Below are positions 1 through 64,000 of a stretch of 64,000 nt of DNA, one piece after another. Origin of the DNA: Solirubrobacter pauli. GTDB taxonomy: Bacteria; Actinomycetota; Thermoleophilia; Solirubrobacterales; Solirubrobacteraceae. The position numbers were made by a program, and so were the translations under genes. Under the pieces are notes generated by a model, which searched no databases, was not told where the DNA came from, and was given only the letters and a program-made list of their open reading frames with translations. The stretch spans positions 2,031,426 to 2,095,425 of the forward strand of contig NZ_RBIL01000001.1 of the NCBI RefSeq assembly GCF_003633755.1. Direction: 5' to 3'. Positions within the stretch are counted from its first letter, which is position 1, and every line of letters begins with the position of its first letter.

Positions 1-195
1 CCCGTCCTGCCCCGGCACCTGGAACGGGAAGCCCAGCGAGCCGGTCGCGCCGGCCCGCGCCTTCCAGTCGGTCGGGTTCACGCCCGCGACGGCGAGCTTG
101 ACGCGCACCTCGCCCGGGCCGGGCTGTGGGGTCTCGATCTCACCGACGGTCAGGACGTCGGAGGCACCGGTCTGGGAGTAGCTGGCAGCGATCAT
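1..195 (-). CDS. NADPH:quinone oxidoreductase family protein, N-terminal part
   Basis: The first 65 codons of a minus-strand gene that runs off the window start. The start MIAASYSQTG, then the stretch PQPGPGEVRVKLAVAGVNPTDWK and GFPFQVPGQDG, matches the GroES-like N-terminal domain of zinc-independent quinone oxidoreductases of the MDR superfamily (known family pattern: PGPGEV near residue 27 and NPTDWK near residue 40). The family uses NADPH to reduce quinones or enones. Its ATG at 193-195 overlaps the TGA of the upstream dehydratase gene by four bases, so the two are translationally coupled. The catalytic and NADPH-binding parts lie outside the window, so the substrate cannot be judged. Confidence 0.82.
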   Translation of the reverse strand, partial: MIAASYSQTGASDVLTVGEIETPQPGPGEVRVKLAVAGVNPTDWKARAGATGSLGFPFQVPGQDG

Positions 196-1484
196 TCGTC
201 GAAGAAGGGCTCGTCGGGACGCGCGTACTGGCGCGCGAGGTCGAGGTTCAGGGTGACACCCAGGCCGGGCTTCTCCGGCACGGTGATGCGCCCACCGTCG
301 ATCACCGAACCGCCGCCCTCCCAACCGGCCGCGAGGTCGTTCCAGAACGGGACGCTCATCCCGTGCCACTCGAGCGCGAGGAAGTTCGGGATCGCCGCGC
401 AGATGTGCACGTTGGCGATCGTCCCGATCGGCGACGCGATGCAGTGCGGCGCCATCGAGATGTAGTGCGTGTCCGCGTAGTCGGCGATCCGGCGCGTCTC
501 GAGCAGGCCGCCCGTCTTCTGCGGGTCGGGCGCGGCCACGTCGATCGCCCCGCTCTCGAACGCCTCGCGGAAGCCGTGGCGCATGTAGCCGTTCTCGCCC
601 GTCGCGATCGTCGTCGTCGTCGACTTGGTCACGCGTGCGAGCGCCGGCACGTTCTCCGGCGGCACCGGATCCTCCAGCCACATCAACCCGAGCGGCTCGA
701 GCTCGTGCGCGAGGCGCTGGGCGTCGGCGACCTGGTAGCGCCAGTGGCAGTCGAAGGCCACGTCGACCTCGTCGCCGACGGCGTCGATCACCGCCGCCGC
801 CAGGCCGACCATGTACTTGATCTCCGCGCGCGAGAGCGTGCCGGAGGCGGTGTCCTGCATGTACGGCGTGGGCACGTCGAGGTCGAACTTCAGGGCGCTG
901 AACCCGAGCTCGGCGACCACCTGCTTGGCCCGCTCGGCGTACAGCTCCGGCGTGAAGACCTCGTCGGGCGCGCCCTTGGCGTACGCGCGCCCGTGCTCGG
1001 GATTGCGGATCGCGCCCACGGCGGTCGCGTCCGGGCCCTCCTGCCCCCAGCGCGCCGGGCGCTCGACCATCAGCGCGTTCATCGAGTGCAGCGCCTCACC
1101 CGCGTGGCAGTCGGCGTACATGCGCACCGAGTCGCGGAACTTGCCGCCGCCGAGCAGGCGGTAGATCGGCACGCCGTAGTGCTGGCCGACCAGGTCCCAG
1201 AGCGCCGCCTCGATGCCCGAGATGGCGTTGTAGGCGATGCCCGCGACCGAGCCGGCGCCCGAGCACCCCCAGCGCAGCTTGTTCCACAGGCGGTCGACGT
1301 CGCGGGCGTCCTCACCGATCAGCAGCGGCGCGAGGTCGCGGATGATCGCGGTCAGCCCGGGCGCGCCGAAGCACTCGCCGAGGCCGCTCAGGCCTTCGCC
1401 CTCGGCATCGACGCGCACGTAGGTCCAGTCGTAGTTCGCCTCGACGACGGCGGTGTGCACCCCGGTGATCCTCATCCCGAGCAT
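192..1484 (-). CDS. Enolase-superfamily sugar-acid dehydratase (mandelate racemase/galactonate dehydratase-like)
   Basis: A 430-residue protein with the capping domain (about 5-125) and TIM barrel of the enolase superfamily. Three acidic metal ligands are visible: D245 in the D-C-H motif, E271 in WLEDP and E297 in TGEN. H247 (DxH) and H347 (MAPH) are the acid/base histidines expected of the galactonate/gluconate dehydratase subgroup; K199 in LKFDLD lies at the end of the second strand. The family abstracts the proton alpha to a carboxylate; dehydration of a sugar acid is the likely reaction, substrate unknown. The start could also be the second ATG (position 1475). Coupled by ATGA to the downstream quinone oxidoreductase, suggesting a small two-gene catabolic operon. 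Confidence 0.88.
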   Translation of the reverse strand: MLGMRITGVHTAVVEANYDWTYVRVDAEGEGLSGLGECFGAPGLTAIIRDLAPLLIGEDARDVDRLWNKLRWGCSGAGSVAGIAYNAISGIEAALWDLVGQHYGVPIYRLLGGGKFRDSVRMYADCHAGEALHSMNALMVERPARWGQEGPDATAVGAIRNPEHGRAYAKGAPDEVFTPELYAERAKQVVAELGFSALKFDLDVPTPYMQDTASGTLSRAEIKYMVGLAAAVIDAVGDEVDVAFDCHWRYQVADAQRLAHELEPLGLMWLEDPVPPENVPALARVTKSTTTTIATGENGYMRHGFREAFESGAIDVAAPDPQKTGGLLETRRIADYADTHYISMAPHCIASPIGTIANVHICAAIPNFLALEWHGMSVPFWNDLAAGWEGGGSVIDGGRITVPEKPGLGVTLNLDLARQYARPDEPFFDE

Positions 1485-1497
1485 CGTGTCAAACCGC

Positions 1498-1531
1498 GTC
1501 GCCGCGGGCGCCTTCGAGCGCCCGCGGCGAC
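1498..1531 (-). terminator. Hairpin after the M14 peptidase gene
   Basis: A perfect 14-base inverted repeat (1498-1511 with 1518-1531) with a 6-base loop lies 7 bases past the stop of the secreted peptidase gene. There is no clear T-run, as is common for GC-rich actinobacterial hairpins, so termination is inferred from position and stem strength. Confidence 0.6.
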
Positions 1532-1538
1532 CTGCGGC

Positions 1539-3638
1539 TTACGGGTTGGTCGTGCTCAGCGTGAACGTCAGCGTCTTGCTATACGTCCCGGTGCGGAGCG
1601 GATCGGTGCGGCCGATCGCCTGCTTGAAGCCGAGCGTGACGACGTCACCGGAGACCGGCCCGGTGTACGTGAACAGCGTCAGCGGCGACGCGCCGAGCGC
1701 CGTGAAGGCGCCGGTCTTGGCCTGCATCTGCAGCGGCTGCGCGAGCGAGAACGTGCCGTTGACGAGGTGACCCGGGGTCGGGCCCGCGTCGGACACGGTC
1801 AGCGTCGCGTCGCCGGCCGTCGAGGTGACGGTCGCGTCGGACGACGTGACGTACTCCTTCTCCACGCCCGGCAGGAACGGCCCGAGGACCGCCGGCGCGC
1901 CCAGCGAAAGCGACAGCGTGGCCGGGACGGTGCCACCGACCGTGGCGCCGTCGCAGGAGCCGTAGTAGCGGACCGCCGTGCGCAGCATCGGCAGCACCGA
2001 CGCCGAGTCCAGCATCGGGGCGACGAGGCCGCCGAGCGGCTGCTTGAGCGGCACGAGCACGCCGCTGCCCCACGGCACGACCTTGATGCCGTGGATGGCG
2101 AGGCGCTGCTCGATCGAGCCCGCCTGGATCGGCGTCGGGCTCATGCTCGTGCGCGGGGCCGTGTAGTCGGCCTGCGTCATGAAGTAGCCGCACGGCCGCG
2201 GGTCGAGGATCCGCTCGGCGAGCGGGGTGTCGACGTCCGGCTGGTCGCTCGGGTTCGCGCCGACGCTCGGCGTGAGCGGCCACGGGTAGGAGCCGCGCAG
2301 CACCGTGCGGTTGATCGTGTCGCCCGCCTGGTAGGCCGCGGACGCCTTGTTGAGGGCCACGATCGAGGCGAGCCGGGCGTTGAAGTAGCGCAGGCCCTCC
2401 CAGTTCTCCCACAGGTGCCCGTAGGCCTTGCGCTGCTCGTTCGGACGGGTGTTGGTGCCGCCTTCGGCCGGGCGCGTCGTGCCCGGCGCCGCGCGGGCCT
2501 CGCCGAGCATGCTGATGCCGTTCTTCAGCGCGCCCGTGTTGCGCAGGATGCCCTCGTGCGAGTCACCGCCGGTGCTGTACGGACCCATCCACCAGCCGGA
2601 CGTCGCGGCCGCGCCGTACATCCAGTCGATGACCATCGACTTGCCCTCCTGGAAGAGGGGCTCGTAGACGTTCAGGTGGCGTGCGGAGAGGATCGGCAGG
2701 TCCTCGCTGTCGCCCTCGTGGTTGTCGATCGACACGTCCGGCGTGTAGTCGCGCAGCAGCTGCGCCTGCGCCTTGGTCTCGGCCTGCTCGATCAGCGCGT
2801 GGTCGCGGTTGAGGTCCTGCCCGGTCGAGTTGCCGCGCTGGTTGAGCGCGCGGCCGTCCGGGTTGCTCGACGGCATGATCAGCACGGTGATCTTGCTCAG
2901 CATGTCGAGGATCGCCGGATCGGTGGTCGTCGACAGCTGGCGGGCCATCGTGAAGCACGTCTCGCGGCCGGAGGCCTCGTTGCCGTGCACGTTGCAGTTG
3001 ACCCAGTACGTCGGCTTCGCCGAGATCTCCGCCGCGGTGTCGGGCGGCTTCGGGTAGCCAATGATGTACAGGTCCAGCGGCCGGTTCTGGATCGTGCGCG
3101 TCAGCTCGACGCGCCGGAAGCGGTCACTCGCGGCGTCCAGCGCGGCGGCGAACGTCTCCTCCTCGGCGGCGCTGGTGTAGACGCGGGAGGCGACCTCGGT
3201 CGCGGCGGCGTCGCGCTTCTCCCAGGCCGTCAGCAGCTCCGCCGGGCCGGGATGGCCGAGCGTGGTGGCGCTGACCGCGGTCGAGTACGGCTTGAGCACG
3301 GCGGCCGTGCCCGTGCCGAAGCGGGCGCGGACGCGCCAGCGGAAGCCGTCGCCGAGCTTGAAGCCGGAGTCCGCGAACGCGGGCTTGTCCGGCGTGACCG
3401 TGCGCTGCGGCTGCCAGACGCCGACGACCGTCCCCGCGGTCGTGTCCGGCGTCCCGATCGGCGCGCGCTCGATCTGGTAGTCCGTCGCTCCCGCCACCGG
3501 GTCCCACTTGAGCGTGGCGAACCCCACGTCCTGCGTCACCGTCAGGCCCGTCACCTGATCTGGCTCCTGCGCGGACGCCGCGGCCGGAAACAGCAGCATC
3601 GCGGCACCGAGCACCGCGACCAATCCCCTACTCCTCAT
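1539..3638 (-). CDS. Secreted M14-family zinc carboxypeptidase with N-terminal FN3-like domain and shared C-terminal module
   Basis: 699 residues from the ATG at 3638, chosen because a GGGGGG Shine-Dalgarno lies 3 bases upstream; an in-frame start at 3668 would put extra residues before the signal peptide. Residues 1-23 are a signal peptide ending ASAQ. About 28-125 is a fibronectin-III-like domain. The catalytic domain (about 160-480) has the zinc motif HGNE (H218, E221), a second histidine in DNHEGD (H307), NPDGR and LNRD substrate-binding motifs, and the probable catalytic E380 in MLGE. The last 135 residues are the module shared by five secreted proteins here, ending STTNP. It should cleave C-terminal residues from peptides or peptidoglycan stems outside the cell. 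Hairpins flank the gene, so it is probably monocistronic. Confidence 0.9.
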   Translation of the reverse strand: MRSRGLVAVLGAAMLLFPAAASAQEPDQVTGLTVTQDVGFATLKWDPVAGATDYQIERAPIGTPDTTAGTVVGVWQPQRTVTPDKPAFADSGFKLGDGFRWRVRARFGTGTAAVLKPYSTAVSATTLGHPGPAELLTAWEKRDAAATEVASRVYTSAAEEETFAAALDAASDRFRRVELTRTIQNRPLDLYIIGYPKPPDTAAEISAKPTYWVNCNVHGNEASGRETCFTMARQLSTTTDPAILDMLSKITVLIMPSSNPDGRALNQRGNSTGQDLNRDHALIEQAETKAQAQLLRDYTPDVSIDNHEGDSEDLPILSARHLNVYEPLFQEGKSMVIDWMYGAAATSGWWMGPYSTGGDSHEGILRNTGALKNGISMLGEARAAPGTTRPAEGGTNTRPNEQRKAYGHLWENWEGLRYFNARLASIVALNKASAAYQAGDTINRTVLRGSYPWPLTPSVGANPSDQPDVDTPLAERILDPRPCGYFMTQADYTAPRTSMSPTPIQAGSIEQRLAIHGIKVVPWGSGVLVPLKQPLGGLVAPMLDSASVLPMLRTAVRYYGSCDGATVGGTVPATLSLSLGAPAVLGPFLPGVEKEYVTSSDATVTSTAGDATLTVSDAGPTPGHLVNGTFSLAQPLQMQAKTGAFTALGASPLTLFTYTGPVSGDVVTLGFKQAIGRTDPLRTGTYSKTLTFTLSTTNP

Positions 3639-3680
3639 GAACCCCCCCGGGTCTCGAAGTGGGCGCAACCTACCCGTTCG

Positions 3681-3710
3681 TCCAGTGCCCGCGCAGCCGC
3701 GGGCACTGGA
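3681..3710 (-). terminator. Hairpin after the double amidase gene
   Basis: A perfect 13-base stem (3681-3693 with 3698-3710) and 4-base loop CAGC, 16 bases past the stop of the amidase gene. It also lies upstream of the next minus-strand gene, so it should insulate the two. There is no strong T-run. Confidence 0.62.
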
Positions 3711-3725
3711 AATGGGCCAACGGGG

Positions 3726-6700
3726 TTAGGGAGTGGTGGTCGACAGCGTGAAGGTCAGCGTCCTCGCATAGGTGCCGGTGCGGAGCGGCTCCTGCGCGCC
3801 GATCGGCTGGCGGAACGTGATCGCGACCTTCGCGTTGGACACCGGCCCGGCGAACGCGGCCGGCGTGAGCTGCACCTGAAGTGGCTGCACAAGCCGGAAC
3901 GCGCCGTTGGCGAGGTGGCCCGGGTCACTCGTCGTGAGCGTCGCCTCGCCCGCCGTCGAGACCACGTTCGCGGACGTCGACGCGGTGTACGTGTCGGCCA
4001 CGCCGGGCACGAAGGGCGGGAAGGTCGCCGGTCCGTCGAGCGACAGCGAGAGGGTCGCGGGGACCGTGCCGCCGACGGTCCCGGCGATGACATCGGCGTT
4101 CGCGGGCCTGCTCGGCGCGCACGCCCGGGTGGTCACCAGGTACGCGTTGCCGGGGACGCAGCGCCACAGGCTCGGGTTGGTCTCGCTCGGCGGCTTGCGC
4201 AGCTTGGTCGCCTGCTCGTAGGCGTAGCCGAACGCGAGCAGCTGGGCCTCGCTGAACGCGCCGCCGTTGAACGCGATCCCGACCGGGTCCCGCGTGCCGG
4301 CCGCGTAGCCGGCGGGGACGACGAGCTGCGGGTATCCGGCGCGCGCGCCGAGGCCGGTGAGCGAGCCCGACGGGGTCATGATCGCGTCGAGCCGGTTCGC
4401 GGTCAGCGCCGTGTCGATCGCCGCCCGCGCGGCCGCGCGCTGGCTGTCACGCGCCGCGACGTACGCCGCGTTCTGCGCCGGGTCCGTAAGGTCGGTGGCC
4501 TGGCTGGCGGTCAGCTGCGTCTGCCCGTACTTGAGCGCGTCGTCGGCGTGGGCGGTGTTGAAGTCGATGATGTCCTTGAGCGACTTCATCGGGGCGCTCT
4601 GCGGCAGCCGCGCCAGGTAGGCGTTCAGGTCGCGCTTGAACTCCGGCGTGAGGATGTCGAACGGCGCCGTCGCGCTCGGCGCGGTGATCGACACGGTGGT
4701 CGCGCCGAGCGCCTGCACGGCGGTGATCGCCGCCAGGTACTGCGCGTTCGTGCTCGTCACGACGCCGATCCGCCTGCCGGCGAGCGCGTCGGGCTTGAGC
4801 GCCGCCAGGTAGTCCGGGACGGTGGCGGGCGCCGCGTCGGTCGCCGGGTCCTCCTCGTCCTTGCCGGCGATCGCGCCCAGCTCGGCCGCCGCGTCGGCGA
4901 CCGTGCGGGTCATCGGGCCGGCGGTGTCCTGCGTGGCGGAGATCGGGAGGATGCCGGTGCGGGAGACGAGGCCGATCGTCGGCCGCAGCCCGACGATGCC
5001 CTGGGCGGCGGACGGCGAGACGATCGACCCCGAGGTCTCCGTGCCGATCGTGATCGCGGCCAGCCCCGCGGCGGCGGCAGCGCCGGAGCCGCTGGACGAG
5101 CCGCTCGGCGTGATGTCGGCGTTGTACGGGTTGAGCACCTGGCCGCCGAGTGAGCTGTAGCCGCTCGGCATGCCGCTGGTGAGGAAGTTCGCGAACTCGG
5201 ACAGGTTGAGCTTGCCGAGCAGGATCGCGCCCGCCGCGCGCAGCCGCGCGACGACCGGCGAGTCCTTGTCCGGGACGCTGTTCTCCAGCGCCACGGAGCC
5301 CGCCGTGGTGGGCAGGCCGGCGACGTCGAGGTTGTCCTTGACCAGCACCGGGATGCCGTGCAGCGGGCCGCGGACCGTGCCGGCGGCGCGCTCGGCGTCC
5401 GCCTTCGCGGCTTCCTCCAGCGCCTTCGGGTTGATCAGCCGCACGGCGTTGATCGACGGGCCCTCGGTGTTCGTGAGCGCGATCCGCTGCAGGTAGGCCT
5501 TGGTCAGCTGCGTCGCGCTGAGCGTGCCGGCGGTCAGGCGCTGCTGGAGGTCGGCGACGGTCGCGGTCTCCAGGGGGAAGTCGAGCGTCACGCCGGTCGC
5601 GATCTCCTTGCCGGGCGGGCAGGAGCGCGGCGCGCCGGCGGAGCAGCGCCACGCCGCGGGGTTGATCTCGCTCGGCGGCTTGCGCAGCTTGGTCGCCTGC
5701 TCGTAGGCGTACGCGAACGCGAGCAGCTTGGCCTCGCTGAACGCGCCGCCGTTGAACGCGACGCCGACCGGCAGGCGGTTGGCCGGGTTGTATCCCGCCG
5801 GCACGACGATCTGCGGGTAGCCGGCGCGGGCGCCGATGCCGGTCATCGAGCCGCTCGGCGTGAGGATCGCGTCGAGGGCGTTCGCAGACAGCGCGGTGTC
5901 GATCGCGGCGCGGGCGGCGGCGCGCTGGCTGTCGCGCGCGCTGACGTAGGCGGCGTTGCGCGCCGGGTCGCTCAGGTCGACGTCCTGGCTGTCGGTGAGC
6001 AGCGTCTGGCCGAACTTGAGCGCCTCGTCGGCGTGCGCGGTGTTGAACGCGATGATGTCCGCGAGCGACTTGCGCGGTGCGCTCGCGGGGAGGCGGCCGA
6101 GATACGCGTTGAGGTCACGCTTGAACTCGGCGGTGAGGACGTCGTACGGCGCGGCCGAGCTCGGCGCGGTGATCTGCACCGTGGTCGCGCCGAGCGCCTG
6201 GACGGCGGCGACGGCGGCCTGGTACTGGGCGTTGGCGTTGCTGATGACGCCGATCCGCTTGCCGGCCAGCGCGTCCGTCTTGAGGCCCGCCAGGTAGTCG
6301 GTCGCCGGCGCGCCGGCGGTCACCGGGTCCTCCGGGTCCGGCCCGGCGATGGCCTGCAGCTCGGCGGCGGCGTCGGCGACCGTGCGGGTCATCGGGCCGG
6401 CGGTGTCCTGCGTCGAGCTGATCGGCAGGATGCCGGCGCGGCTGACGAGGCCGATCGTGGGCCGCAGGCCGACGATGCCCTGAGCGGCCGACGGGCTGAC
6501 GATCGAGCCGGACGTCTCGGTGCCGATCGTGAGCGTGGCGAGGCCGGCCGCGGCGGCCGACCCGGAGCCGGAGCTCGAGCCGCTCGGGTTCGCGTCGATG
6601 TCGTAGGGGTTGAGGACCTGGCCGCCCAGCGACGAGTAGCCGCTCGGGGCGGTGGTCGACATGAAGTAGGCGAACTCGGACAGGTTCGTCTTGCCGAGGA

Positions 6701-7136
6701 TCACCGCGCCGGCGGCGCGCAGCTTGGCGACGACGGTGGAGTCGCGGTCCGGCACGCTGTGCTCGAGGGCCACGGAGCCGGCCGTGGTCGGCAGGCCGGC
6801 GACGTCGAGGTTGTCCTTGACCAGCACGGGGACGCCGTGGAGCGGGCCGCGGACCTTGCCGGTCGCGCGCTCGAGGTCGAGGAGGCTCGCGTCCTGCAGC
6901 GCGCGCGGGTTGACGAGGCGGACCGCGTTCAGCCCCGGGCCGCGCGCGTTGACGGCGGCGATCCGGTCGATGTACGCCCGCGTGAGCTGGACGCTCGTCA
7001 GCTGGCCGGCGGCCATCTTCCCCGCCGCCTCGGAGACGGTCAGGCGCTCGAGGTCGAGCGCCGGGTCAGCCGCCCGCGCGGGAGCGGCCAGGAGCAGCAG
7101 ACCTACGACCGCGCAGGCCAACGACGTGAACCTCAT
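3726..7136 (-). CDS. Secreted amidase with two tandem amidase-signature domains and shared C-terminal module
   Basis: 1136 residues with a signal peptide (1-22, ending ARAAD). Two full amidase-signature domains follow, about residues 26-500 and 515-1005. Each keeps the Lys-cisSer-Ser triad: [18 protein letters not shown] (K107 in copy 1), the GSSSGSG loop, and the nucleophile in GTETSGSI (S211 in copy 1); copy 2 carries the same motifs. A short Cys-containing linker joins the copies ([10 protein letters not shown]). The last 118 residues are the module shared with four other secreted proteins, ending STTTP. The family hydrolyses amide bonds; usual members are about 450-550 residues with one domain, so this is a fusion by duplication. 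The substrate is unknown; amides or peptides outside the cell are the natural guess. Confidence 0.9.
4122..7061 (-). repeat. Internal tandem duplication of about 1.4 kb within the amidase gene
   Basis: Copy 1 spans roughly 5637-7061 and copy 2 roughly 4122-5594. The translated copies align without large gaps and share many identical blocks (for example [10 protein letters not shown] and [18 protein letters not shown]), so they arose by duplication rather than fusion of unrelated amidases. Boundaries are estimated from the protein alignment by eye. Confidence 0.8.
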
Positions 7137-7162
7137 GACACCTCATCCCCCCGATTTGGACT

Positions 7163-7188
7163 CGCGCCCGCAACTGATGCCGGGCGCG
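7163..7188 (-). terminator. Possible hairpin after the AAA ATPase gene
   Basis: An 8-base GC-only stem CGCGCCCG/CGGGCGCG with a 10-base loop lies about 18 bases past the stop of the ATPase gene and 27 bases before the start of the amidase gene. Weak by length. Confidence 0.4.
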
Positions 7189-7205
7189 CGGGGAGCTGTC
7201 AAGGC

Positions 7206-8378
7206 TCACGGCAGCTTGTTGGACCGTAGGTAGGCCAGCAGGTCGTCGAACTGGCCGCCGGAGTTGGCGTACCGCGCGTGGCTGTGGGCGAGCGCGAACC
7301 ACGCACGGGTGGACGGCGCCGTCCGCGCCGTCGCCCACTCGAGCTGCGGCTGCGTGATCGGGTGCATGGCGCCGGTCCGGACCGACTCCTGCAGCGCCAG
7401 CTCGGCCGCCGAGTCGACGATGTGGACGATGTCGGCGGCCGAGCAGCCGTCGGTGCGGCGGGCCAGCTCCACCGGATCGACGCCGCGCACGGGTCGCCCG
7501 TCGAGCGCCTTGCGGAAGATCGTCTCCCGGGCGAGCGGGTCCGGCGGGACGACGAGCACCGTGTGGTCCAGCCGCCTGGGACGCCGCAGCGCCGGGTCGA
7601 CGTCCCACGGGTGGTCGGTGGCAGCGAGCACGAAGACGCCCGCGTGGTCGGCGTCGAGCTCCGCCAGCAGCTGGTCGACCACCCGCGGGTGGACCGCGTC
7701 GAGGTCGTCCAGGAGCAGCACGCACGGGGCGGCGCGGCTCGCGGCCGCGAACGCGTCGCGCACGCACCGCTCGGCCTCCCCGAGCCACGTGCTGAGCGTG
7801 TCCTGCAGGGGGAGCGCGAGGAAGCCGGCGGCCAGCTCACCCGCGACGGCGCGGGCGATGAACGTCTTCCCACAGCCGGGCGGGCCGTAGAGGAGCACGC
7901 CGCCACGCGCCTCGGCGCTGCGCGGCGGGGCGAGGAGCGCGGCGTCCAGACGCGCCTTCACGCCCTCCTGGCCGCCCACGTCGTCGAGCGTGACGCGCGG
8001 GCGCTCGGCGTCCGGCGGCGCGGCCGCGGCGAACCCGTCCGGGATCTCGAAGGGCTCCTCGGTCTCGTCGTCGGGGTCGGTCTCGACCCAGCGGTCGGCG
8101 TCGAACGTCCCGATCGGCTCGCTCGCGGCGCCCAGGAGCCGCCGATAGCGCTCGGCCAGCGCTTGGTCACCGAGCGCACGTGCGGCGTCACGCGCGTTGA
8201 CGAGCGCCTCGATGTGGTCGGGGTCGTGCCCCAACGCCACCCGCGCGTGCTCGAGCGCCCGCTGGGGGTCGCCCGCCATCACCAGCAGGGACGCCAGATG
8301 CACCCGCAGCGCCGGGTTCTCCGGGTCCGCCGCGATGGCCGTCTCGAGCGCAGCGATCACTGACGGGTCGACGGACAC
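7206..8378 (-). CDS. AAA-family ATPase with N-terminal TPR-like repeats
   Basis: From the GTG at 8378 the protein has 390 residues. The first 90 look like two TPR helices (ALETAIAADPENPALRVHLA and RALEHARVALGHDPD). An acidic linker follows, then an AAA module: Walker A GPPGCGKT, Walker B VLLLDDLDAV, sensor-1 AATDH and an arginine pair RRPRRLD, with a small helical lid. This is the arrangement of FtsH/CDC48-like type AAA proteins, but no protease domain follows, so it is probably a remodelling ATPase; the partner is unknown. The reading frame stays open upstream to an ATG at 8450, which would overlap the divergent DUF1707 gene head-to-head, so the GTG is preferred; neither has a strong ribosome site. 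Confidence 0.78.
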   Translation of the reverse strand: MSVDPSVIAALETAIAADPENPALRVHLASLLVMAGDPQRALEHARVALGHDPDHIEALVNARDAARALGDQALAERYRRLLGAASEPIGTFDADRWVETDPDDETEEPFEIPDGFAAAAPPDAERPRVTLDDVGGQEGVKARLDAALLAPPRSAEARGGVLLYGPPGCGKTFIARAVAGELAAGFLALPLQDTLSTWLGEAERCVRDAFAAASRAAPCVLLLDDLDAVHPRVVDQLLAELDADHAGVFVLAATDHPWDVDPALRRPRRLDHTVLVVPPDPLARETIFRKALDGRPVRGVDPVELARRTDGCSAADIVHIVDSAAELALQESVRTGAMHPITQPQLEWATARTAPSTRAWFALAHSHARYANSGGQFDDLLAYLRSNKLP

Positions 8379-8448
8379 GCAGGTGGGGTTACCCGGAGAC
8401 TTGTCGAGCGAGCCTTGCAATCGCGCGGTGACCCGGCACACTTGATCC

Positions 8449-8913
8449 ATGTCGTGGCAGCGCCCTTCCTCGGACCTCCGTGCTTCGGACGCCGAGCGCG
8501 AGCGCGTCGTCGAGTTCCTGCGTGAGCACGCCCTCGCCGGTCGCCTCAACCACGATGAGCTCGAAGAGCGCATCGGCCTGGCGTACGCCGCCGTCGTCCG
8601 CGGCGACCTCGAGCGCCTGATCGTCGACCTGCCGCGCCGCCATCAGCCTCCGGCCAAGCGCCGCCCGCAGCCCACGCACGCGGTCGCCGAGCGCCACCAG
8701 GGGCCCAAGCCCTTCATGGTCCTCGTCGGCCTGGCCGCGCTGGCCATCCCGATGGCCGTCATGGCCGGCGTGCTGATCGCGATCGCCGTCGTCATCGCGA
8801 TGAGCGCGCTGATCGTGCCGCTGCTGATCGTGGCCCTGCTGATCGCGCACTCCGCCAAGCGACGGCGGCCGCATCGCCCGCACGGCCGGGGCATGGCCGG
8901 CGGCTTCGGCTGA
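8449..8913 (+). CDS. DUF1707 SHOCT-like membrane protein
   Basis: 154 residues. Positions 8-62 carry the DUF1707 pattern common in actinobacteria (LRASDAERERVVEFLREH, then G-RL-DELEERI, AY-A-t-GDLE-L--DLP). A basic linker leads to two hydrophobic segments at about 87-110 and 112-134, followed by a basic His/Arg tail. The domain is of unknown biochemical role, often found fused to membrane segments in envelope-linked proteins. It is divergent from the AAA gene, and its stop is followed closely by the MBL-fold gene, so the two may be co-transcribed. Confidence 0.8.
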   Translation: MSWQRPSSDLRASDAERERVVEFLREHALAGRLNHDELEERIGLAYAAVVRGDLERLIVDLPRRHQPPAKRRPQPTHAVAERHQGPKPFMVLVGLAALAIPMAVMAGVLIAIAVVIAMSALIVPLLIVALLIAHSAKRRRPHRPHGRGMAGGFG

Positions 8914-8926
8914 GCCGATCCAGGGC

Positions 8927-9757
8927 CTGACCGACCTCGAGTCGACGCCGCTCGGCCTGCCGAGCGGGCTCGAGCTCGAGTGGCTCGGCGTCGCCGGGTA
9001 CCGGCTCACCTGCGAGGGCGTCTCGATCCTCGTGGACCCGTACGTCTCGCGGGTGCCGCTGCGCAGCGTGCTCCTGCGCCGGCCCGCGCTGCCCGACGAG
9101 CAGCTGATCGACCGCTACGTGAAGGCCGGTCCGGTCGCGGGCATCCTCGTCGGGCACACGCACTGGGACCACGCGGTCGACGCGCCCGCGCTGGCACGGC
9201 GGTTCGACGCGCCGGCCTTCGGCAGCGAGTCGCTCGCCCAGCTGATGCGACTGCACGGGCGCAGCAGCATCGTGGTCGAGCCGGGCCGGCGGTACGAGCT
9301 GGGGCCGTTCGTGGTGTCGTTCACGCGCAGCCGGCACTCGAAGCTGCTGTTCGGGCGCAGGGTGCCGTTCGACGGGCCGCTGACCTGCGAGGACGTGCAC
9401 GCGCTCAGCCCGGGCGCATACCGCTGCGGCGCCGTGTACGGGATCCGGATCGAGGTCGCCGGGATCTCGCTCTACCACCAGGGCAGCGCGGACCTCGACG
9501 ACGCGGAGCTCGCGCGTGCGCCGGTGGACGTGTTCCTCGCGGGCGTCACCGGACGGCAGGTGACGCCCCGCTACTGGGAGCGGATCCTGCCCAAGCTCGA
9601 CCCGCGGGTGCTCGTGCCGACGCACTACGACGACTTCTTCGCGCCGCTCGGCACGCCGCTCAAGCTGATCCGCAAGGTCGACCTGGAGGGCGTCCCGGAC
9701 GAGGTGCGCGCCGTCAGCCGCGACGCGACCGTGGCGGCGCTCAGGCGCGTCGACTGA
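8927..9757 (+). CDS. MBL-fold metallo-hydrolase (UlaG-like); start codon uncertain
   Basis: The frame encodes LEWLGVAGYRL, then ILVDPYVSR, the metal motif HTHWDH, a later CSRH-like SRHSK and a C-terminal PTHYDD, which together fit the UlaG-like branch of the metallo-beta-lactamase fold. The first ATG/GTG/TTG in frame is the GTG at 9032, but this would remove the first beta strands (LEWLGVAGYR...). The coordinates given use a CTG at 8927, 13 bases after the preceding stop and just after CAGGG; this is a proposal. The family hydrolyses phosphodiester or lactone-like bonds with two metal ions; the substrate is not predictable. Its 3' end overlaps the convergent epimerase gene by 17 bases. Confidence 0.75.
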   Translation: MTDLESTPLGLPSGLELEWLGVAGYRLTCEGVSILVDPYVSRVPLRSVLLRRPALPDEQLIDRYVKAGPVAGILVGHTHWDHAVDAPALARRFDAPAFGSESLAQLMRLHGRSSIVVEPGRRYELGPFVVSFTRSRHSKLLFGRRVPFDGPLTCEDVHALSPGAYRCGAVYGIRIEVAGISLYHQGSADLDDAELARAPVDVFLAGVTGRQVTPRYWERILPKLDPRVLVPTHYDDFFAPLGTPLKLIRKVDLEGVPDEVRAVSRDATVAALRRVD

Positions 9758-10637
9758 CGAGGTCGCGCGCCGCGGCGTCCCACTCCGGGAACGCGAAGCC
9801 GAAGCCGGCGTTCACCAGCCGGCCGGGCACGACGCGGCGGCTCTTGAGCACGAGCTCGGTCTCCGTGCGCATGAAGAAGGCGCCGACCTCGAGCATCCAG
9901 CGGTTGGCGGGCAGCCCGACGCGGCCGTCGCGGAGGACGCGCATGAACTCGCCGTACGGCAGCGGATTCGGCGAGGATAGGTTCACCGGGCCGGCGAACG
10001 CCTCGTCCTCGACCAGCCGCCGCACGGCGCGTCCGAAGTCCTGGTCGTGGATCCACGAGACGTACTGGCCGCCGCCCGCCGCGGGCCCGCCGAGGCCGCG
10101 CCGGGCGAGCCCGTAGAGCGTGTCGAAGACCCCGCCGCGGTCCGGGCTCATGACCATCGCGGCCCGCATCAGCACGGTCCGCACGCCCGCGTCGGCGGCC
10201 GCCTCCTCCCAGCGCTTGGCGACGTCGATCGAGAAGCGCCACGTGTCCGGCACGCCGTCCTCGTCGCCGCCCAGCCGGCCCGACTCGTCCCAGGCGGGCC
10301 CGCGGTTGTCGGCGTAGATCGTCGCGGTCGAGGACTGCAGGAAGACGCGCGGCGGCACGTCGCAGGCGCGGATCGCGTCCCGCAGCGCCCACGTCGACTC
10401 CAGCCGCGAGGCCATGATCGCCCGCCGGTTCGCGGGCGTGTAGCGGCAGTCCACCGACCGCCCCGCCAGGTTGATCAGCGCGTCCGCGCCTTCCAGCGCG
10501 CCCACCCAGTCGCCGAGCGTCCGACCGTCCCAACGCACGCCCTCCGAGCGGGCGATCACCACGACGTCGTCGTCGGCGAACTCCCGCTTGAGCACGTGGC
10601 CGACCTGTCCCGTCCCGCCCGCGAGCACGATCCTCAT
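9741..10637 (-). CDS. TIGR01777-type NAD-dependent epimerase/dehydratase
   Basis: 298 residues beginning MRIVLAGGTGQVGHVL, a Rossmann GGTGQVG nucleotide site at residues 7-13. Later motifs ALINLAGRSVDCRY, PPRVFLQSSTATIY and the C-terminal LPANRWMLEVG and FPEWDAAARDL are characteristic of the SDR-fold TIGR01777 family (YfcH/SDR39U1-like), which binds NADP(H); the reaction is unknown. The ATG at 10637 overlaps the stop of the AraC-like regulator gene by four bases (ATGA), so the regulator and this enzyme form an operon. The start is supported by the Rossmann motif beginning at residue 2. Confidence 0.85.
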   Translation of the reverse strand: MRIVLAGGTGQVGHVLKREFADDDVVVIARSEGVRWDGRTLGDWVGALEGADALINLAGRSVDCRYTPANRRAIMASRLESTWALRDAIRACDVPPRVFLQSSTATIYADNRGPAWDESGRLGGDEDGVPDTWRFSIDVAKRWEEAAADAGVRTVLMRAAMVMSPDRGGVFDTLYGLARRGLGGPAAGGGQYVSWIHDQDFGRAVRRLVEDEAFAGPVNLSSPNPLPYGEFMRVLRDGRVGLPANRWMLEVGAFFMRTETELVLKSRRVVPGRLVNAGFGFAFPEWDAAARDLVSRRA

Positions 10638-11512
10638 CGGTGAGCCGCTTCCCAGACGATCGGGTCGCCACACGACACGTCGGCGCCGAGCTGCACCAGC
10701 ACGCCCGCCAACGCCTCGCGGCGGACGGCGCCGAACGCCAGGACGTGCGACAGCACGCCGCCGTAGGTGAAGGACTGCGGCGGCTCGCACAGCGCGTCGA
10801 CGAACGCGTCGTCGTACGCCCCGCGGTCGCGGATGCGCTTGGCGATGCGGGCGAAGTCCTTCGCCGCGCGCTCGAACCGCGGCAGCCACGCGCCCTCGCG
10901 CGGGGCCGGCACCTCGCGGCCGTCGATCGCCGCCACCCACACCTCGAGCGTGTAGACGAGCCGCTCGCACATCAGCGCGGCGCTCGGCTCCTCACCCTCG
11001 AACCACACGAGCACCAGGCCCGGCCGCAGCTCGCGCGCGAGCTCCGCCTCCTCCAGCGCCGAAGCCGCGCGCAGCAGCTCGCGCACCCGGTCGAGGTGGT
11101 GCGCGACCATCCGCTCGGTCAGATCGCCGCTCGCGGGCGCACCCGGGATCAGCAGGCCGGCGGGCGGGTGGAAGTGGATGCCGTTCCGCGCGGCCAGCTG
11201 CACGTCGCCGTCGTAGGCGCTCGGCGGCGCGCCGTACGCGCGGGAGAAGGCGCGCGAGAACGCCGCGACGGACCCGTACCCGGCGAGCGCGGCCGCCTCG
11301 GCCGGCGGCACGCCGGCGCGCAGCTGCCACGCCGCGCGCTCGAGCAGCAGCCGCCGCCGCAGCGCGACCGGCGACTCGCCCGTCGCCGCCGCGACCAGCC
11401 GGTCGAGGTGATCGCGGGAGAAGTGCGCACGCTGGGCCAGCGCGGCGCCGTCCACGTCGTCGTCCAGGGACGAGAGCACGAGGTCGAGGAGGTCACGGAG
11501 GCGGTCGGCCAT
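10634..11512 (-). CDS. AraC-type helix-turn-helix regulator with DinB-like C-terminal domain
   Basis: 292 residues from the ATG at 11512. Residues about 5-105 hold the AraC-type DNA-binding domain at the N-terminus (ALAQRAHFSRDHLDRLVAAAT, then AAALAGYGSVAAFSRAFSRAYGAPPSAYR-like). The remainder resembles a DinB-like helical bundle (HHLDRVRELL near residue 155, SFTYGGVLSHVLAFGAVRRE near 255), an arrangement seen in several actinobacterial AraC regulators with an N-terminal HTH. The ligand is unknown. It heads an operon with the epimerase and is divergent from the PPOX-fold gene, so it may regulate both from the 11513-11571 gap. An alternative start 12 codons upstream exists. Confidence 0.8.
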   Translation of the reverse strand: MADRLRDLLDLVLSSLDDDVDGAALAQRAHFSRDHLDRLVAAATGESPVALRRRLLLERAAWQLRAGVPPAEAAALAGYGSVAAFSRAFSRAYGAPPSAYDGDVQLAARNGIHFHPPAGLLIPGAPASGDLTERMVAHHLDRVRELLRAASALEEAELARELRPGLVLVWFEGEEPSAALMCERLVYTLEVWVAAIDGREVPAPREGAWLPRFERAAKDFARIAKRIRDRGAYDDAFVDALCEPPQSFTYGGVLSHVLAFGAVRREALAGVLVQLGADVSCGDPIVWEAAHR

Positions 11513-11571
11513 GTTGATCGCATTCGACGTCTTACTGGACTGCACCACGAGATGCCGCGACAGTCGCGGAC

Positions 11572-12000
11572 ATGGCTTCCTGGAAGGCGTTCGAGACCGC
11601 CGCTCCCGAGCTCGCGCGACGCGTGCGCGCGAGCTTCGAGGCGCACACGCACCTGACGATCGCGACGCTGCGCAAGGACGGCTCGCCGCGCATCTCGGGC
11701 ACCGAGGTGCAGTTCGACGACGGCGGGCTGTGGATCGGCTCGATGGCGAACGCGCGCAAGGCGCAGGACCTCCAGCGCGACCCTCGCTTCGCGCTGCACA
11801 GCGGTTCCGGGGAGCCGGACGAGGGCTTGGCCGACGCGAAGGTCGCCGGCCGCGCCCACGAGATCCCGAACCAGGAGCACCACAAGTTCCGGCTCGACGT
11901 CACCGAGGCGTCGATCGTCAGCCTCGACGACGCCAAGGAGCATCTGGTGATCGACATCTGGACGGCAGCCGGCGGCGTCAAGCAGGTCAAGCGCAAGTGA
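11572..12000 (+). CDS. Pyridoxamine 5'-phosphate oxidase-fold (FMN/F420-binding) protein
   Basis: 142 residues with the split-barrel PPOX pattern: HTHLTIATLRKDGSPRISGTEV near residues 24-44, DGGLWIGSM near 47-55, and NARKAQDLQRDPRFALHS near 57-74. Actinobacterial members bind FMN or F420 and act on diverse small molecules or in stress responses, so a specific reaction is not assigned. The gene is divergent from the AraC-like regulator with a 59-base gap and ends 3 bases before the convergent Gfo/Idh/MocA gene. Confidence 0.82.
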   Translation: MASWKAFETAAPELARRVRASFEAHTHLTIATLRKDGSPRISGTEVQFDDGGLWIGSMANARKAQDLQRDPRFALHSGSGEPDEGLADAKVAGRAHEIPNQEHHKFRLDVTEASIVSLDDAKEHLVIDIWTAAGGVKQVKRK

Positions 12001-12003
12001 GCG

Positions 12004-13059
12004 TTACGACAGGGCGATCTCCCGCCGCTCGCGGGCGGACGTGTAGGCGGCGTCGACCACGCGCGCCAGCGCCGCCGCGGCCGCGCCGTCACCGCCGCCG
12101 CCGTTGCGGGCGGCGTCCAGGAAACGTGCGACCACCGCGTCGTGGCCAGTGCCTGCGCGCGGATGGAGCTCGGTGACCGCGGCCACGCCCGCCACGTCCG
12201 AGAACAGCTTCAGCGTCCCGATCTCCTCCATGTCGACGACGCGCAGGTCCGCGCCGCCCTCGGTTCCGAAGATCGTGATGCCGAACTCGTCGCCGGCGGT
12301 GCGGTGCGCGGCCCAGCTGGCCTCGACCAGCAGCGTCCCGCCGTCGTCGAGCCGCAGGAACGCGGTCGCCAGGTCCTCGACGTCGAAGCCGCCCCCGTCG
12401 CCCGTCTTGTCGGACGTCTCGGCGTCGCCGAAGCCGCCGGCGGCGAGCAGGTCGTAGGTCGACGCGCTCACGGTCGTCACCCGCGGCTGCCCGAGCAGGA
12501 ACAGCGCGTAGTCGAGCACGTGGATGCCGATGTCCAGCAGCGGCCCGCCGCCCGCCTGCTCGCGGTTGGTGAACCACGACCCGAGCGTCGGGATCCCGGT
12601 GCGCCGCAGCCACCATGCCTTCGCGTAGTACGGCCGGCCGAGCCGTCCGTCCTCGATCACCCGCCGCAGCGTCTGGATGTCCCCGCGCTGGCGGTGGTTG
12701 AACGCCACGTCGAGCACCCGCCCGGCGCGCTCGGCCGCGGCCACCATCGACGCGGCCTCGTCCGGCGTCCGCGCGATCGGCTTCTCGCACAGCACGTGCA
12801 ACCCGCGTTCCAGCGCCGCGATCGTGATCGGCGCGTGCAGGAACGTGGGGACGGCGACGCTCACCACGTCGAGCGAGTCGTCGGCGAACAGCTCCTCCCA
12901 CTCGGCGACGTGGCGCTCGACCCCGAGGCGCCCCGCCAGCTCGCGGCGCACGGGCTCTTCCAGCCCGGCGATCCCGGCGAGCTCCACGCCGGGTAGCTTC
13001 GCGTAGGCCTCGGCGTGCTGGACGCCGGCCCAGCCGACTCCCACCACCCCCGCCCGCAG
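12004..13059 (-). CDS. Gfo/Idh/MocA-family NAD(P)-dependent sugar oxidoreductase; start uncertain
   Basis: About 351 residues. The N-terminal Rossmann fold has GVVGVGWAGVQHAEAYAKLPGVELAGI, then VSVAVPTFLHAPI and the family signature CEKPIA (the Lys is the usual catalytic residue). DIGIHVLDYALFLLG carries the second signature histidine. Members oxidise or isomerise sugars and inositols, often through 3-keto intermediates. There is no ATG near the Rossmann strand; candidates are CTG at 13059 (used here), GTG at 13047, or a start farther upstream overlapping the divergent ThuA gene. Divergent pairing with ThuA is a known association in bacterial keto-sugar metabolism, which supports a sugar role. 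Confidence 0.82.
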   Translation of the reverse strand: MRAGVVGVGWAGVQHAEAYAKLPGVELAGIAGLEEPVRRELAGRLGVERHVAEWEELFADDSLDVVSVAVPTFLHAPITIAALERGLHVLCEKPIARTPDEAASMVAAAERAGRVLDVAFNHRQRGDIQTLRRVIEDGRLGRPYYAKAWWLRRTGIPTLGSWFTNREQAGGGPLLDIGIHVLDYALFLLGQPRVTTVSASTYDLLAAGGFGDAETSDKTGDGGGFDVEDLATAFLRLDDGGTLLVEASWAAHRTAGDEFGITIFGTEGGADLRVVDMEEIGTLKLFSDVAGVAAVTELHPRAGTGHDAVVARFLDAARNGGGGDGAAAAALARVVDAAYTSARERREIALS

Positions 13060-13084
13060 TGTCTTCGTGGTAGAGATCCGGCGG

Positions 13085-13810
13085 ATGGTACGCGTAACGG
13101 TGTGGGGCGAGAACGTCCACGAGCGGACCGAGGACCACGTCCGCGAGCGGTATCCCGACGGAATGCACGGCGCGATCGCCGCCGGCCTGCAGCGGCTCCT
13201 CGGCGACGGGGTCCAGACTCGAACCGCCACGCTCGACCAGCCCGAGCACGGGCTGCCGCAGGAGGTCATCGACCAGACCGACGTCCTCACCTGGTGGGGT
13301 CACATCGCGCACGAGCAGGTGCAGGACGCGATCGTGGACCGGGTGCACGCGGCCGTGCTGGGCGGCATGGGTTTGCTGGTCCTGCACTCGGGCCACTACT
13401 CGAAGATCCTCCAGCGCGTGCTCGGCACCTCCTGCAGCCTCAGGTGGCGCAACGAGGGGGAGCGCGAGCTCGTATGGACGGTCAACCCCGCGCACCCGAT
13501 CGCGCAGGGCGTCCCTCACCCGATCGTCATCCCCGCCCAGGAGATGTACGGCGAGCACTTCGACATCCCGGAGCCGGACGAGCTCGTGTTCATCTCGAGC
13601 TTCGCGGGCGGCGAGGTGTTCCGCTCGGGCTGCTGCTTCCAGCGCGGCGCGGGCCGGATCTTCTACTTCAGCCCTGGCGACCAGGACTACCCCGTCTACC
13701 ACCAGCCCGAGATCCAGCGGGTGCTGGCGAACGCGGTGCGGTGGGCCACCCCGCGCGTCCGCGGCCCCGTCCCCGAGGCCCCGAACGCACCGCGTGACTG
13801 GTTCCTCTAG
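13085..13810 (+). CDS. ThuA-domain (trehalose utilisation) protein
   Basis: 241 residues from the ATG at 13085. The sequence VRVTVWGENVHE at the start, DVLTWWGHIAHEQV near 72, GLLVLHSGHYSKI near 98, and the C-terminal GRIFYFSPGDQDYPVYHQPEI match the ThuA fold, a class I glutamine-amidotransferase-like flavodoxin fold. ThuA proteins work with sugar oxidoreductases in use of trehalose and other glycosides via 3-keto derivatives; their exact reaction is poorly defined. It is divergent from the Gfo/Idh/MocA gene, with starts about 25 bases apart, and ends with a 4-base overlap with the convergent amt gene. No signal peptide, so cytosolic. Confidence 0.87.
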   Translation: MVRVTVWGENVHERTEDHVRERYPDGMHGAIAAGLQRLLGDGVQTRTATLDQPEHGLPQEVIDQTDVLTWWGHIAHEQVQDAIVDRVHAAVLGGMGLLVLHSGHYSKILQRVLGTSCSLRWRNEGERELVWTVNPAHPIAQGVPHPIVIPAQEMYGEHFDIPEPDELVFISSFAGGEVFRSGCCFQRGAGRIFYFSPGDQDYPVYHQPEIQRVLANAVRWATPRVRGPVPEAPNAPRDWFL

Positions 13811-15090
13811 TCGACGTCGCCGGAGGCGATGAACTGCTCGGGGTAGCCGTACATCCCGTGCTCGACGAGGTCGAGGCCGTCGCGCTCCTCGTCGGGCGTC
13901 ACGCGGAGCCCGACGGTGGCCTTGATCACGCCGAAGGTCAGGTAGGACAGCACGAACACGACGGTGAACGCGATCGCGACGCCGGCCGCCTGGACGCCGA
14001 GCTGCTCGAGCGAGCCGTTGTAGACGAGGCCCGCCTGCCCGGGCAGCCCGGCGTCCTCGATCAGCCGGGGTGACGCGAACAGGCCGCAGCTCAAGGTCCC
14101 CCAGATGCCGGCGATGCCGTGGGCCGACAGCGCGCCGACGGGATCGTCGAGCACCCGGTCGATCGCCAGCACGGACACGACGACGAGCACGCCGGCGACG
14201 AGGCCGATGATCGGCGCCGCCCAGAACTCCACGAACCCCGACGGCGCCGTCACGGCCACGAGCCCGGCGACCGCGCCGTTGCCGACCATGCCGATGTCGA
14301 GCCGTCCCACGCGCCAGGAGACCGTGGCCGCGGCACCCAGCACGCCGGCCGCCGCCGCGAGGTTGGTGACGAAGATGACCTCGGCGAAGCGGTTGCCGTC
14401 CGTGCCGAGCGCGGAGCCGCCGTTGAAGCCGAACCACCCGAGCCAGAGGATCAGCACGCCGAGGCCGAAGACCGGCATCGAGTGCCCGGGGATCGCGCGC
14501 GGCGTGCCGTCGGGCGCGTACTTGCCGCGCCGCGGGCCGAGCAGCAGCAGCGCCGCCAGCCCGCCGGTCGCGCCGGTGAGGTGCACGACGGTCGAGCCCG
14601 CGAAGTCCTGCATCCCCATGCCGATGTCGTGCAGCAGGCCGCCACCGAAGATCCAGTGCGCGACCAGGGGGTAGATCAGCACCGCGAACACCGTGCCGTA
14701 GATCGGGTAGGCGATGAACCGCACGCGCTCGAGCGTCGTGCCCCACACGATCGCGAGCGAGACCGCGCAGAACACGAGCTGGAAGAACGCGAACGCGCTG
14801 CCGGCGCCGTCGAGCGGGCCGGGGATCGGGCTGCCGGGAGCGAGCACGTGGCCGATCGACAGGAAGAACCCCGAGTCGCCGGCGAACCAGCCGTCGCCGC
14901 CGAACGCGAGCGCGAAGCCCGCCAGCCACCACGCGAGCGAGACCGTGGCGAAGTTGATCAGCACCTTCGCCACGACGGTGCCCGCGTTCTTGCCGCGCGA
15001 GAAGCCGATCTCCAGGCAGGCGAAGCCGGCCTGCATGAACATCACGAGCACGCCCGCGACGAGGACCCAGGTGACGTCGAGCTCGCTCAT
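13807..15090 (-). CDS. amt: Ammonium transporter (Amt/MEP/Rh family)
   Basis: 427 residues of mainly hydrophobic segments, about 11 membrane helices. The family residues are visible: DFAGSTVVH carries the aspartate and first pore histidine, and SAHGIAGIWG the second pore histidine; early WVLVAGVLVMFMQAGFACLE is the typical first helix. It conducts ammonium or ammonia across the inner membrane. No glnK/P-II gene follows, unlike the usual arrangement. Instead its ATG overlaps by four bases the stop of an upstream PAS-GGDEF-EAL gene, so synthesis of this transporter seems coupled to a cyclic-di-GMP enzyme. Confidence 0.93.
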   Translation of the reverse strand: MSELDVTWVLVAGVLVMFMQAGFACLEIGFSRGKNAGTVVAKVLINFATVSLAWWLAGFALAFGGDGWFAGDSGFFLSIGHVLAPGSPIPGPLDGAGSAFAFFQLVFCAVSLAIVWGTTLERVRFIAYPIYGTVFAVLIYPLVAHWIFGGGLLHDIGMGMQDFAGSTVVHLTGATGGLAALLLLGPRRGKYAPDGTPRAIPGHSMPVFGLGVLILWLGWFGFNGGSALGTDGNRFAEVIFVTNLAAAAGVLGAAATVSWRVGRLDIGMVGNGAVAGLVAVTAPSGFVEFWAAPIIGLVAGVLVVVSVLAIDRVLDDPVGALSAHGIAGIWGTLSCGLFASPRLIEDAGLPGQAGLVYNGSLEQLGVQAAGVAIAFTVVFVLSYLTFGVIKATVGLRVTPDEERDGLDLVEHGMYGYPEQFIASGDVD

Positions 15091-17252
15091 GGCCGCGGCA
15101 CCTCGTCGGGCGGGACGGGGCGGCCGAGCAGGAAGCCCTGGGCCAACGCGCAGCTGTGCTCGCGGAGGAACGCGAGCTGCGCGTCGGTCTCGACGCCCTC
15201 GACCACCGCGTTCATGCCGAGCGCGTCGGCGAGCGACAGCACCGCGGCGACGATCGCGCCCGCGGTCGGGTCCTCCGGCACGCCGGCGAGGAACGACCGG
15301 TCGACCTTGAGCGTGTCCACGGCCAGGGCGCGCAGCCGCCCGAGCGACGAGTGCCCGGCGCCGAAGTCGTCGATCGCGACCTTCAGCCCGGCCTCGCGCA
15401 GCTCCTCGAGCAGCGACGTGTGGCGGTGCTCATCGCTCAGCACGGCGCTCTCGGTGAGCTCGGCGGTGAACTGCTCGCGCGGGAGGGCGTGCGCATCGAT
15501 CGCGGCGGCGATCAGCTCCACGAGGTCCGGTCGGCGCAGCTGCCGCGGGGAGAGGTTGAAGCCGATCTGCGGGGTGAAGCCCTCGTCCCGCCAGCGCGCC
15601 GCCTGGGCGCACACCGCCTCCACCACCCACTGGCCGAGGGCGTCGATGAGCCCCGTGTCCTCGGCGACCGGGATGAACAGGCCCGGCGGCACGAGCCCCT
15701 GTTCGGGGTCCTGCCAGCGCACGAGCGCCTCCACGGCGATCAGCTCGCCGGTCTCGACGCGCACGATCGGCTGGTAGTGCAGCAGCAGCTCGTCCTCGGC
15801 GATCGCACGCCGCAGGCGGCTGGTCACGAGCAGCCGGGTGCGCGCGTCGTCCTGCCCGTCCGGCTCGTAGAAGGCGACGGTCCCACGGCCGCTGCGCTTG
15901 GCCTGGTACATCGCGCTGTCGGCGTACTTGAGCAGCGTCTCCGGGTCGTCGGCGTGCTCGGGCATGAGCGCCACGCCGATCGACGCGCCGACGTGGAACA
16001 CGGCGTCGGAGAGCTCGAACGGCACCTCGAGCGCCTCCGCGATGCGCTCGCCGGTCACCTGCGCCGCGGCGCGCGGGTCCTCGCCATCGCCGCAGTGCAA
16101 CAGCAGCAGGAACTCGTCGCCGCCCTGGCGCGCGAGCACGTCTCCGGAGCGCGTGAGCTCGGACACGCGCTCGGCCGTGCCCAGCAGCACCGCGTCGCCC
16201 GCGGCGTGGCCGAGCGAGTCGTTGACGAGCTTGAAGTTGTCCAGGTCGAAGTACAGGAGCGCGAGCGACGTCGTCCCGCGCCGGACCCGTGCGGCCGCGC
16301 GCTTGAGCTGCTCCTCCAGGAGCGCCCGGTTCGGCAGCCCGGTGAGCCGGTCGTGGTAGGCGAGGAAGGCGATCTGCGCCTCGGCCCGGTCGCGCGCCGT
16401 GATGTCCTCGCCGGCGCGCAGCACGGCCGTCACCCGCCCGCCGTCGTCGAGCAGGACGGCGTTGCGCCAGGAGATCTTGCGCGACTCGCCCTCGCGCGTC
16501 TGCACGAACGTCTCGAGCGTCTCGCCCGGCGTGTCGACGCGCGAGACCACGCGGTGGAAGGCGCGCCGTGAGTCCAGCCGCTCCGTGGTCGGCACCACCG
16601 CGTCGAACCAGTCACGGCCGAGCAGCTCGCGCTCCTGGAAGCCGAGCAGCTCGCAGCCCTGGCGGTTGATCAGCTGGACGATGCCGTCCGGGTCGAGCAC
16701 GACGACGAGCGTGCTGGCGACGTCGAGGAAGCGCTGTGCGCGGTCACGCTGCTCGCGCAGGTCGCGGTCGGCCACGACGCGGGCGGTGACGTCCGCGAAC
16801 GTGCAGACGAGCCGGGCGTGCTCGCCGACGCGGTCGCCGGTGGGACGGACCGTGAGCGTCAGCCACTGCGCGTGTCCGTCGGGCGCGATCCGCTCGTACG
16901 TGGCGTGGCGTGCGGTCCCGTCCCGCAGCGCCGCCGCGAGCGGGCTCTCGAGCTGGCCGCCGAGCCCGGCGCCGCGCGCGCCGAAGTTGTGCGCCTGCAG
17001 ACGCGCCTCGCTCAGCCCGAGGATCCGCAACGCGCTCGGGTTCCAGTTGATCGGCCGCAGGTCGCCGTCAGTGACGATGACCCCTTCGTCGAGCCCTTCC
17101 ACCACCACGCGGCTCAGCCGCTCGGCCGCCCGCTGGGCCTGATGGGCACGATGCTGGGGCCCGGCTTCGACGACCACGCCGCGGCTCACCAGCCGGTCGA
17201 CCGGTCGCTCTCGTCGTTGTCTCTCACCGAACGGCGCGACCAGTCGAGGCAT
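15087..17252 (-). CDS. PAS-PAS-GGDEF-EAL cyclic-di-GMP signalling protein
   Basis: About 721 residues from the ATG at 17252 (a GTG at 17288 is an alternative). Two PAS domains (about 45-165 and 170-290) precede a GGDEF domain: YHDRLTGLPNR, LYFDLDNFKLVND and an intact GGDEF motif with the RxxD inhibitory site (RSGD) five residues before it. The EAL domain follows with VEALVRW, LTES, DDFGAG and VEGVET, so the catalytic residues of both cyclase and phosphodiesterase appear present. No membrane segment is obvious; PAS domains suggest a small-molecule or redox signal in the cytosol. It is the first gene of a coupled pair with amt. Confidence 0.92.
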   Translation of the reverse strand: MPRLVAPFGERQRRERPVDRLVSRGVVVEAGPQHRAHQAQRAAERLSRVVVEGLDEGVIVTDGDLRPINWNPSALRILGLSEARLQAHNFGARGAGLGGQLESPLAAALRDGTARHATYERIAPDGHAQWLTLTVRPTGDRVGEHARLVCTFADVTARVVADRDLREQRDRAQRFLDVASTLVVVLDPDGIVQLINRQGCELLGFQERELLGRDWFDAVVPTTERLDSRRAFHRVVSRVDTPGETLETFVQTREGESRKISWRNAVLLDDGGRVTAVLRAGEDITARDRAEAQIAFLAYHDRLTGLPNRALLEEQLKRAAARVRRGTTSLALLYFDLDNFKLVNDSLGHAAGDAVLLGTAERVSELTRSGDVLARQGGDEFLLLLHCGDGEDPRAAAQVTGERIAEALEVPFELSDAVFHVGASIGVALMPEHADDPETLLKYADSAMYQAKRSGRGTVAFYEPDGQDDARTRLLVTSRLRRAIAEDELLLHYQPIVRVETGELIAVEALVRWQDPEQGLVPPGLFIPVAEDTGLIDALGQWVVEAVCAQAARWRDEGFTPQIGFNLSPRQLRRPDLVELIAAAIDAHALPREQFTAELTESAVLSDEHRHTSLLEELREAGLKVAIDDFGAGHSSLGRLRALAVDTLKVDRSFLAGVPEDPTAGAIVAAVLSLADALGMNAVVEGVETDAQLAFLREHSCALAQGFLLGRPVPPDEVPRP

Positions 17253-17379
17253 GAACCGCGCGCATGGTAGAGATGCGTCGGTCCACACTCACCGCTTTCA
17301 GGCGCGTGAACGAAAACTGCCAGGAAGTGGGCGGCCCGGTAGAGGCCCGGACCGCCCGCCTCTGTTCTACTAGACCCCG

Positions 17380-18144
17380 ATGACGGCGATCTGCAGCATC
17401 TGTGGGCAGGAGCACCCGCTGGCCGAGATGGTGACGGCCCACATCGAGCCCGAGGACGTCCCCGCCGATGCCCGCGGCGCCACGCCGGAGCGCCAGGACT
17501 GGTGGCTGGCGGACGGCGAGGCGCTGCACGCCGAGCACCCGCGCTCGTTCTTCATCCCCACCCGCGAGCGGCGCGAGGCGCTGCGCCGCGGCGAGCTGAT
17601 CAAGCTCGAGTTCCAGTACGGCCCGCACGCGGACAGCGAGGGCGAGGGCCACATCGAGCGGATGTGGGTCGAGGTGGCCGGGCCCGGCGAGGGCATCCTG
17701 CGCAACGGGCCGTTCCGGATCCAGGGGCTCGAGCTGGGCGACCACGTGACCTACGCGCCCGAGCACGTGATCTCGATCGACTACGGCGACGACGAGCTCG
17801 GCTACGCGCAGGCCGAACGCCCGATCGTCGACGAGAACGTCCTGCTCGAGGACCGCGCGCCGGACGTCGTGGCGCGGGCGCCCGGGCCGGACGGCGCCGA
17901 CGTGTGGTGGATGCTCGTGCGCGAGGACTCCTCGCAGCCGGTCCAGGAGCGCATCAACCTGCTCACCGACCGCTTCCCGGCGCTGGCCGAGCCGCTGCGC
18001 GCCGGCGCGGGCGTATGGGAGCGCGACGGCGAGGCGTACCGGCGCGTGGACGAGACCACCGGTGAATGGCCGTCGCTGCTGGCGTTCCTCGCCGACGCGG
18101 CCGAGCGGCTCCACCGTTCGGAGGACCAAGACACTCCGGATTGA
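17380..18144 (+). CDS. Uncharacterised protein with N-terminal Cys-x-x-Cys and DUF2314-like core
   Basis: 254 residues, acidic, no signal peptide or membrane segment. Residues 5-8 are CSIC, a possible zinc knuckle. The core (about 65-120) reads KLEFQYGP, then HIERMWVEVAGPGEGILRNGP and LELGDHVTYAPEHVISID, which resembles the DUF2314/DUF2185 group in which a short E-x-MWVEV motif is followed by a loop and an NxP; members often occur with polymorphic toxin immunity genes, but no toxin is nearby. I do not assign a function. The gene stands alone in the gap after the divergent cyclic-di-GMP gene; the RTX-like gene starts 38 bases after its stop. Confidence 0.62.
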   Translation: MTAICSICGQEHPLAEMVTAHIEPEDVPADARGATPERQDWWLADGEALHAEHPRSFFIPTRERREALRRGELIKLEFQYGPHADSEGEGHIERMWVEVAGPGEGILRNGPFRIQGLELGDHVTYAPEHVISIDYGDDELGYAQAERPIVDENVLLEDRAPDVVARAPGPDGADVWWMLVREDSSQPVQERINLLTDRFPALAEPLRAGAGVWERDGEAYRRVDETTGEWPSLLAFLADAAERLHRSEDQDTPD

Positions 18145-18181
18145 CGACGCCACGGCCCCGCGTTCGCGAGACGGTGCGCGG

Positions 18182-19657
18182 ATGCTGTTGCGCATCCTCC
18201 CCACCGCCGTCGCGGCGCTCGCGCTGCTCGCCGCGCCCGCGTACGCGACCAAGGCCGAGCTCTCCCCCGACGGCCAGTTCCTCGACATCACCGAAAGCGC
18301 CCCCGGAGAGGTCAACCGGCTGCTCGCCAGCGTGCACCGCGAGGGCGCCGGGCTCCGCATCGAGCTGATCGACGACCAGCCCGTGGCCGCCGGCCGCGGC
18401 TGCACGCACGACGCCCAGTTCGGCGTCACCCGCTGCGCCGATCCGGTGCAGCAGGTCCGTGCCTTCCTCGGCGGCGGCAACGACCGCTTCCAGGTCACCG
18501 AGATCGCCACGGACGTCACCTTCGGCGCGGGCGCGCTGGCGGTCGACCTCGGCGACGGCAGCGACGAGTTCCTCTCGCGCGACACGAACGCCACCGCGGT
18601 CGTCCAGGGCGGCCCGGGCAACGACACGTTCGAGGGCGGCCTCAACGTCGACCACTTCTTCGGCGGCGAGGGCGACGACACGCTCAAGGGCGGCCAGGGC
18701 GGTGACGAGCTGCGCGGCGAGGGCGGCAACGACCTCCTCGTCGGCGACGGGCCGTCCGCGTTCGGCGTCTTCGGCGACGTGCTCGACGGCGGCGCCGGCA
18801 TCGATACCGTCGACGACTACGTGTCCTCGTCCGGCGCGCCGGACGCGCCGCCGATCGCGATCGCCCTCGACGGAGCCGCCAACGACGGGCGCGCGGGCGA
18901 GGGCGACAACCTGCTCGCCGTCGAGCGGATCGCCTCCGACTCGGCCGGCACGTTCACCGGCGACGCGGGCGACAACGAGTTCACCGCGCCCGAGGTCGGC
19001 CGCGCGAGCACGCTGCTCGGCCTCGGGGGCAACGACACGCTGATCGCCGGCGACGCGCACGGCGACACCGTGGACGGCGGCGCCGGCGACGACCAGATCG
19101 ACGGCGGCTTCGGCGACGACAAGCTCGTCGGCGGACCGGGCCGCGACATCGTCAACGGCGATCGCAAGCTGCGCTGCAACGAGTACCACTGCGACTACTT
19201 CGGGCTCGGCAACGACACGATCGACGTGCGCGACGGCGAGGTCGACTCGGTCACTTGCGGACCGGGCACGGACCGCGTCGTCGCCGACGCCGACGACACC
19301 GTCGCCGCCGACTGCGAGACCGTCGAGCGCGCGCCCGCGACCGGCGGCCCGGAGGTCAAGACCAAGGGCCCGCAGCCGAGCGGAGCGACCGCGACCGTGA
19401 AGAAGGTCAAGCTCGCGAAGGCGCTGAAGTCAGGGCTCCGCGTCACCGTCAGCGCCGTCACCGGCACGGTCAAGCTGACCGCCAAGCGGGGCTCCAAGAC
19501 GGTTGCGTCCGGCTCGGCGAAGGCGTCCAAGAGCGGCAAGGCGACCGTCAAGCTGCGGTTCACCAAGGCCGCACGGAAGGCGCTCAAGCGCAAGCGCTCG
19601 GTGAAGCTGAAGATCAGCGGCGGCGGCGTCTCGCTGACGTACACGCTCAAGCGCTGA
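18182..19657 (+). CDS. Secreted RTX-like calcium-binding repeat protein with basic C-terminal module
   Basis: 491 residues from the ATG at 18182, chosen because it starts a clean signal peptide (MLLRILPTAVAALALLAAPAYA). About 100-330 holds irregular nonapeptide repeats of the hemolysin type (GGPGNDTFEGG, GGEGDDTLKGG, GGAGDDQIDGG), which bind calcium in a parallel beta roll. After a Cys-bearing segment (LRCNEYHC and CGPGTDR) the final 100 residues are rich in Lys, Ser and Ala and look like an immunoglobulin-like adhesive or polymer-binding module. No type I secretion genes are near, and the signal peptide indicates Sec export. Function outside the cell is unknown. Confidence 0.85.
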   Translation: MLLRILPTAVAALALLAAPAYATKAELSPDGQFLDITESAPGEVNRLLASVHREGAGLRIELIDDQPVAAGRGCTHDAQFGVTRCADPVQQVRAFLGGGNDRFQVTEIATDVTFGAGALAVDLGDGSDEFLSRDTNATAVVQGGPGNDTFEGGLNVDHFFGGEGDDTLKGGQGGDELRGEGGNDLLVGDGPSAFGVFGDVLDGGAGIDTVDDYVSSSGAPDAPPIAIALDGAANDGRAGEGDNLLAVERIASDSAGTFTGDAGDNEFTAPEVGRASTLLGLGGNDTLIAGDAHGDTVDGGAGDDQIDGGFGDDKLVGGPGRDIVNGDRKLRCNEYHCDYFGLGNDTIDVRDGEVDSVTCGPGTDRVVADADDTVAADCETVERAPATGGPEVKTKGPQPSGATATVKKVKLAKALKSGLRVTVSAVTGTVKLTAKRGSKTVASGSAKASKSGKATVKLRFTKAARKALKRKRSVKLKISGGGVSLTYTLKR

Positions 19658-19663
19658 CGTACT

Positions 19664-19705
19664 CCCGGGGGAGCAGCCGCGGCAGCGGGAAGTGACTCCC
19701 CCGGG
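19664..19705 (+). terminator. Possible hairpin after the RTX-like gene
   Basis: Inverted repeat CCCGGGGGAG/CTCCCCCGGG (19664-19673 with 19696-19705) with a 22-base loop, starting 6 bases past the stop. The long loop makes it a weak terminator candidate; it could also affect translation of the next gene. Confidence 0.4.
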
Positions 19706-19744
19706 CCGATGTGCGAACGGGCCGTGACGACGACGATCCCCGGC

Positions 19745-21727
19745 ATGCTCGAACGCCTAGGGAAACTCACCGCGTCGCGGCCCAAGCGCACGCTCGTCCT
19801 GCTGCTCGCCTTCATCGTCCTGGCGGGCGTCGTGGGCGGCCCCGTCGCGGGCCGGATGCAGGGCGGCGACGGCTTCACGTCGCAAGCCTCCGAATCCGCC
19901 CAGGCCGAGCGCCAGCTCGAACGGGCGACCGGCGAGGCGACCGCGCCGGGCATCGTCCTGATCGCCCGGGACGGCCAGGCGCAGGCCGCCGCCGACACGC
20001 TCGGCCAGGTGGCCGGCGTCGCCCGCGCCGAAGTCGGACCGCGGTCGCAGGACGGCGCCACGCGACTCGTGACCGGCACGCTGCGAGCGGGCGTGGATGA
20101 CGAGGTCGTCGCCGAGGACGTCCTCGCCGCCTTCGAGGACCGACGCGACGTGACCGTGGGCGGCGGCGCCGTGATGGGCGCCCAGCTCGGGGAGACGATC
20201 TCCGAGGACCTCGGGCGGGCCGAGATGCTCGCGTTCCCGCTGCTGTTGCTGCTCTCGCTGCTGTTCTTCCGCGGTCGCGCCGCCGCCCTCCCGCTCGTCG
20301 TCGGCATCACCACCGTGCTCGGCACGTTCCTCGTGCTGACCGGCGTGAACGAGCTCTACGGCCTGAACGTCTTCGCCCTGAACCTCGTGATCGGTCTCGG
20401 GCTCGGGCTCGCGATCGACTACACGCTGTTCCTCGTCACCCGCTTCCGCGAGGAGCTGCGCGCCGGCGCCGAGCCGCGCGCCGCCGTGCGCACGACGATG
20501 CTGACCGCCGGACGCACCGTCGCCTTCAGCGCCGCCACCGTGGCCGCCGCACTCGGCGCGCTGACCCTGTTCCCGCTCGGCTTCGCGGAGTCGATGGGGA
20601 TCGCCGGCGCGAGCGTCGCGGTCGTCGCCGGCGTCGCCTCGCTGATCGTCTCGCCGGCTTTGCTCGCCCTCTGGGGCCGCACGCTGCTCCCGAAGCGCGA
20701 CGTCGCCGACGGCACCGACCGCTGGCACCGCCTCGCGCACGCCGTCATGCGCCGCCCCGGCGCGATCGCGCTGGTCACGGCCGCCGTGATGCTGGTCGCC
20801 GCCTTCCCCGCGGTCGGCGTCCAGTGGACCCCGGTCGACGGCACCGCCCTCCCCACCGACAAGAGCGCCCGCGTCGTCTTCGATGCCATCGAGCGCGACT
20901 TCGGCGGCTCCGGCTCCACGCCCGTCACCGTCGCCGCGACGTCCGCGTCGCCGGATGCGGTGCGCGCCTTCGCGGAGCAGATCGGCGCGGAGGCGCAGGC
21001 CCTCCCGGGCGACACGTGGCGCCTGACCGTGGACGTGCCCGGCGACCCGACCGGCGAGCGCGCCCGGGACACCGTCGCCGGCATCCGCGCCCTCGACCCG
21101 CCGTTCGCCACCGCCGTCACCGGTCCCGCGGCGAAGTTCATCGACCAGCAGGCGACGATCGGCTCCCGCCTGCCGCTCGCCATCGGCGTCCTCGGCCTGC
21201 TCACGTTCGCGCTGCTGTGGCTGATGACCGGCTCGGTCGTGCTGCCGCTGAAGGCGATCGTCATGAACGCGCTGACCGTCGGCGCCGCCCTCGCGCCGCT
21301 GGTGCTGCTCTACGACGGCGTCGAGCCGACCGACTTCCTCGTCGCCGCCGCGCTGATCTTCGCCCTCTCCACCGACTACGGCGTGTTCCTGCTGGGCCGC
21401 ATCAAGGAGGCGCGCGACCACGGCGAGAGCGAGCGCGAGGCGGTCGCCGTCGGCATCGCCCGCACCGGCAAGGTCGTCACCGCCGCGGCGATCCTGCTCG
21501 CGGTCGCGATCGGCGCGTTCTCGACGAGCTCGATCCCGTTCATCCAGCAGATCGGCATCGCCGTCGCCACCGGCGTCCTGCTCGACGCGTTCATCGTGCG
21601 GACGCTGCTCGTGCCGTCGCTGATGGCGCTCCTGGGCAAGTGGAACTGGTGCTCGCCGAAGCCGCTGCGCCGTCTGCACGCCCGCGTCGGCATCAGCGAG
21701 GGCGGCCCGGCCCCCGCGGCCGCCTGA
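19745..21727 (+). CDS. MMPL/RND-family membrane exporter (first of three)
   Basis: About 660 residues from the ATG at 19745 (MLERLGKLTASRPKRTLVLL, the usual amphipathic start of this family; an ATG at 19709 is possible). One N-terminal helix, a soluble loop, five helices, a linker, then the pattern repeats: the two-fold MMPL layout with about 12 helices. The proton-relay type motif LGLGLAIDYTLFLVTRFREE is present in the first half and ALSTDYGVFLLGRIKEAR in the second. MMPL proteins export lipids or hydrophobic compounds using the proton gradient; the cargo is not predictable. A histidine kinase gene starts 13 bases downstream, so the exporter is probably co-regulated with or by that two-component system. 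Confidence 0.9.
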   Translation: MLERLGKLTASRPKRTLVLLLAFIVLAGVVGGPVAGRMQGGDGFTSQASESAQAERQLERATGEATAPGIVLIARDGQAQAAADTLGQVAGVARAEVGPRSQDGATRLVTGTLRAGVDDEVVAEDVLAAFEDRRDVTVGGGAVMGAQLGETISEDLGRAEMLAFPLLLLLSLLFFRGRAAALPLVVGITTVLGTFLVLTGVNELYGLNVFALNLVIGLGLGLAIDYTLFLVTRFREELRAGAEPRAAVRTTMLTAGRTVAFSAATVAAALGALTLFPLGFAESMGIAGASVAVVAGVASLIVSPALLALWGRTLLPKRDVADGTDRWHRLAHAVMRRPGAIALVTAAVMLVAAFPAVGVQWTPVDGTALPTDKSARVVFDAIERDFGGSGSTPVTVAATSASPDAVRAFAEQIGAEAQALPGDTWRLTVDVPGDPTGERARDTVAGIRALDPPFATAVTGPAAKFIDQQATIGSRLPLAIGVLGLLTFALLWLMTGSVVLPLKAIVMNALTVGAALAPLVLLYDGVEPTDFLVAAALIFALSTDYGVFLLGRIKEARDHGESEREAVAVGIARTGKVVTAAAILLAVAIGAFSTSSIPFIQQIGIAVATGVLLDAFIVRTLLVPSLMALLGKWNWCSPKPLRRLHARVGISEGGPAPAAA

Positions 21728-21740
21728 CAGGATCCGCTTC

Positions 21741-22937
21741 GTGAACCCGACGCTGAAGCGCTGGCTCCCCGTCCTGGTCCTGCCGCCGATCCTGCTGCTC
21801 GACGGCCTGCTGTCGGACAGCGGCGGCAACGACCAGGACGTCAACGCGCTCGGCGTCGTCATCACCTACCTCGCCGTGCTCCCGCTGCTGTGGCGGGAGC
21901 GGCTCGGGTTCTTCGCGCTGGCCCCGTTGCTCGTCGGCGGAGTGGTCGCGCTGCTGTGGAGCTACGGGCCCGGGACCACGGTCGTCGCGATTCCGGCCTG
22001 GGCGTTGTTCGAGCTGGCCCGCCGGAACGGCCGGCGCGAGACGATCATCGCGGCGGTCGCGCTTCCGCCCTGCGTGCTGGCGAGCCTGCTCCCGTTCCAC
22101 ATGAGCGGCGCGGAGATGATCTCGACGCTGCTGCGCAACCTGGCGCTGTGCGAGCTCGCGTTGGCCGTCGGCTACGTGATGTGGCACAACCGCACCGCGC
22201 TCGCGCGCGACCGGGCCGCGCACGACGCCGACTCCGAGCGCCGGCTGGGGGAGGAGCGGCTGCGGATCGCGCGTGAGGTGCACGACGTGGTCGCGCACGC
22301 GATGGTCGCCATCAACGTGCAGTCGGGCGTCGCCGCGCACCTGCTCGACCAGGACACCGAGCAGGCGCGCGAGGCGCTCCTGCAGATCAAGCGCACGAGC
22401 GGCGAGGCGCTCAACGACCTGCGCGCCACGCTCGGCGTGCTGCGCGATCCCGACCAGGCCGCGCCGGTCGGGCCGACCGCCGGGCTGGAGGACCTCGACA
22501 CGGTCGCCGCCCAGCTGCGCGCGGCGGGGGTGGAGGTCACGATCGACGTGGCGGGTGCAGAGCTGGTCCCGACGCCGGTCGGGTCGGCGAGCTACCGGAT
22601 CGTGCAGGAGGCGCTGACGAACGTGCTGCGCCACGCGCACGCCAGGCGCGCCACGGTGATGGTGCGGGCCGACCCGGAGACGCTGTCGCTCGTCATCACC
22701 GACGACGGCGTCGGCGGTCCGTACGTGCCGCCCGACCTGAGCGAGGAGTGGGGCGGCGAGGAGCCCCCGCCACGCCGCCGTCCGAGCACGAACGGCGGCG
22801 GCTCGGGCGCGGGTGTGCGCGGGATGCGCGAGCGCGCGACGGCGCTCGGGGGCGTCCTCGCCGCGGGCCCGGCCGAAGGCGGCGGCTGGCGCGTGGAGGC
22901 GGCGCTGCCGCTCGCACCCGCCCGGAGCGCCTCGTGA
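21741..22937 (+). CDS. NarL-type sensor histidine kinase
   Basis: 398 residues, GTG start. The first 150 residues contain about four to five hydrophobic segments, so it senses at or in the membrane. The dimerisation/phosphoacceptor HisKA_3 region reads LRIAREVHDVVAHAMVAI with phosphorylatable H181. The ATPase part has VQEALTNVLRHAHA (N box), VITDDGVGG (G1) and GGGSGAGVRGMRERATALGG (G2). Its stop overlaps the GTG of the response regulator gene by four bases (GTGA), showing a matched pair. The signal is unknown; location next to an MMPL exporter suggests envelope or drug stress. Confidence 0.93.
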   Translation: MNPTLKRWLPVLVLPPILLLDGLLSDSGGNDQDVNALGVVITYLAVLPLLWRERLGFFALAPLLVGGVVALLWSYGPGTTVVAIPAWALFELARRNGRRETIIAAVALPPCVLASLLPFHMSGAEMISTLLRNLALCELALAVGYVMWHNRTALARDRAAHDADSERRLGEERLRIAREVHDVVAHAMVAINVQSGVAAHLLDQDTEQAREALLQIKRTSGEALNDLRATLGVLRDPDQAAPVGPTAGLEDLDTVAAQLRAAGVEVTIDVAGAELVPTPVGSASYRIVQEALTNVLRHAHARRATVMVRADPETLSLVITDDGVGGPYVPPDLSEEWGGEEPPPRRRPSTNGGGSGAGVRGMRERATALGGVLAAGPAEGGGWRVEAALPLAPARSAS

Positions 22938-23599
22938 CCCGCGTCCTGCTCGCCGACGACCAGGCGCTCGTGCGGGCCGGCTTCAAGGCCTTGCTCGCCT
23001 CGCAGCCGGACATCGACGTCGTCGGCGAGGCCGCCGACGGCGTCGAGGCGCTGCGCCTCGCTCGCGCCGAGCGGCCCGACATCGTGCTGATGGACGTGCG
23101 CATGCCGCGCATGGACGGGCTCGAGGCGACGCAGCAGATCACCGCCGACCGCACCCTCGTCGGCACCCGCGTGATCGTGCTCACCACCTTCGAGCTCGAC
23201 GAGTACGTGTTCGGCGCGCTGCGCGCCGGCGCGTCGGGCTTCCTGCTCAAGGACATCGACCCGCCGGACCTGCTGAGCGCCGTCCGCGTGGTCGCCGGGG
23301 GCGACGCGCTGCTCGCGCCGCGGCTCACCCGGCGCCTGATCGAGGCGTTCGTCGCCCAGGACCGTGCCGTGGTCGTCGAAGGCGACGAGCTGGCCGAGCT
23401 GACGCCGCGTGAGCGCGAGGTGCTGGCGCTCGTCGGCCGCGGGCTCTCGAACGCCGAGATCGCCGACACGCTCGTGCTGTCGCCCCTGACCGCCAAGACG
23501 CACGTCGCGCGGCTGTTCCAGAAGCTCGACGCGCGCGACCGGGCCCAGCTCGTCGTGCTCGCGTACGAGTCGGGCCTGGTCGTCCCGGGGACCGGCTAG
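22934..23599 (+). CDS. LuxR/NarL-family response regulator
   Basis: 221 residues, GTG start set by the GTGA overlap with the kinase. The receiver domain has the acidic pair ADD (8-9), phospho-acceptor D54 in VLMDVRMP, T-T after LTTF, and K in FLLKD. The C-terminal LuxR helix-turn-helix reads LTPREREVLALVGRGLSNAEIADTL. It should bind DNA once phosphorylated by the adjacent kinase. Its last four bases, CTAG, also form the stop of the convergent downstream gene. Confidence 0.94.
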   Translation: MTRVLLADDQALVRAGFKALLASQPDIDVVGEAADGVEALRLARAERPDIVLMDVRMPRMDGLEATQQITADRTLVGTRVIVLTTFELDEYVFGALRAGASGFLLKDIDPPDLLSAVRVVAGGDALLAPRLTRRLIEAFVAQDRAVVVEGDELAELTPREREVLALVGRGLSNAEIADTLVLSPLTAKTHVARLFQKLDARDRAQLVVLAYESGLVVPGTG

Positions 23600-24594
23600 C
23601 AGCCCAACGCGTCCTTGTAGGACTCGGCCACGGTGAGCGCTTTGCCGCCGACCACGGTCCCGTCGGTGGCGACGGCCTCGACGTGCTGGTGCAGCACCTC
23701 GCCGTAGTGGCCCTCGCGGTTCATCGCCTTCAGGACGGCGGAGCGCTCGACCGCGCGCAGCGCCTGCACGGCCGCGGTGCGCTCCCTGGCGGCGCCCTCG
23801 AGCCAGGTCTTGATCCACCCGCAGGACACCGCGGCCACGACGCGCGCACCGAGCTGGTAGCGGTCGCGCGGCGCGCCGTGCGTGTCGAGCGCGGCGCGGT
23901 CGAAACCGGGCGGGACCGGCAGGTCGACGAGCATCTCGTCGATCACCCGGTCGCTGCTGCCGGGCCGCACGACGCTCGCGGGCATCGCGCTCAGCCAGAC
24001 GTCGACGGACACGGCGCGCAGGCGGCCCAGCAGCTCCTCCACGCCTGGGCCGCGCAGCTCGAGCACGTACCCGTCCATCGTCCACAGCGCCGTCTGGTCG
24101 CGCGGCGAGTACTCGAACACGCGCGCCGTCGTGCCCAGCACCGCGTGGTCCGCGAGCGCTCTCGTGCTCTTGCCGCGGTCGCGCACCCACCCGGCGAGGG
24201 ACTGGTCGCGCCGCCACGACAGCTCCGCCCGGCGCACCCCGTTCTCGAACTGCATCTCGCCCGTGCCGACGTCGAACTGGTCCGCGCGCGTGACCGTCCA
24301 GCCGTCGATCAGCAGCCGGGGCACCGCCTCGGCGACCCGCACGGCCTGCGCCGCCCACGCGCGGTCGGTCCCGCCGCCGCTGCCTGACAGGAAGACGATG
24401 GTCGCCGCCAGCGCGGCGGCGACCAGCGCACCCGCGGCGGGCACCAGCCGCCGGCGCCGGCGCGGCGCCCGCCGGCGGACCGGCCGCGTGACGATCGCCT
24501 CGCGCAGCTCGGCCTCGACCGCGTCGAGCATCAGCGCGTCCAGCTCGTCGTCGGTGATCGGCGCCGCCCGGCGCACGGCTTCATCCAGGCTCAT
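23596..24594 (-). CDS. Single-pass membrane protein paired with ECF sigma factor (putative anti-sigma factor)
   Basis: 332 residues. Cytosolic residues 1-48 (MSLDEAVRRAAPITDDELDAL, then very basic RRRAPRRRRR), one membrane helix at about 50-70, then an extracytoplasmic domain of about 260 residues with two cysteines (SCGW and the terminal GC). The ATG overlaps the stop of the upstream sigma gene (ATGA), the usual layout for sigma and anti-sigma pairs. No HxxxCxxC zinc motif is seen in the cytosolic part, so it is not a classical ZAS anti-sigma; the role is inferred from position and topology. An alternative is a sigma-dependent envelope protein. Confidence 0.72.
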   Translation of the reverse strand: MSLDEAVRRAAPITDDELDALMLDAVEAELREAIVTRPVRRRAPRRRRRLVPAAGALVAAALAATIVFLSGSGGGTDRAWAAQAVRVAEAVPRLLIDGWTVTRADQFDVGTGEMQFENGVRRAELSWRRDQSLAGWVRDRGKSTRALADHAVLGTTARVFEYSPRDQTALWTMDGYVLELRGPGVEELLGRLRAVSVDVWLSAMPASVVRPGSSDRVIDEMLVDLPVPPGFDRAALDTHGAPRDRYQLGARVVAAVSCGWIKTWLEGAARERTAAVQALRAVERSAVLKAMNREGHYGEVLHQHVEAVATDGTVVGGKALTVAESYKDALGC

Positions 24595-25133
24595 GCGACG
24601 GTCTCCTGCGCGATCGTGCGGATGGTGGCTGGCTCGCCCTCCCAGCCGAGGGTGGTCAGCTCGGCGCGCAGCCGGCGTCGAGCCCGGTGCAGGCGACTGC
24701 GGACCGTGACTCCCAGCGTCCCCGTCGCGACGGCGATCTCGCTCGGCGACAGGCCCTCCCAGCCGGCGAGCAGCAGCAGCTCGCGGTCCTCGTCGGAGAG
24801 CCGCGCCAGCGCGCGCCGGATGACGCCGTCCTCGGGCTCGGCCGGCACCGCCACGGTGAGCTCGGCCGCGAGCCGGTCCGACAGCCCGCTGCGGCGCCGC
24901 TCGCCGCGGCGCTGGTTGGCGAGCACGCGCCGCGCGACGGCGAGCAGCCACGCGCGCGCCGCGTCGCCCTCAGGGACCTCGCCCAGCCGGCGCCAGACGA
25001 CCAGGAACGTCTCGGCGACGACGTCGGCCGCGTCGGCGGGCTCGTCCACGCGCCGCAGCGCGTAGCCCAGCACGAGGCGCCGGTGGGTGTCGAACAGCGC
25101 CCGGAAGCGGCGCTCGGCGTGTGATCGCTCCAT
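24591..25133 (-). CDS. ECF-type RNA polymerase sigma factor
   Basis: 180 residues from the ATG at 25133. Region 2 (about 8-75) includes FRALFDTHRRLVLGYALRR, the D-A-A-DVVAETFLVVWRR motif and ARAWLLAVARRVLANQRR. Region 4 (about 110-165) includes LARLSDEDRELLLLAGWEGLSPSEIAVATG and VRSRLHRARRRLRAEL, a helix-turn-helix for the -35 element. It has the short two-domain form of ECF sigma factors. It is coupled by ATGA to the membrane partner gene, which probably holds it inactive until an envelope signal arrives. Confidence 0.92.
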   Translation of the reverse strand: MERSHAERRFRALFDTHRRLVLGYALRRVDEPADAADVVAETFLVVWRRLGEVPEGDAARAWLLAVARRVLANQRRGERRRSGLSDRLAAELTVAVPAEPEDGVIRRALARLSDEDRELLLLAGWEGLSPSEIAVATGTLGVTVRSRLHRARRRLRAELTTLGWEGEPATIRTIAQETVA

Positions 25134-25190
25134 CGCTGGGCAGATGTCCGCCACGTCCGCGAGCGTTGCAGGCGGACCGCTTAAACGCGA

Positions 25191-25224
25191 ACGGCCGCGG
25201 TGGGCAGCAGCCCACCGCGGCCGT
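25191..25224 (-). terminator. Strong hairpin after the 1236-residue secreted protein gene
   Basis: A perfect 15-base stem (25191-25205 with 25210-25224) and 4-base loop, 15 bases beyond the stop of the large secreted protein gene. It is followed on the minus strand by GTTTAAG rather than a T-run. It also isolates that gene from the sigma factor gene downstream. Confidence 0.7.
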
Positions 25225-25239
25225 CGAGGACCTACGGGA

Positions 25240-28200
25240 CTACGGGGTGATCGTCGACAGCGTGAACGTGAGCGTCTTGCTGTAGCGACCGGTCCGGAGC
25301 GCGTCCTTCTCGTTGATCGACTGCTTGAAGTCGATCGCGACGTCCGCGCCCGAGACCGGGTCGGAGAACGTCTTGAGCGTGAGCGGCGTGCCACTCAGCG
25401 CGGCGAACGCGCCGCCGGCCTTGACCTGCAGCGGCTGCGCCAGGGCGTACGCGCCGTTGACGAGCTTGCCGGTGTTGGTCGTGCTGGGGTCGACCACGGA
25501 CAGCGCCGCGTCGCCGGCGGTGCTGGTCACCGAGGCGAGCGTGCTGGCCGTGTAGTCGCGCGTGGCGCCCGGCTCGAAGTTGCCGAGCGAGGACTGCGCG
25601 CCGAGCGTGATCGCGAGCGTCGCCGGCACGTTGCCGATCAGCTCATGGTCGGTGTTCGACGTCGTGGCCGTGATCTTGACCGTCTTGGAGCCGATCGCCG
25701 AGACGTTGCCGGCGGCGTCCGTCGCGCGGTACTCGATCACGTGCTCGCCCTGCGCGGACACCGTCACCGGGGAGGTGTAAGCCGTCCACGCGCCACCGTT
25801 GACGCGGTACTCGAGCGTGACCGTGCCGGGCTTGTCGTCCTGGCCGGCCAGCGTCAGCGTGACCGGGCGCTTGTACGAGCCGTCCGCGTCGGGCGCGGCC
25901 GGGTCCAGCGTGCCCGTGACGGTCGGCGCGACGTTGTCGATCAGGCCTTCCTTGATGCGGACGTTGCGGTACCAGACGTTGTCGCCGTCGCCGTGGTTCT
26001 GGAGGCCGACGAAGCCCGCCAGGTCGCGTGCCGCGTTGGTCACCGTGTAGTCGTTGACCACGGTGCCGTTCAGGATGATCTTGATGTTGTTGCCCTGGAC
26101 GAGGAGCTCGTAGGCGTTCCACTGGCCGAGCGGCTTCAGGGACGCGAGGACCTTGTCGCGGTCAGCGCCCTGGATGCCGTAGATCGAGCCGGTCAGGTGC
26201 ACCAGGTCGTCCGTCTCGTCGATCTGGATCTCGTAGCCGTTGTCGACCGCGGTCCACGGATCGCCCTTGGGGTCCGGGAAGCCGACGAAGACGCCACCGT
26301 TGGAGTCGTTCGTCATCTTCCAGTCGAGCTTGAGGCTGTAGTTCGTGAACGACTTGGGCGTGTACCAGTTCAGGCCCAGGCCGCCGACGCTCTTGATCGA
26401 GCAGTCCGTCTGGCGGCCGAACGAGCCGGGGCCTGCCATGCGCCACTTGGCCAGCGAGTCGAGCGTGCCGTCGAACAGGCCGACGTAGCCGGGCTCGAGC
26501 GTGGCCGGGGCGCAGATGTCCTTCGCCTCGCCGATCTTCAGCGTGTCGAAGTTGACGTTGCCGTCGGTGCCCGAGTCGAACGAGAGCTTGATCTGGTTCG
26601 TGCCCTTCTTCAGCGCCAGGCTCTTGGTGCTGAACGCCCACGCCTTCCAGTCGGCCGTCGAGGTCGTCGGGAAGACCCAGTTGTCCTGCTTGACGCCGTT
26701 GACGTACAGCGCCAGCGACTTGTCCTTGGTGGACGGGTTCGGGCCGTTGGCGTAGCGGATGTTCACCGGGTAGGTGCCGTCGGCGTCGACGTCGACCTGC
26801 CAGGTGAGGTTCGCGCCGTTGTTGAAGAAGCCACCGGCGAAGCCGGAGCCGGAGTAGCCGGAGTGCTCGGTCTCGACGGACGCGCCGGAGCGCAGGACGG
26901 CCTCTTCGGCCTCGTAGTTGCCGGTCTGCGTCGGGGTGGCCGTGTAGCCGGGCAGCGAGTTCAGCGTGTACCACGCCTCGGAGTTCCACAGCGCCTCGCC
27001 GGCGGCCGAGGAGAACGGGGCGGGGGAGCGCACGTACACGACGCGGCCGGGCTTGAGGCCGTCGACCTTGATCGTGACCGACTTCTTGTCGGCCGCGACC
27101 GTGGCGTCCGTGACGAGCAGACCCTCCTCGTCGACCTTCGGGCCGCCGTACTGGGCCGTCGGGACGTAGCGCCACTGCTTGAACTGGTAGGCCGACTTGG
27201 CCTTGGCCGCGGTCTCGTCCGAGAGCGGCTGCGTGTAGGAGATCTTGAAGCCGCCCTCGACGACCTCCATCTTCTCCATGTCGAAGACGTTCTTGCCGCT
27301 GGGGGTGAGCTTCTGGAGGCCGTAGCGCTGCTTGCCCTCCTGGCCCCAGTTGCCGCCCTCGCCGGTGCCGCCGACGTAGATCGCGCCGTCCGGGCCGATC
27401 ATCGTGCGGTTGACGCCGACCTCGAGGCCGGCCGTGTGGCGGAAGACCGCGCCCTGGAACTCGCCGCCGACCTTCTCGAGGAAGCCGCGCTGGAGGCCGC
27501 CGTAGGTGACGTCACCCCAGATCATCTGCCCCTTGAACGGACCGTCGGTGAGCATCACCGGGTTCGACGGGGAGTTCGCGACCTCGTTCTGCGGCATCCA
27601 CAGGACGGGCTGGGTGACCGGCTTGTCGTCGTACGGGCCGGGTGGGTTCGTGTAGTGGTTGAAGAAACGACCCGGCTTGATCTGGACCATCTTGTTCGAC
27701 GGCAGCCAGGCACCCTGGTTGTCGTTGACGAAGATGCCGCCCTCGGGGCCGAAGCCGATGCCGTTCGGGGTGCGCAGGCCACCGGCGATCGTGGACACTT
27801 CCCACGTCTTGCGGTCGATCTTGATCGCGGTGCCCGGATCCTTGCCCGGCTGCGGGTCGGTCGTCGCGCCACCGTTGTTGATGGCGTTCGAGCGCGCGAT
27901 GTAGAAGTAGTCGGCGTCGTGGATGAGGCCGAAGGCGAACTCGTGGAAGTTGCCGCCGTTGGGCCACGAGGCGAGCCGCTTGTGGTCCATCATCGTGTCG
28001 GCGTCGTCGCCGTCCGGGAGCAGCTCGGTGAGGCCCTCGCGCTCGGACACGTACCAACGGCCGTCGATGACCTGGATGCCCATGGCGTTCTTGAGCTTGT
28101 CGGCGACCTTGGTGTAGGTCACCTGGTCCTTGCTCGTGTTGCCCGTGACGTGGTCGAGGACGTAGACCTCGCTGGACTCCGGGTTCGGGACCCAGCCGCC

Positions 28201-28950
28201 GGAGGAGACGTCGCCCGTGGTCGTGATGACCATGCGGCCGTCCGGCAGGAAGTCCATGCCGGAGACCTTCGGCTGGAAGGCCGAGGGGCGGATGTCGGTC
28301 AGGTCGTAGTCCGGGTTCACGGACTCCAGGGGCAGACCGTCACCGGGGGTGTCGGTGTCGCCCTCGCAGAACTTGCTGCCCGGCGCGGTGACGCGCACGA
28401 CCTGGGCCTCGGTCGAGAGGACCGTGCTCGGGACGACGGCGTAGGCGCTCGAGCCCGGCGTCTTCCACTCGAGCTTGAGCACCTGCTCGTTGGCACCGTC
28501 GACGTGCTTGATCAGCAGGGTGTGGTTGCCCGCCGTGAGCGTGGCGGTGCCTTCCTTGGACTCGACGGCGTGCATGCCGTCGTTGTTGACGACCTCCTTG
28601 CCGTCCAGCCACAGGACGGAGCCGTCGTCGCTGGTGAGGCGGAAGGCGTAATCGCCGGCGGTGGCGATGTTGAGGTTGGCGAGCACTTCCGTCTGGAAGT
28701 TGCCCTCGAGACCGAACTCGCTGGTCTGCGTCCAGTTGATGGTGGGCATCAACTTGTCGACGTTCGGCGTCTGGCGAGCCTTCAGCGTGCACGTGCCGTT
28801 CGGCGCGACCGCGAACTGGTACGTGCGCATGGTGACCCCGGGCTCCTGGGGCGGCAGGTTCTGCGCGGCAGCGCTGCCGGCGAGCGCGCCGAGCGCGCCC
28901 GTCACCGCGGCGGCGGCGATGCCGGCGCGGGTCCTCCAACTTGCGGACAA
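25240..28950 (-). CDS. Large secreted multidomain sugar-processing protein (PA14, beta-propeller, CBM, DUF1080, shared C-terminal module)
   Basis: 1236 residues. The start is set to the TTG at 28950 because GGAGGAGG lies 4-5 bases upstream; a signal peptide follows (ending GSAAAQ). Estimated domains: PA14-like 55-150 (FRLTSDDGSVLWLDG); glucose/sorbosone-dehydrogenase-like beta-propeller 200-560 (MDFLPDGRMVITTTGD, PNGIGFGPEGGIFVNDNQG); CBM6/35-like 670-820 (YEAEEAVLRSG, then SFDSGTDGNVNFDTLKIG); DUF1080 3-keto-disaccharide hydrolase-like 821-1007 (LKLDWKMTNDSNGGVF and GFVGLQNHGDGD); an Ig-like domain with YRATDAAGNVS 1008-1104; and the shared module to the end (STITP). It should act on oxidised glycosides or polysaccharides outside the cell. 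No heme motif (CxxCH) is seen, so any oxidase activity would need a separate electron acceptor. Confidence 0.88.
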   Translation of the reverse strand: MSASWRTRAGIAAAAVTGALGALAGSAAAQNLPPQEPGVTMRTYQFAVAPNGTCTLKARQTPNVDKLMPTINWTQTSEFGLEGNFQTEVLANLNIATAGDYAFRLTSDDGSVLWLDGKEVVNNDGMHAVESKEGTATLTAGNHTLLIKHVDGANEQVLKLEWKTPGSSAYAVVPSTVLSTEAQVVRVTAPGSKFCEGDTDTPGDGLPLESVNPDYDLTDIRPSAFQPKVSGMDFLPDGRMVITTTGDVSSGGWVPNPESSEVYVLDHVTGNTSKDQVTYTKVADKLKNAMGIQVIDGRWYVSEREGLTELLPDGDDADTMMDHKRLASWPNGGNFHEFAFGLIHDADYFYIARSNAINNGGATTDPQPGKDPGTAIKIDRKTWEVSTIAGGLRTPNGIGFGPEGGIFVNDNQGAWLPSNKMVQIKPGRFFNHYTNPPGPYDDKPVTQPVLWMPQNEVANSPSNPVMLTDGPFKGQMIWGDVTYGGLQRGFLEKVGGEFQGAVFRHTAGLEVGVNRTMIGPDGAIYVGGTGEGGNWGQEGKQRYGLQKLTPSGKNVFDMEKMEVVEGGFKISYTQPLSDETAAKAKSAYQFKQWRYVPTAQYGGPKVDEEGLLVTDATVAADKKSVTIKVDGLKPGRVVYVRSPAPFSSAAGEALWNSEAWYTLNSLPGYTATPTQTGNYEAEEAVLRSGASVETEHSGYSGSGFAGGFFNNGANLTWQVDVDADGTYPVNIRYANGPNPSTKDKSLALYVNGVKQDNWVFPTTSTADWKAWAFSTKSLALKKGTNQIKLSFDSGTDGNVNFDTLKIGEAKDICAPATLEPGYVGLFDGTLDSLAKWRMAGPGSFGRQTDCSIKSVGGLGLNWYTPKSFTNYSLKLDWKMTNDSNGGVFVGFPDPKGDPWTAVDNGYEIQIDETDDLVHLTGSIYGIQGADRDKVLASLKPLGQWNAYELLVQGNNIKIILNGTVVNDYTVTNAARDLAGFVGLQNHGDGDNVWYRNVRIKEGLIDNVAPTVTGTLDPAAPDADGSYKRPVTLTLAGQDDKPGTVTLEYRVNGGAWTAYTSPVTVSAQGEHVIEYRATDAAGNVSAIGSKTVKITATTSNTDHELIGNVPATLAITLGAQSSLGNFEPGATRDYTASTLASVTSTAGDAALSVVDPSTTNTGKLVNGAYALAQPLQVKAGGAFAALSGTPLTLKTFSDPVSGADVAIDFKQSINEKDALRTGRYSKTLTFTLSTITP

Positions 28951-29039
28951 ACGTCCTCCTCCAACGAGACCCAAATGCAACGGCGACCGACGTTACAAGG
29001 CTTTGGTTCTCATCTGTAGGGCTTTTGTCACTTGATCGG

Positions 29040-31094
29040 CTAAACCATCTGTCCGGTTTTTCGTGTAAGCACTCCAGGCCACCAGTTCAAGCGCCCAAGT
29101 AGGGACATCGTCGCCGGAAGCAGCAGGCCTCTCACCACCGTCACATCGAGGAAGACGGCGATCGCCATGCCCACGCCGACCTGCTTGACCTGGACCAGCT
29201 CACCGAGCGCGAAGCCCAGGAACACGATGCCGATCGAGATCGCGGCGGCGGTCACGACGGGGCCTGAGGCGGCGATGCCGGTGAGCACCGCGCGGTCGTT
29301 GTCGCGCGTGCGGTCCCACTCCTCCTTGATGCGGGCGAGCAGGAACACCTCGTAGTCCATCGAGAGCCCGAAGATGAACATGAACAGCAGCAGCGGCGTG
29401 GTGATGTCCAGCGGGTCCGGGAAGATCAGGACGAGCGCGCCGAGCGTGGCCCCGAGCGTCAGCAGGTTGAGCAGCAGCGCCTTGATCGGGATCAGCACCG
29501 AGCGCGTCAGCGCGAACAGCAGCAGCGCGGTGGGGACGAAGATCACCAGCAGCGCGAGCGGCAACCGTGCGCGCGTGGACTCCTTCGCGTCGATCAGCTC
29601 CGCCGCCGGCCCGCCGACGAGCACCGGCACGGGCGCGTCGTAGGCGCGGACGTCGCGGACGATCTGCTGGGCGCGCGGCCCGGCGGACGTGCCCTGCGGC
29701 GCGATCTCGACCCGCGTCACGCCCGGCGTCGGGTTCCCGGCGATGTTCACGTCGTTGCGCTTGCCCTGGCTGAACAGGAAGCGCATCAGGCCCTGCACCT
29801 TCGGGTCGCTGCTGTCGGCTTCGACCACGACGGTGACCGGGACGCTGGCGAGCGGGAAGTCGCGCTCGAGCCGCTCCGCGACGACGCGCTCCTCGGTGCT
29901 CTCGGGCAGGGCGCTCGCGTCCGAGTTGTTCACGTCGAGCCCGGTGACCGGGAAGGTGAGCGCGAGCAGCGCGACCGCCGACACCAGCGCGACCGGCACC
30001 CGGTGGCGCTGCGAGAAGGCCGCGAGCGTCTCGAGCAGGCCGCGGCGCTCGCCGCGCGGACGGCGCCAGACCCACGTCCGCGTTCCCGGCGCGGGGATCC
30101 GGCGGTGGGCGAGCGCGATCAGCGCGGGGACGAGCGTGAGTCCGGCGATCGTGGCCAGGCAGACCGCGAGCAGACCGCCGAGCGCCATCGCGGCGAGCAC
30201 GGGCGTGCCGAACACGGCGAGGCCGGCGAGCGCGATCGCGACGGCGAGGCCGGAGACGAGCACGGCGCGGCCGGCCGCCGCCACGGTGCGCTCCAGCACG
30301 TCCTCGAGCGGGTCGTCGGGCGCGTCCGCGCGCTCTTGCCGGAAGCGGGCGATGACGAGCAGGCTGTAGTCGACCGCGAGCCCGAGCCCGAGCAAGGTGA
30401 CGACGTTGACCGCGAACTCGCTCACGTCGAGCGAGCCCGCGAGCGCGTTGAGCGCCAGCAGCGCGGTCGCGATCGTCGCCAGCGCGGCGGCAAGCGGCAG
30501 CAGGCCGGCGACCATGCCGCCGAGGAAGAGGATCAGCACGACGCACAGCACGACGAGCGCGATCGACTCGCCGAACACGGCGTCGTCGACGGCACGGTCG
30601 GCGAACGTCCGCTCCGCGAGCAGCTCGCCACCGACGTAGACCTCGGGCGCGTCGATCGTGCGGATCTTTGCCGACACGTCGTCGGCCAGCGCGAGCGCGC
30701 GCTCCTCGCTGAGCCTCGGGTCCAGCTCGACCACGGCGACGGAGCTGTTGCCGTCGACGGCGACGAGCCCGCCGGAGGTGTACGCGTCGCTGACGTCGAC
30801 GACGCCCGGCGTCTGACGCAGGCTGTTGAAGACGTTCGTGGCCGACTGGACCAGCGCGGGCGTGTAGAAGTCCGCTCCGCCGATCACGGCGACGACGGTC
30901 TCGCCCTCCGGGTCGAGCGCGTCCACGCGTGCCTCGGCGCGTTTGGACTCGGCGCTGGAGCGGAGGTCCTCGACCGTCTTCGTGCGGTCGAAGACGCCGC
31001 CACCGACGATTCCGCCGACGAGCGCCAGCACGATCCAGACGCCGACCACCGGCAGCCGCCACCGGGTGGCGACTCTCCCCCACCTTCCGAGCAT
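29040..31094 (-). CDS. MMPL/RND-family membrane exporter (second of three)
   Basis: 684 residues with the twofold MMPL topology: helix 1 at about 13-32, a periplasmic-type loop, five helices (VNVVTLLGLGLAVDYSLLVIARFRQE in the proton-relay region), then a repeat with FIFGLSMDYEVFLLARIKEEWD. Both D-Y motifs are intact. Cargo unknown. Its start is 24 bases after the stop of the sigma/SH3 fusion gene, so it is likely the last gene of that operon and may be the system's output. A gap of 89 bases separates its stop from the start of the neighbouring large gene, whose promoter must be there. Confidence 0.9.
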   Translation of the reverse strand: MLGRWGRVATRWRLPVVGVWIVLALVGGIVGGGVFDRTKTVEDLRSSAESKRAEARVDALDPEGETVVAVIGGADFYTPALVQSATNVFNSLRQTPGVVDVSDAYTSGGLVAVDGNSSVAVVELDPRLSEERALALADDVSAKIRTIDAPEVYVGGELLAERTFADRAVDDAVFGESIALVVLCVVLILFLGGMVAGLLPLAAALATIATALLALNALAGSLDVSEFAVNVVTLLGLGLAVDYSLLVIARFRQERADAPDDPLEDVLERTVAAAGRAVLVSGLAVAIALAGLAVFGTPVLAAMALGGLLAVCLATIAGLTLVPALIALAHRRIPAPGTRTWVWRRPRGERRGLLETLAAFSQRHRVPVALVSAVALLALTFPVTGLDVNNSDASALPESTEERVVAERLERDFPLASVPVTVVVEADSSDPKVQGLMRFLFSQGKRNDVNIAGNPTPGVTRVEIAPQGTSAGPRAQQIVRDVRAYDAPVPVLVGGPAAELIDAKESTRARLPLALLVIFVPTALLLFALTRSVLIPIKALLLNLLTLGATLGALVLIFPDPLDITTPLLLFMFIFGLSMDYEVFLLARIKEEWDRTRDNDRAVLTGIAASGPVVTAAAISIGIVFLGFALGELVQVKQVGVGMAIAVFLDVTVVRGLLLPATMSLLGRLNWWPGVLTRKTGQMV

Positions 31095-31118
31095 CGGGCG
31101 AGATCGTAGAAGGCTGTC

Positions 31119-32540
31119 TCAGCGATTTGACACGAGTGCCTCCTCGCACAGCGCGTCGGCGGTCACCCATCCGCGCTCGCCGGTGTCCGTGCGGACCCGT
31201 GCCCAGCCGTCCTCGAGCGCCTTGACCTGCACGGGCTGCTGCGCGCGCAGCGAACCGGCCGTGGCGGCGTCCGGGCGCGGGCGGACCCGCAGGTACCGGT
31301 GCGTGGCGCAGGCGCGCGTCCACGGCTGCGCGGTGGCCGCCTGGGCGCCGTCGGCGAGCACCGAGCCGCGCGCGTCGGCGCGTCGGCACAGGGTTCCGAC
31401 GATCATGGTCCCGGCGCGCGCGACGGTCTTGCGCTCGAACACGAGGCGCGCCACACGACCGGTGCCCGCGATCGTCCCGGGTGCGTACCCGACGCCGATC
31501 CGCACGCCCTGTGGGGGCAGCATCCCGGCGATCCGCGTGCCCTCCGGGCAGGTCAAGGCGACCGTCGCCGGCGGACGCTGGCCGGGGGTGAAGGTGAGCG
31601 CGCGCGAGACCATCGCGGTGCCGCTCGGCAGCGGCGCGCCCGCGGGCAGCGCGCCGCCGGGCACCGCGGGTGAGCGGACGGTGACGGGCGAGGGGTCGCC
31701 GGGGAGCAGGACGAGCGGCGCGGCGAGCGACGCCGTCGCCGCGAACGCCGCGAAGCCGCCGGCCGCCTTGCCGGACGGGCCGAGCTTGATCGCGAGGCCA
31801 CCGAGCAGGAAGCCCAGCCCGAGCGGCGGGACCAGCGCGAGCGTCCCGCGCCGCACGGTCCGGAGCTGCTCGCGCAACGCCCGGCAGGCGCGGCACGTGA
31901 CGAGGTGGCGGTAGGTGGCCGCGGACGCGCGGCGGCGGGCGTCGTGCGCCGCCAGCAGGTCGCCCTGGACGGTGAGGCAGCTCGTGTCGCGGGCCTCGCG
32001 ACCCTTGATCACGTTCAGCCGCGCGCGGTGCACGAGCTGCTTGCTGGCCTGCGGCGTGACGCCGAGCTCGAGCGCGAGCTCGTCGTGGCCGAGCCCGTCG
32101 AGCTCGCGCCGCAGCAGCGCGTGACGCTGCGCGGCGGGGAGCGCGGCGATGTCCGCGAGCAGGCCGTGCACGGCGTCGCGCTGCTCGAGCACCATGTGCG
32201 GCGAGGGCGACAGCGGGCCCGCGGGCTCGGGGTCCTCGACGGCGATCGGCGCGAAGCGCGCGCGGCTCAGCTCGTCGAGGCTGCAGTTGCGCACGAGCCG
32301 GTGCAGCCAGGAGGCGAGGTGCAGCGGCTCGTGATCGCGCTGGATCGCGCGGTGCGCACGGATCAGCGCCTCCTGCACCACGTCCTCGGCGTGCTGGCGG
32401 CGCCCGCCGAGCATGCGCGCCGCGTAGCGCTCGAGGCGCTTGGCGTAGCGCTGGTGGATCACGTCGAACGCGGCGTCGTCACCGGCGCGCAGGCGGCGCA
32501 CCAGCTCGTCGTCCGCGATCCGCCGCACCTCAACAGCCAT
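31119..32540 (-). CDS. ECF sigma factor fused to zinc-finger anti-sigma-like segment, membrane anchor and SH3-like tail
   Basis: 473 residues. Sigma region 2 spans about 15-90 (FDVIHQRYAKRLERYAARML, EDVVQEALIRAHRAI, LASWLHRLVRNCSLDEL). Sigma region 4 spans about 120-182 (LPAAQRHALLRRELDGLGHDELALELG, then SKQLVHRARLNVIKG). After it comes a zinc-finger-like C188...H212-x3-C216-x2-C219, the HxxxCxxC pattern of ZAS anti-sigma factors. A hydrophobic segment at 232-251 and a second, Ala-rich one at 260-280 follow, then about 190 residues with four cysteines ending in a bacterial SH3-like domain (YLRVRPRPD ... GWARVRTDTGERGWVTADALC). Sigma factor, its inhibitor and a sensor would thus be one polypeptide tied to the membrane. 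Topology (one or two helices) is uncertain; the even cysteine number favours an outside tail. Overlaps the upstream SH3 gene by 11 bases. Confidence 0.85.
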   Translation of the reverse strand: MAVEVRRIADDELVRRLRAGDDAAFDVIHQRYAKRLERYAARMLGGRRQHAEDVVQEALIRAHRAIQRDHEPLHLASWLHRLVRNCSLDELSRARFAPIAVEDPEPAGPLSPSPHMVLEQRDAVHGLLADIAALPAAQRHALLRRELDGLGHDELALELGVTPQASKQLVHRARLNVIKGREARDTSCLTVQGDLLAAHDARRRASAATYRHLVTCRACRALREQLRTVRRGTLALVPPLGLGFLLGGLAIKLGPSGKAAGGFAAFAATASLAAPLVLLPGDPSPVTVRSPAVPGGALPAGAPLPSGTAMVSRALTFTPGQRPPATVALTCPEGTRIAGMLPPQGVRIGVGYAPGTIAGTGRVARLVFERKTVARAGTMIVGTLCRRADARGSVLADGAQAATAQPWTRACATHRYLRVRPRPDAATAGSLRAQQPVQVKALEDGWARVRTDTGERGWVTADALCEEALVSNR

Positions 32541-32796
32541 TCACGCTCCGGGACGTGATCCAGCCGGAGATCGGCGCGGCGGAGCGCACGCGGATCCACC
32601 GTCGCGTCCCGTCGCGTTTGAGCACGACGACTCGGTCGCCGCGGTAGAGCACGCCGACCGGCAGCCCGCGCGGGCTGTCGAGGACCGTCACCTGCGGCGT
32701 GCAGATGCGCTCGACCGACGCGGCAGCGGCGGCGGCCGGGAAGGCCGCCGCCGCCAGTGCCGTGCCGGTCACGATGCACGTGAGCCGGAGGCGCAC
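32530..32796 (-). CDS. Small secreted SH3-like protein
   Basis: 88 residues from a GTG at 32796. A signal peptide (VRLRLTCIVTGTALAAAAFPAAAAAAS) precedes about 60 residues of SH3b type: QVTVLDSPRGLPVGVLYRGDRVVVLKRDG, then WIRVRSAAPISGWITSRSVNGC. Two cysteines (C32, C88) could form a disulphide. Bacterial SH3 domains usually bind cell-wall peptides. It starts 4 bases after the stop of the preceding secreted protein gene and overlaps the sigma fusion gene by 11 bases, so all three are one operon. Its domain matches that at the end of the sigma fusion, suggesting a shared ligand or competition for it. Confidence 0.8.
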   Translation of the reverse strand: MRLRLTCIVTGTALAAAAFPAAAAAASVERICTPQVTVLDSPRGLPVGVLYRGDRVVVLKRDGTRRWIRVRSAAPISGWITSRSVNGC

Positions 32797-32800
32797 CCGG

Positions 32801-33571
32801 TTACCGGCGCGCCTGCTGCTTGGCCTTGGCCTGCTTCTTGCCCTTGGCCTTGCTCTTGCTCTTGCTCGTGACCTTCTTCTTGGTGGCGGCGGCCGGCTTG
32901 CGCGTGCCCTTGGCGCCGTCGAGGATGCGGCGGGCCTGCTCCTCGAAGGTGACGCGCTCGGCGTTCGCGCCGGCGTTGCTGAGCGCGAGCAGGTGCTCGT
33001 TGCCGGCCAGCGGCAGCGTCTCGACCGACTCGACGGTCTCGGTCTGCGTGTAGCTCTGCCCGCTCTGCGTGCCGGTCGTGACGCGCTGGTACGGCGCCAG
33101 CGTCGCGGCGTCGACCACGTAGGTCGTGGAGACGCGGCCCTCGGCCGGCGCGCCGGGCGTGGTCGCGAGCGTGACCGCCGCACGTCCGAGGAAGGTCGTG
33201 TCGCCCGTCCTGGCGATCCAACCCTTGCCGATCATCGTGCGGATGTCGTCGCCCTGCGACGGCAGCGAGCGGACGAACGTGCCGCGCCCGTGGGCGCTCG
33301 GTCCGTCCATCGTGGCGATCTCGTTGCGCGTCGCGTCGAAGGCCGTGAACACGCCGCCCGCCTCAGCCGCCTCGTAGCGCAGCCGGCCGCCCGCCGTGAT
33401 CACCTGGCGCGCGCTGTCCGCCGCGACCCAGCGCTCGAACCGCTCCGAGCGGTTCTCGTAGCTGCTCTGGAAGCTGATCGTCGAGACGGAGTGCTCGATC
33501 GTGGAGGCCGCGGCGGTCGCCGGCGCCGCGAGCGCGGCGGCGGTCGCGAGGCCCAGGATGGTGCGCTTCAT
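32801..33571 (-). CDS. Secreted protein with lysine-rich C-terminal tail, function unknown
   Basis: 256 residues. A signal peptide (MKRTILGLATAAALAAPATAAAS) is followed by a mature region that begins TIEHSVSTISFQSSYENRSERFERWVAAD, with RVSTTYVVDAATLAPYQRVTTG near residue 150, a pattern like LolA/RseB-type lipid or stress-binding proteins, though I cannot confirm the fold. Residues from about 216 form a basic tail of Lys/Ala/Ser, which could bind teichoic acid or other anionic wall polymers. It is the first gene of the operon with the SH3 protein and the sigma fusion, so a role as an envelope sensor or regulator is inferred. Confidence 0.75.
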   Translation of the reverse strand: MKRTILGLATAAALAAPATAAASTIEHSVSTISFQSSYENRSERFERWVAADSARQVITAGGRLRYEAAEAGGVFTAFDATRNEIATMDGPSAHGRGTFVRSLPSQGDDIRTMIGKGWIARTGDTTFLGRAAVTLATTPGAPAEGRVSTTYVVDAATLAPYQRVTTGTQSGQSYTQTETVESVETLPLAGNEHLLALSNAGANAERVTFEEQARRILDGAKGTRKPAAATKKKVTSKSKSKAKGKKQAKAKQQARR

Positions 33572-33658
33572 GGACTTGAAGCTCCTTGGTCGAAAGACGT
33601 TGTCTGGGTGGATGACTCCGTCTTCCGCCCGCCGTCCCGGACTTTGTCGCGCGAGTTC

Positions 33659-34984
33659 CTACGCGGCCACGGCGGCCCAGCTCTCCAGCGCCGCGAAGTG
33701 CTCGCTCGAGAACGCCGTGCCGGCGTCGCGGCGCATGATCGCCAGCGCCTCGTCCGGGCCGAGCGCGTCGCGGTACGGGCGGTCGGCGGTGAGCGCCTCG
33801 AAGACGTCGGCGACGGCGAGGATGCGCGGCATCCAGCCGAGCTGGTCGGCCGTGAGGCCGAGGTGGTAGCCGCGGCCGTCGAGGCGCTCGTGGTGCGCGC
33901 CGGCGTCCAGCGCGAAGTGCCGGAACGGCGGGACGCGCTCGAGGATGCGCGTCGTCAGCTCGGCGTGCCGGCGGATCGCCGCCCACTCGTCGGCGTCGAG
34001 CCGGCCGGGCTTGTCGAGCACGGTGTTGGCGACGCCGAGCTTGCCGAGGTCGTGCAGCAGCGCAGCGCGACGCAGGTCGCGCGTGGTCTCGGGCGGGAGA
34101 CCGAGGGTCTCGGCGACGCCGACCGAGATGCGCGCCACGCCCGCCGAGTGACGGCCGGTGAACGGCGACTTCGCGTCGACCACGGTGGCGAACGCCTCGG
34201 CCACGCGGTCGAGCCCGTCCTCGTCGGTCATGAGCACGCGGTCGGTGGGCTCGAACGCCTTGACGACCTCCACGGCGTCCCCGCCCAGCGAGCTCCAGAA
34301 CGCGCGGTCGCCGCGGGTGGCGAGCAGCGCGGCCACGAGCTCGGGGTCGAACCAGCGCCCGGCGCGCCGGGCGGCCATGTCGAGCGCCGCCTCCAGCCCG
34401 CCGTGCGCGAGGTGGACCTCGACCGCCTGCGCGAGCCCCATGACCCGCGCCGCGACCGGGATGTCCGCGCCCTTGCGCCCGAACGGCGCGCCGCCACCGT
34501 CCCAGTGCTCGTCGAGGGCGAGGATCGCCCTGGCCGTGCTCTCCGGCAGGTCGATCATGCGCGCGATGTCGGCTCCGCGCTCGCAGCGGATGGCGACGAG
34601 CCGATCCGTCGTGTCACCGCCGAACGCGAACCCCCCGAACCGCCGCAGCCGCGTGAGCAGCGACGCGTTCGGCAGCGTGGCGCGGAAGGCCGTGGCCGCG
34701 TTCACGCGCGTGGAGCGGTAGTCCGTGCGCCGCCGGTCGCGCTTGAACGCGCGGTCGTCGGAGCCGAACAGCTCGTACACGGTCCCGGCGTTGGCCGAGC
34801 AGCCCGCGTCCTTGAGCAACAGCGCGTAGTAGAGGCTGGAAAGCTCCTCGTCGCACACGCCCGCCTCCTGGGCGATCCGCATGCCGATCGCGCACGAGCG
34901 CGCGGCGTGGCCCGCGGGCTGGCCCTCGGTCACGTCCAGCGCGTACGACAGCGCCGAGAGGATGTCCGAAAGGCGTACTTCCAC
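33659..34984 (-). CDS. Tandem HD-GYP phosphodiesterase-like protein (first domain degenerate)
   Basis: 441 residues, no membrane segment. The C-terminal HD-GYP domain (about 265-440) has LLHDLGKLGV (H311, D312), HHERLDGRGY (364-373) with His instead of the usual Pro after GY. The N-terminal half (about 20-230) looks like a second HD-GYP domain in which the HD pair is K59-D60 and the downstream motif is DEHWDGGGAPF, so it is probably non-catalytic. HD-GYP proteins hydrolyse cyclic-di-GMP with two or three metal ions. Together with the PAS-GGDEF-EAL protein at 15 kb it suggests cyclic-di-GMP signalling in this organism. Single gene; its start is about 50 bases from the end of gltX. Confidence 0.86.
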   Translation of the reverse strand: MEVRLSDILSALSYALDVTEGQPAGHAARSCAIGMRIAQEAGVCDEELSSLYYALLLKDAGCSANAGTVYELFGSDDRAFKRDRRRTDYRSTRVNAATAFRATLPNASLLTRLRRFGGFAFGGDTTDRLVAIRCERGADIARMIDLPESTARAILALDEHWDGGGAPFGRKGADIPVAARVMGLAQAVEVHLAHGGLEAALDMAARRAGRWFDPELVAALLATRGDRAFWSSLGGDAVEVVKAFEPTDRVLMTDEDGLDRVAEAFATVVDAKSPFTGRHSAGVARISVGVAETLGLPPETTRDLRRAALLHDLGKLGVANTVLDKPGRLDADEWAAIRRHAELTTRILERVPPFRHFALDAGAHHERLDGRGYHLGLTADQLGWMPRILAVADVFEALTADRPYRDALGPDEALAIMRRDAGTAFSSEHFAALESWAAVAA

Positions 34985-34997
34985 CTTCCGGGTTGTC

Positions 34998-35017
34998 GGC
35001 AGGCGGACCCGCCTGCC
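34998..35017 (-). terminator. Compact hairpin after gltX
   Basis: Inverted repeat GGCAGGCGG/CCGCCTGCC with two bases between (functionally an 8-base stem with a 4-base loop), 18 bases past the stop of gltX and just before the HD-GYP start. Confidence 0.5.
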
Positions 35018-35035
35018 TGAGTGACCTTGAACGGA

Positions 35036-36442
35036 CTAGGCGGCTATCCGCTCTCGCGCGGCGGCGAGCCGCTCGAGCGTGCGCTCGCGGCCGAGCACGA
35101 CGATCGACTCCCACAGCGGGAGCCCGACGCGCTGGCCGGTCACGGCGATCCGCACCGGCGCCTGCGCCTTGCCGACCTGGACCTGGCCCTCCTGGCCGAG
35201 GAAGCCCGCCTCGGCGCCCGCGTCGCGCACGGTCGCCTCGATCGCCTCGGCGGTCCAGTCGGCGTCGGCGAGCGAGCCCTGGACGAGCTCGAGCACCTTC
35301 TGCGCGCGCTCGTCCTTGATCGCCTTCGCCCACGCGGCCTCGTCGAGCTCGGGCTCGTCGACCCACAGGAAGCTGAGCATCCCCGGGACCTCGTCGAGCG
35401 TCTTGACCCGCTCCTGCACGAGCGGAGCCAGCTCGGTCAGCCGCGCGAGCGGCGCCTCGCCCTCGGGCAGGAACTCGGCGGCGCGCGCGACGAAGTCCTC
35501 GGTCGAGAGCGCGCGGATGTACTCGCCGTTGATGTGCAGCAGCTTCTTCTCGTCGAAGAACGCGGGCGACGGGCTCACGTCCTCGATCCGGAACAGCTCG
35601 ACGATCTCCTCGATCGGGCGGATCTCGACGTCGTCCTTGGGGCCCCAGCCGAGCAGCGCGAGGTAGTTGCGCATCGCCTCGGGCAGGAAGCCGCGCGCCT
35701 TGAAGTCGGCCACGGAGACCGGGTCGCGGCGCTTGGAGAGCTTCTTGCGCTGCTCGTTGACGAGCAGCGGCAGGTGCGCGAACGTCGGCACCTCGCCGAA
35801 GCCGAGCGCCTGCCACAGCAGCAGGTACTTGGCCGTGTTGTTGACGTGGTCCTCGCCGCGGATCACGTGCGTGATGCCCATGCTCGCGTCGTCGACCGTG
35901 TTCGCGAGCACGAACAGCGGCGCGCCGGTGGAGCGCGCGACCACGAAGTCGTCGACGTTCGCGTTGTCGAAGGTGACCTCGCCGCGGACCTTGTCCGGCC
36001 ACGACGTCTTGCCCTCGGGCACGCGGAACCGCAACGCACGGCCGGGCGCCTTCTCCAGCCCGCGGTCGCGGCAGTGCCCGTCGTAGCCGGTGCGCCCGTC
36101 CTTGCGCTCCTTGTTGCGCGCGTCGATCTCCTCGCGCGTGCAGTCGCACCAGTAGACCTTGCCCTCGGCCTCCAGCTTGTCGACCGCCGCCGCGTGCTGG
36201 GCCGCGTTGTCGCTCTGGTGGACGATCTCGCCGTCCCAGTCGATGCCGAGCCAGCGGAGCATGTCGAGGATGTTGTCGGTCAGCTCCGGACGGTTGCGCT
36301 CGGCGTCCGTGTCCTCGATCCGCAGCAGGAACTCGCCACCGGTGCCGCGGGCGAACAGCCAGTTGAACAGCGACGACTGCGCGGAGCCGACGTGCAGGTA
36401 GCCCGTCGGCGACGGGGCGAAGCGGCAGCGGGGCGTGCTCAC
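35036..36442 (-). CDS. gltX: Glutamate--tRNA ligase
   Basis: 468 residues, GTG start fixed by a 4-base overlap with the valS stop. Class I motifs: PSPTGYLHVGS (HIGH region, 10-20), RIEDTD, VIRGEDHVNNTAKY, and KKLSKR (KMSKS region). The catalytic Rossmann domain covers about 1-310 and the helical anticodon-binding domain the rest; the length is normal for bacterial GluRS. It charges tRNA-Glu (and, in many actinobacteria, tRNA-Gln for later amidation by GatCAB; not shown here). It forms an overlapping two-gene unit with valS, an uncommon partner. Confidence 0.96.
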   Translation of the reverse strand: MSTPRCRFAPSPTGYLHVGSAQSSLFNWLFARGTGGEFLLRIEDTDAERNRPELTDNILDMLRWLGIDWDGEIVHQSDNAAQHAAAVDKLEAEGKVYWCDCTREEIDARNKERKDGRTGYDGHCRDRGLEKAPGRALRFRVPEGKTSWPDKVRGEVTFDNANVDDFVVARSTGAPLFVLANTVDDASMGITHVIRGEDHVNNTAKYLLLWQALGFGEVPTFAHLPLLVNEQRKKLSKRRDPVSVADFKARGFLPEAMRNYLALLGWGPKDDVEIRPIEEIVELFRIEDVSPSPAFFDEKKLLHINGEYIRALSTEDFVARAAEFLPEGEAPLARLTELAPLVQERVKTLDEVPGMLSFLWVDEPELDEAAWAKAIKDERAQKVLELVQGSLADADWTAEAIEATVRDAGAEAGFLGQEGQVQVGKAQAPVRIAVTGQRVGLPLWESIVVLGRERTLERLAAARERIAA

Positions 36443-38985
36443 GCGGTCTTCTCGGCTTCCGGCTCGAGCTCGGCCGTGACCGTCAGCTCTTCGCCCTCGT
36501 TGAGGATGAGCTCGTCGACGTTGCCCGCGCCGCGCACGTCGGCCTCGGCCTGGCGCAGCGCGCCGAGGCGCTCCGCCGTGTCGGCGATCACCAGCTGGAG
36601 CACATGCGTGCGCAGCGAGCGCTGCTCGGACGTCTTGGCCTTGTGGACCGCGGACAGCACCTCGGCCGCGACCTCGAACACCGCCGGGTCGGCGTCGGCC
36701 GCGTGGGCGCGCAGCTCGTCGCCGGTGGGGTAGGAGGTGCGGTGCACCGAGCCCTCCTGCCACCACGACCACACCTCTTCGGTCACGAACGGCAGGAACG
36801 GGGCGAGCAGGCGCTGGAGCGTCGAGAGCGCGATGCCGAGGGTGGCCTTCGCGGACGCGCCGCCGGGTCCGTCGCCGTCGTTGTAGGCGCGGTTCTTGAC
36901 CAGCTCCAGGTACTCGTCGCAGAAGCGCCAGAAGAAGGCCTCGATCCGCGCGAGCGCCTGCTGGTAGCGGTAGTTGAGGAACGAGTTGGTCGCGTCGTCG
37001 ACCACGTCGGCGAGCGCCAGCAGCAGCGAGCGATCGATCGCCTCGGTCACGGCGCCCTCCTGCGAGGTGCCCACGCCGAGCACGAACTTGGACGCGTTGA
37101 GCAGCTTGATCGCGAGCCGGCGGCCGTTCTTGAAGACGGCCTTGTCGACCTGGGTGTCCGCGCCGGGTGCGGCCTTGAGCGCCCAGTAGCGCATGCCGTC
37201 GGCGCCGAACTCCTCGATCAGCGGCTTCGGCGTGGTCACGCTGCCGCGCGACTTGGACATCTTCTTGCGGTCCGGATCGAGGATCCAGCCGTTGATCAGC
37301 GTGTCCTTCCAGGGCTCGGTGCCGTGCTCGTAGTGCGAGCGCACCACGGTCGAGAACAGCCACGTGCGGATGATCTCGGGCCCCTGCGGACGCACGTCCA
37401 TCGGGTAGGTGCGCGCGAACAGGTCCGGGTCGTCCTCCCAGCCGCAGGCGATCTGCGGGCTCAGCGACGAGGTCGCCCACGTGTCCATCACGTCCGGGTC
37501 ACCGGTGAAGCCGCCCGGCTGGTTGCGCTGGGACTCGTCGTAGCCGACGGGCGCATCGCTCTGCGGGTCCACCGGCAAGGCGGACTCCTCGGGGATGATC
37601 GGGTGCTCGTAGTCGGGCTCACCCTCGGCGTCCAGGGCGTACCAGACCGGGAACGGCACGCCGAAGTAGCGCTGGCGGCTGATCAGCCAGTCGCCGTTGA
37701 GGCCCTCGACCCAGTGCTCGTACCGGGTCTCCATGAACTCCGGGTTCCAGTTCAGCGCGCGGCCGCGTGCGAGCAGCGCCTGGCGCAGGTCCTCGTCACG
37801 CCCGCCGTTGCGGATGTACCACTGGCGGCTCGTCACGACCTCGAGCGGCCGGTCGCCCTTCTCGAAGAACTTGACCTGCTGCTGGACGGGCTTGGGCTCG
37901 CCGATCAGCGCGCCGTCCTCCGTGAGCAGCTCGACCATCACGCGGCGCGCCTGTTTGGAGTTCTTGCCGCCGAGCTGCTCCCACAGGTCGGCCTTGCCCT
38001 CCAGCCACGCGGGCGTCTCCATCTGGAAGCGGCCGTCACGGCGCATCGCGGCGCGCAGCGGCAGGTTCAGCTCGCGCCACCAGGTGACGTCCTTGGTGTC
38101 GCCGAACGTGCAGATCATCGCGATGCCGGTGCCCTTCTCCTGCTCCGCGAGCGGATGCAGCACGATCGGCACCTCGACGCCGAACAGCGGCGTGGAGACG
38201 GTCTGGCCCGCGAGCGGCGCGTAGCGCTCGTCCTCGGGGTGCGCGACCAGCGCGACGCAGGACGGCAGCAGCTCCGGGCGCGTCGTCTCGATCTCGATCG
38301 CGCCGTTGCCGTCGGTGCGCGGGAAGGCGAGCTTGTGCATCGCGCCCTGCTGCTCGCGGTCCTCGATCTCGGCCTGGGCGACCGCGGTCTGGAAGTCCAC
38401 GTCCCAGACGGTCGGCGCCTCCTGCGAGTACGCCTCGCCGCGGGCGAGGTTGCGCAAGAACGCGCGCTGGGCGACCCGGCGCGCGCGATCGTCGATCGTC
38501 GCGTAGGTCAGCGTCCAGTCGACCGACAGGCCGAGCGTGCGCCACACGTCCTCGAAGCCCTTCTCGTCCTCGGCGGTGAGCCGGTGACAGAGCTCGATGA
38601 AGTCCGGCCGCGAGATCGAGCGCGTCTCGCCCTTGGGCAGCGGCTCGTCCGGGATCTGGCCGTTCGGGACCGTCGGGTCGCAGCGGACGCCGTAGAAGTT
38701 CTGGACGCGACGCTCGGTCGGCAGGCCGTTGTCGTCCCACCCCATGGGGTAGAAGACCTCGGCGCCGTGCATGCGCCGGAAGCGCGCGTTCGCGTCCGTC
38801 TGGATGTAGCCGAACGCCGAGCCGAGGTGCAGCGAGCCGGAGACCGTCGGCGGCGGCGTGTCGATGCTGTAGACCTCAGCGCGCTCCTTGCTGCGGTCGA
38901 AGCGGTACGTGCCGGACTCCTCCCATACGGCGTCCCACTTAGACTCGAGGCCGGTCAGGGACGGTTTCTTGGGGATCTCGGGCAC
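36439..38985 (-). CDS. valS: Valine--tRNA ligase
   Basis: 848 residues from a GTG at 38985. Motifs: PPPTVSGSLHLGSAFGY (HIGH region, near 45), KKMSKSRGS (KMSKS), editing-domain segments such as IEIETTRPELLPSCVALVAHPED, and NGDWLISRQRYFGVPFPVW. The C-terminal half has the anticodon-binding helices. The protein lacks the long C-terminal coiled coil of many ValRS enzymes and ends in an acidic tail, so it is of the shorter type. It charges tRNA-Val and edits misacylated threonine. Stop and gltX start share GTGA. Confidence 0.95.
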   Translation of the reverse strand: MPEIPKKPSLTGLESKWDAVWEESGTYRFDRSKERAEVYSIDTPPPTVSGSLHLGSAFGYIQTDANARFRRMHGAEVFYPMGWDDNGLPTERRVQNFYGVRCDPTVPNGQIPDEPLPKGETRSISRPDFIELCHRLTAEDEKGFEDVWRTLGLSVDWTLTYATIDDRARRVAQRAFLRNLARGEAYSQEAPTVWDVDFQTAVAQAEIEDREQQGAMHKLAFPRTDGNGAIEIETTRPELLPSCVALVAHPEDERYAPLAGQTVSTPLFGVEVPIVLHPLAEQEKGTGIAMICTFGDTKDVTWWRELNLPLRAAMRRDGRFQMETPAWLEGKADLWEQLGGKNSKQARRVMVELLTEDGALIGEPKPVQQQVKFFEKGDRPLEVVTSRQWYIRNGGRDEDLRQALLARGRALNWNPEFMETRYEHWVEGLNGDWLISRQRYFGVPFPVWYALDAEGEPDYEHPIIPEESALPVDPQSDAPVGYDESQRNQPGGFTGDPDVMDTWATSSLSPQIACGWEDDPDLFARTYPMDVRPQGPEIIRTWLFSTVVRSHYEHGTEPWKDTLINGWILDPDRKKMSKSRGSVTTPKPLIEEFGADGMRYWALKAAPGADTQVDKAVFKNGRRLAIKLLNASKFVLGVGTSQEGAVTEAIDRSLLLALADVVDDATNSFLNYRYQQALARIEAFFWRFCDEYLELVKNRAYNDGDGPGGASAKATLGIALSTLQRLLAPFLPFVTEEVWSWWQEGSVHRTSYPTGDELRAHAADADPAVFEVAAEVLSAVHKAKTSEQRSLRTHVLQLVIADTAERLGALRQAEADVRGAGNVDELILNEGEELTVTAELEPEAEKTA

Positions 38986-39011
38986 GCGTCGGATCGTAGC
39001 GGCCGATTGGC

Positions 39012-40664
39012 TCAGGACAGGGCGTAGGCGACCCCGCACGCCGCCGCGAGGCAGGCGACCAGAACCGGCATCCCGAAGCGGGCGAAGACCGCGCCCGTGT
39101 ACCCGCCCGGACGCATCACCATCACGTTCGACTGGTGGCTGAACGGGTTGAGCAGCGTCAATGAGACGCAGGTGCCGAGCAGGGCCAGCGTGGTGGTCGG
39201 GTCGATCCCGGCTTCCCGCGCGACCGAGATCGCCACCGGCGTGAGGATCGAGGCCGTCGCCGCGTTCGTGACCAGGTTGGTGAGGACCGTCGTCACCACG
39301 GCGAGGACGATCAGCGTCCCGAGCCGACCGTCGGAGAGGCCGCCGATCGCGTCGGCGATGCGACCGGCCAGCCCGCTGGAGACGACCACCGCGCCGAGGC
39401 CGATCGAGCCGGCCAGGAGGGCCAGCACCTTCGGCTGCAGGGCATTGGCCGCCGACCGTGGGCTGATCACGCCCGTGATGACCATGAGGGTCGCGCCGCC
39501 GCTCGCCGCCAGCTCGGCCGGGGCGAGGCCGAACGACGCGGCGACGATCACGGTCGCGAGGATCGCCAGCGCGATGCCCGTCTTGGCGGGCTGCGGCGCG
39601 CGGTAGGCGACGTCCTGCCACAGCGCGACGGCCGGGTTGCGGGCGACGGCCGTGCGGTCGTCAGCCGAGACGAAGCACGTCTCGCCCGGGTCGAGCCGCG
39701 TCTCGTGCAGCGGCTCGCGCGTGCGCGCGGCGATGATCCGCAGCGAGCCGTCACGCTCGAAGTCGTGCAGCGTCGCGCCCTCCCCCGCGCTCACGCTGAC
39801 CGCGAACAGCTTGTGCGCGGAGAGCCCGAACAGCGGGACTTCCCACAGCGCGCTCACCCCGCCCTCGGTCGCGTCGAAGACGAGCACGTCACCGGCTTCG
39901 ATCGGCGTGTCCGGGGCCTGGTTCGTGCCCCAGCGCCGGATCGAGGTCAGCTCGTACTCACGCGTGCGGGCGATCCCGAGGTCGGCGGCGCGCCGATCGG
40001 TCGCCAGCGCGGCGGACGCGACCGGGATCTCGACCCGCCACTCCTTCTCCTGCCGCTCGTGCGCGGTCGTGCCGCGCAGCGTGCGCGAGGCGGTGAGGAA
40101 GATGACGACGCCGCCGACGATCGCCACCGGCAGCGCGACGGGGGCGAACGAGAGCATGCTCATACCCACGCCCCGCTCGTCGGCGAGGCCGGCGATCACG
40201 AGGTTCGAGCTCGTTCCGATCAACGTGACCGAGCCCGCGAGCGTCGTGATGTGGGCGATCGGCAACAGCACCTCGCGCGCGGGGATCCGGCGCGTCTGCT
40301 CGAGCTGCCGCGTGGCGGGGATCAGCATCGCCACCAGGGGCGTCGTGTTGATCAGCGCCGAGCCGACGCCGATCGGCAACGACAGCCGGCCGAGTGCGCC
40401 GCGCGCCGTCTTCGTCGCCGCCAGCAGACCCCACGTCACGCGCGCGACGACGCCCGTCTGGACGATCCCCTGCGCGATCACGAGCATCCCCGCGACCGTG
40501 ATCACGCCCGCGTTGCTCAGGCCCGCCGCCAGCGCCTGCGGCTCCGCGAGGCCGACCACCCCGGCGAACACGAGCGCGACCAGCAGGGCCACGACCGGGT
40601 CGACGCGGTTGGACGCCATCGCCGCGAGCGTCGCGACCACAAGCACCGCAGCGAGAGCAGTCAT
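39012..40664 (-). CDS. SLC13/DASS-type permease with paired TrkA-C domains
   Basis: 550 residues from the ATG at 40664. N-terminal helices (about 1-190) include LINTTPLVAMLIPATRQLE and SVTLIGTSSNLVIAG, typical of the divalent-anion/citrate transporter fold with its SNT-like motif. A soluble middle region (about 210-370) carries two TrkA-C-like (RCK_C) modules, for example the stretch with IEAGDVLVFDATEGGVSALWEV. A second bundle of helices has TNLVTNAATASILTPVA and NPFSHQSNVMVM, mirroring the first. Such proteins carry sulfate, dicarboxylates or related anions; the substrate is not predictable. It is divergent from the TetR gene with a 49-base gap, so that regulator may control it. Confidence 0.86.
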   Translation of the reverse strand: MTALAAVLVVATLAAMASNRVDPVVALLVALVFAGVVGLAEPQALAAGLSNAGVITVAGMLVIAQGIVQTGVVARVTWGLLAATKTARGALGRLSLPIGVGSALINTTPLVAMLIPATRQLEQTRRIPAREVLLPIAHITTLAGSVTLIGTSSNLVIAGLADERGVGMSMLSFAPVALPVAIVGGVVIFLTASRTLRGTTAHERQEKEWRVEIPVASAALATDRRAADLGIARTREYELTSIRRWGTNQAPDTPIEAGDVLVFDATEGGVSALWEVPLFGLSAHKLFAVSVSAGEGATLHDFERDGSLRIIAARTREPLHETRLDPGETCFVSADDRTAVARNPAVALWQDVAYRAPQPAKTGIALAILATVIVAASFGLAPAELAASGGATLMVITGVISPRSAANALQPKVLALLAGSIGLGAVVVSSGLAGRIADAIGGLSDGRLGTLIVLAVVTTVLTNLVTNAATASILTPVAISVAREAGIDPTTTLALLGTCVSLTLLNPFSHQSNVMVMRPGGYTGAVFARFGMPVLVACLAAACGVAYALS

Positions 40665-40713
40665 CGGAGTGTGGGACTCTACGGCTCTCCCGCGGGCGGA
40701 TAGACTGTCCGCT

Positions 40714-41262
40714 TTGCCGCCCGTCCCTGCCAAGCGCGCCGACGCCGAGCGCAACCGCGCGAAGATCCTCGACGCCGCGCGCGCCGCGTTCGCCGAGTCC
40801 GACGCCGAGGTCTCGATGGCCGAGATCTCCCGCCGCGCCGGCGTCGGGATGGCGACGCTCTACCGCAACTTCCCGAGCCGGCAGGAGCTGATCGAGGCCC
40901 TGTACGTGGACGAGGTCGACGCGGTCTGCGCGGCCGCCGCGCTCCCCGCCGACTCGCCCGGCGCCGCGCTGCTCGCGTGGCTGCGGCGCTTCTACGCGTT
41001 CTTCCACAGCAAGCACCCGCTCGCCTCGGAGCTGCTGCGCGAGATCGACGGCGCCGGCCCGTTCTTCAGCGGCAACCGCGACCGCGTGCTCGCCGCCGCC
41101 GCGCCGCTGCTCGAGGCTGCGCAGGCGTCGGGCGAGATCCGCGCCGACCTCACGCTCGAGCAGGTCCTCGAGCTCGTGCTCGCCATCGCGCGGGTGCGCG
41201 GCGACGGGAGCTACGTCGAGCCGATCCTCGACGCGGCGCTCGACGGCCTGCGCACCGCGTAG
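40714..41262 (+). CDS. TetR-family regulator
   Basis: 182 residues from a TTG at 40714 (LPPVPAKRADAERNRAKILDAARAAF). The N-terminal helix-turn-helix is clear: EVSMAEISRRAGVGMATLYRNFPSRQELIEALY, with the C-terminal ligand-binding helices after it. No ATG or GTG fits the domain start, and the promoter for both directions must sit in the 49-base gap to the permease gene, so it probably represses that permease. The ligand is unknown. Confidence 0.88.
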   Translation: MPPVPAKRADAERNRAKILDAARAAFAESDAEVSMAEISRRAGVGMATLYRNFPSRQELIEALYVDEVDAVCAAAALPADSPGAALLAWLRRFYAFFHSKHPLASELLREIDGAGPFFSGNRDRVLAAAAPLLEAAQASGEIRADLTLEQVLELVLAIARVRGDGSYVEPILDAALDGLRTA

Positions 41263-41274
41263 CCGGCCGCCGAT

Positions 41275-41466
41275 CTATCCGGGCCAGCCCTTGCGGGCAG
41301 CCTGCGCGTCGCGCTTGTCCTCACGCGCGATCTGCTTGACCGCGTCAGCCTGCTTCTCGGCGCGGTGCCGCGTGGCGGCCGCGGACGCGGCCTCGTTGGC
41401 CTTGGCGATCGCCTCGCGTTGCGCGCGGTAGGCGGCCTCGCCGCGCAGCGGCTTCTTCTCAGCCAT
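41275..41466 (-). CDS. Small charged helical protein
   Basis: 63 residues from the ATG at 41466: rich in Ala, Lys, Arg, Glu and Gln (for example ANEAASAAATRHRAEKQAD), no cysteines, no signal peptide, probably one long amphipathic helix or coiled coil. It starts within the last 8 bases of the upstream gene, so they are translated together. No function can be assigned. Confidence 0.6.
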   Translation of the reverse strand: MAEKKPLRGEAAYRAQREAIAKANEAASAAATRHRAEKQADAVKQIAREDKRDAQAARKGWPG

Positions 41467-41770
41467 CGTGGCGCTCCAGCGCGTGCGCGGGGAGCACGTA
41501 GCGGCGCGGCGGGCGCGCGTCGAAGCGACGTCCACTCGGGTTGCGCGGGCCGTACAGCCCGGGCCGGGGCGGTTCGAGCAGCGGCACCTCGGGCTCACCC
41601 CCGTGCGCGACGATCCAGCCCTCGATCGCGGAGGCCTGACGGCCCTCCGCGACGATCGCGGCGCGCTCGATGACCACCCCACCGTCGCCGTTCGGGCGGG
41701 CAAGGCGCGCGACGGCCGCGCGTACCGCGGCTGCGGCTTCGGGGGTCTCGCTGGTGGTGCTGGCGGGCAT
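41459..41770 (-). CDS. Hypothetical protein of 103 residues
   Basis: Residues 1-60 are an alpha/beta region (AAAVRAAVARLARPNGDGGVVIERAAIVAEGRQASAIEGWIVAHGG) and the rest is proline/arginine-rich (PPRPGLYGPRNPSGRRFDARPPRRYVLP). The pattern of a short regulatory-looking N-terminal half with -EGWIVAHGG- resembles small proteins of unknown function from related actinobacteria; I cannot name a family. Pairs with the downstream small charged protein by overlap. The codon use is like its neighbours, which supports a real gene. Confidence 0.6.
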   Translation of the reverse strand: MPASTTSETPEAAAAVRAAVARLARPNGDGGVVIERAAIVAEGRQASAIEGWIVAHGGEPEVPLLEPPRPGLYGPRNPSGRRFDARPPRRYVLPAHALERHDG

Positions 41771-41859
41771 GGGCCCTCCTCAGTGGAGCGGACGCCCGTG
41801 GACGCCGCGAGGTCGCGGACGAGTCCGCGTCGTCCGACCACCCTACCCCGATCCTGGAC

Positions 41860-41894
41860 TTGACCGTCTGACTTAAATGTAAGTAAGGTCTGAC
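41860..41894 (+). promoter_or_regulatory. Promoter and repeat cluster upstream of the secreted DUF1080 gene
   Basis: TTGACC (41860-41865) and TAAGGT (41884-41889) are separated by 18 bases and read like a housekeeping-type promoter for the gene at 41944. The heptamer GTCTGAC occurs twice, at 41866-41872 and 41888-41894, exactly 22 bases apart (two helical turns), and a near-palindrome CTTAAATGTAAG lies between them. These sit in the spacer and over the -10, so a repressor site is likely. Confidence 0.5.
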
Positions 41895-41943
41895 GGACAA
41901 GGAAGTCCTGGCCTTCGGGCCTGTTTCGAGGAGAACGATCTGG

Positions 41944-43494
41944 ATGCAGATCTTGCGTTTCGGCGCGGCCGTGGGTGCCGCGCTCGCGTTGGCCGCCCCG
42001 ACGGCCGCGACCGCGGCTGAGCCCGGGTACACGACGATCTTCGACGGGACCGCGAGCGGCTCCGACGCGTCGTTCGACAAGTGGGCGTACGCCGGCGGCG
42101 GCAGCGTCACGCTGCAGGCCGACGGCACCATGCGGTCGTCCGGCGGGTTCGGCATGCGCTGGTACACCGTCAAGCCGTTCGGCGACGTGTCGCTCAAGGT
42201 CGACTACCGCGACGCGCGCGGCGCCACGCCCGGCAACTCCAACGGCGGCGTGCTCGTCCGCTTCCCGGACCCGCGCGTGCCCGTCGCGGACACGCCCGCG
42301 TCCTGGTCCTACGACTGGAAGGGCGCGAGCGGGCCGTTCCCGCCCGCCAAGCAGTACTCCGGCGCGCCGGGCTGCCAGCGCGCGATCCCGTCGGTCCTCC
42401 CGGCCGACTGGGCGCCCGCGTGGGTGCCCGTCGTCTGCGGCGAGGAGGTGCAGATCAACGACTCGCCGGACGTCGGCGCGCCGGATCCGCGCAAGACCGG
42501 CTCGATCTACGGGTTCGCCGACCTCGACGCCACGCGCTCCGGCGCCGACGTGCGCTCCCGCCAGGTCGGGACGTGGCACACCATGGAGATCCGCATCGTC
42601 GGCCAGCAGTTCACGGTGCTCGTCGACGGCACGGTCATCAACCAGTGGGACGGCGCCGTGCCGATGTCCTTCCCGGACCGCGGCCTGGGCGACCCGCCGA
42701 CGATGGCCCGCCAGCTCGCGCAGGGCTACATCGGCCTGCAGGCCCACGGCGACGGCGACTCCATCGATTACCGCGACGTGCGCGTGAAGGAGCTGTCCGC
42801 GGCACCCCGGAACACGGCCGCGCCCGTCGTGACCGGCGACGGCTACACCGGCCGCGCGCTGACCTGCACGCCGGGCACGTGGGCGAACGTCGCCGCCGAC
42901 CAGGCGTACGTGGTCGAGTGGCTGCGGTCGAACGCGCCGGGCAACGACGCGCCCACGGACGCGGAGCTGGGCACGGTGAAGGTCGGCTCGGGCGCGTCCT
43001 ACACGCCGGGCGTGGCCGACCTGGGCAAGGTCATCTGGTGCCGCGTGTCGGTGACGAACGCCGAGGGCGGCACCGTCTGGGCGACCCGCGCGGCGCCGGC
43101 GATCACGCTCGCGAGCGACGTGACCGGCACGGTCGGCGGGTCGGTGGGCGCGACGTTGTCGCTCACGCTCGGCGCACCCGCGTCGTTCGGCACGTTCACG
43201 CCGGGCGCGGCGGGCACCTACACGGCCTCGACCGACGCGACCGTGATCTCCACCGCCGGCGACGCGACGCTGTCCGTGAGCGACCCTGGCCCGAACCCGG
43301 GTCATCTCGTGAACGGCGCGTTCGCGCTCGTGCAGCCGCTGGAAGGGCTCGGCGTCGTGAAGACCTGGAACGCGCCGACGACCAACGAGAAGGTGCCGGT
43401 GACGTTCACGCAGCGGATCGCCCCCGGCGACGCGCTGCGCACCGGGTCCTACGCGAAGACGCTCACCTTCACGCTCTCCACCACGGCGCCCTAG
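41944..43494 (+). CDS. Secreted DUF1080 (3-keto-disaccharide hydrolase-like) protein with shared C-terminal module
   Basis: 516 residues. A GAGGAG ribosome site lies about 10 bases before the ATG. Signal peptide 1-24 (ending TAATAAE). Residues about 28-285 form the concanavalin-like DUF1080 domain: TIFDGTASGSDASFDKW, LKVDYRD, NGGVLVRFPDPR, EVQINDSPD, YIGLQAHGDGDSIDYRDVRVKE. An Ig-like domain (about 290-385) with two cysteines follows, then the shared module to the end (STTAP). The DUF1080 domain is shared with the 1236-residue protein at 25 kb. Hydrolysis of 3-keto-glycosides outside the cell is the family-based expectation. Ends with a 4-base overlap with the convergent TetR gene. Confidence 0.87.
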   Translation: MQILRFGAAVGAALALAAPTAATAAEPGYTTIFDGTASGSDASFDKWAYAGGGSVTLQADGTMRSSGGFGMRWYTVKPFGDVSLKVDYRDARGATPGNSNGGVLVRFPDPRVPVADTPASWSYDWKGASGPFPPAKQYSGAPGCQRAIPSVLPADWAPAWVPVVCGEEVQINDSPDVGAPDPRKTGSIYGFADLDATRSGADVRSRQVGTWHTMEIRIVGQQFTVLVDGTVINQWDGAVPMSFPDRGLGDPPTMARQLAQGYIGLQAHGDGDSIDYRDVRVKELSAAPRNTAAPVVTGDGYTGRALTCTPGTWANVAADQAYVVEWLRSNAPGNDAPTDAELGTVKVGSGASYTPGVADLGKVIWCRVSVTNAEGGTVWATRAAPAITLASDVTGTVGGSVGATLSLTLGAPASFGTFTPGAAGTYTASTDATVISTAGDATLSVSDPGPNPGHLVNGAFALVQPLEGLGVVKTWNAPTTNEKVPVTFTQRIAPGDALRTGSYAKTLTFTLSTTAP

Positions 43495-44108
43495 GCGTCG
43501 GGGGATTCGCTCGCCGGCCGCTTCAGGAACAACCGGAGCAGGTCGGCGAGCGTCTCCTCGAGCTCGACCGAGCCGTCGTCGAGGTACTCCTGCAGCTGGA
43601 GCCCGTCGGCGACGGCCACGGCCACCGCGGCGAGCCGCTTCGGCGGCACGTCGTCGATCATCCGGCCGGCGGCCTGCTCGGCGGCGATCCGCGCCTCGAG
43701 CCCGTCGCGGGTGTACCGGTAGCGCTCGACGAAGAACTCGTGCGCCGGGTGGTCCGCGTCCATCGCCTCCGCGGCGAGCACGAGCAGCATGCGGATCAGC
43801 CCACGGTTCTCCACGCTCGCGCGCACGTACGCGCGCATCGTCGCGATCAGGTCCCGGTTGTTGGCCGCGAACAGCTCGAGACCGCGTTGCTCGTTGTCAC
43901 GCTCGTGCTGCTCGAGCACCGCCACCAGCAGCTCGGCCTTGCTCTCGAAGTGGTAGAGCAGGCCCTGCCGTGAGACGCCCGCCTCGGCCGCGATCACGTC
44001 GAGCGGGACGCTGCGGAACCCGCGGCTCGCGAACACGCCGATCGCGACCTCGATGATCCGCTCGCGCGTCGACTGGCCCTGCGGCGTCGTGTAAGTCCTG
44101 TCGGCCAT
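43491..44108 (-). CDS. TetR-family regulator
   Basis: 205 residues. Helix-turn-helix: STRERIIEVAIGVFASRGFRSVPLDVIAAEAGVSRQGLLYHFESKAELLVAVLE (about 13-65). The C-terminal half resembles TetR_C groups with a helical ligand pocket (MRAYVRASVENRGLIRMLLVLAAEA). Convergent with the secreted DUF1080 gene and 28 bases downstream of the end of the SnoaL-like gene. It could be the repressor for the repeat cluster at 41860-41894, but that is a guess. Confidence 0.9.
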   Translation of the reverse strand: MADRTYTTPQGQSTRERIIEVAIGVFASRGFRSVPLDVIAAEAGVSRQGLLYHFESKAELLVAVLEQHERDNEQRGLELFAANNRDLIATMRAYVRASVENRGLIRMLLVLAAEAMDADHPAHEFFVERYRYTRDGLEARIAAEQAAGRMIDDVPPKRLAAVAVAVADGLQLQEYLDDGSVELEETLADLLRLFLKRPASESPDA

Positions 44109-44136
44109 CCGCGCGTCAAGGCTACGAGAGTGCGGG

Positions 44137-44475
44137 TCAGCCGGTGATGTCCCAGCGGGTGATGTGCGTCCCGTCCGTGGCGATCGCGAACGCGCCGCCG
44201 CCGTTGTACCCGTTGCCCGTCACCTGGATCTGGACGGTCGTGGTGTCGCCCTCCGTGGTCGCCGACAGCGCCTCGAAGTGGCTCTGCGCGCCGATGTTCT
44301 CGTTGGCGTCCCAGCGGGCGATCTCGTCGTGGCCCGTGAACGTGCGGCCCCAGTCGTTGAGCACGGCGTCGGGCGCGAACGCTTGCACGAACGCGGCGGA
44401 GTCGCCGCGGTTGGTCGCCTCGAACGCCTGCCGGATCGGCGCGTCAAGGGTGCTGAGGACGTCGTCGTGGGTCAT
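44137..44475 (-). CDS. SnoaL-like (NTF2-fold) protein
   Basis: 112 residues, ATG start overlapping the stop of the upstream esterase gene (ATGA). The pattern IRQAFEATNRGDSAAFVQAFAPDAVLNDWGRTFTGHDEIARWDANENIG and FEALSATTEGDTTTVQIQVTGNGYNGGGAFAIATDG is that of the SnoaL-like family, a cone-shaped alpha+beta barrel that includes small isomerases, cyclases and dehydratases. No catalytic assignment is possible. Being the last gene of the unit, it may use a product released by the esterase, but it has no signal peptide. Confidence 0.82.
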   Translation of the reverse strand: MTHDDVLSTLDAPIRQAFEATNRGDSAAFVQAFAPDAVLNDWGRTFTGHDEIARWDANENIGAQSHFEALSATTEGDTTTVQIQVTGNGYNGGGAFAIATDGTHITRWDITG

Positions 44476-45752
44476 GGCGCTGTGGTGGAGAGCGTGAACG
44501 TCAGCGTCGTGCTGTACGTGCCGGTGCGCAGCGGCTCGTCCGCGGCGATCGGCTGCTCGAACGTGAGGTCCACGCGTTCGGCGGTCGTGGGCGCCGTCCA
44601 GGCCTTGACCGTGCCGGGCGCGGGCGTCCCGTTCACGCGCACGGGCTGCGCGAGCGTGAACGTGCCGTTGGTGAGGCGGCCGTCGCCGACGGACAGGGTC
44701 GCGTCGCCGGCGGTCGACGTGACCGTGGCCTTCGAGGTCACCGCGTACGTGCGGGCGACGCCGGGCGTGAACGCGCCGAAGCTCGGCACCGCGTCCAGCT
44801 GAAGGCTGAGCGTGGCGGACACCGTGCCGCCCACCGTCGTCTCGGTGGTGGCCGGGAAGACGGCGACGAGGTTGCGCAGCGTCTGCTCGAGCCCGCGCGC
44901 CCAGTACGGCCAGTCGTGCACTCCGGGCCCGTAGTCGTCGTAGACGTGCGGGATCTGGAGCTCGTCGAGCCTGGCGTGCAGCGCGGCGTTCTCCTTGGAG
45001 ACCTCGAACTCGAGGTTGTCCCGGCTCGTGCGGGTGTCCAGCGGGCCCGGCTGGCCGTTGCCCGTGCGCAGCTCGATCAGCTTCAGGCCGCGCAGGTTCG
45101 CGGCCAGGTCGAGCGGGTTGTGCTCCCGCCAGCGCGCGAGGTCCGTCGCCCGCGGGCCCCACACGCTGTCGGGGATGAGGTTCGCGTAGCCGTTGGCCGC
45201 GAACGAGGGCGCGTCGGCGACGCCGCTGTAGCTCGCCGCCGCCTCGAACACGCCGGGGTGGCGCGCCGCGTACTTGAGCGCGCCGAAGCCGCCCATGCTC
45301 AGGCCCGCGACCGCGCGCTTGCCGGTGGTGCGGAATGCCTGGTCGACCCACGGCAGCAGCTCGTCGAACGCGTACGTCTCGTAGCGTGGCGTTCCGCCCT
45401 CGTGCGGGTCGCTGTACCAGCCGGCGCTGCCGCCGTCGGGCATCACGACGATCAGCGGGTACGGGGCGCTGAGCTGCTCCGCGCGGCCCTTGTCCACCCA
45501 CGACCGGTAGTCGTCGCAGCAGCCGTGCAGCAGGAGCAGCACCGGGTACGTGCGCGCGCTGTCCGCGTCGTAGCCCTGCGGCAGCAGCACCCGGATGCTC
45601 GTCGCCTTGCCGAGCGCCGTGCTCGTCGCCGTGTACTGCGTGAGCCGTGGGCTCAACGCCTGCTGGTTCGTGATCGTCAGGCCTTGCGCCTGCGCGCTCG
45701 CCGTCATCCACAGCGCACACACCAGCCCGAGCAGCAGCCCTCGACGCAGCAT
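44472..45752 (-). CDS. Secreted esterase (Ag85/esterase D-like alpha/beta hydrolase) with shared C-terminal module
   Basis: 426 residues from the ATG at 45752, just after GGGGGAGAG. Signal peptide 1-22 (ending ASAQAQG). The alpha/beta hydrolase domain (about 25-300) has the oxyanion segment LLLLHGCCDDYRSW, the nucleophile elbow AGLSMGGFG (S152), and the histidine in GPGVHDWPYW; it resembles the putative esterase family (antigen 85/esterase D). The last 121 residues are the shared C-terminal module (STTAP). It should hydrolyse or transfer acyl esters outside the cell. It is coupled to the SnoaL-like gene. Confidence 0.9.
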   Translation of the reverse strand: MLRRGLLLGLVCALWMTASAQAQGLTITNQQALSPRLTQYTATSTALGKATSIRVLLPQGYDADSARTYPVLLLLHGCCDDYRSWVDKGRAEQLSAPYPLIVVMPDGGSAGWYSDPHEGGTPRYETYAFDELLPWVDQAFRTTGKRAVAGLSMGGFGALKYAARHPGVFEAAASYSGVADAPSFAANGYANLIPDSVWGPRATDLARWREHNPLDLAANLRGLKLIELRTGNGQPGPLDTRTSRDNLEFEVSKENAALHARLDELQIPHVYDDYGPGVHDWPYWARGLEQTLRNLVAVFPATTETTVGGTVSATLSLQLDAVPSFGAFTPGVARTYAVTSKATVTSTAGDATLSVGDGRLTNGTFTLAQPVRVNGTPAPGTVKAWTAPTTAERVDLTFEQPIAADEPLRTGTYSTTLTFTLSTTAP

Positions 45753-45812
45753 CTCTCCCCCTACCGTCCGCCTCTCCCGACGGCGGACCATACTCCGGCT
45801 ACGGTCTTGCGC

Positions 45813-46226
45813 GTGCCAGTAGCCGTGTACCGCGCGCCGATGCGCGCGCGTGACCGCGAGTCACCCGTCGGCGAAGGCGCGGGCTTCGGCCTCGCGTGCG
45901 GCGTCGTCGGGATCGGCGACACCCTCGCCCGGCGGGTCGAGCGGCTCGCGTCGCTCCCCGACGGCGTGTTCGTCTGGACGCGCGACTCAGGCGGCTGGTT
46001 CCACCTCGGCCGCGTGGCCGGTCCCTACCGGCTCGACGAGTCCGAGGCCGCCCGCGCCGTCGGCATCGTCCACGTGCGCCCGTGCGCGTGGCTCGACGAC
46101 CCGTTCTCGCCCGACGCGGTGCCGGCCGCGGTGGCTGCGTCCTTCGCCCGCGGCGGCCGCAACCTCCAGCAGATCCACGGAGGGTCCGTCGAGGCGCGCA
46201 CCCTCGAGCTCTGGCCGGCCCAGTAG
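45813..46226 (+). CDS. Conserved-looking actinobacterial protein of unknown function
   Basis: 137 residues from a GTG at 45813 (VPVAVYRAPMRARDRESPVGEG); an ATG at 45840 is a possible later start. The middle reads DTLARRVERLASLPDGVFVWTRDSGGWFHLGRVAGPYRLDESEAARAVGIVHVRPCAWLDD, a compact beta-rich pattern with conserved tryptophans that looks like a nucleic acid or small-ligand binding barrel. I do not recognise a named family. Divergent from the esterase gene with a 60-base gap. Confidence 0.65.
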   Translation: MPVAVYRAPMRARDRESPVGEGAGFGLACGVVGIGDTLARRVERLASLPDGVFVWTRDSGGWFHLGRVAGPYRLDESEAARAVGIVHVRPCAWLDDPFSPDAVPAAVAASFARGGRNLQQIHGGSVEARTLELWPAQ

Positions 46227-46313
46227 CGCGCGACCAGGGTCTTCCACGGGCGCGATCCACGGCCATCCGCGGGACGGTGTGTGAGACCACCGAACCCCCG
46301 AGAGGACCGCACC

Positions 46314-46598
46314 ATGGAATACCTCGTCGACTTCGCCGTGACCGTCCCGGCCGGGACGCCCGAAGCTGAGGCGAAGGCCCGCTTCGCCGGCGAGACCGTC
46401 GCCGCCGCCGAGCTGGCGGACGCCGGCCACTTGCTCCGCGTGTGGAAGCGCCCCCTCGACGGCGCGATCGTCGGGCTCTACCGCGCCGACGACGACGCGC
46501 ACCTCGAGACGCTCCTGCGGACCTTGCCGCTGTACGAGTGGATGCGCATCGGCGTGACCGCGCTCGACGCCCATCCGAACGACCCGCGACGCAACTAG
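46314..46598 (+). CDS. Muconolactone delta-isomerase-like protein
   Basis: 94 residues after a GAGAGGA ribosome site. The pattern MEYLVDFAVTVPAGTPEAEAKARFAGETVAAAELADAGHLLRVWKRP, then GLYRADDDAHLETLLRTLPLYEWMRIGVTALDAHPNDP matches the muconolactone isomerase family (CatC), a small ferredoxin-like fold that moves the double bond of muconolactone in the beta-ketoadipate pathway. No other cat genes are near, so a different small lactone or a stand-alone role is possible. A strong bidirectional hairpin follows it. Confidence 0.82.
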   Translation: MEYLVDFAVTVPAGTPEAEAKARFAGETVAAAELADAGHLLRVWKRPLDGAIVGLYRADDDAHLETLLRTLPLYEWMRIGVTALDAHPNDPRRN

Positions 46599-46606
46599 CG
46601 CCGGCC

Positions 46607-46635
46607 GCTCCCGGCCGGCGGTGCCGGCCGGGAGC
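46607..46635. terminator. Bidirectional hairpin between convergent genes
   Basis: A perfect 13-base stem GCTCCCGGCCGGC/GCCGGCCGGGAGC (46607-46619 with 46623-46635) with a 3-base loop lies 9 bases past the muconolactone-isomerase-like stop and 12 bases past the convergent crotonase stop. It can serve both. Confidence 0.62.
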
Positions 46636-46647
46636 GAGCGGGAACCG

Positions 46648-47370
46648 CTACGCCGCGACCAGCCGCGCGGCGGACGCGAAGAACGCCTGATAGGCCGCGA
46701 CCAGCTCGTCGTTCCCCGGCAGGGTCGTCGCGTCGACGAGCGCCTTCGTCGTCGCGAGGGTGCGCTTGTCGATGCGGCTGAGCCGGTCGGCCAGCTCGTC
46801 CACGAAGCCGTCGAGCTGCTCGTCCGGGAGCGCGCGATTGACGACGCCGTACCGCTCGGCCGTCGCCCCGTCGAGCGGCTGCGAGCCCAGGATCACCTCG
46901 AGGGCCCGTGCCCGCCCGGCGAGGGCCGGCAGCCGCCCGATCGCGCCGCCGCCGGGCACGAGCCCGCGGCTCACCTCGGGCTGGTCGATCGCCGTGTTGT
47001 CCAGGCTCGCGAACCGCAGGTCGGCCGCGTACACGAACTCGGCGCCCACGCCGCGCGCCGCTCCCCGGATGCGTGCGATCGACACGACCGGCAACCGGCT
47101 GAGCCGCACCGTGAGGTCGAGCCACGGAACCAGGCCGGTCGGCCCGGGATCGCTCGGCGTGTCGGCCGCCTTGCTCAGGTCGTACGGCCCGAGGTAATGC
47201 GCCTCGTCGGCGCTGCCGAAGACCACGACCGTCACGTCGGGATCGTGCTCGAGCTCGTCCACCAGCGCCTGGAGCTCGAGGATCATATTCGGGTCGACCA
47301 GGTTGCCGGGCGCGTTGTCGAAGTCCACGTCCCACCGGGTGTGCGTGCGGGTCACCTTGAGAGCGGTCAT
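46648..47370 (-). CDS. Enoyl-CoA hydratase/isomerase (crotonase) family protein
   Basis: 240 residues. Crotonase fold features: VTVVVFGSADEAHYLGPYDLSKAAD, RLSRLPVVSIARIRGAARGVGAEFVYAADLRFAS (oxyanion and helix), VSRGLVPGGGAIGRLPALAGRARALEVILGSQPLDGATAERYGVVNRALPDEQL. The usual catalytic glutamates of enoyl-CoA hydratase are not obvious (the position after SRGLVPGGG is A), so the reaction may be isomerisation, decarboxylation or hydrolysis of an acyl-CoA. Stand-alone minus-strand gene, 60 bases from the PIN remnant. Confidence 0.82.
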   Translation of the reverse strand: MTALKVTRTHTRWDVDFDNAPGNLVDPNMILELQALVDELEHDPDVTVVVFGSADEAHYLGPYDLSKAADTPSDPGPTGLVPWLDLTVRLSRLPVVSIARIRGAARGVGAEFVYAADLRFASLDNTAIDQPEVSRGLVPGGGAIGRLPALAGRARALEVILGSQPLDGATAERYGVVNRALPDEQLDGFVDELADRLSRIDKRTLATTKALVDATTLPGNDELVAAYQAFFASAARLVAA

Positions 47371-47430
47371 GCCTCGCAGCTTCCGCCCGCGCGCCGTCCG
47401 TCGCGCCCGGGTGTCCCCCGGGCCGGGTCC

Positions 47431-47760
47431 CTAGTCGCCGGGCTGTGGCGCGCGAACGTCGACGAGGTCCCCGATGATCTGGAAGTCCGCGACGTCGCGC
47501 GTGAGCAGCGGAACCCGATGGACGTTCGCGGTCGCGGCGATCGCCAGGTCCATCGCCCTCCGTCTCGGCTGCCCGCCGCGCGTCCGCACCGCGGCCGACA
47601 GCCGCCCCCACTCCCGCGCGACCGCGGCGTCGATCGGCAGGGGCTCGAACGTCGCCTCGACCACGCCCAGCCGCACCATGCGCCGAGCACGATCGTCGGG
47701 GTCCTGCGCCACCCCGACGCGTGTCGAGCAGCGCCTGCGCTTACGCGAACGGGTGAGGTC
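47431..47760 (-). pseudogene. Truncated PIN-domain (VapC-type) toxin
   Basis: The frame retains the last two thirds of a PIN domain: DPDDRARRMVRLGVVEATF, LPIDAAVAREWGRL, the third acidic position in RRRAMDLAIAATA and the fourth in LLTRDVADFQIIGDLVD. The N-terminal part, which should supply the first aspartate (the L-DTSV- motif) and a glutamate, is missing; the sequence upstream of about 47690 reads as arginine-rich noise in this frame. No start codon gives a full domain, and no antitoxin gene of the VapB type is next to it. The edges are approximate. Confidence 0.68.
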
Positions 47761-47800
47761 AATGTACGTCGTTGCAGACGCATCTACTACAGTGGCGGGT

Positions 47801-48358
47801 ATGAAGATCACCACCATCGGCAGGGGCACGATCGGCGGGACGCTCGCACGGCTGTGGACGTCCGCGGGCCACGAGGTGACCGAGCTCGGCCGCGCGGGCG
47901 GCGACGCCTCCGACGCCGACGTCGTCCTGCTCGCGGTGCCCAACGGCGCCGTGCCGGACGCCCTTCGCGCCGTCACCGGCCTCGAGGGCAAGGTCGTCCT
48001 CGACGCCACCAACCGGCTCGGCGGGGACCCGGCGCCGGACGGATACGCGTCCGTCGCCGAGTACGTCAAGGCCACGACCGGCGGCCCGACGGCGAAGGCC
48101 TTCAACCTCAACTTCGGCGCGCTGTTCGAGCAGGCCGCCACCGGCGAGCGCCGACCCCAGAACCTGTGGGTGGGCGACGACGCCGCCCGTGCGACCGTCG
48201 AGCAGCTCACCCGCGACATGGGCATGGAGCCGGTCTACGGCGGACCGCTCGACCGCGCCGCCACCCAGGAGGCGTTCGCCCAGATGCTGATCACGATCAC
48301 TCAGGACGGCGACCAGGGATTGCTCTTCTACCGCTTCGCGCCGCCGGACCAGCTCTAG
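47801..48358 (+). CDS. NADPH-dependent F420 reductase-like oxidoreductase
   Basis: 185 residues from the ATG at 47801. Rossmann start MKITTIGRGTIGGTLARLWTSAGHEVTELGR (GxGxxG as GRGTIG), then DVVLLAVPNGAVPDALRAV, GKVVLDATNRLG and AFNLNFGALFEQ, the pattern of the NADP oxidoreductase coenzyme F420-dependent family and its relatives that act as small reductases. Cytosolic. A MarR regulator follows 22 bases later on the same strand, so they are probably one transcript with the regulator controlling its own unit. Confidence 0.84.
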   Translation: MKITTIGRGTIGGTLARLWTSAGHEVTELGRAGGDASDADVVLLAVPNGAVPDALRAVTGLEGKVVLDATNRLGGDPAPDGYASVAEYVKATTGGPTAKAFNLNFGALFEQAATGERRPQNLWVGDDAARATVEQLTRDMGMEPVYGGPLDRAATQEAFAQMLITITQDGDQGLLFYRFAPPDQL

Positions 48359-48379
48359 CCGCCGACATATCCTGCCCGT

Positions 48380-48859
48380 GTGGCCGAACGCGGGTCCCCC
48401 AGCAGGCTCTCCGACGACGAGCTCGCGGCCTGGCAGGGCCTGTTGCGAGCCAACGCCACGCTGCAACGGACGCTGGACGCCGACCTCCAGCGGTCCCATC
48501 AGCTCTCAGCCAACGCCTACGACGTGCTGATCCAGCTCGGCCTCGCGCCGGAGAAGCGCCTGCGGATGCGTGACCTGGCCGACGAGGTCCTGATGAGCCA
48601 CAACGGCCTCAGCGGCATCGTGGCGCAGCTCGAGTCGGCCGGGCTCGTCGTCCGCACACGGGACGCGAAGGACGGCCGCGTGGTGTACGCCGGCCTCACG
48701 CCGGAAGGCCAGACGGTGCTCCGCTCGGCGAACCGCGCCCACCTCGCCCGCGTGCGCGAGCTGTTCCTGGACCGGCTGAGCGCCGAGCAGCTGCAGCAGT
48801 TGCGGGCGATCTGGGACGCCGTCGACCCCGCGCTCGTCGCCGGACGACCCCGCCCCTGA
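48380..48859 (+). CDS. MarR-family regulator
   Basis: 159 residues, GTG start. Winged-helix features: LSANAYDVLIQLGLAPEKRLRMRDLADEVLMSHNGLSGIVAQLESAGLVVRTRDAKDGRVVYAGLTPEG (about 45-115), then the C-terminal dimer helix with AHLARVRELFLDRL. Probably controls the preceding reductase and itself. A hairpin directly follows the stop. Confidence 0.92.
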   Translation: MAERGSPSRLSDDELAAWQGLLRANATLQRTLDADLQRSHQLSANAYDVLIQLGLAPEKRLRMRDLADEVLMSHNGLSGIVAQLESAGLVVRTRDAKDGRVVYAGLTPEGQTVLRSANRAHLARVRELFLDRLSAEQLQQLRAIWDAVDPALVAGRPRP

Positions 48860-48866
48860 GAACGAC

Positions 48867-48893
48867 GAAAGCCTCGCGAATGGCGAGGCTTTC
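48867..48893. terminator. Bidirectional hairpin between the MarR gene and tRNA-Asp
   Basis: A perfect 11-base stem GAAAGCCTCGC/GCGAGGCTTTC with a 5-base loop (48867-48877 and 48883-48893). The A-rich left arm and T-rich right arm give each strand a short T-run, so it can end the MarR transcript and the opposite tRNA transcript. Confidence 0.72.
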
Positions 48894-48904
48894 AGTACGT
48901 CCTA

Positions 48905-48978
<74 letters not shown>

Positions 48979-49104
48979 CGGGCGCGGAGGAGATAGTAGC
49001 GCCCTCCCGTCACCGCCGGGTGGCGAAGCCGAAACGGAACGCAACTTCGAGCCCGACCAGGGTTTCCAGCGGCAGTCAAGCGAGGCAGCCGGGAGGTAGG
49101 GCTG

Positions 49105-49683
49105 ATGTTGAAGGTGGGAGCGGGACGCGCCGCCGCGGCGGTGCTGATGACGCTTGCGGTGGCCGGGACGGCACAGGCGGCGCAGATCGGCGGGACGGCC
49201 GGCGACGATCGGATCCGGGGCACGATGCGGGCCGACGTGATCGACGGCTCGGCCGGCAACGACCAGATCAACGCGCGGCGCGGCAAGGACACCGTCACCG
49301 GCGGCGACGGGAACGACCTGCTCAGAGGCGGGTGGGGCGCGGACCGGCAGTTCGGCGGCGCCGGGAACGACACGATCTACGCCGGGGTCGGCCGGGACGA
49401 GAGCTGGGGCGAGGACGGGGACGACACGCTGTGGGCGCTCGCGCGCGCGGACGTGCGCGGCAAGCAGGACACGCAGGGCGACGTCCTGCACGGCGGGAAC
49501 GGCAACGACACGTTCCGCACGCGGGACGGCGAGGCCGACACGATCGACTGCGGGCCGGGCGTGGACACGGTCTACGCGGACTTCAAGGACGTGCTCGCGA
49601 ACCCGGCGGAGTGCGAGGTCGTCAACCGGGCGCGACGCGTCAAGAAGGCCGATGACCAGCGGGAGAACGCGGATCCGCGCTGA
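49105..49683 (+). CDS. Secreted small RTX-like calcium-binding repeat protein
   Basis: 192 residues from the ATG at 49105, preceded by GGGAGG. Signal peptide (MLKVGAGRAAAAVLMTLAVAGTAQAAQ). Residues 28-140 hold short nonapeptide repeats (GGTAGDDRIRG, GSAGNDQINARRG, GGDGNDLLRGG, GGAGNDTIYAGVG, GGNGNDTFRTRDG). Two cysteines (ADTIDCGPG and PAECEVV) and a charged tail follow. It resembles the repeat part of the larger protein at 18 kb but lacks its basic C-terminal module. It probably binds calcium on or near the cell surface; no export genes are nearby. Confidence 0.82.
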   Translation: MLKVGAGRAAAAVLMTLAVAGTAQAAQIGGTAGDDRIRGTMRADVIDGSAGNDQINARRGKDTVTGGDGNDLLRGGWGADRQFGGAGNDTIYAGVGRDESWGEDGDDTLWALARADVRGKQDTQGDVLHGGNGNDTFRTRDGEADTIDCGPGVDTVYADFKDVLANPAECEVVNRARRVKKADDQRENADPR

Positions 49684-49733
49684 TTGATGGCGCGGCGGGA
49701 CTAATGCGGTTGAGGTGGGGGTAGGCGAATGCC

Positions 49734-49799
49734 ATGTACATCGGCATTGGCACCCTCCTCGTCATCATCATCATCCTGCTGCTCATCTTCCTTCTCTGA
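49734..49799 (+). CDS. 21-residue hydrophobic membrane micropeptide
   Basis: An ATG at 49734 encodes MYIGIGTLLVIIIILLLIFLL and stops at 49797-49799. Almost the whole peptide is a membrane helix. The YIGIGTL- start followed by a run of Ile/Leu resembles short hydrophobic peptides with a G-x-L-V-I-I-I pattern that recur in actinobacterial and other genomes; here it is called on sequence alone. A G-rich stretch (GGTGGGGGTAGGCG) precedes it but is slightly far. It lies between the RTX-like gene and the third MMPL exporter, 107 bases before the latter. Confidence 0.5.
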   Translation: MYIGIGTLLVIIIILLLIFLL

Positions 49800-49905
49800 G
49801 CAGGGGATCTATGGCTTTCCCCACCATTGGTCCGGTGGGGTGCTGTAGCTAGATAGGCCGGTATGCGCGAGTGAAGTCCGGCCCCATCCACGGGACGCTC
49901 CGCGC

Positions 49906-52089
49906 ATGCCTAAGAGGAACCTCGCCGCGCGCGCCGGACACTGGAGCGCGCGGCACCGGAAGACCGCCATCTTCGGATGGCTCGCGTTCGTCGTCATCGC
50001 CTTCGTGCTCGGGGGCGCGATCGGCACGAACACGCTGAAGAGCGAAGACTCCGGCAACGGGAGCTCGCAGGTCGCCGACCGGGCGATCGCCGCCGCCGAC
50101 TTCCCCGACAAAGCCGACGAGCAGGTCCTGGTCACCGCGCGCGGTGGAGGCCTGAAGGCTTCAGACCCCGAGTTCAGAGCGGGTGTGGACGACGTGATCG
50201 CCCGCATCGAGCAGACGCCGAACACGGAGGAGATCCTCTCCCCGTACGGCAAGGGCAACGAGGGGCAGATCTCCGAGGACGGGACGGCGGCGCTCGTCAC
50301 GTTCTCGATCAAAGGCGACAGCGACCAGACCGACACGCGCGTCGACTCGACCCTCGCCGCGACCAAGGCCGCGCAGGACGCGCACCCTGACCTACGCATC
50401 GAGCAGTTCGGCGACGCCTCCGCCGACAAGGCGCTGTCCGCCTCGCTCGACGACGACTTCAAGCGCGCGGAGTTCCTCTCCCTCCCGATCACGCTCGTCA
50501 TCCTCATCGTCGCCTTCGGCGCGCTCGTCGCCGCCGGCGTGCCGCTGCTGCTCGGCATCACGGCCGTGATCGGCACGCTCGGCCTGGTCGCCCCGATCAG
50601 CCAGATCGTGCCGATGGAGGAGTCCGCGTCGTCGGTGATCCTGCTGATCGGGCTCGCGGTCGGCGTCGACTACACGATGTTCTACCTGCGCCGCAAGATG
50701 GAGGAGCGCGACGCCGGGCACAGCAACGAGGACGCGCTCGAGATCGCCGCCGCCACCTCCGGCAAGGCCGTGCTCATCTCCGGCCTGACCGTGCTGATCG
50801 CCATGGCCGGCATGTTCATCGCCGGCAATGCCGTGTTCAGCTCGTTCGCGATCGGCACGATGCTCGTCGTCGCCGTCGCGATGCTCGGCAGCGTCACCGT
50901 CCTGCCCGCCGTGATCTCCAAGCTCGGCGACAAGGTCGAGAAGGGCCGCGTGCCGTTCATCGGCCGGCTGCGCCACCGCAACCACGGCGAGTCGCGCGTG
51001 TGGGGCTTCGTGATCGACCACAGCCTCCGCCGCCCGGTCGCCGCGGTCGTGCTGTCGGTCGGCCTGCTGCTCGTGCTCGCGCTGCCCGCGCTGCACATGC
51101 GCACGATCAACCCGGGCGCCGCGGGCCTCCCGCACGACCTGCCGATCATGCAGACCTACGAGCGCATCCAGGCCAAGTTCCCGGGCGGCCCGCTGCCCGC
51201 GATGGTCGTGGTCAAGGCCAAGGACGTCACCACGCCCGAGGTCCAGCAGGGCATCAAGGAGCTGACCGCCACCGCGAGCGGCCCGACGAACACGATCGTC
51301 TCTCCCGACAAGGAGGTCGCGATCGTCAGCATCCCGCTCCCCGGCAACGGCACCGACGACACGTCCGACGCCGCCCTCGCCACCCTGCGCGACACGACGA
51401 TCCCGCAGACGATCGACCGCGTCGCCGGCACGCAGACCAACGTGACCGGCATGACCGCCGGGTCGAAGGACTTCAACGACCGCATGAGCTCGCGCCTGCC
51501 GTTCGTGTTCGCGTTCGTCCTCGGCCTCGCGTTCCTGCTGCTGCTCGTGACGTTCCGCAGCGTGATCATCCCGCTGAAGGCGATCGTGCTGAACCTGCTG
51601 TCCGTCGGCGCCGCCTACGGCGTGATGACGTGGATCTTCCAGGACGGCCACCTGGAGGGCCTGCTCAACTTCCAGTCGGTGGGCGGCATCACGTCCTGGC
51701 TGCCGCTGTTCATGTTCGTGATCCTGTTCGGCCTCTCGATGGACTACCACGTGTTCATCATCAGCCGCATCCGCGAGGCGTTCGACCGTGGCGAGTCGAC
51801 CGAGGACGCCGTCGCGCACGGCATCAAGGCCACGGCCGGCGTCGTCACCAGCGCGGCGGTCGTGATGGTCGCCGTGTTCGCGATCTTCGCCACGCTGAGC
51901 ATGATCGAGTTCAAGCAGATGGGCGTCGGCCTCGCCGTGGCCATCCTGCTGGACGCGACCCTGGTGCGCGCGGTGCTGCTCCCGGCGGCGATGAAGCTGC
52001 TCGGTGACCGCAACTGGTACCTGCCGCGCAGCCTGCGCTGGTTGCCCAAGTTCGAGCACGAATCCGCACCCGAGCCGGTTCACGCATAA
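49906..52089 (+). CDS. MMPL/RND-family membrane exporter (third of three)
   Basis: 727 residues. Helix 1 at about 18-40 (HRKTAIFGWLAFVVIAFVLGGA), an external domain, five helices including LLIGLAVGVDYTMFYLRRKMEER, then a second external domain and helices with LFGLSMDYHVFIISRIREAFD. Both D-Y proton-relay motifs are kept. It is distinct in sequence from the other two exporters in this window. Ends 10 bases before the phosphofructokinase start, so the two may be co-transcribed, which would be unusual for a glycolytic gene. Confidence 0.92.
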   Translation: MPKRNLAARAGHWSARHRKTAIFGWLAFVVIAFVLGGAIGTNTLKSEDSGNGSSQVADRAIAAADFPDKADEQVLVTARGGGLKASDPEFRAGVDDVIARIEQTPNTEEILSPYGKGNEGQISEDGTAALVTFSIKGDSDQTDTRVDSTLAATKAAQDAHPDLRIEQFGDASADKALSASLDDDFKRAEFLSLPITLVILIVAFGALVAAGVPLLLGITAVIGTLGLVAPISQIVPMEESASSVILLIGLAVGVDYTMFYLRRKMEERDAGHSNEDALEIAAATSGKAVLISGLTVLIAMAGMFIAGNAVFSSFAIGTMLVVAVAMLGSVTVLPAVISKLGDKVEKGRVPFIGRLRHRNHGESRVWGFVIDHSLRRPVAAVVLSVGLLLVLALPALHMRTINPGAAGLPHDLPIMQTYERIQAKFPGGPLPAMVVVKAKDVTTPEVQQGIKELTATASGPTNTIVSPDKEVAIVSIPLPGNGTDDTSDAALATLRDTTIPQTIDRVAGTQTNVTGMTAGSKDFNDRMSSRLPFVFAFVLGLAFLLLLVTFRSVIIPLKAIVLNLLSVGAAYGVMTWIFQDGHLEGLLNFQSVGGITSWLPLFMFVILFGLSMDYHVFIISRIREAFDRGESTEDAVAHGIKATAGVVTSAAVVMVAVFAIFATLSMIEFKQMGVGLAVAILLDATLVRAVLLPAAMKLLGDRNWYLPRSLRWLPKFEHESAPEPVHA

Positions 52090-52099
52090 CCTGGGGGGC

Positions 52100-53128
52100 A
52101 TGCGAATTGGAGTGCTCACCGGGGGCGGCGACTGCCCCGGACTGAACGCGGTCATCCGGGCCATCGTCCGCAAGGGGATCAACACCCACGGGCACGAGTT
52201 CTTCGGCTTCCGCCATGGCTGGGCCGGCGTCATCAACAACGAGGGCGTCGACCTCGACCTGGACAGCACGCGCGGCATCCTGCACCGCGGCGGGACGATC
52301 CTCGGATCGTCCCGCACCAACGTGTACAAGGTCGAGGACGGCCTGAACAAGGTCAAGGCCGCGATGAAGGCGCAGAACCTCGACGCCCTGATCCCGATCG
52401 GCGGCGAGGACACCCTCGGCGTCGCCGGCAAGCTGCACGAGGACGGCATCCCCGTCGTCGGCGTGCCGAAGACGATCGACAACGACCTGGCGGCGACGGA
52501 CTTCACGTTCGGCTTCCAGACCGCGGTGCAGATCGCCACGGACGCGATCGACCGACTGCACACCACCGCCGAGTCGCACAACCGCGTCCTGGTGTGCGAG
52601 GTCATGGGCCGCCACGCCGGCTGGCTCGCCGTGTACTCCGGCCTGGCCGGCGGCGCGGACGTCATCCTGATCCCGGAGCGCCCGTTCGACATCGAGGAGG
52701 TCGTCGACCACCTCAAGAACCGCCACTCGCGCGGCGCGACGTTCTCGATCGTCGTCGTCGCCGAGGGCGCGACGCCGAAGGACGGCGGCCTGCTCACCGA
52801 CTACGAGACCAAGGACGCGTTCGGCCACGTCCGCCTCGGCGGCATCGGCTCGATGCTCGAGCGCCAGATCGAGGAGAAGACGGGCTTCGAGTCCCGCACC
52901 ACGATCCTCGGCCACATCCAGCGCGGCGGCACCCCGCTCGCGTTCGACCGCGTGCTCGGCTCGCGCTTCGGCGTCGCCGCCGTCGACGCGATCACCGAGG
53001 GCAACTACGGCAAGATGGCCGCCCTGCGCGGCACCAGCATCGAGATGGTGCCGCTGGCCGAGGCGCTCGCCGAGCCCAAGCTCGTCGACGCGGAGCTCTT
53101 CGAGACCGCTGCGGTCTTCTTCGGTTAG
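52100..53128 (+). CDS. Phosphofructokinase with pyrophosphate-type active-site residues
   Basis: 342 residues from the ATG at 52100, directly after GGGGGGC. Family motifs: GVLTGGGDCPGLNAVIR, GGTILGSSRTN, PKTIDNDL, EVMGRHAGWLA, ILGHIQRGGTPLAFDRVL. Two positions that separate ATP- from pyrophosphate-using enzymes are D (in GGEDTLG, the E. coli Gly104 position) and K (in VPKTIDND, the E. coli Gly124 position). This D/K combination is the known signature of PPi-dependent PFKs such as that of Amycolatopsis methanolica; ATP enzymes usually have G/G. It phosphorylates fructose 6-phosphate; with PPi the step is reversible and can run in gluconeogenesis too. Confidence 0.92.
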   Translation: MRIGVLTGGGDCPGLNAVIRAIVRKGINTHGHEFFGFRHGWAGVINNEGVDLDLDSTRGILHRGGTILGSSRTNVYKVEDGLNKVKAAMKAQNLDALIPIGGEDTLGVAGKLHEDGIPVVGVPKTIDNDLAATDFTFGFQTAVQIATDAIDRLHTTAESHNRVLVCEVMGRHAGWLAVYSGLAGGADVILIPERPFDIEEVVDHLKNRHSRGATFSIVVVAEGATPKDGGLLTDYETKDAFGHVRLGGIGSMLERQIEEKTGFESRTTILGHIQRGGTPLAFDRVLGSRFGVAAVDAITEGNYGKMAALRGTSIEMVPLAEALAEPKLVDAELFETAAVFFG

Positions 53129-53132
53129 GAGT

Positions 53133-54260
53133 CTGATTCTCCCGGTCCTCCTGACCGGGCTGAATCTGCGGCCGCTCTTCGGAAGCTTGCCGCCGCTGCT
53201 GGCCGACGTCCGGGACGATCTCGGGCTGTCGGCCGCGGCGGCGGGGCTGCTGACGACCGGGCCGCTGCTGTGCCTGGGCATCCTCGCGCCGCTCGGCCCG
53301 CGGATCGCCCGGCGCTTCCCCGTCGAGCGGATCATCGCGCTCGCGCTCCTGTGCACCGCCCTGGGCACGGCCGCGCGCGGGCTCGGCGGGATCGCCCCGC
53401 TGTATCTCGGCACGCTGCTGGCCGGCGCGGCGATCGCGCTCACGCAGGTCGTGACGCCCGCCTGGGTGCGGGCGAAGACGTCGCACGGCACGGGCCTGCT
53501 CACCGGACTGTTCAGCACCGCGCTGGTGGCGGGCGCGACGATCGCGACGTTCACCGCGATCCCGTTCGACGACGCCTTCGGCGGCTGGGAGCCGGCGCTG
53601 GCGATCTGGGCGCTGCCCGCCCTGATCGGGTTCGCCGTGTGGGTGCCGTACGCGCTGCGGGCGCGCGAGCCGATCGCCGCGACCGTCGGGCACCCGCTGT
53701 GGCGCAACCGCACCGCGTGGTCGATCGCGCTGCTGATGGGGCTGCAGTCGATGGCGTTCTTCTCCACGATCTCCTGGCTGCCGGAGATCCTCACCGACGA
53801 CGGCATGAGCGAGGGCTACGCCGGCTTCCTGTCGGGCGTGACGCAGCTCGTGCAGATGGTCCCCGCGTTCGCGATGCCGGTACTCGCCGCACGGCGCGCG
53901 ACCCAGCTCGACTTGCTGCTGGTGATCGTGGGCACGGCGCTGGTCGGATTGCTCGGCGTGCTGCTCGCGCCCGGCCTCTCGCTGCTGTGGATGGTGCCGC
54001 TCGGCATCGGCCAGGGCGGCGCGCTCGGCCTGGCGCTGATGCTGCCGGTCCTGCGCGGGCGCGATCCGGGCGAGGTGGCCGGGATGACCGCGATGGCGAT
54101 GGGCGTCGGCTACCTGATCGCCGCCGGCGGGCCGGCGCTGGTCGGCGCCGTCCACGACGTGTCAGGGGAGTGGAACTGGCCGCTCGCCGTGCTGCTGGTG
54201 ATGACCGTCGCGCAGTTCCCGGTCGCGCTTCACGCGGTGATGAAGGGCAGGCCGACGTAG
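53133..54260 (+). CDS. CynX/NimT-like MFS permease; start codon unusual
   Basis: The frame LILPVLLTGLNLRPLFGSLPPLLADVRDDLGLSAAAAGLLTTGPLLCLG is the normal first two helices of the cyanate/nitroimidazole-type MFS family; about 12 helices follow, with PLGPRIARRFPVERII near residue 65. The only common start codon (TTG at 53187) would delete helix 1. The preceding stop TAG overlaps AGGAG, a good ribosome site for ATT at 53136 or CTG at 53133, so I place the start there (CTG given). Substrate unknown. Its 3' end overlaps the convergent pobA by 31 bases. Confidence 0.8.
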   Translation: MILPVLLTGLNLRPLFGSLPPLLADVRDDLGLSAAAAGLLTTGPLLCLGILAPLGPRIARRFPVERIIALALLCTALGTAARGLGGIAPLYLGTLLAGAAIALTQVVTPAWVRAKTSHGTGLLTGLFSTALVAGATIATFTAIPFDDAFGGWEPALAIWALPALIGFAVWVPYALRAREPIAATVGHPLWRNRTAWSIALLMGLQSMAFFSTISWLPEILTDDGMSEGYAGFLSGVTQLVQMVPAFAMPVLAARRATQLDLLLVIVGTALVGLLGVLLAPGLSLLWMVPLGIGQGGALGLALMLPVLRGRDPGEVAGMTAMAMGVGYLIAAGGPALVGAVHDVSGEWNWPLAVLLVMTVAQFPVALHAVMKGRPT

Positions 54261-55360
54261 TTCTCGGCCAGCGCCGTCGCCTGCGCGGTGCTGGACACCG
54301 TGTAGCGCAGCTGCGAGCGCTGGATCTGCGTCTCGAACGGGTCGTCGCTCATCCGGTGGAGCATCGACGTCATCCACCAGGAGAAGTGCTGGACGCGCCA
54401 GACGCGCTCGAGCGCCCGCTGCGTGTAGGCGGCCAGCTTGGCGTCGTCCCCGATCGAGGACGCGAGCAGCGCCACGTCCGCCATCGCGGTGTTGAGGCCC
54501 TTGGCGCCGGTCGGCGGGACGATGTGCGCGGCGTCGCCCGCCAGGTAGAGCCGGCCGTGCTGCATCGGCTCGACCACGAACGAGCGCATCGGGGTGACGC
54601 CCTTCTCGAAGATCGGGCCACGGTTGACCGCCATGCCGAAGCGGCGGTCCAGCTCGGCCCAGATCGCGTCGTCCTCCCACGGCTCGGCATCCGGCTCGCA
54701 CTGCAGGTACATGCGCGTGATCGCGTGCGAGCGCATCGACGCGAGCGCGAACCCGCGCTCGTGATGCGCGTAGATCAGCTCCTCCGAGCTGGGAGCGCAC
54801 TCGGCCAGGATGCCCATCCAGCCGAACGGATAGACGCGCTCGTAGACCGTCAGGACCTCCTCGATCGCCGACCGGCAGACGCCGTGGAAGCCGTCGCAGC
54901 CGGCGATCAGGTCCGCCTCGAGCGTGTGCGGCTCGCCGGCGTGCGTGTACGTGACGACGCCGGTCTCGGGGTCCGGACGCACGTCGGAGACCTCGAAGTG
55001 CAGCGGCAGGCCGGAAGCGAGCCGCGCCTCGATCAGGTCCTTGACCACCTCCTGCTGGCCGTAGATCGTGATCGCCCGGCCGCCGGTGAGGTCACTCAGC
55101 GCGATCCGATGGCCTTCGCCGTCGAAGCGCAGCTCGACCCCTTCGTGGACGAGGCCTTCGCGGTGCATCCGCGCGCCGAGCCCGACCTCGTCCATCAGGT
55201 CCATCGTCGCCTGCTCGAGGACGCCCGCCCGCACGCGCTGCTGCACGTAGTCGCGGTCGCGCGCCTCGAGGATCACCGAGTCGATGCCGCGGAGCTCAAG
55301 CAGCCGCCCGAGCATCAGCCCCGCCGGACCGCCGCCCACGATCGCCACCTGCGTGCGCAT
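54230..55360 (-). CDS. pobA: 4-hydroxybenzoate 3-monooxygenase
   Basis: 376 residues from the ATG at 55360. Class A flavoprotein hydroxylase: FAD site VAIVGGGPAGLMLGRLLELRG, YVQQRVRAGVLEQATMDLM (NAD(P)H-binding region near residues 35-55), GCDGFHGVCR (DG motif), and GDAAHIVPPTGAKGLNTAMADV (second FAD site). The order and length fit PobA. It hydroxylates 4-hydroxybenzoate to protocatechuate, feeding the beta-ketoadipate pathway. The next minus-strand gene overlaps its first 65 bases, so its translation may be linked to that gene. Confidence 0.9.
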   Translation of the reverse strand: MRTQVAIVGGGPAGLMLGRLLELRGIDSVILEARDRDYVQQRVRAGVLEQATMDLMDEVGLGARMHREGLVHEGVELRFDGEGHRIALSDLTGGRAITIYGQQEVVKDLIEARLASGLPLHFEVSDVRPDPETGVVTYTHAGEPHTLEADLIAGCDGFHGVCRSAIEEVLTVYERVYPFGWMGILAECAPSSEELIYAHHERGFALASMRSHAITRMYLQCEPDAEPWEDDAIWAELDRRFGMAVNRGPIFEKGVTPMRSFVVEPMQHGRLYLAGDAAHIVPPTGAKGLNTAMADVALLASSIGDDAKLAAYTQRALERVWRVQHFSWWMTSMLHRMSDDPFETQIQRSQLRYTVSSTAQATALAENYVGLPFITA

Positions 55361-55865
55361 GCCGGGAACGATACGTCCAGACGAGGTAGAGGATCGCGCC
55401 GACGACGGCGTACCCGCCAAGCTGCGCCACCTGGGCATCGTCCTGCGTGGAGGCGGCGACGAAGCTGAGGCCGGCGAGGGTCGACAGGCCGCCGCTGATG
55501 ATCATCGGCCACTGGCGCTCGCCCGAGCGGCGGCGCTGGAGGGCGACGGCGAGCTGGATCGCCCCGGACACGACCGCCCATGCGCCGAAGACGGCGAGCG
55601 CGGCGCCCGCGTCACCGGCGAAGGTCGCGACGGCGAGCGCCACGGAGGCGGCGGTGCTGATGGCGCCGTTGATCCAGCGGCGCTCGACGAACGAGGAGAC
55701 GGCGTCGATCAACGGATAGGCGCTGAGGAGCAGCGCGGCCGCGACGGGCACGTCGGACGCCGTGGTGGGGATGCGGTCGCCGACGGCGACGACGAGCGCG
55801 GCGGCCCAGAGGATGGCGAGGATCGCCCGGCTGACCGGAAGGAGAGAGAACGTTCGTTCTTGCAT
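55296..55865 (-). CDS. Multi-pass membrane protein (HdeD/DUF308-like)
   Basis: 189 residues from the ATG at 55865. Six hydrophobic segments: about 10-30, 38-54, 66-83, 86-107, 125-140 and 147-165. The pattern of short paired helices (AILAILWAAALVVAVGD, AVFGAWAVVSGAIQLAVALQRR, GGLSTLAGLSF) resembles the HdeD/DUF308 group, small membrane proteins linked to acid and stress responses in some bacteria. The last third overlaps the start of pobA by 65 bases in another frame. A promoter and TetR-type operators sit just upstream (see regulatory entries), so it is probably controlled by the divergent TetR. Confidence 0.7.
   Translation of the reverse strand: MQERTFSLLPVSRAILAILWAAALVVAVGDRIPTTASDVPVAAALLLSAYPLIDAVSSFVERRWINGAISTAASVALAVATFAGDAGAALAVFGAWAVVSGAIQLAVALQRRRSGERQWPMIISGGLSTLAGLSFVAASTQDDAQVAQLGGYAVVGAILYLVWTYRSRHAHAGGDRGRRSGGADARAAA
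55846..55861. promoter_or_regulatory. Secondary operator-like site inside the first codons of the membrane protein gene
   Basis: GAGAACGTTCGTTCTT differs from the perfect palindrome at 55900-55915 in only two of 16 bases. It covers codons 2 to 7 of the minus-strand membrane protein gene, so a bound repressor would block early elongation or act with the upstream site. Confidence 0.62.
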
Positions 55866-55872
55866 GAGCAGC

Positions 55873-55901
55873 AGTGAAGCACGCCCTGCGCCATCCGTCA
55901 A
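55873..55901 (-). promoter_or_regulatory. Promoter of the membrane protein gene, apparently leaderless
   Basis: On the minus strand TTGACG (55901-55896), a 17-base spacer and TTCACT (55878-55873) lie 7 bases before the ATG at 55865, so the transcript would begin at or next to the start codon. The -35 overlaps the end of the 16-base palindrome. Confidence 0.5.
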
Positions 55902-55915
55902 GAACGATCGTTCTT
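55900..55915. promoter_or_regulatory. Perfect 16-base palindromic operator between divergent genes
   Basis: AAGAACGATCGTTCTT reads identically on both strands. It lies between the membrane protein gene and the TetR gene, 22 bases before the TetR ATG, and overlaps the -35 of the opposite promoter. Such a site between a TetR gene and its divergent target is the classic autoregulation layout. Confidence 0.8.
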
Positions 55916-55936
55916 TCTTGAGCTAGAGTTGACGTC

Positions 55937-56461
55937 ATGCAGATCGCGACGCTGCCCAAGGTGAAGGAGTCCGAGGCCCGCGACCGGCTGCTGCGGACGG
56001 CCTCGATGATCTTCTACACCGAGGGCATCAACAGCGTCGGCGTCGACTACATCGTCGGTGCCGCCAAGGTGACGCGAGCGACGTTCTACCGCCACTTCCC
56101 GAGCAAGACCGACCTCGTGCTCGCGTACCTGCAGGCCGCGCACGACGCGATCGAGGCCCACCTGACGGATCGCACCCGAGCGGGCCTGATCGAGGACGTC
56201 TGCGGGCAGATCGGCCGGCCCGAGTTCCGCGGCTGCGCGTTCATCTGCGCCGCCGCCGAGTTCGACGACCCCGAGCACCCGGTCCGGCGCGCGGTCGCGG
56301 CCCACCGCGACTGGTACTTCGGCGTCATCCGCGACGCGCTCGGCTCCGACGAAGCCGCGCGGCGCTTTGTGATGCTCCGCGACGGCGCGTTCGTCGGTGG
56401 CCACCTGAACGACGCGCAGCTCGCCGTGCAGACCTTCCGCGCGGCCGTCGAATCGCGCTAG
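55937..56461 (+). CDS. TetR-family regulator
   Basis: 174 residues. The helix-turn-helix is clear: EARDRLLRTASMIFYTEGINSVGVDYIVGAAKVTRATFYRHFPSKTDLVLAYL (about 13-65). The C-terminal region has two cysteines (GCAFICAA), which could sense redox state or thiols. It is divergent from the membrane protein gene across a palindromic operator and probably represses both. Its last four bases (CTAG) double as the stop of the convergent acyl-CoA synthetase gene. Confidence 0.93.
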   Translation: MQIATLPKVKESEARDRLLRTASMIFYTEGINSVGVDYIVGAAKVTRATFYRHFPSKTDLVLAYLQAAHDAIEAHLTDRTRAGLIEDVCGQIGRPEFRGCAFICAAAEFDDPEHPVRRAVAAHRDWYFGVIRDALGSDEAARRFVMLRDGAFVGGHLNDAQLAVQTFRAAVESR

Positions 56462-57903
56462 CCGACCCGGCGGTCGTGGCCCTCCCAGAACGGGTCGCGC
56501 AGCCGGTGCTTGAGGAGCTTCCCGGCGCCCGACTTCGGCAGCGGCTCGTCCGAGAAGGTGATCGCGCGCGGGACCTTGAAGCCACCCAGCGACTCGCGGC
56601 ACCACGCGATCAGCTCGGCCTCCGACACGTCGCCGCCCGCCACGACGACCGCGTGCACGGCCTCACCCCAACGCTCGGACGGCACGCCGAACACCGCGAC
56701 CTCCGCGACGGCCGGGTGCGAGGCCAGCACCGCCTCGACTTCGACGGAGTAGACGTTCTCGCCGCCCGTGATGATCATGTCCTTGGCGCGGTCGACGATG
56801 AAGAGGTAGCCGTCCTCGTCCTCGCGCGCGAGGTCGCCGGTGCGGTACCAGCCGTCGACCAACGCCGCGGCGGTCGCGTCCGGGCGGTTCCAGTAGCCGA
56901 GCATGACGTTCGGGCCGCGGACCCACAGCTCGCCAACCTCGCCCCGCGGCGCGCGGACCTCGGCCTGCACGCCCGGCACCGGCACGCCCATGGACGTGGG
57001 CCGCACGTCGTGGTCGGCGCGCGACAGCCGCGTCACCGTGGGCGCGGCCTCGGTCATGCCGTAGAACTGCACGACGTCGCAGTCCGGGAGCCACTCGAGG
57101 ACCCGCCGCTGCAGGTCGGGCGAGATCGGCGACGCCGCGTACTGCAGGTGCCGCAGCGACGACACGTCGGAGCCGTCCGCCGCCTCCAGCAGCAGCGCGA
57201 GCATCGTCGGCACGAACACGGCGTGGGTGATCCCGTGCTGCGCCACCGCCGCGAGCACGGCACGCGCGTCGAACCGCGGCAGGATCACCGACCGCGCGCC
57301 GACCCACGTGCACGCGAAGACGTTGGACGTGCCCGCCACGTGGAACATCGGGCACACGTGCAGCCAGCGGTCCTGCGCCGCGTGCCCCGTCACCGCCAGG
57401 TTGTGCAGCGCGTTGGCGACCAGGTTGCGGTGCGAGAGCATCACGCCCTTCGGCGTGCCGGTCGTGCCGCCGGTGTAGGAGATCGCGGCGAGCGCGTCCT
57501 CGTCGACGCCCGGGAGCGCCTGCGGCGGCCCGGCCACGAGCGCCTCGTAGCCGTCGGGCGACAGCACCGGGACGCCGAGCGCGTCGCCGACGTCACGGCG
57601 CTCGTCGTCGACGATCAGCACGTCCAGCTCGGCGTCCTGCACCATGAACGCGAGCTCCGCCGCGGAGAGCCGGTAGTTGAGGTCCACCAGCACCTTGCCG
57701 AACGCCGGCAGCCCGAGCCAGCACTCCATGTGCCCGAGCGAGTTCGCGCCCAGGTAGCCGACCCGCTCGGCCTCGAGCCCGCCGAGCGCGCGCACGCGAC
57801 GGTCGAGCTCGCCGTAGGTGACGGCCCGCTCGCCGTCGACGACGGCGACCTCGGACGCGAACAGCCGCGCCGCGCGCGCCAGCGGCCAGGACAGATCGCT
57901 CAT
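56458..57903 (-). CDS. AMP-forming acyl-CoA synthetase
   Basis: 481 residues. The adenylate-forming P-loop YTGGTTGTPKG (143-153), FYGMTEAAP, GWYRTGDLA and DRAKDMIITGGENVYSVEVE, and the C-terminal catalytic-lysine region LPKSGAGKLLK are all intact. The protein is shorter than typical long-chain enzymes, in line with aromatic, short or medium-chain acid activation. It is the last gene of the minus-strand operon; its ATG overlaps the amidohydrolase stop (ATGA). It would make the acyl-CoA on which the hydratase and dehydrogenase of the operon act. Confidence 0.93.
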   Translation of the reverse strand: MSDLSWPLARAARLFASEVAVVDGERAVTYGELDRRVRALGGLEAERVGYLGANSLGHMECWLGLPAFGKVLVDLNYRLSAAELAFMVQDAELDVLIVDDERRDVGDALGVPVLSPDGYEALVAGPPQALPGVDEDALAAISYTGGTTGTPKGVMLSHRNLVANALHNLAVTGHAAQDRWLHVCPMFHVAGTSNVFACTWVGARSVILPRFDARAVLAAVAQHGITHAVFVPTMLALLLEAADGSDVSSLRHLQYAASPISPDLQRRVLEWLPDCDVVQFYGMTEAAPTVTRLSRADHDVRPTSMGVPVPGVQAEVRAPRGEVGELWVRGPNVMLGYWNRPDATAAALVDGWYRTGDLAREDEDGYLFIVDRAKDMIITGGENVYSVEVEAVLASHPAVAEVAVFGVPSERWGEAVHAVVVAGGDVSEAELIAWCRESLGGFKVPRAITFSDEPLPKSGAGKLLKHRLRDPFWEGHDRRVG

Positions 57904-58760
57904 AGCCCGAGCAGCCGCGCCGCGTTCTCCTTGAGCACGAGCGGGCGCACCTCCTCGCGGATGTCCAGCCGCTCGAAGTCCGCCAGCCAGCGGTCCGGCG
58001 TGATCAGCGGGAAGTCCGACCCGAACAGCATCTTGCGCTTGAGCTGGGTGTTCGTGTACCGGATCAGGTTCTCCGGGAAGTACTTCGGCGACCAGCCCGA
58101 GAGGTCGATGTAGACGTTCGGCTTGTGGACGGCGATCGCGAGCGCCTCGTCCTGCCACGGGAACGACGGGTGGGCGAGGATGATGCTCAGCCCCGGGAAG
58201 TCGGCGGCGACGTCGTCGACCGCCATCGGGTTCGAGTACTTGAGCCGCACGCCGCCACCCCCCGGCATCCCGGCGCCGATCCCCGTCGTCCCGGAGTGGA
58301 ACAGCGCGATCAGCCCCGCCTCCTCGATCACCGCGTAGAGCGCGTAGAACTCGCGGTCGTTGGGCCAGAACGCCTGGGTGTTGGGATGGAACTTGAACCC
58401 GCGGGCGCCGCGCGCGATCCACTCGCGCGCCTCCCGCACGCCGAGCTTGCCCTTGCGGGGATCGACCGAGGCGAACGGGATCAGCACGTCCGGGTTGGCC
58501 TCGGCCGCCGCCAGCACCTCCGCGTTCCCGAGCCGCCTGCGGCCCATCCCGGCCTCGTCGTCGACGGTGAAGATCACCGCCGCCATGCGCCGCTCGCGGT
58601 AGTAGTCGGCGACCTCCTGCGCGGTGGGCTGCGGCGGGGAGCCCCCGAAGTACCGGCCCGCCGCCTCCAGCACCTCCGCCGTCACCGGGTCCTGCGGCTC
58701 ACCATCGTTGCGCTCGGCGTGCGTGTGCACGTCGATGGCGACCAGGTCCGCGACGTTCAC
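57900..58760 (-). CDS. Amidohydrolase-2 family metal-dependent hydrolase
   Basis: 286 residues from a GTG at 58760. The TIM-barrel amidohydrolase pattern begins VAIDVHTHAE (HxH metal site), then FASVDPRKG, GARGFKFHPNTQAFWPND, LIALFHSGTTG, IILAHPSFPW and KMLFGSDFPLITPDRW (last aspartate). This group includes decarboxylases such as ACMSD and hydrolases of cyclic compounds; a decarboxylation or ring cleavage step is possible, substrate unknown. Coupled on both sides by four-base overlaps. Confidence 0.9.
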   Translation of the reverse strand: MNVADLVAIDVHTHAERNDGEPQDPVTAEVLEAAGRYFGGSPPQPTAQEVADYYRERRMAAVIFTVDDEAGMGRRRLGNAEVLAAAEANPDVLIPFASVDPRKGKLGVREAREWIARGARGFKFHPNTQAFWPNDREFYALYAVIEEAGLIALFHSGTTGIGAGMPGGGGVRLKYSNPMAVDDVAADFPGLSIILAHPSFPWQDEALAIAVHKPNVYIDLSGWSPKYFPENLIRYTNTQLKRKMLFGSDFPLITPDRWLADFERLDIREEVRPLVLKENAARLLGL

Positions 58761-59623
58761 GACAGGTCCAGCTCCGGCAGCCGCACTCCGTACGGCTGCG
58801 GCTCGAAGTCCTCGACGGCCGCCGCGATCGCCTCCGCCGTCCAGCCACCGTCGCGCAGCTCGAACGCCGCCTCCGCCGGATGCGAGTACAGCGACAGCCG
58901 GTCGCCACCGATGCCGAGTGCCTGGCCCGTGATCCCCGCGGCCGCGTCCGAAGCGAGGTACACGACCAGCGGCGCGCAGTCCTCCGCGCTCCCCAACGCG
59001 TGCTCGCGCCGCACCTCCGGCGGGAACGCGTCCCGGCCGACGAGCGGCGCGTAGATCGGGATCGTCTCCGTCATCTTCGTCCACGCGGTCGGCACGACCG
59101 CGTTCACGGTCACCTGCGCCCGGGCGAGCTCCAGCGCCCACGTGCGCGCGAACGCGACGATGCCCGCCTTGGCCGCCGCGTAGTTCGTCTGGCCGAAGTT
59201 GCCGTACTGCCCCGCCGGCGAGCCGACGACGATGATCCGCCCACCCTCGCCCTGCTCGCGCAGCCGCACGGCCGCGGCCCGCGCGCACGTGAACGTCCCG
59301 CGCAGGTGGGTCTCCACGACGAGGTCGAAGTCCTCGTCGGTCATCTTCCACAGCACCTTGTCGCGCAGCACGCCGGCGTTGGTCACCATCACGTCGAGCC
59401 GACCGTACGCCTCCACCGCGGTGTCGACCAGCGCCTGCGCGGTCGCGCTGGAGCCGACCGCCCCGGGCGCGGCCACGCCGCCGATGGCCGCCGCGACCGC
59501 CTCCGCCCCCTCGAGGTCGTTGACGACGACGGACGCGCCCGCCGCGGCCAGCGCCTCCGCGTACGCCCGGCCGAGCCCGCGCCCGGCGCCCGTCACGACC
59601 GCGACCTTCCCGTCGAGCCTCAT
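58757..59623 (-). CDS. Short-chain dehydrogenase (3-hydroxyacyl-CoA dehydrogenase-type)
   Basis: 288 residues. NAD-binding TGAGRGLG (11-18), NAG at 82-84, catalytic S135, Y148 and K152 in SPAGQYGNFGQTNYAAAK. The insert pattern near 88-106 (LRDKVLWKMTDEDFDLVVETHLRG) is typical of the dehydrogenase domain of peroxisomal multifunctional enzyme type 2 and bacterial 3-hydroxyacyl-CoA dehydrogenases. It would oxidise a 3-hydroxyacyl-CoA made by the adjacent MaoC hydratase. Coupled by ATGA to the upstream MaoC gene and by GTGA to the amidohydrolase gene. Confidence 0.93.
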   Translation of the reverse strand: MRLDGKVAVVTGAGRGLGRAYAEALAAAGASVVVNDLEGAEAVAAAIGGVAAPGAVGSSATAQALVDTAVEAYGRLDVMVTNAGVLRDKVLWKMTDEDFDLVVETHLRGTFTCARAAAVRLREQGEGGRIIVVGSPAGQYGNFGQTNYAAAKAGIVAFARTWALELARAQVTVNAVVPTAWTKMTETIPIYAPLVGRDAFPPEVRREHALGSAEDCAPLVVYLASDAAAGITGQALGIGGDRLSLYSHPAEAAFELRDGGWTAEAIAAAVEDFEPQPYGVRLPELDLS

Positions 59624-60060
59624 GCGTAGTACCGGAACAGGCAGTCGGCGACCAGCGCCGGCCGCTCCTGCCCGTCGACTTCGATCTCCAGCGTCACCTT
59701 CACCTGCATGCCTCCCTTGATCTCGGTCACCTCGGCCACCTCCGCCGTGCCGCGGAAGCGCTCACCGACCGGCAGCGGCGCCGGGAAGCGCAGCCGGTCC
59801 ATCCCGTAGTTGACGCCGGTCGCGTCCTCGACGGCGAGCAGCTGCTGCGAGATCGGCGCGAGCAGCGCCACCCCGAGGTAGCCGTGCGCGATCGTCCGAC
59901 CGAACGGCGACGCCTTCGCCCGCTCCGGGTCGACGTGGATGTAGTTGTGGTCCTCGGTCACGTCGGCGAACGCGTTCACGCGCTCCTGCGTCATCTCGCG
60001 CCACTGCGTCGGACCGAGCCGCTGCCCGGCCAGGCCGGGCAGCTCGTGCAGCGTCGGCAT
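59620..60060 (-). CDS. MaoC-type enoyl-CoA hydratase
   Basis: 146 residues, hot-dog fold. The hydratase-2 motif is intact: FADVTEDHNYIHVDPERAKASPFGRTIAHGYLG (Asp and His catalytic pair). It hydrates 2-enoyl-CoA to the (R)-3-hydroxyacyl-CoA. ATG overlaps the upstream substrate-binding protein stop by one base. Together with the SDR it makes a two-step beta-oxidation pair, but an acyl-CoA dehydrogenase and a thiolase are not in the window. Confidence 0.94.
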   Translation of the reverse strand: MPTLHELPGLAGQRLGPTQWREMTQERVNAFADVTEDHNYIHVDPERAKASPFGRTIAHGYLGVALLAPISQQLLAVEDATGVNYGMDRLRFPAPLPVGERFRGTAEVAEVTEIKGGMQVKVTLEIEVDGQERPALVADCLFRYYA

Positions 60061-61325
60061 CAGCGCTTGAAGCTCTCGGCGTCGGCGGCCTGCGACGGCT
60101 CCCCCAGCGCCTCCAGCCCGCCCGGCGCGTCCTTGCTCACCTTCGCGATGTAGACGAGGTTGCCCGGAGGCGACGCGGGATCGCTGAAGTCCAGCGTGCC
60201 GGCGACCACGCCGCCGGTGTCGAGCGCCGTCAGCGAGTGCAGCGCGTCGAGCACGCCCTTGCGCGTGAGGTCCTTGTCCTCGCACGCCTTCGTGAGCGCC
60301 GCGTCGGCGATCTGCGCGCCCGCGTAGGCGTACAGGGAGCCGTTCGAGGACGGCGTGCCCTCCGGGTACTTGGCCTGGTACGCGGACAGGAACTTCTGCA
60401 CCCCCTCGCTCTGCACGCTCAGCGGTGCCATCGAGGAGACGACGTGATAGTTCGCGGCCAGCGCGTCGGCGGCCGGCGTCGTCAGCAGCTGTGGGGTCCA
60501 CCCCGGGCCGTTGGCGACGATCGGCACGTCGAGCTTCTGCGACGCGGCCAGGCCGGCGAGCGAGGCCGCCTGCGGCGGCGCCGCGCTGAACAGGATCGCC
60601 TTCACCCCGGCCTTCTTGAACGCCGCGACCTGCCCGGTCATGTCCTGGTCGGCGGGCGTGATCTTCTGCTTGACGAGCTTGAGGCCGTGCTTCTCGGCCG
60701 CGAACTCCGACCCCTTGAGCGCGTTCTCGCCGTAGTCGCCCTCGAAGTACAGGTGCCCGACCGTGTCGCCCGACTTGAGCCCCTTCTGCGTGAGCAGGAA
60801 GTCGACCGCGTTGATGGCCTCGATGTCGTACGTCGTGCCGGCGATCGCGACGTTCTCGCTCGGGAGGATGTCCGACGTCCAGCCCGCGAAGTTCAGGAAC
60901 ATGCTCTCCTGCTGCACGTTCGGCAGCAGCGCGCTCACGATCGACGAGCCGAGCACGAGCCCGAGGCCGACGACGTCGCCGGACATCTGCTGGTAGGCGG
61001 CCACCGCCTTCTGCGGGTCGTAGCCCGTGTCCTGCACCGAGACCTTGATCTGCCGGCCGCAGATCCCGCCCGCCTTGTTCTTGGCGTCCCAGTAGAGGTT
61101 CGCGCCCTCCATCATCGCCTTGCCGTTGGGCGCGAAGACGCCGCTCAGGTCGGGCAGGTAGCCGAGCGTGATCGCGTCGGCGGTCGTCCCCGGACCGGTC
61201 TTGACCGCCGCCTCGCCGCCGCCCGCCGGCTCACCGCCGGCGTTCTCCTCCGCACCGCCCTTGCCGCACGCCGCCACCGTCACCGCGAGCGCGAGCACCG
61301 TCGCGATCGAACCGACACGCCTCAT
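60060..61325 (-). CDS. Branched-chain amino acid-type ABC transporter substrate-binding lipoprotein
   Basis: 421 residues. A lipoprotein signal peptide with the lipobox LAVTVAAC and lipidated C20 followed by a low-complexity Gly/Glu linker. The periplasmic-binding type I fold shows AITLGYLPDLSGVFAPNGKAMMEGANLYWDAKNKAGGICGRQI, then VGLGLVLGSSIVSALLPNVQQE and KKAGVKAILFSAAPPQAASLAGLAA. It catches the substrate outside the membrane and hands it to the LivH/LivM permeases. Given the catabolic genes downstream, the ligand is probably a carboxylic acid rather than an amino acid. Confidence 0.93.
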   Translation of the reverse strand: MRRVGSIATVLALAVTVAACGKGGAEENAGGEPAGGGEAAVKTGPGTTADAITLGYLPDLSGVFAPNGKAMMEGANLYWDAKNKAGGICGRQIKVSVQDTGYDPQKAVAAYQQMSGDVVGLGLVLGSSIVSALLPNVQQESMFLNFAGWTSDILPSENVAIAGTTYDIEAINAVDFLLTQKGLKSGDTVGHLYFEGDYGENALKGSEFAAEKHGLKLVKQKITPADQDMTGQVAAFKKAGVKAILFSAAPPQAASLAGLAASQKLDVPIVANGPGWTPQLLTTPAADALAANYHVVSSMAPLSVQSEGVQKFLSAYQAKYPEGTPSSNGSLYAYAGAQIADAALTKACEDKDLTRKGVLDALHSLTALDTGGVVAGTLDFSDPASPPGNLVYIAKVSKDAPGGLEALGEPSQAADAESFKR

Positions 61326-62329
61326 ACAACCCTCTCCTTTCGGTGGACGAGCCCGGCGAGCCCGTCACGGGCGAACAGCAGGACGACGACGATCGCCGCG
61401 CCGTACAACAGCCGGCTCAGCTCGGGGGCGCCGACGCCACCCGAGCCCGGCTCGGCGAGCAGCGGCAGCGAGCCGCTGTAGTGGTTGAGGATCAGCGGCA
61501 GCGCGGTCACGAACACCGCGCCGGCGGCCGCTCCGCCGACCGAGCCGGCGCCGCCGATCACGACCATCACCAGGAAGTCGATCGACAGCAGCAGCCCGAA
61601 CGACTCCGGCACGATGCGCCCGAACGCGAGCGCCATCAGCACCCCGCCCAGGCCCGCGTACATCGACGACACGGTGAACGCCGCGGCCTTGTAGCGGACG
61701 ACGTCGATGCCGTTGGTGGCGGCCGCCACCTCGCTGTCCCGCACGGTCGCGAGCGCGCGGCCGGGACGGGACCGGACCAGGTTGCGCCCGTACCAGAGCG
61801 CCGCGGCCACCAGCACGAGCCCCAGGTACCAGAGCTTCTCCAGCGGTCCGTAGGGGACGCCGAGCACGACCATGCCGTCGGCGCCGGTGAACTCGAAGCC
61901 GAAGACCGAGAACGGCGGCACGGCGATCCCGCGGTAGCCGCCCGTGATGCCGGTCGCGTTCTGGAGGATGTGCTGGCCGAGGAAGACGAGCCCGAGCGAC
62001 GCGAGCCCGAGGTAGATGCCACGGACGCGGCCCGCGATCGGGCTGAACAGCGCGCCCGCCAGGCCCGCGAGCAGCACCGCGGCGACCAGCGCCGCCACGG
62101 GCGGGATCTTGTCGGCGAGGTACGCGTAGCCGTAGGCGCCGATGGCGACGAAGAACGCGTGCGCGAGCGAGAGCTGGCCCGCGATCCCGACGAGGATCGT
62201 GAGCCCGATCGCCGCGATGACCGCCGCCATCGCGAACAGACCGGTCTGCAGCCAGAAGCTCTCGAACCAGATCGGCACCGCCGCCAGCAAGACGACGACC
62301 GCGACCGCGACGCCCACGCGCTTAGACAC
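61322..62329 (-). CDS. livM: LivM-type ABC permease
   Basis: 335 residues with about ten membrane segments. LivM pattern: AIGLTILVGIAGQLSLAHAFFVAIGAYGYAYLADKI, FEFTGADGMVVLGVPYGPLEKLWYLGLVLV, RPGRALATVRDSEVAAATNGIDVVRYKAAAFTVSSMYAGLGGVLMA, and VIGGAGSVGGAAAGAVFVT. It is one half of the membrane channel of the importer. Overlaps the substrate-binding gene by 4 bases and livH by 8. The gene symbol follows the family; the substrate is not proven. Confidence 0.93.
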   Translation of the reverse strand: MSKRVGVAVAVVVLLAAVPIWFESFWLQTGLFAMAAVIAAIGLTILVGIAGQLSLAHAFFVAIGAYGYAYLADKIPPVAALVAAVLLAGLAGALFSPIAGRVRGIYLGLASLGLVFLGQHILQNATGITGGYRGIAVPPFSVFGFEFTGADGMVVLGVPYGPLEKLWYLGLVLVAAALWYGRNLVRSRPGRALATVRDSEVAAATNGIDVVRYKAAAFTVSSMYAGLGGVLMALAFGRIVPESFGLLLSIDFLVMVVIGGAGSVGGAAAGAVFVTALPLILNHYSGSLPLLAEPGSGGVGAPELSRLLYGAAIVVVLLFARDGLAGLVHRKERVV

Positions 62330-63212
62330 GGGTCAGCTCCCGGGTGCCGAAGAGGCCGGACGGCCGGACCAGCAGCACGAGCAGCATGACCGCGAACGGC
62401 GCCACGCCGCCGAGCCCGCGCCCGAGGAACGACAGCTCCTCCTGGTAGCCCGCGGTGAGGACGGAGACGACCCCGATGATCAGCCCGCCGACGACGGCGC
62501 CGCCCGGCGAGTCGAACCCGCCGAGCACCACGGCGGGGATGCAAGCCAGCGCGAGCAGCCCGACGCCGCCGGTCACGCCCGCGGCCGGGAAGCTCGTCAG
62601 GAACAGCCCGCCGACGGCCGCGAGCCCGCCCGCCAGCGCCCACGCGGCCGCCGCGACGCGGTTGCGGCGGATGCCCATCAACGACGCGGTCTCCCCGTCC
62701 TCGGCCGCGGAGCGCATGGCGATCCCCCAGTCCGTGAACTTGAACGCCGCCCAGAACCCCGCGACCAGCACGGCGGCGACGCACCCGGCGACCACGCGCG
62801 ACGTGGCCACGCGGATGCCGAAGAGCTCGGTGACGTGGTTGCCCCACGGCGCGCCGACGCTCAGCACGTCGGTCCCGATCCGGCGCGACAGCTCGGTCGC
62901 GAGCAGGATGTCCACGCCCAGCGTGAGGATCGCCAGCGTGCCCAGGTCCGCGCGGCGGATCCGCCGGATCAGCACGACGTCGATCAGCACGGACGCGAAG
63001 GCCGCGGCGCAGACACCCGCGAGCACCGCCGGCCAGAACCCGATCGACGCGTGCAGCCGCGCGATGACGTACGCCCCGAGCAGCAGCACGGAGCCCTGCG
63101 CGAAGTTGATCACGTGCGTGGCCTTGAAGACCGTCACGAAGCCGAGCGCCACGAGCGAGTAGATCGCGCCCAGGAACAACCCGCCGACCAGCAGCGTCAC
63201 GAACTGGTTCAC
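62322..63212 (-). CDS. livH: LivH-type ABC permease
   Basis: 296 residues from a GTG at 63212, fixed by the GTGA overlap with the ATPase gene. LivH features: FVTLLVGGLFLGAIYSLVALGFVTVFKATHVINFAQGSVLLLGAYV (helix pair), RSAAEDGETASLMGIRRNRV, and PAVVLGGFDSPGGAVVGGLIIG. About eight membrane helices. Pairs with LivM to form the channel. Confidence 0.93.
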   Translation of the reverse strand: MNQFVTLLVGGLFLGAIYSLVALGFVTVFKATHVINFAQGSVLLLGAYVIARLHASIGFWPAVLAGVCAAAFASVLIDVVLIRRIRRADLGTLAILTLGVDILLATELSRRIGTDVLSVGAPWGNHVTELFGIRVATSRVVAGCVAAVLVAGFWAAFKFTDWGIAMRSAAEDGETASLMGIRRNRVAAAAWALAGGLAAVGGLFLTSFPAAGVTGGVGLLALACIPAVVLGGFDSPGGAVVGGLIIGVVSVLTAGYQEELSFLGRGLGGVAPFAVMLLVLLVRPSGLFGTRELTRV

Positions 63213-63982
63213 GTCGCGCCTCCCAGGTACGCGCGCAGCACCTCCGGGTCGCGCTGCACCTCGGCCGGCGTGCCGTCCGCGATCCGCTTGCCGAAGTCGA
63301 GCACGGTCACGCGGTCGGCCATCCCCATCACGAACGACATGTCGTGCTCCACCAGCAGCACGGAGATGCCGAGCTCGGCCCGGGCCTGCGCGATCGCGCG
63401 CGCCATCGCCGCCGACTCGTCGCGGACCATCCCGGCCACCGGCTCGTCGAGCAGCAGCAGCTCGGGCTCGGCGCACAGCGCCCGCGCCAGCTCGACCCGC
63501 TTGCGCGTCCCGTACGACAGCGTGCCGACGGGACGCGCGAGGTCGTCGAGGCCGATCAGCGCCGCGATCTCGCGCACCCGCCGCTCGTGCTCGGCACGTT
63601 CCCGCCGCGCGCTCGGCAGCCGCAGCCCGTCGCCCACGAACCCCGCGCGCATCCGCCGGTGGCGGGCGACCAGCAGGTTGTCCAGCACGGACACGCGCGC
63701 CGAGAGCGCGATGTTCTGGAAGGTGCGCGCGATGCCGAGCGCCGCGATCCGGTGCGGGCGGAGCCTGGTCAGCTCACGCCCGCCGTACCGGACGGACCCC
63801 TGGCTCGCGGCGTAGACCCCGGAGAGGACGTTGAGGCAGGTGGACTTGCCCGCGCCGTTGGGCCCGATCAACGCGTGCAGCGAGCCCGGCTCGACCGTGA
63901 AGGACACGTCGCTGAGCGCTGCGAGCCCGCCGAAGCGCACCCCCAGGCCCTCGACCACGAGCGGCTGCGCGTCGCTCTCCAC
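63209..63982 (-). CDS. livG: LivG-type ABC ATPase
   Basis: 257 residues from a GTG at 63982; the frame is still open to the window end, so the true start could lie beyond 64000. Walker A GPNGAGKST, Q-loop in FQNIALSARVSVLDNLL, ABC signature LSYGTRKRVELARALC (a variant of LSGGQ), Walker B LLLLDEP and the switch histidine EHDMSFV. Powers the importer. A LivF partner ATPase is not seen downstream and may lie upstream outside the window. Confidence 0.9.
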   Translation of the reverse strand: MESDAQPLVVEGLGVRFGGLAALSDVSFTVEPGSLHALIGPNGAGKSTCLNVLSGVYAASQGSVRYGGRELTRLRPHRIAALGIARTFQNIALSARVSVLDNLLVARHRRMRAGFVGDGLRLPSARRERAEHERRVREIAALIGLDDLARPVGTLSYGTRKRVELARALCAEPELLLLDEPVAGMVRDESAAMARAIAQARAELGISVLLVEHDMSFVMGMADRVTVLDFGKRIADGTPAEVQRDPEVLRAYLGGAT

Positions 63983-64000
63983 CGGCTGCGCCGTGCCGGC

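What the first reader, a model, noticed from the sequence alone, without database searches (positions are those of the whole stretch)
29040..33571. Membrane-tethered sigma factor fused to its own anti-sigma-like finger and an SH3 sensor, in an operon with two secreted proteins and an exporter
One 473-residue protein carries ECF regions 2 and 4, an HxxxCxxC zinc-finger-like segment, hydrophobic helices, a four-cysteine region and a terminal SH3-like domain. Upstream in the same operon are a secreted SH3 protein of 88 residues and a secreted protein with a lysine-rich tail; downstream, 24 bases away, is an MMPL exporter. This reads as a self-contained envelope-sensing unit in which the SH3 domain watches the wall and proteolysis would release the sigma domain.
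Basis: partly seen in the sequence, partly recalled or inferred. Interest (0 to 1): 0.76.

Follow-up and report, generated by a model that had tools for sequence, protein, structure and literature searches.

The report
Sigma factor with co-encoded sensor copies
A soil bacterium (Solirubrobacter) carries a gene switch, a sigma factor, welded to its own brake, a membrane anchor and an outside sensor, and the genes just in front of it make free, secreted copies of that same sensor; the welded switch is a known kind, but the paired free copies, kept side by side across a bacterial family, appear to be new.

Summary
The 473-residue fusion (31119-32540, minus) has sigma regions 2 and 4, an invariant C-x23-HxxxCxxC anti-sigma-like motif, two weak hydrophobic segments, an undescribed two-cysteine domain ("C2") and a terminal SH3. 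It is no strain artefact: it recurs in other Solirubrobacter genomes and, at 33-49% identity, across Solirubrobacteraceae. The kind is known (actinobacterial ECF48/52/53, e.g. SCO4117). Corrections: (1) the MMPL exporter is an incidental neighbour; the conserved cassette is secreted LolA/RseB-fold protein - secreted SH3 protein - fusion. (2) Several homologues lack SH3; the invariant outside part is C2. (3) The gene in front of the fusion encodes a secreted stand-alone homologue of one of the fusion's own outside domains (SH3 or C2, sometimes both, in the same order) in 22 of 25 loci, against 0 of 13 sister fusions without those domains; the copies are ancient. (4) Cysteine pairs are kept or lost together, which places the tail outside. 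(5) GTCCGGGAC-N13-CGGAGTC occurs once per genome, in front of this cassette, suggesting autoregulation. Best reading: a self-contained envelope sensor with soluble copies of its own sensor domain. Release by proteolysis remains inferred.

The parts
31119..32540 (-). ECF sigma - zinc-finger anti-sigma-like - membrane - C2 - SH3 fusion, 473 aa
   Evidence: family alignment
32256..32453 (-). sigma region 2 (residues 30-95)
   Evidence: Pfam PF04542
32016..32150 (-). sigma region 4 (residues 131-175)
   Evidence: Pfam PF08281
31884..31979 (-). anti-sigma-like zinc motif C188-x23-H212-xxx-C216-xx-C219
   Evidence: sequence; four ligand positions invariant in 17 homologues
31776..31850 (-). first weak hydrophobic segment (residues 231-255), with Pro-Pro; possibly not a full crossing
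31695..31766 (-). second hydrophobic segment (residues 259-282), likely the single membrane crossing
   Evidence: topology inferred from cysteine pairs
31377..31766 (-). match of the C2 profile: the extracytoplasmic two-cysteine domain (C331, C385); its first part overlaps the second hydrophobic segment; no Pfam family
   Evidence: profile match E 7.5e-41 (model built from the family, window included); no Pfam match
31140..31376 (-). terminal SH3 domain bracketed by C411 and C465
   Evidence: Pfam SH3_3
32530..32796 (-). secreted stand-alone SH3 protein, 88 aa, homologue of the fusion's SH3; 11-nt overlap with the fusion
32801..33571 (-). secreted protein (P3) of LolA/RseB/LppX-like fold with Lys/Arg-rich tail, 256 aa
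33614..33642 (-). conserved promoter-like motif GTCCGGGAC-N13-CGGAGTC in front of the cassette
29040..31094 (-). MMPL exporter: adjacent here but not a conserved part of the unit
33659..34984 (-). HD-GYP protein; flanks the cassette in all four Solirubrobacter species examined, on either side; not taken as part of the unit

Best explanation
A self-contained, probably autoregulated envelope-stress switch. The ECF sigma domain is held inactive and at the membrane by its own C-terminal zinc-finger anti-sigma-like domain. A membrane segment links this to an extracytoplasmic disulfide-bonded C2 domain and, here, an SH3 domain. Co-encoded with it are a secreted SH3 protein homologous to the fusion's SH3 and a secreted protein of lipid-carrier (LolA/RseB) fold. 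Proposed working: the tail senses an envelope or wall ligand; the soluble copy binds the same kind of ligand, or the tail itself, and sets the threshold, and the LolA/RseB-like protein plays an RseB/MucB-like modulating part; when the balance shifts, the sigma domain is freed (intramembrane proteolysis, or loosening of the finger) and transcribes its own cassette from the GTCCGGGAC-N13-CGGAGTC promoter, raising both switch and soluble copies. Shown here: anatomy, conservation, homology of the free and tethered domains, their ancient co-retention, the paired cysteines, the fold of the P3 model, the single-copy motif. Inferred: membrane topology, inhibition by the finger, the ligand, the role of the free copies, release by proteolysis, and that the motif is this sigma's promoter.
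For: Conserved fusion. Conserved cassette P3-SH3-fusion in four Solirubrobacter species, and again as a diverged paralogous cassette in S. deserti. Free homologue of a tail domain in 22/25 C2-bearing fusion loci against 0/13 sister sigma-finger-membrane fusions without C2/SH3 tails, Fisher p 1e-7. Profile comparison: free SH3 against tail SH3 E 5.5e-20; free C2 against tail C2 E 1.3e-15; crossed controls E 0.03 or more, probability under 2%. In 81 family genomes, 17 of 18 strong stand-alone SH3 hits lie beside a fusion. Free C2 proteins form one clade apart from tail C2 (bootstrap 98); for SH3 10 of 13, bootstrap 78. SH3 tail cysteines both present (11) or both absent (7), never one; C2 cysteines likewise: the pattern of disulfides, hence of a compartment outside the cytosol. 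The free SH3 copies carry signal-peptide-like leaders and the same bracketing pair. P3 model: LolA best by Foldseek, RseB/MucB Z 9.0-9.9. Exact motif once in each of the 5 assemblies with the cassette, 0 in the 2 without. Site-2-protease-family (M50) genes present. Precedents: PMC8999054, PMC5826349.
Against: Two hydrophobic segments can be drawn in every member; if both cross, the tail would be cytosolic. Both are weak, and the structure model leaves them unresolved (pLDDT under 50 at 234-272, pTM 0.34). No ligand evidence for SH3 or C2. P3 shares only the fold with RseB; no Pfam RseB match, and VioE and ependymin-related proteins score as high or higher. Six of 17 strong stand-alone C2 hits are not beside a fusion. 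The motif's first half is a dyad (GTCC-G-GGAC) and could be an operator of another regulator. M50 proteases are near-universal, so their presence is weak support.
Confidence: 0.6

Rival explanations
1. The secreted SH3/C2 and LolA-fold proteins are simply the regulon's output (wall- or lipid-binding proteins that deal with the stress); they share domains with the sensor because both bind the same ligand, and have no part in sensing.
For: Cassette order with a promoter-like motif in front; in C. thermocellum the anti-sigma RsgI proteins carry carbohydrate-binding modules and the SigI factors drive genes whose products carry such modules (PMC4711584).
Against: The free copy sits directly in front of the fusion in nearly all loci, in most overlapping it or ending within about 40 nt of its start, and has kept this place since before the family's genera parted; pure output genes would be expected also elsewhere in the genome, but the strict motif is found only once.
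Confidence: 0.3
2. Both hydrophobic segments cross, so C2 and SH3 are cytosolic and the protein senses an internal signal.
For: Two hydrophobic segments can be drawn in every member examined; PMC8999054 allows one to two helices in such sigma factors.
Against: Keep-or-lose cysteine pairs in SH3 and C2; free homologues carry signal-peptide-like leaders; the loop between the segments has no acidic and usually one to three basic residues, so a hairpin would break the positive-inside rule; sister fusions end in Pro/Ala/Thr-rich tails that look like wall-spanning linkers.
Confidence: 0.1
3. Activation does not need proteolysis: zinc loss or oxidation of the C188/H212/C216/C219 finger, or ligand-driven rearrangement, frees sigma while it stays membrane-bound.
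For: Ligand set C...HxxxCxxC resembles that of redox-sensing zinc anti-sigma factors (established knowledge of RsrA-type domains); the low-confidence model shows no obvious cleavable linker.
Against: About half of membrane-bound class I anti-sigma factors also carry the zinc motif, so it need not sense (PMC7406223); intramembrane proteolysis is shown for the fused IutY (PMC8999054).
Confidence: 0.25
4. The unit is a sensor plus exporter: the MMPL protein is its functional output.
For: 24-nt spacing in the window; same order in S. phytolaccae.
Against: In S. taibaiensis and S. deserti the MMPL orthologue is separated from the cassette and, in S. deserti, keeps its other neighbour instead; apart from the diverged paralogous cassette of S. 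deserti, no MMPL match near the fusions of other loci examined.
Confidence: 0.06

Closest known systems
ECF48/ECF52/ECF53 sigma factors of Actinobacteria (SCO4117 of Streptomyces coelicolor)
   Same: ECF sigma regions followed in the same chain by a zinc-finger anti-sigma-like part, one to two membrane helices and an extracytoplasmic sensor; proteolytic release proposed (PMC8999054, PMC5826349).
   Different: Tail is C2 plus SH3 instead of a Pro-rich stretch with a carbohydrate-binding domain; a cassette of secreted homologues of the tail and a LolA/RseB-fold protein, not described for SCO4117 in the papers read.
IutY-type fused sigma/anti-sigma of Pseudomonas (ECF243)
   Same: Sigma and anti-sigma in one membrane protein, activated by regulated intramembrane proteolysis (PMC8999054).
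   Different: IutY belongs to an iron cell-surface signalling system responding to aerobactin; nothing of that kind was seen in this cassette.
RseA/RseB and MucA/MucB of Proteobacteria
   Same: A secreted LolA/RseB-fold protein encoded beside a membrane anti-sigma domain; MucB binds MucA and senses lipids (PMC7400510).
   Different: Sequence identity 10-18% only; no Pfam RseB match; here sigma and anti-sigma are one chain, and the second secreted partner is a copy of the sensor domain.
RsgI/SigI of Clostridium thermocellum
   Same: Anti-sigma sensor domains (carbohydrate-binding modules) are of the same kinds as modules in proteins of the regulon (PMC4711584).
   Different: Separate sigma and anti-sigma genes; no dedicated stand-alone sensor copy in the sensor's own operon described there.

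Membership tests
ECF sigma factor | Sigma regions 2 and 4, above curated cut-offs | tested here: met
   Pfam PF04542 and PF08281 above cut-off; TIGR02937 61.8 bits against cut-off 42.9
Zinc-binding class I anti-sigma domain | HxxxCxxC motif with an upstream ligand | tested here: met
   C188, H212, C216, C219 invariant in 17 sequences
Zinc-binding class I anti-sigma domain | Match to a Pfam anti-sigma zinc-finger model | tested here: inconclusive
   No such match at E up to 1 or in nine members at E up to 0.1; the domain is short and divergent
ECF48/52/53-type membrane sigma factor | C-terminal extension with zinc finger and one to two membrane helices | tested here: met
ECF52 | Proline-rich extension with carbohydrate-binding domain | tested here: not met
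   C2 and SH3 instead; no carbohydrate-binding match
ECF48/52/53 phylogenetic groups | Score to the published group profiles | not testable with these tools
   group profiles of the ECF classification not on hand
RseB/MucB | LolA-like fold of the N-terminal domain | tested here: met
   RseB/MucB Z 9.0-9.9 over about 145-155 residues, shared with LolA, VioE and ependymin-related proteins
RseB/MucB | Pfam RseB family match | tested here: not met
   no match for the window protein at E up to 1 or for four homologues at E up to 5
Bacterial SH3_3 | Pfam cut-off 27 bits | tested here: met
   tail 32.2 bits; the window's free copy 25.4, just below; its homologue L058 27.2
MMPL transporter | Pfam MMPL cut-off | tested here: met
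   220.9 bits; not part of the conserved unit

The most novel reading that the evidence does not exclude
A signalling receptor that is, as a rule, co-encoded with secreted duplicates of its own sensor domains, arisen by ancient duplications and kept beside it since: built-in soluble decoys or co-receptors that set the activation threshold of a membrane-tethered sigma factor, with an RseB-fold modulator, all under one autoregulated promoter.
Probability: 0.35. Interest if true: 0.75.

Novelty: new variant of a known kind. Interest (0 to 1): 0.55.

Why it matters
Membrane sigma factors fused to their own anti-sigma part are catalogued but little studied, and the signal is known for very few. Here the operon points to the mechanism: free and tethered versions of the same domain side by side, in matching order, over a whole family. 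It makes a testable prediction, that the secreted copy tunes the sensor, and supplies a candidate promoter, an undescribed domain (C2) and a minimal three-gene set that could be moved into a laboratory actinomycete.

Tried and rejected
MMPL as a functional partner (rejected by synteny). SH3 as the essential sensor (rejected: several homologues lack it). Strain-specific frameshift or assembly error (rejected). A 17-sequence tail alignment was too diverse for the contig scan; a 9-sequence one worked. AlphaFold of the fusion gave low confidence in the membrane region and low pTM, so topology was not taken from it. Classical GGAA...CGT ECF promoter pattern: no match in front of the cassettes tested. 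Sequence search of solved structures with the tail found nothing, and with P3 nothing meaningful. A first SH3 tree that included leader columns gave a perfect split of free and tethered copies; redone on core columns it weakened to 10 of 13. A first run of that script failed on thread settings. No paper in the library mentions Solirubrobacter together with ECF sigma factor.

Full report
Where it is. The window lies in a 7.1-Mb genome of the genus Solirubrobacter: its same-genus relatives G003, G004 and G001/G006 correspond, by matching contig lengths, to S. phytolaccae, S. taibaiensis and strain CPCC 204708 (S. deserti). The genome holds at least 150 sigma region-4 matches, so one more ECF sigma factor is not remarkable in itself.

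The observation. The zinc motif is C188-x23-H212-xxx-C216-xx-C219 shortly after sigma region 4; the four ligands are invariant among 17 homologues, as are C331 and C385 of the tail.

Conservation. The fusion occurs in Solirubrobacter at 70-91% identity and in other genera of the family at 33-49%. Sigma-finger-membrane fusions with unrelated, Pro/Ala/Thr-rich tails are spread through the order, so the front part is a common chassis and the tail varies. The C2-SH3 tail was found only in Solirubrobacteraceae-level relatives (family f1): 299 genomes of the class and 396 of the phylum were sampled.

The unit. Synteny in four Solirubrobacter species gives a three-gene cassette: P3 (the Lys-rich protein), secreted SH3, fusion. 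The cassette lies on one side of an HD-GYP gene in two species and on the other side in two. The MMPL gene adjoins it only in the window and S. phytolaccae. In other genera a gene for a free copy of an outside domain stands in front of the fusion: SH3 in some, C2 in others, and C2 then SH3 in L035, L054 and L041, the same order as within the fusion. Of 25 loci, 22 have such a copy and 3 do not (L047, L094, L096); 13 sister fusions without C2/SH3 tails have none. Loci of one genus are not independent, so the p-value of 1e-7 overstates the case, but the loci span at least seven genera. In a sample of the family chosen without regard to the cassette, 17 of 18 strong stand-alone SH3 hits (E below 1e-10, outside fusions) and 11 of 17 stand-alone C2 hits lie beside a fusion (my count; two of the genomes, G001 and G006, are the same strain).

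Homology of free and tethered domains. Profile-profile comparison gives E 5.5e-20 (SH3) and 1.3e-15 (C2); crossed controls find nothing. Own-pair identity (mean 29% for SH3) is no higher than other-pair identity (31%), so there is no sign of recent copying. Trees on core columns put all free C2 proteins in one clade (bootstrap 98) and 10 of 13 free SH3 proteins in one tail-free clade (bootstrap 78). The duplications are old and both copies were kept.

Topology. Two weak hydrophobic windows can be drawn in all 35 proteins checked; parity alone would allow a cytosolic tail. Against this: in 18 complete SH3 tails the bracketing cysteines are both present (11) or both absent (7), never single; the C2 pair is invariant in tails and is kept or lost as a pair in the free copies. 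The free SH3 copies have signal-peptide-like leaders and the same cysteine bracket. The inter-segment loop has no acidic residue in any of them. I take the tail to be outside, with the first, Pro-containing segment probably not a full crossing; this is inference.

P3. The model (pLDDT 76, pTM 0.65) matches the LolA/LppX/RseB superfamily: Foldseek best LolA at 6e-9, RseB and MucB at 1e-5 to 5e-5 with 14-18% identity; VIA-align Z 9.0-9.9 for RseB/MucB, within a broader group that includes VioE and ependymin-related proteins at 10-12. This is fold only; an RseB-like role is a hypothesis drawn from the neighbourhood. A basic C-terminal tail recurs in many P3 homologues.

Promoter motif. In front of P3 the four species share GTCCGGGAC-N13-CGGAGTC while the surrounding sequence of S. 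taibaiensis and S. deserti differs from that of the window. With one mismatch allowed, the pattern occurs once, and exactly, in each of five assemblies (four species) with the cassette and not in the two without. It could be a GGGAC-N16/17-GTC promoter of ECF type or, because GTCCGGGAC is a dyad, an operator. A similar ACAAACTCCGGGAC stands in front of P3 in genome G035, another genus.

Mechanism. Shown: anatomy, conservation, co-retained homologues, paired cysteines. From the literature: proteolytic activation proposed for ECF48/52/53 and shown for IutY (PMC8999054); truncation data for SCO4117 (PMC5826349); lipid sensing by MucB (PMC7400510); shared module kinds in RsgI sensors and SigI regulon proteins (PMC4711584). 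Inferred: the ligand, the tuning role of the free copies, proteolysis. M50 proteases exist in the genome, as almost everywhere.

Verdict. A new variant of a known kind. The fusion itself is already a described type. What deserves attention is the rule that its sensor domains are also encoded as separate secreted proteins next to it, and the uncharacterised C2 domain.

Noticed in passing
L032 near 8151; L053 near 5828; L033; L052: In strain CPCC 204708 (two assemblies) a frameshift cuts the fusion inside the SH3 domain; the rest of SH3 is readable in another frame. Real loss or shared sequencing error not decided.
   Followed up: partly
window 33659-34984: An HD-GYP protein flanks the cassette in all four Solirubrobacter species examined, on one side in two and on the other side in two.
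   Followed up: partly
L097-L109: Sister sigma-finger-membrane fusions across the order end in long Pro/Ala/Thr/Ser/Gly-rich tails without C2 or SH3; several per genome.
   Followed up: partly
G209:C1:153453-153821, G034:C1:2607663-2608082, G686:C295:1256-1642, G252:C14:90799-91215, G285:C2:110841-111293, G680:C103:2310-2717: Stand-alone C2-domain proteins not beside a C2-tailed fusion; some of these genomes (e.g. G209) show no C2-tailed fusion at all.
   Followed up: no
L041 5016-9064: Locus with P3, free C2, free SH3 and fusion all on one strand, with another secreted protein gene between free C2 and free SH3.
   Followed up: partly
window 24591-25130: A second, ordinary ECF sigma factor gene nearby on the same strand.
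   Followed up: no
window 25240-28980: Large secreted 1246-aa protein, in appearance a multidomain sugar-dehydrogenase-like or carbohydrate-binding protein (no family search run).
   Followed up: no
window 19745-21649: A second MMPL-like gene on the plus strand (about 34% identity to the first).
   Followed up: no
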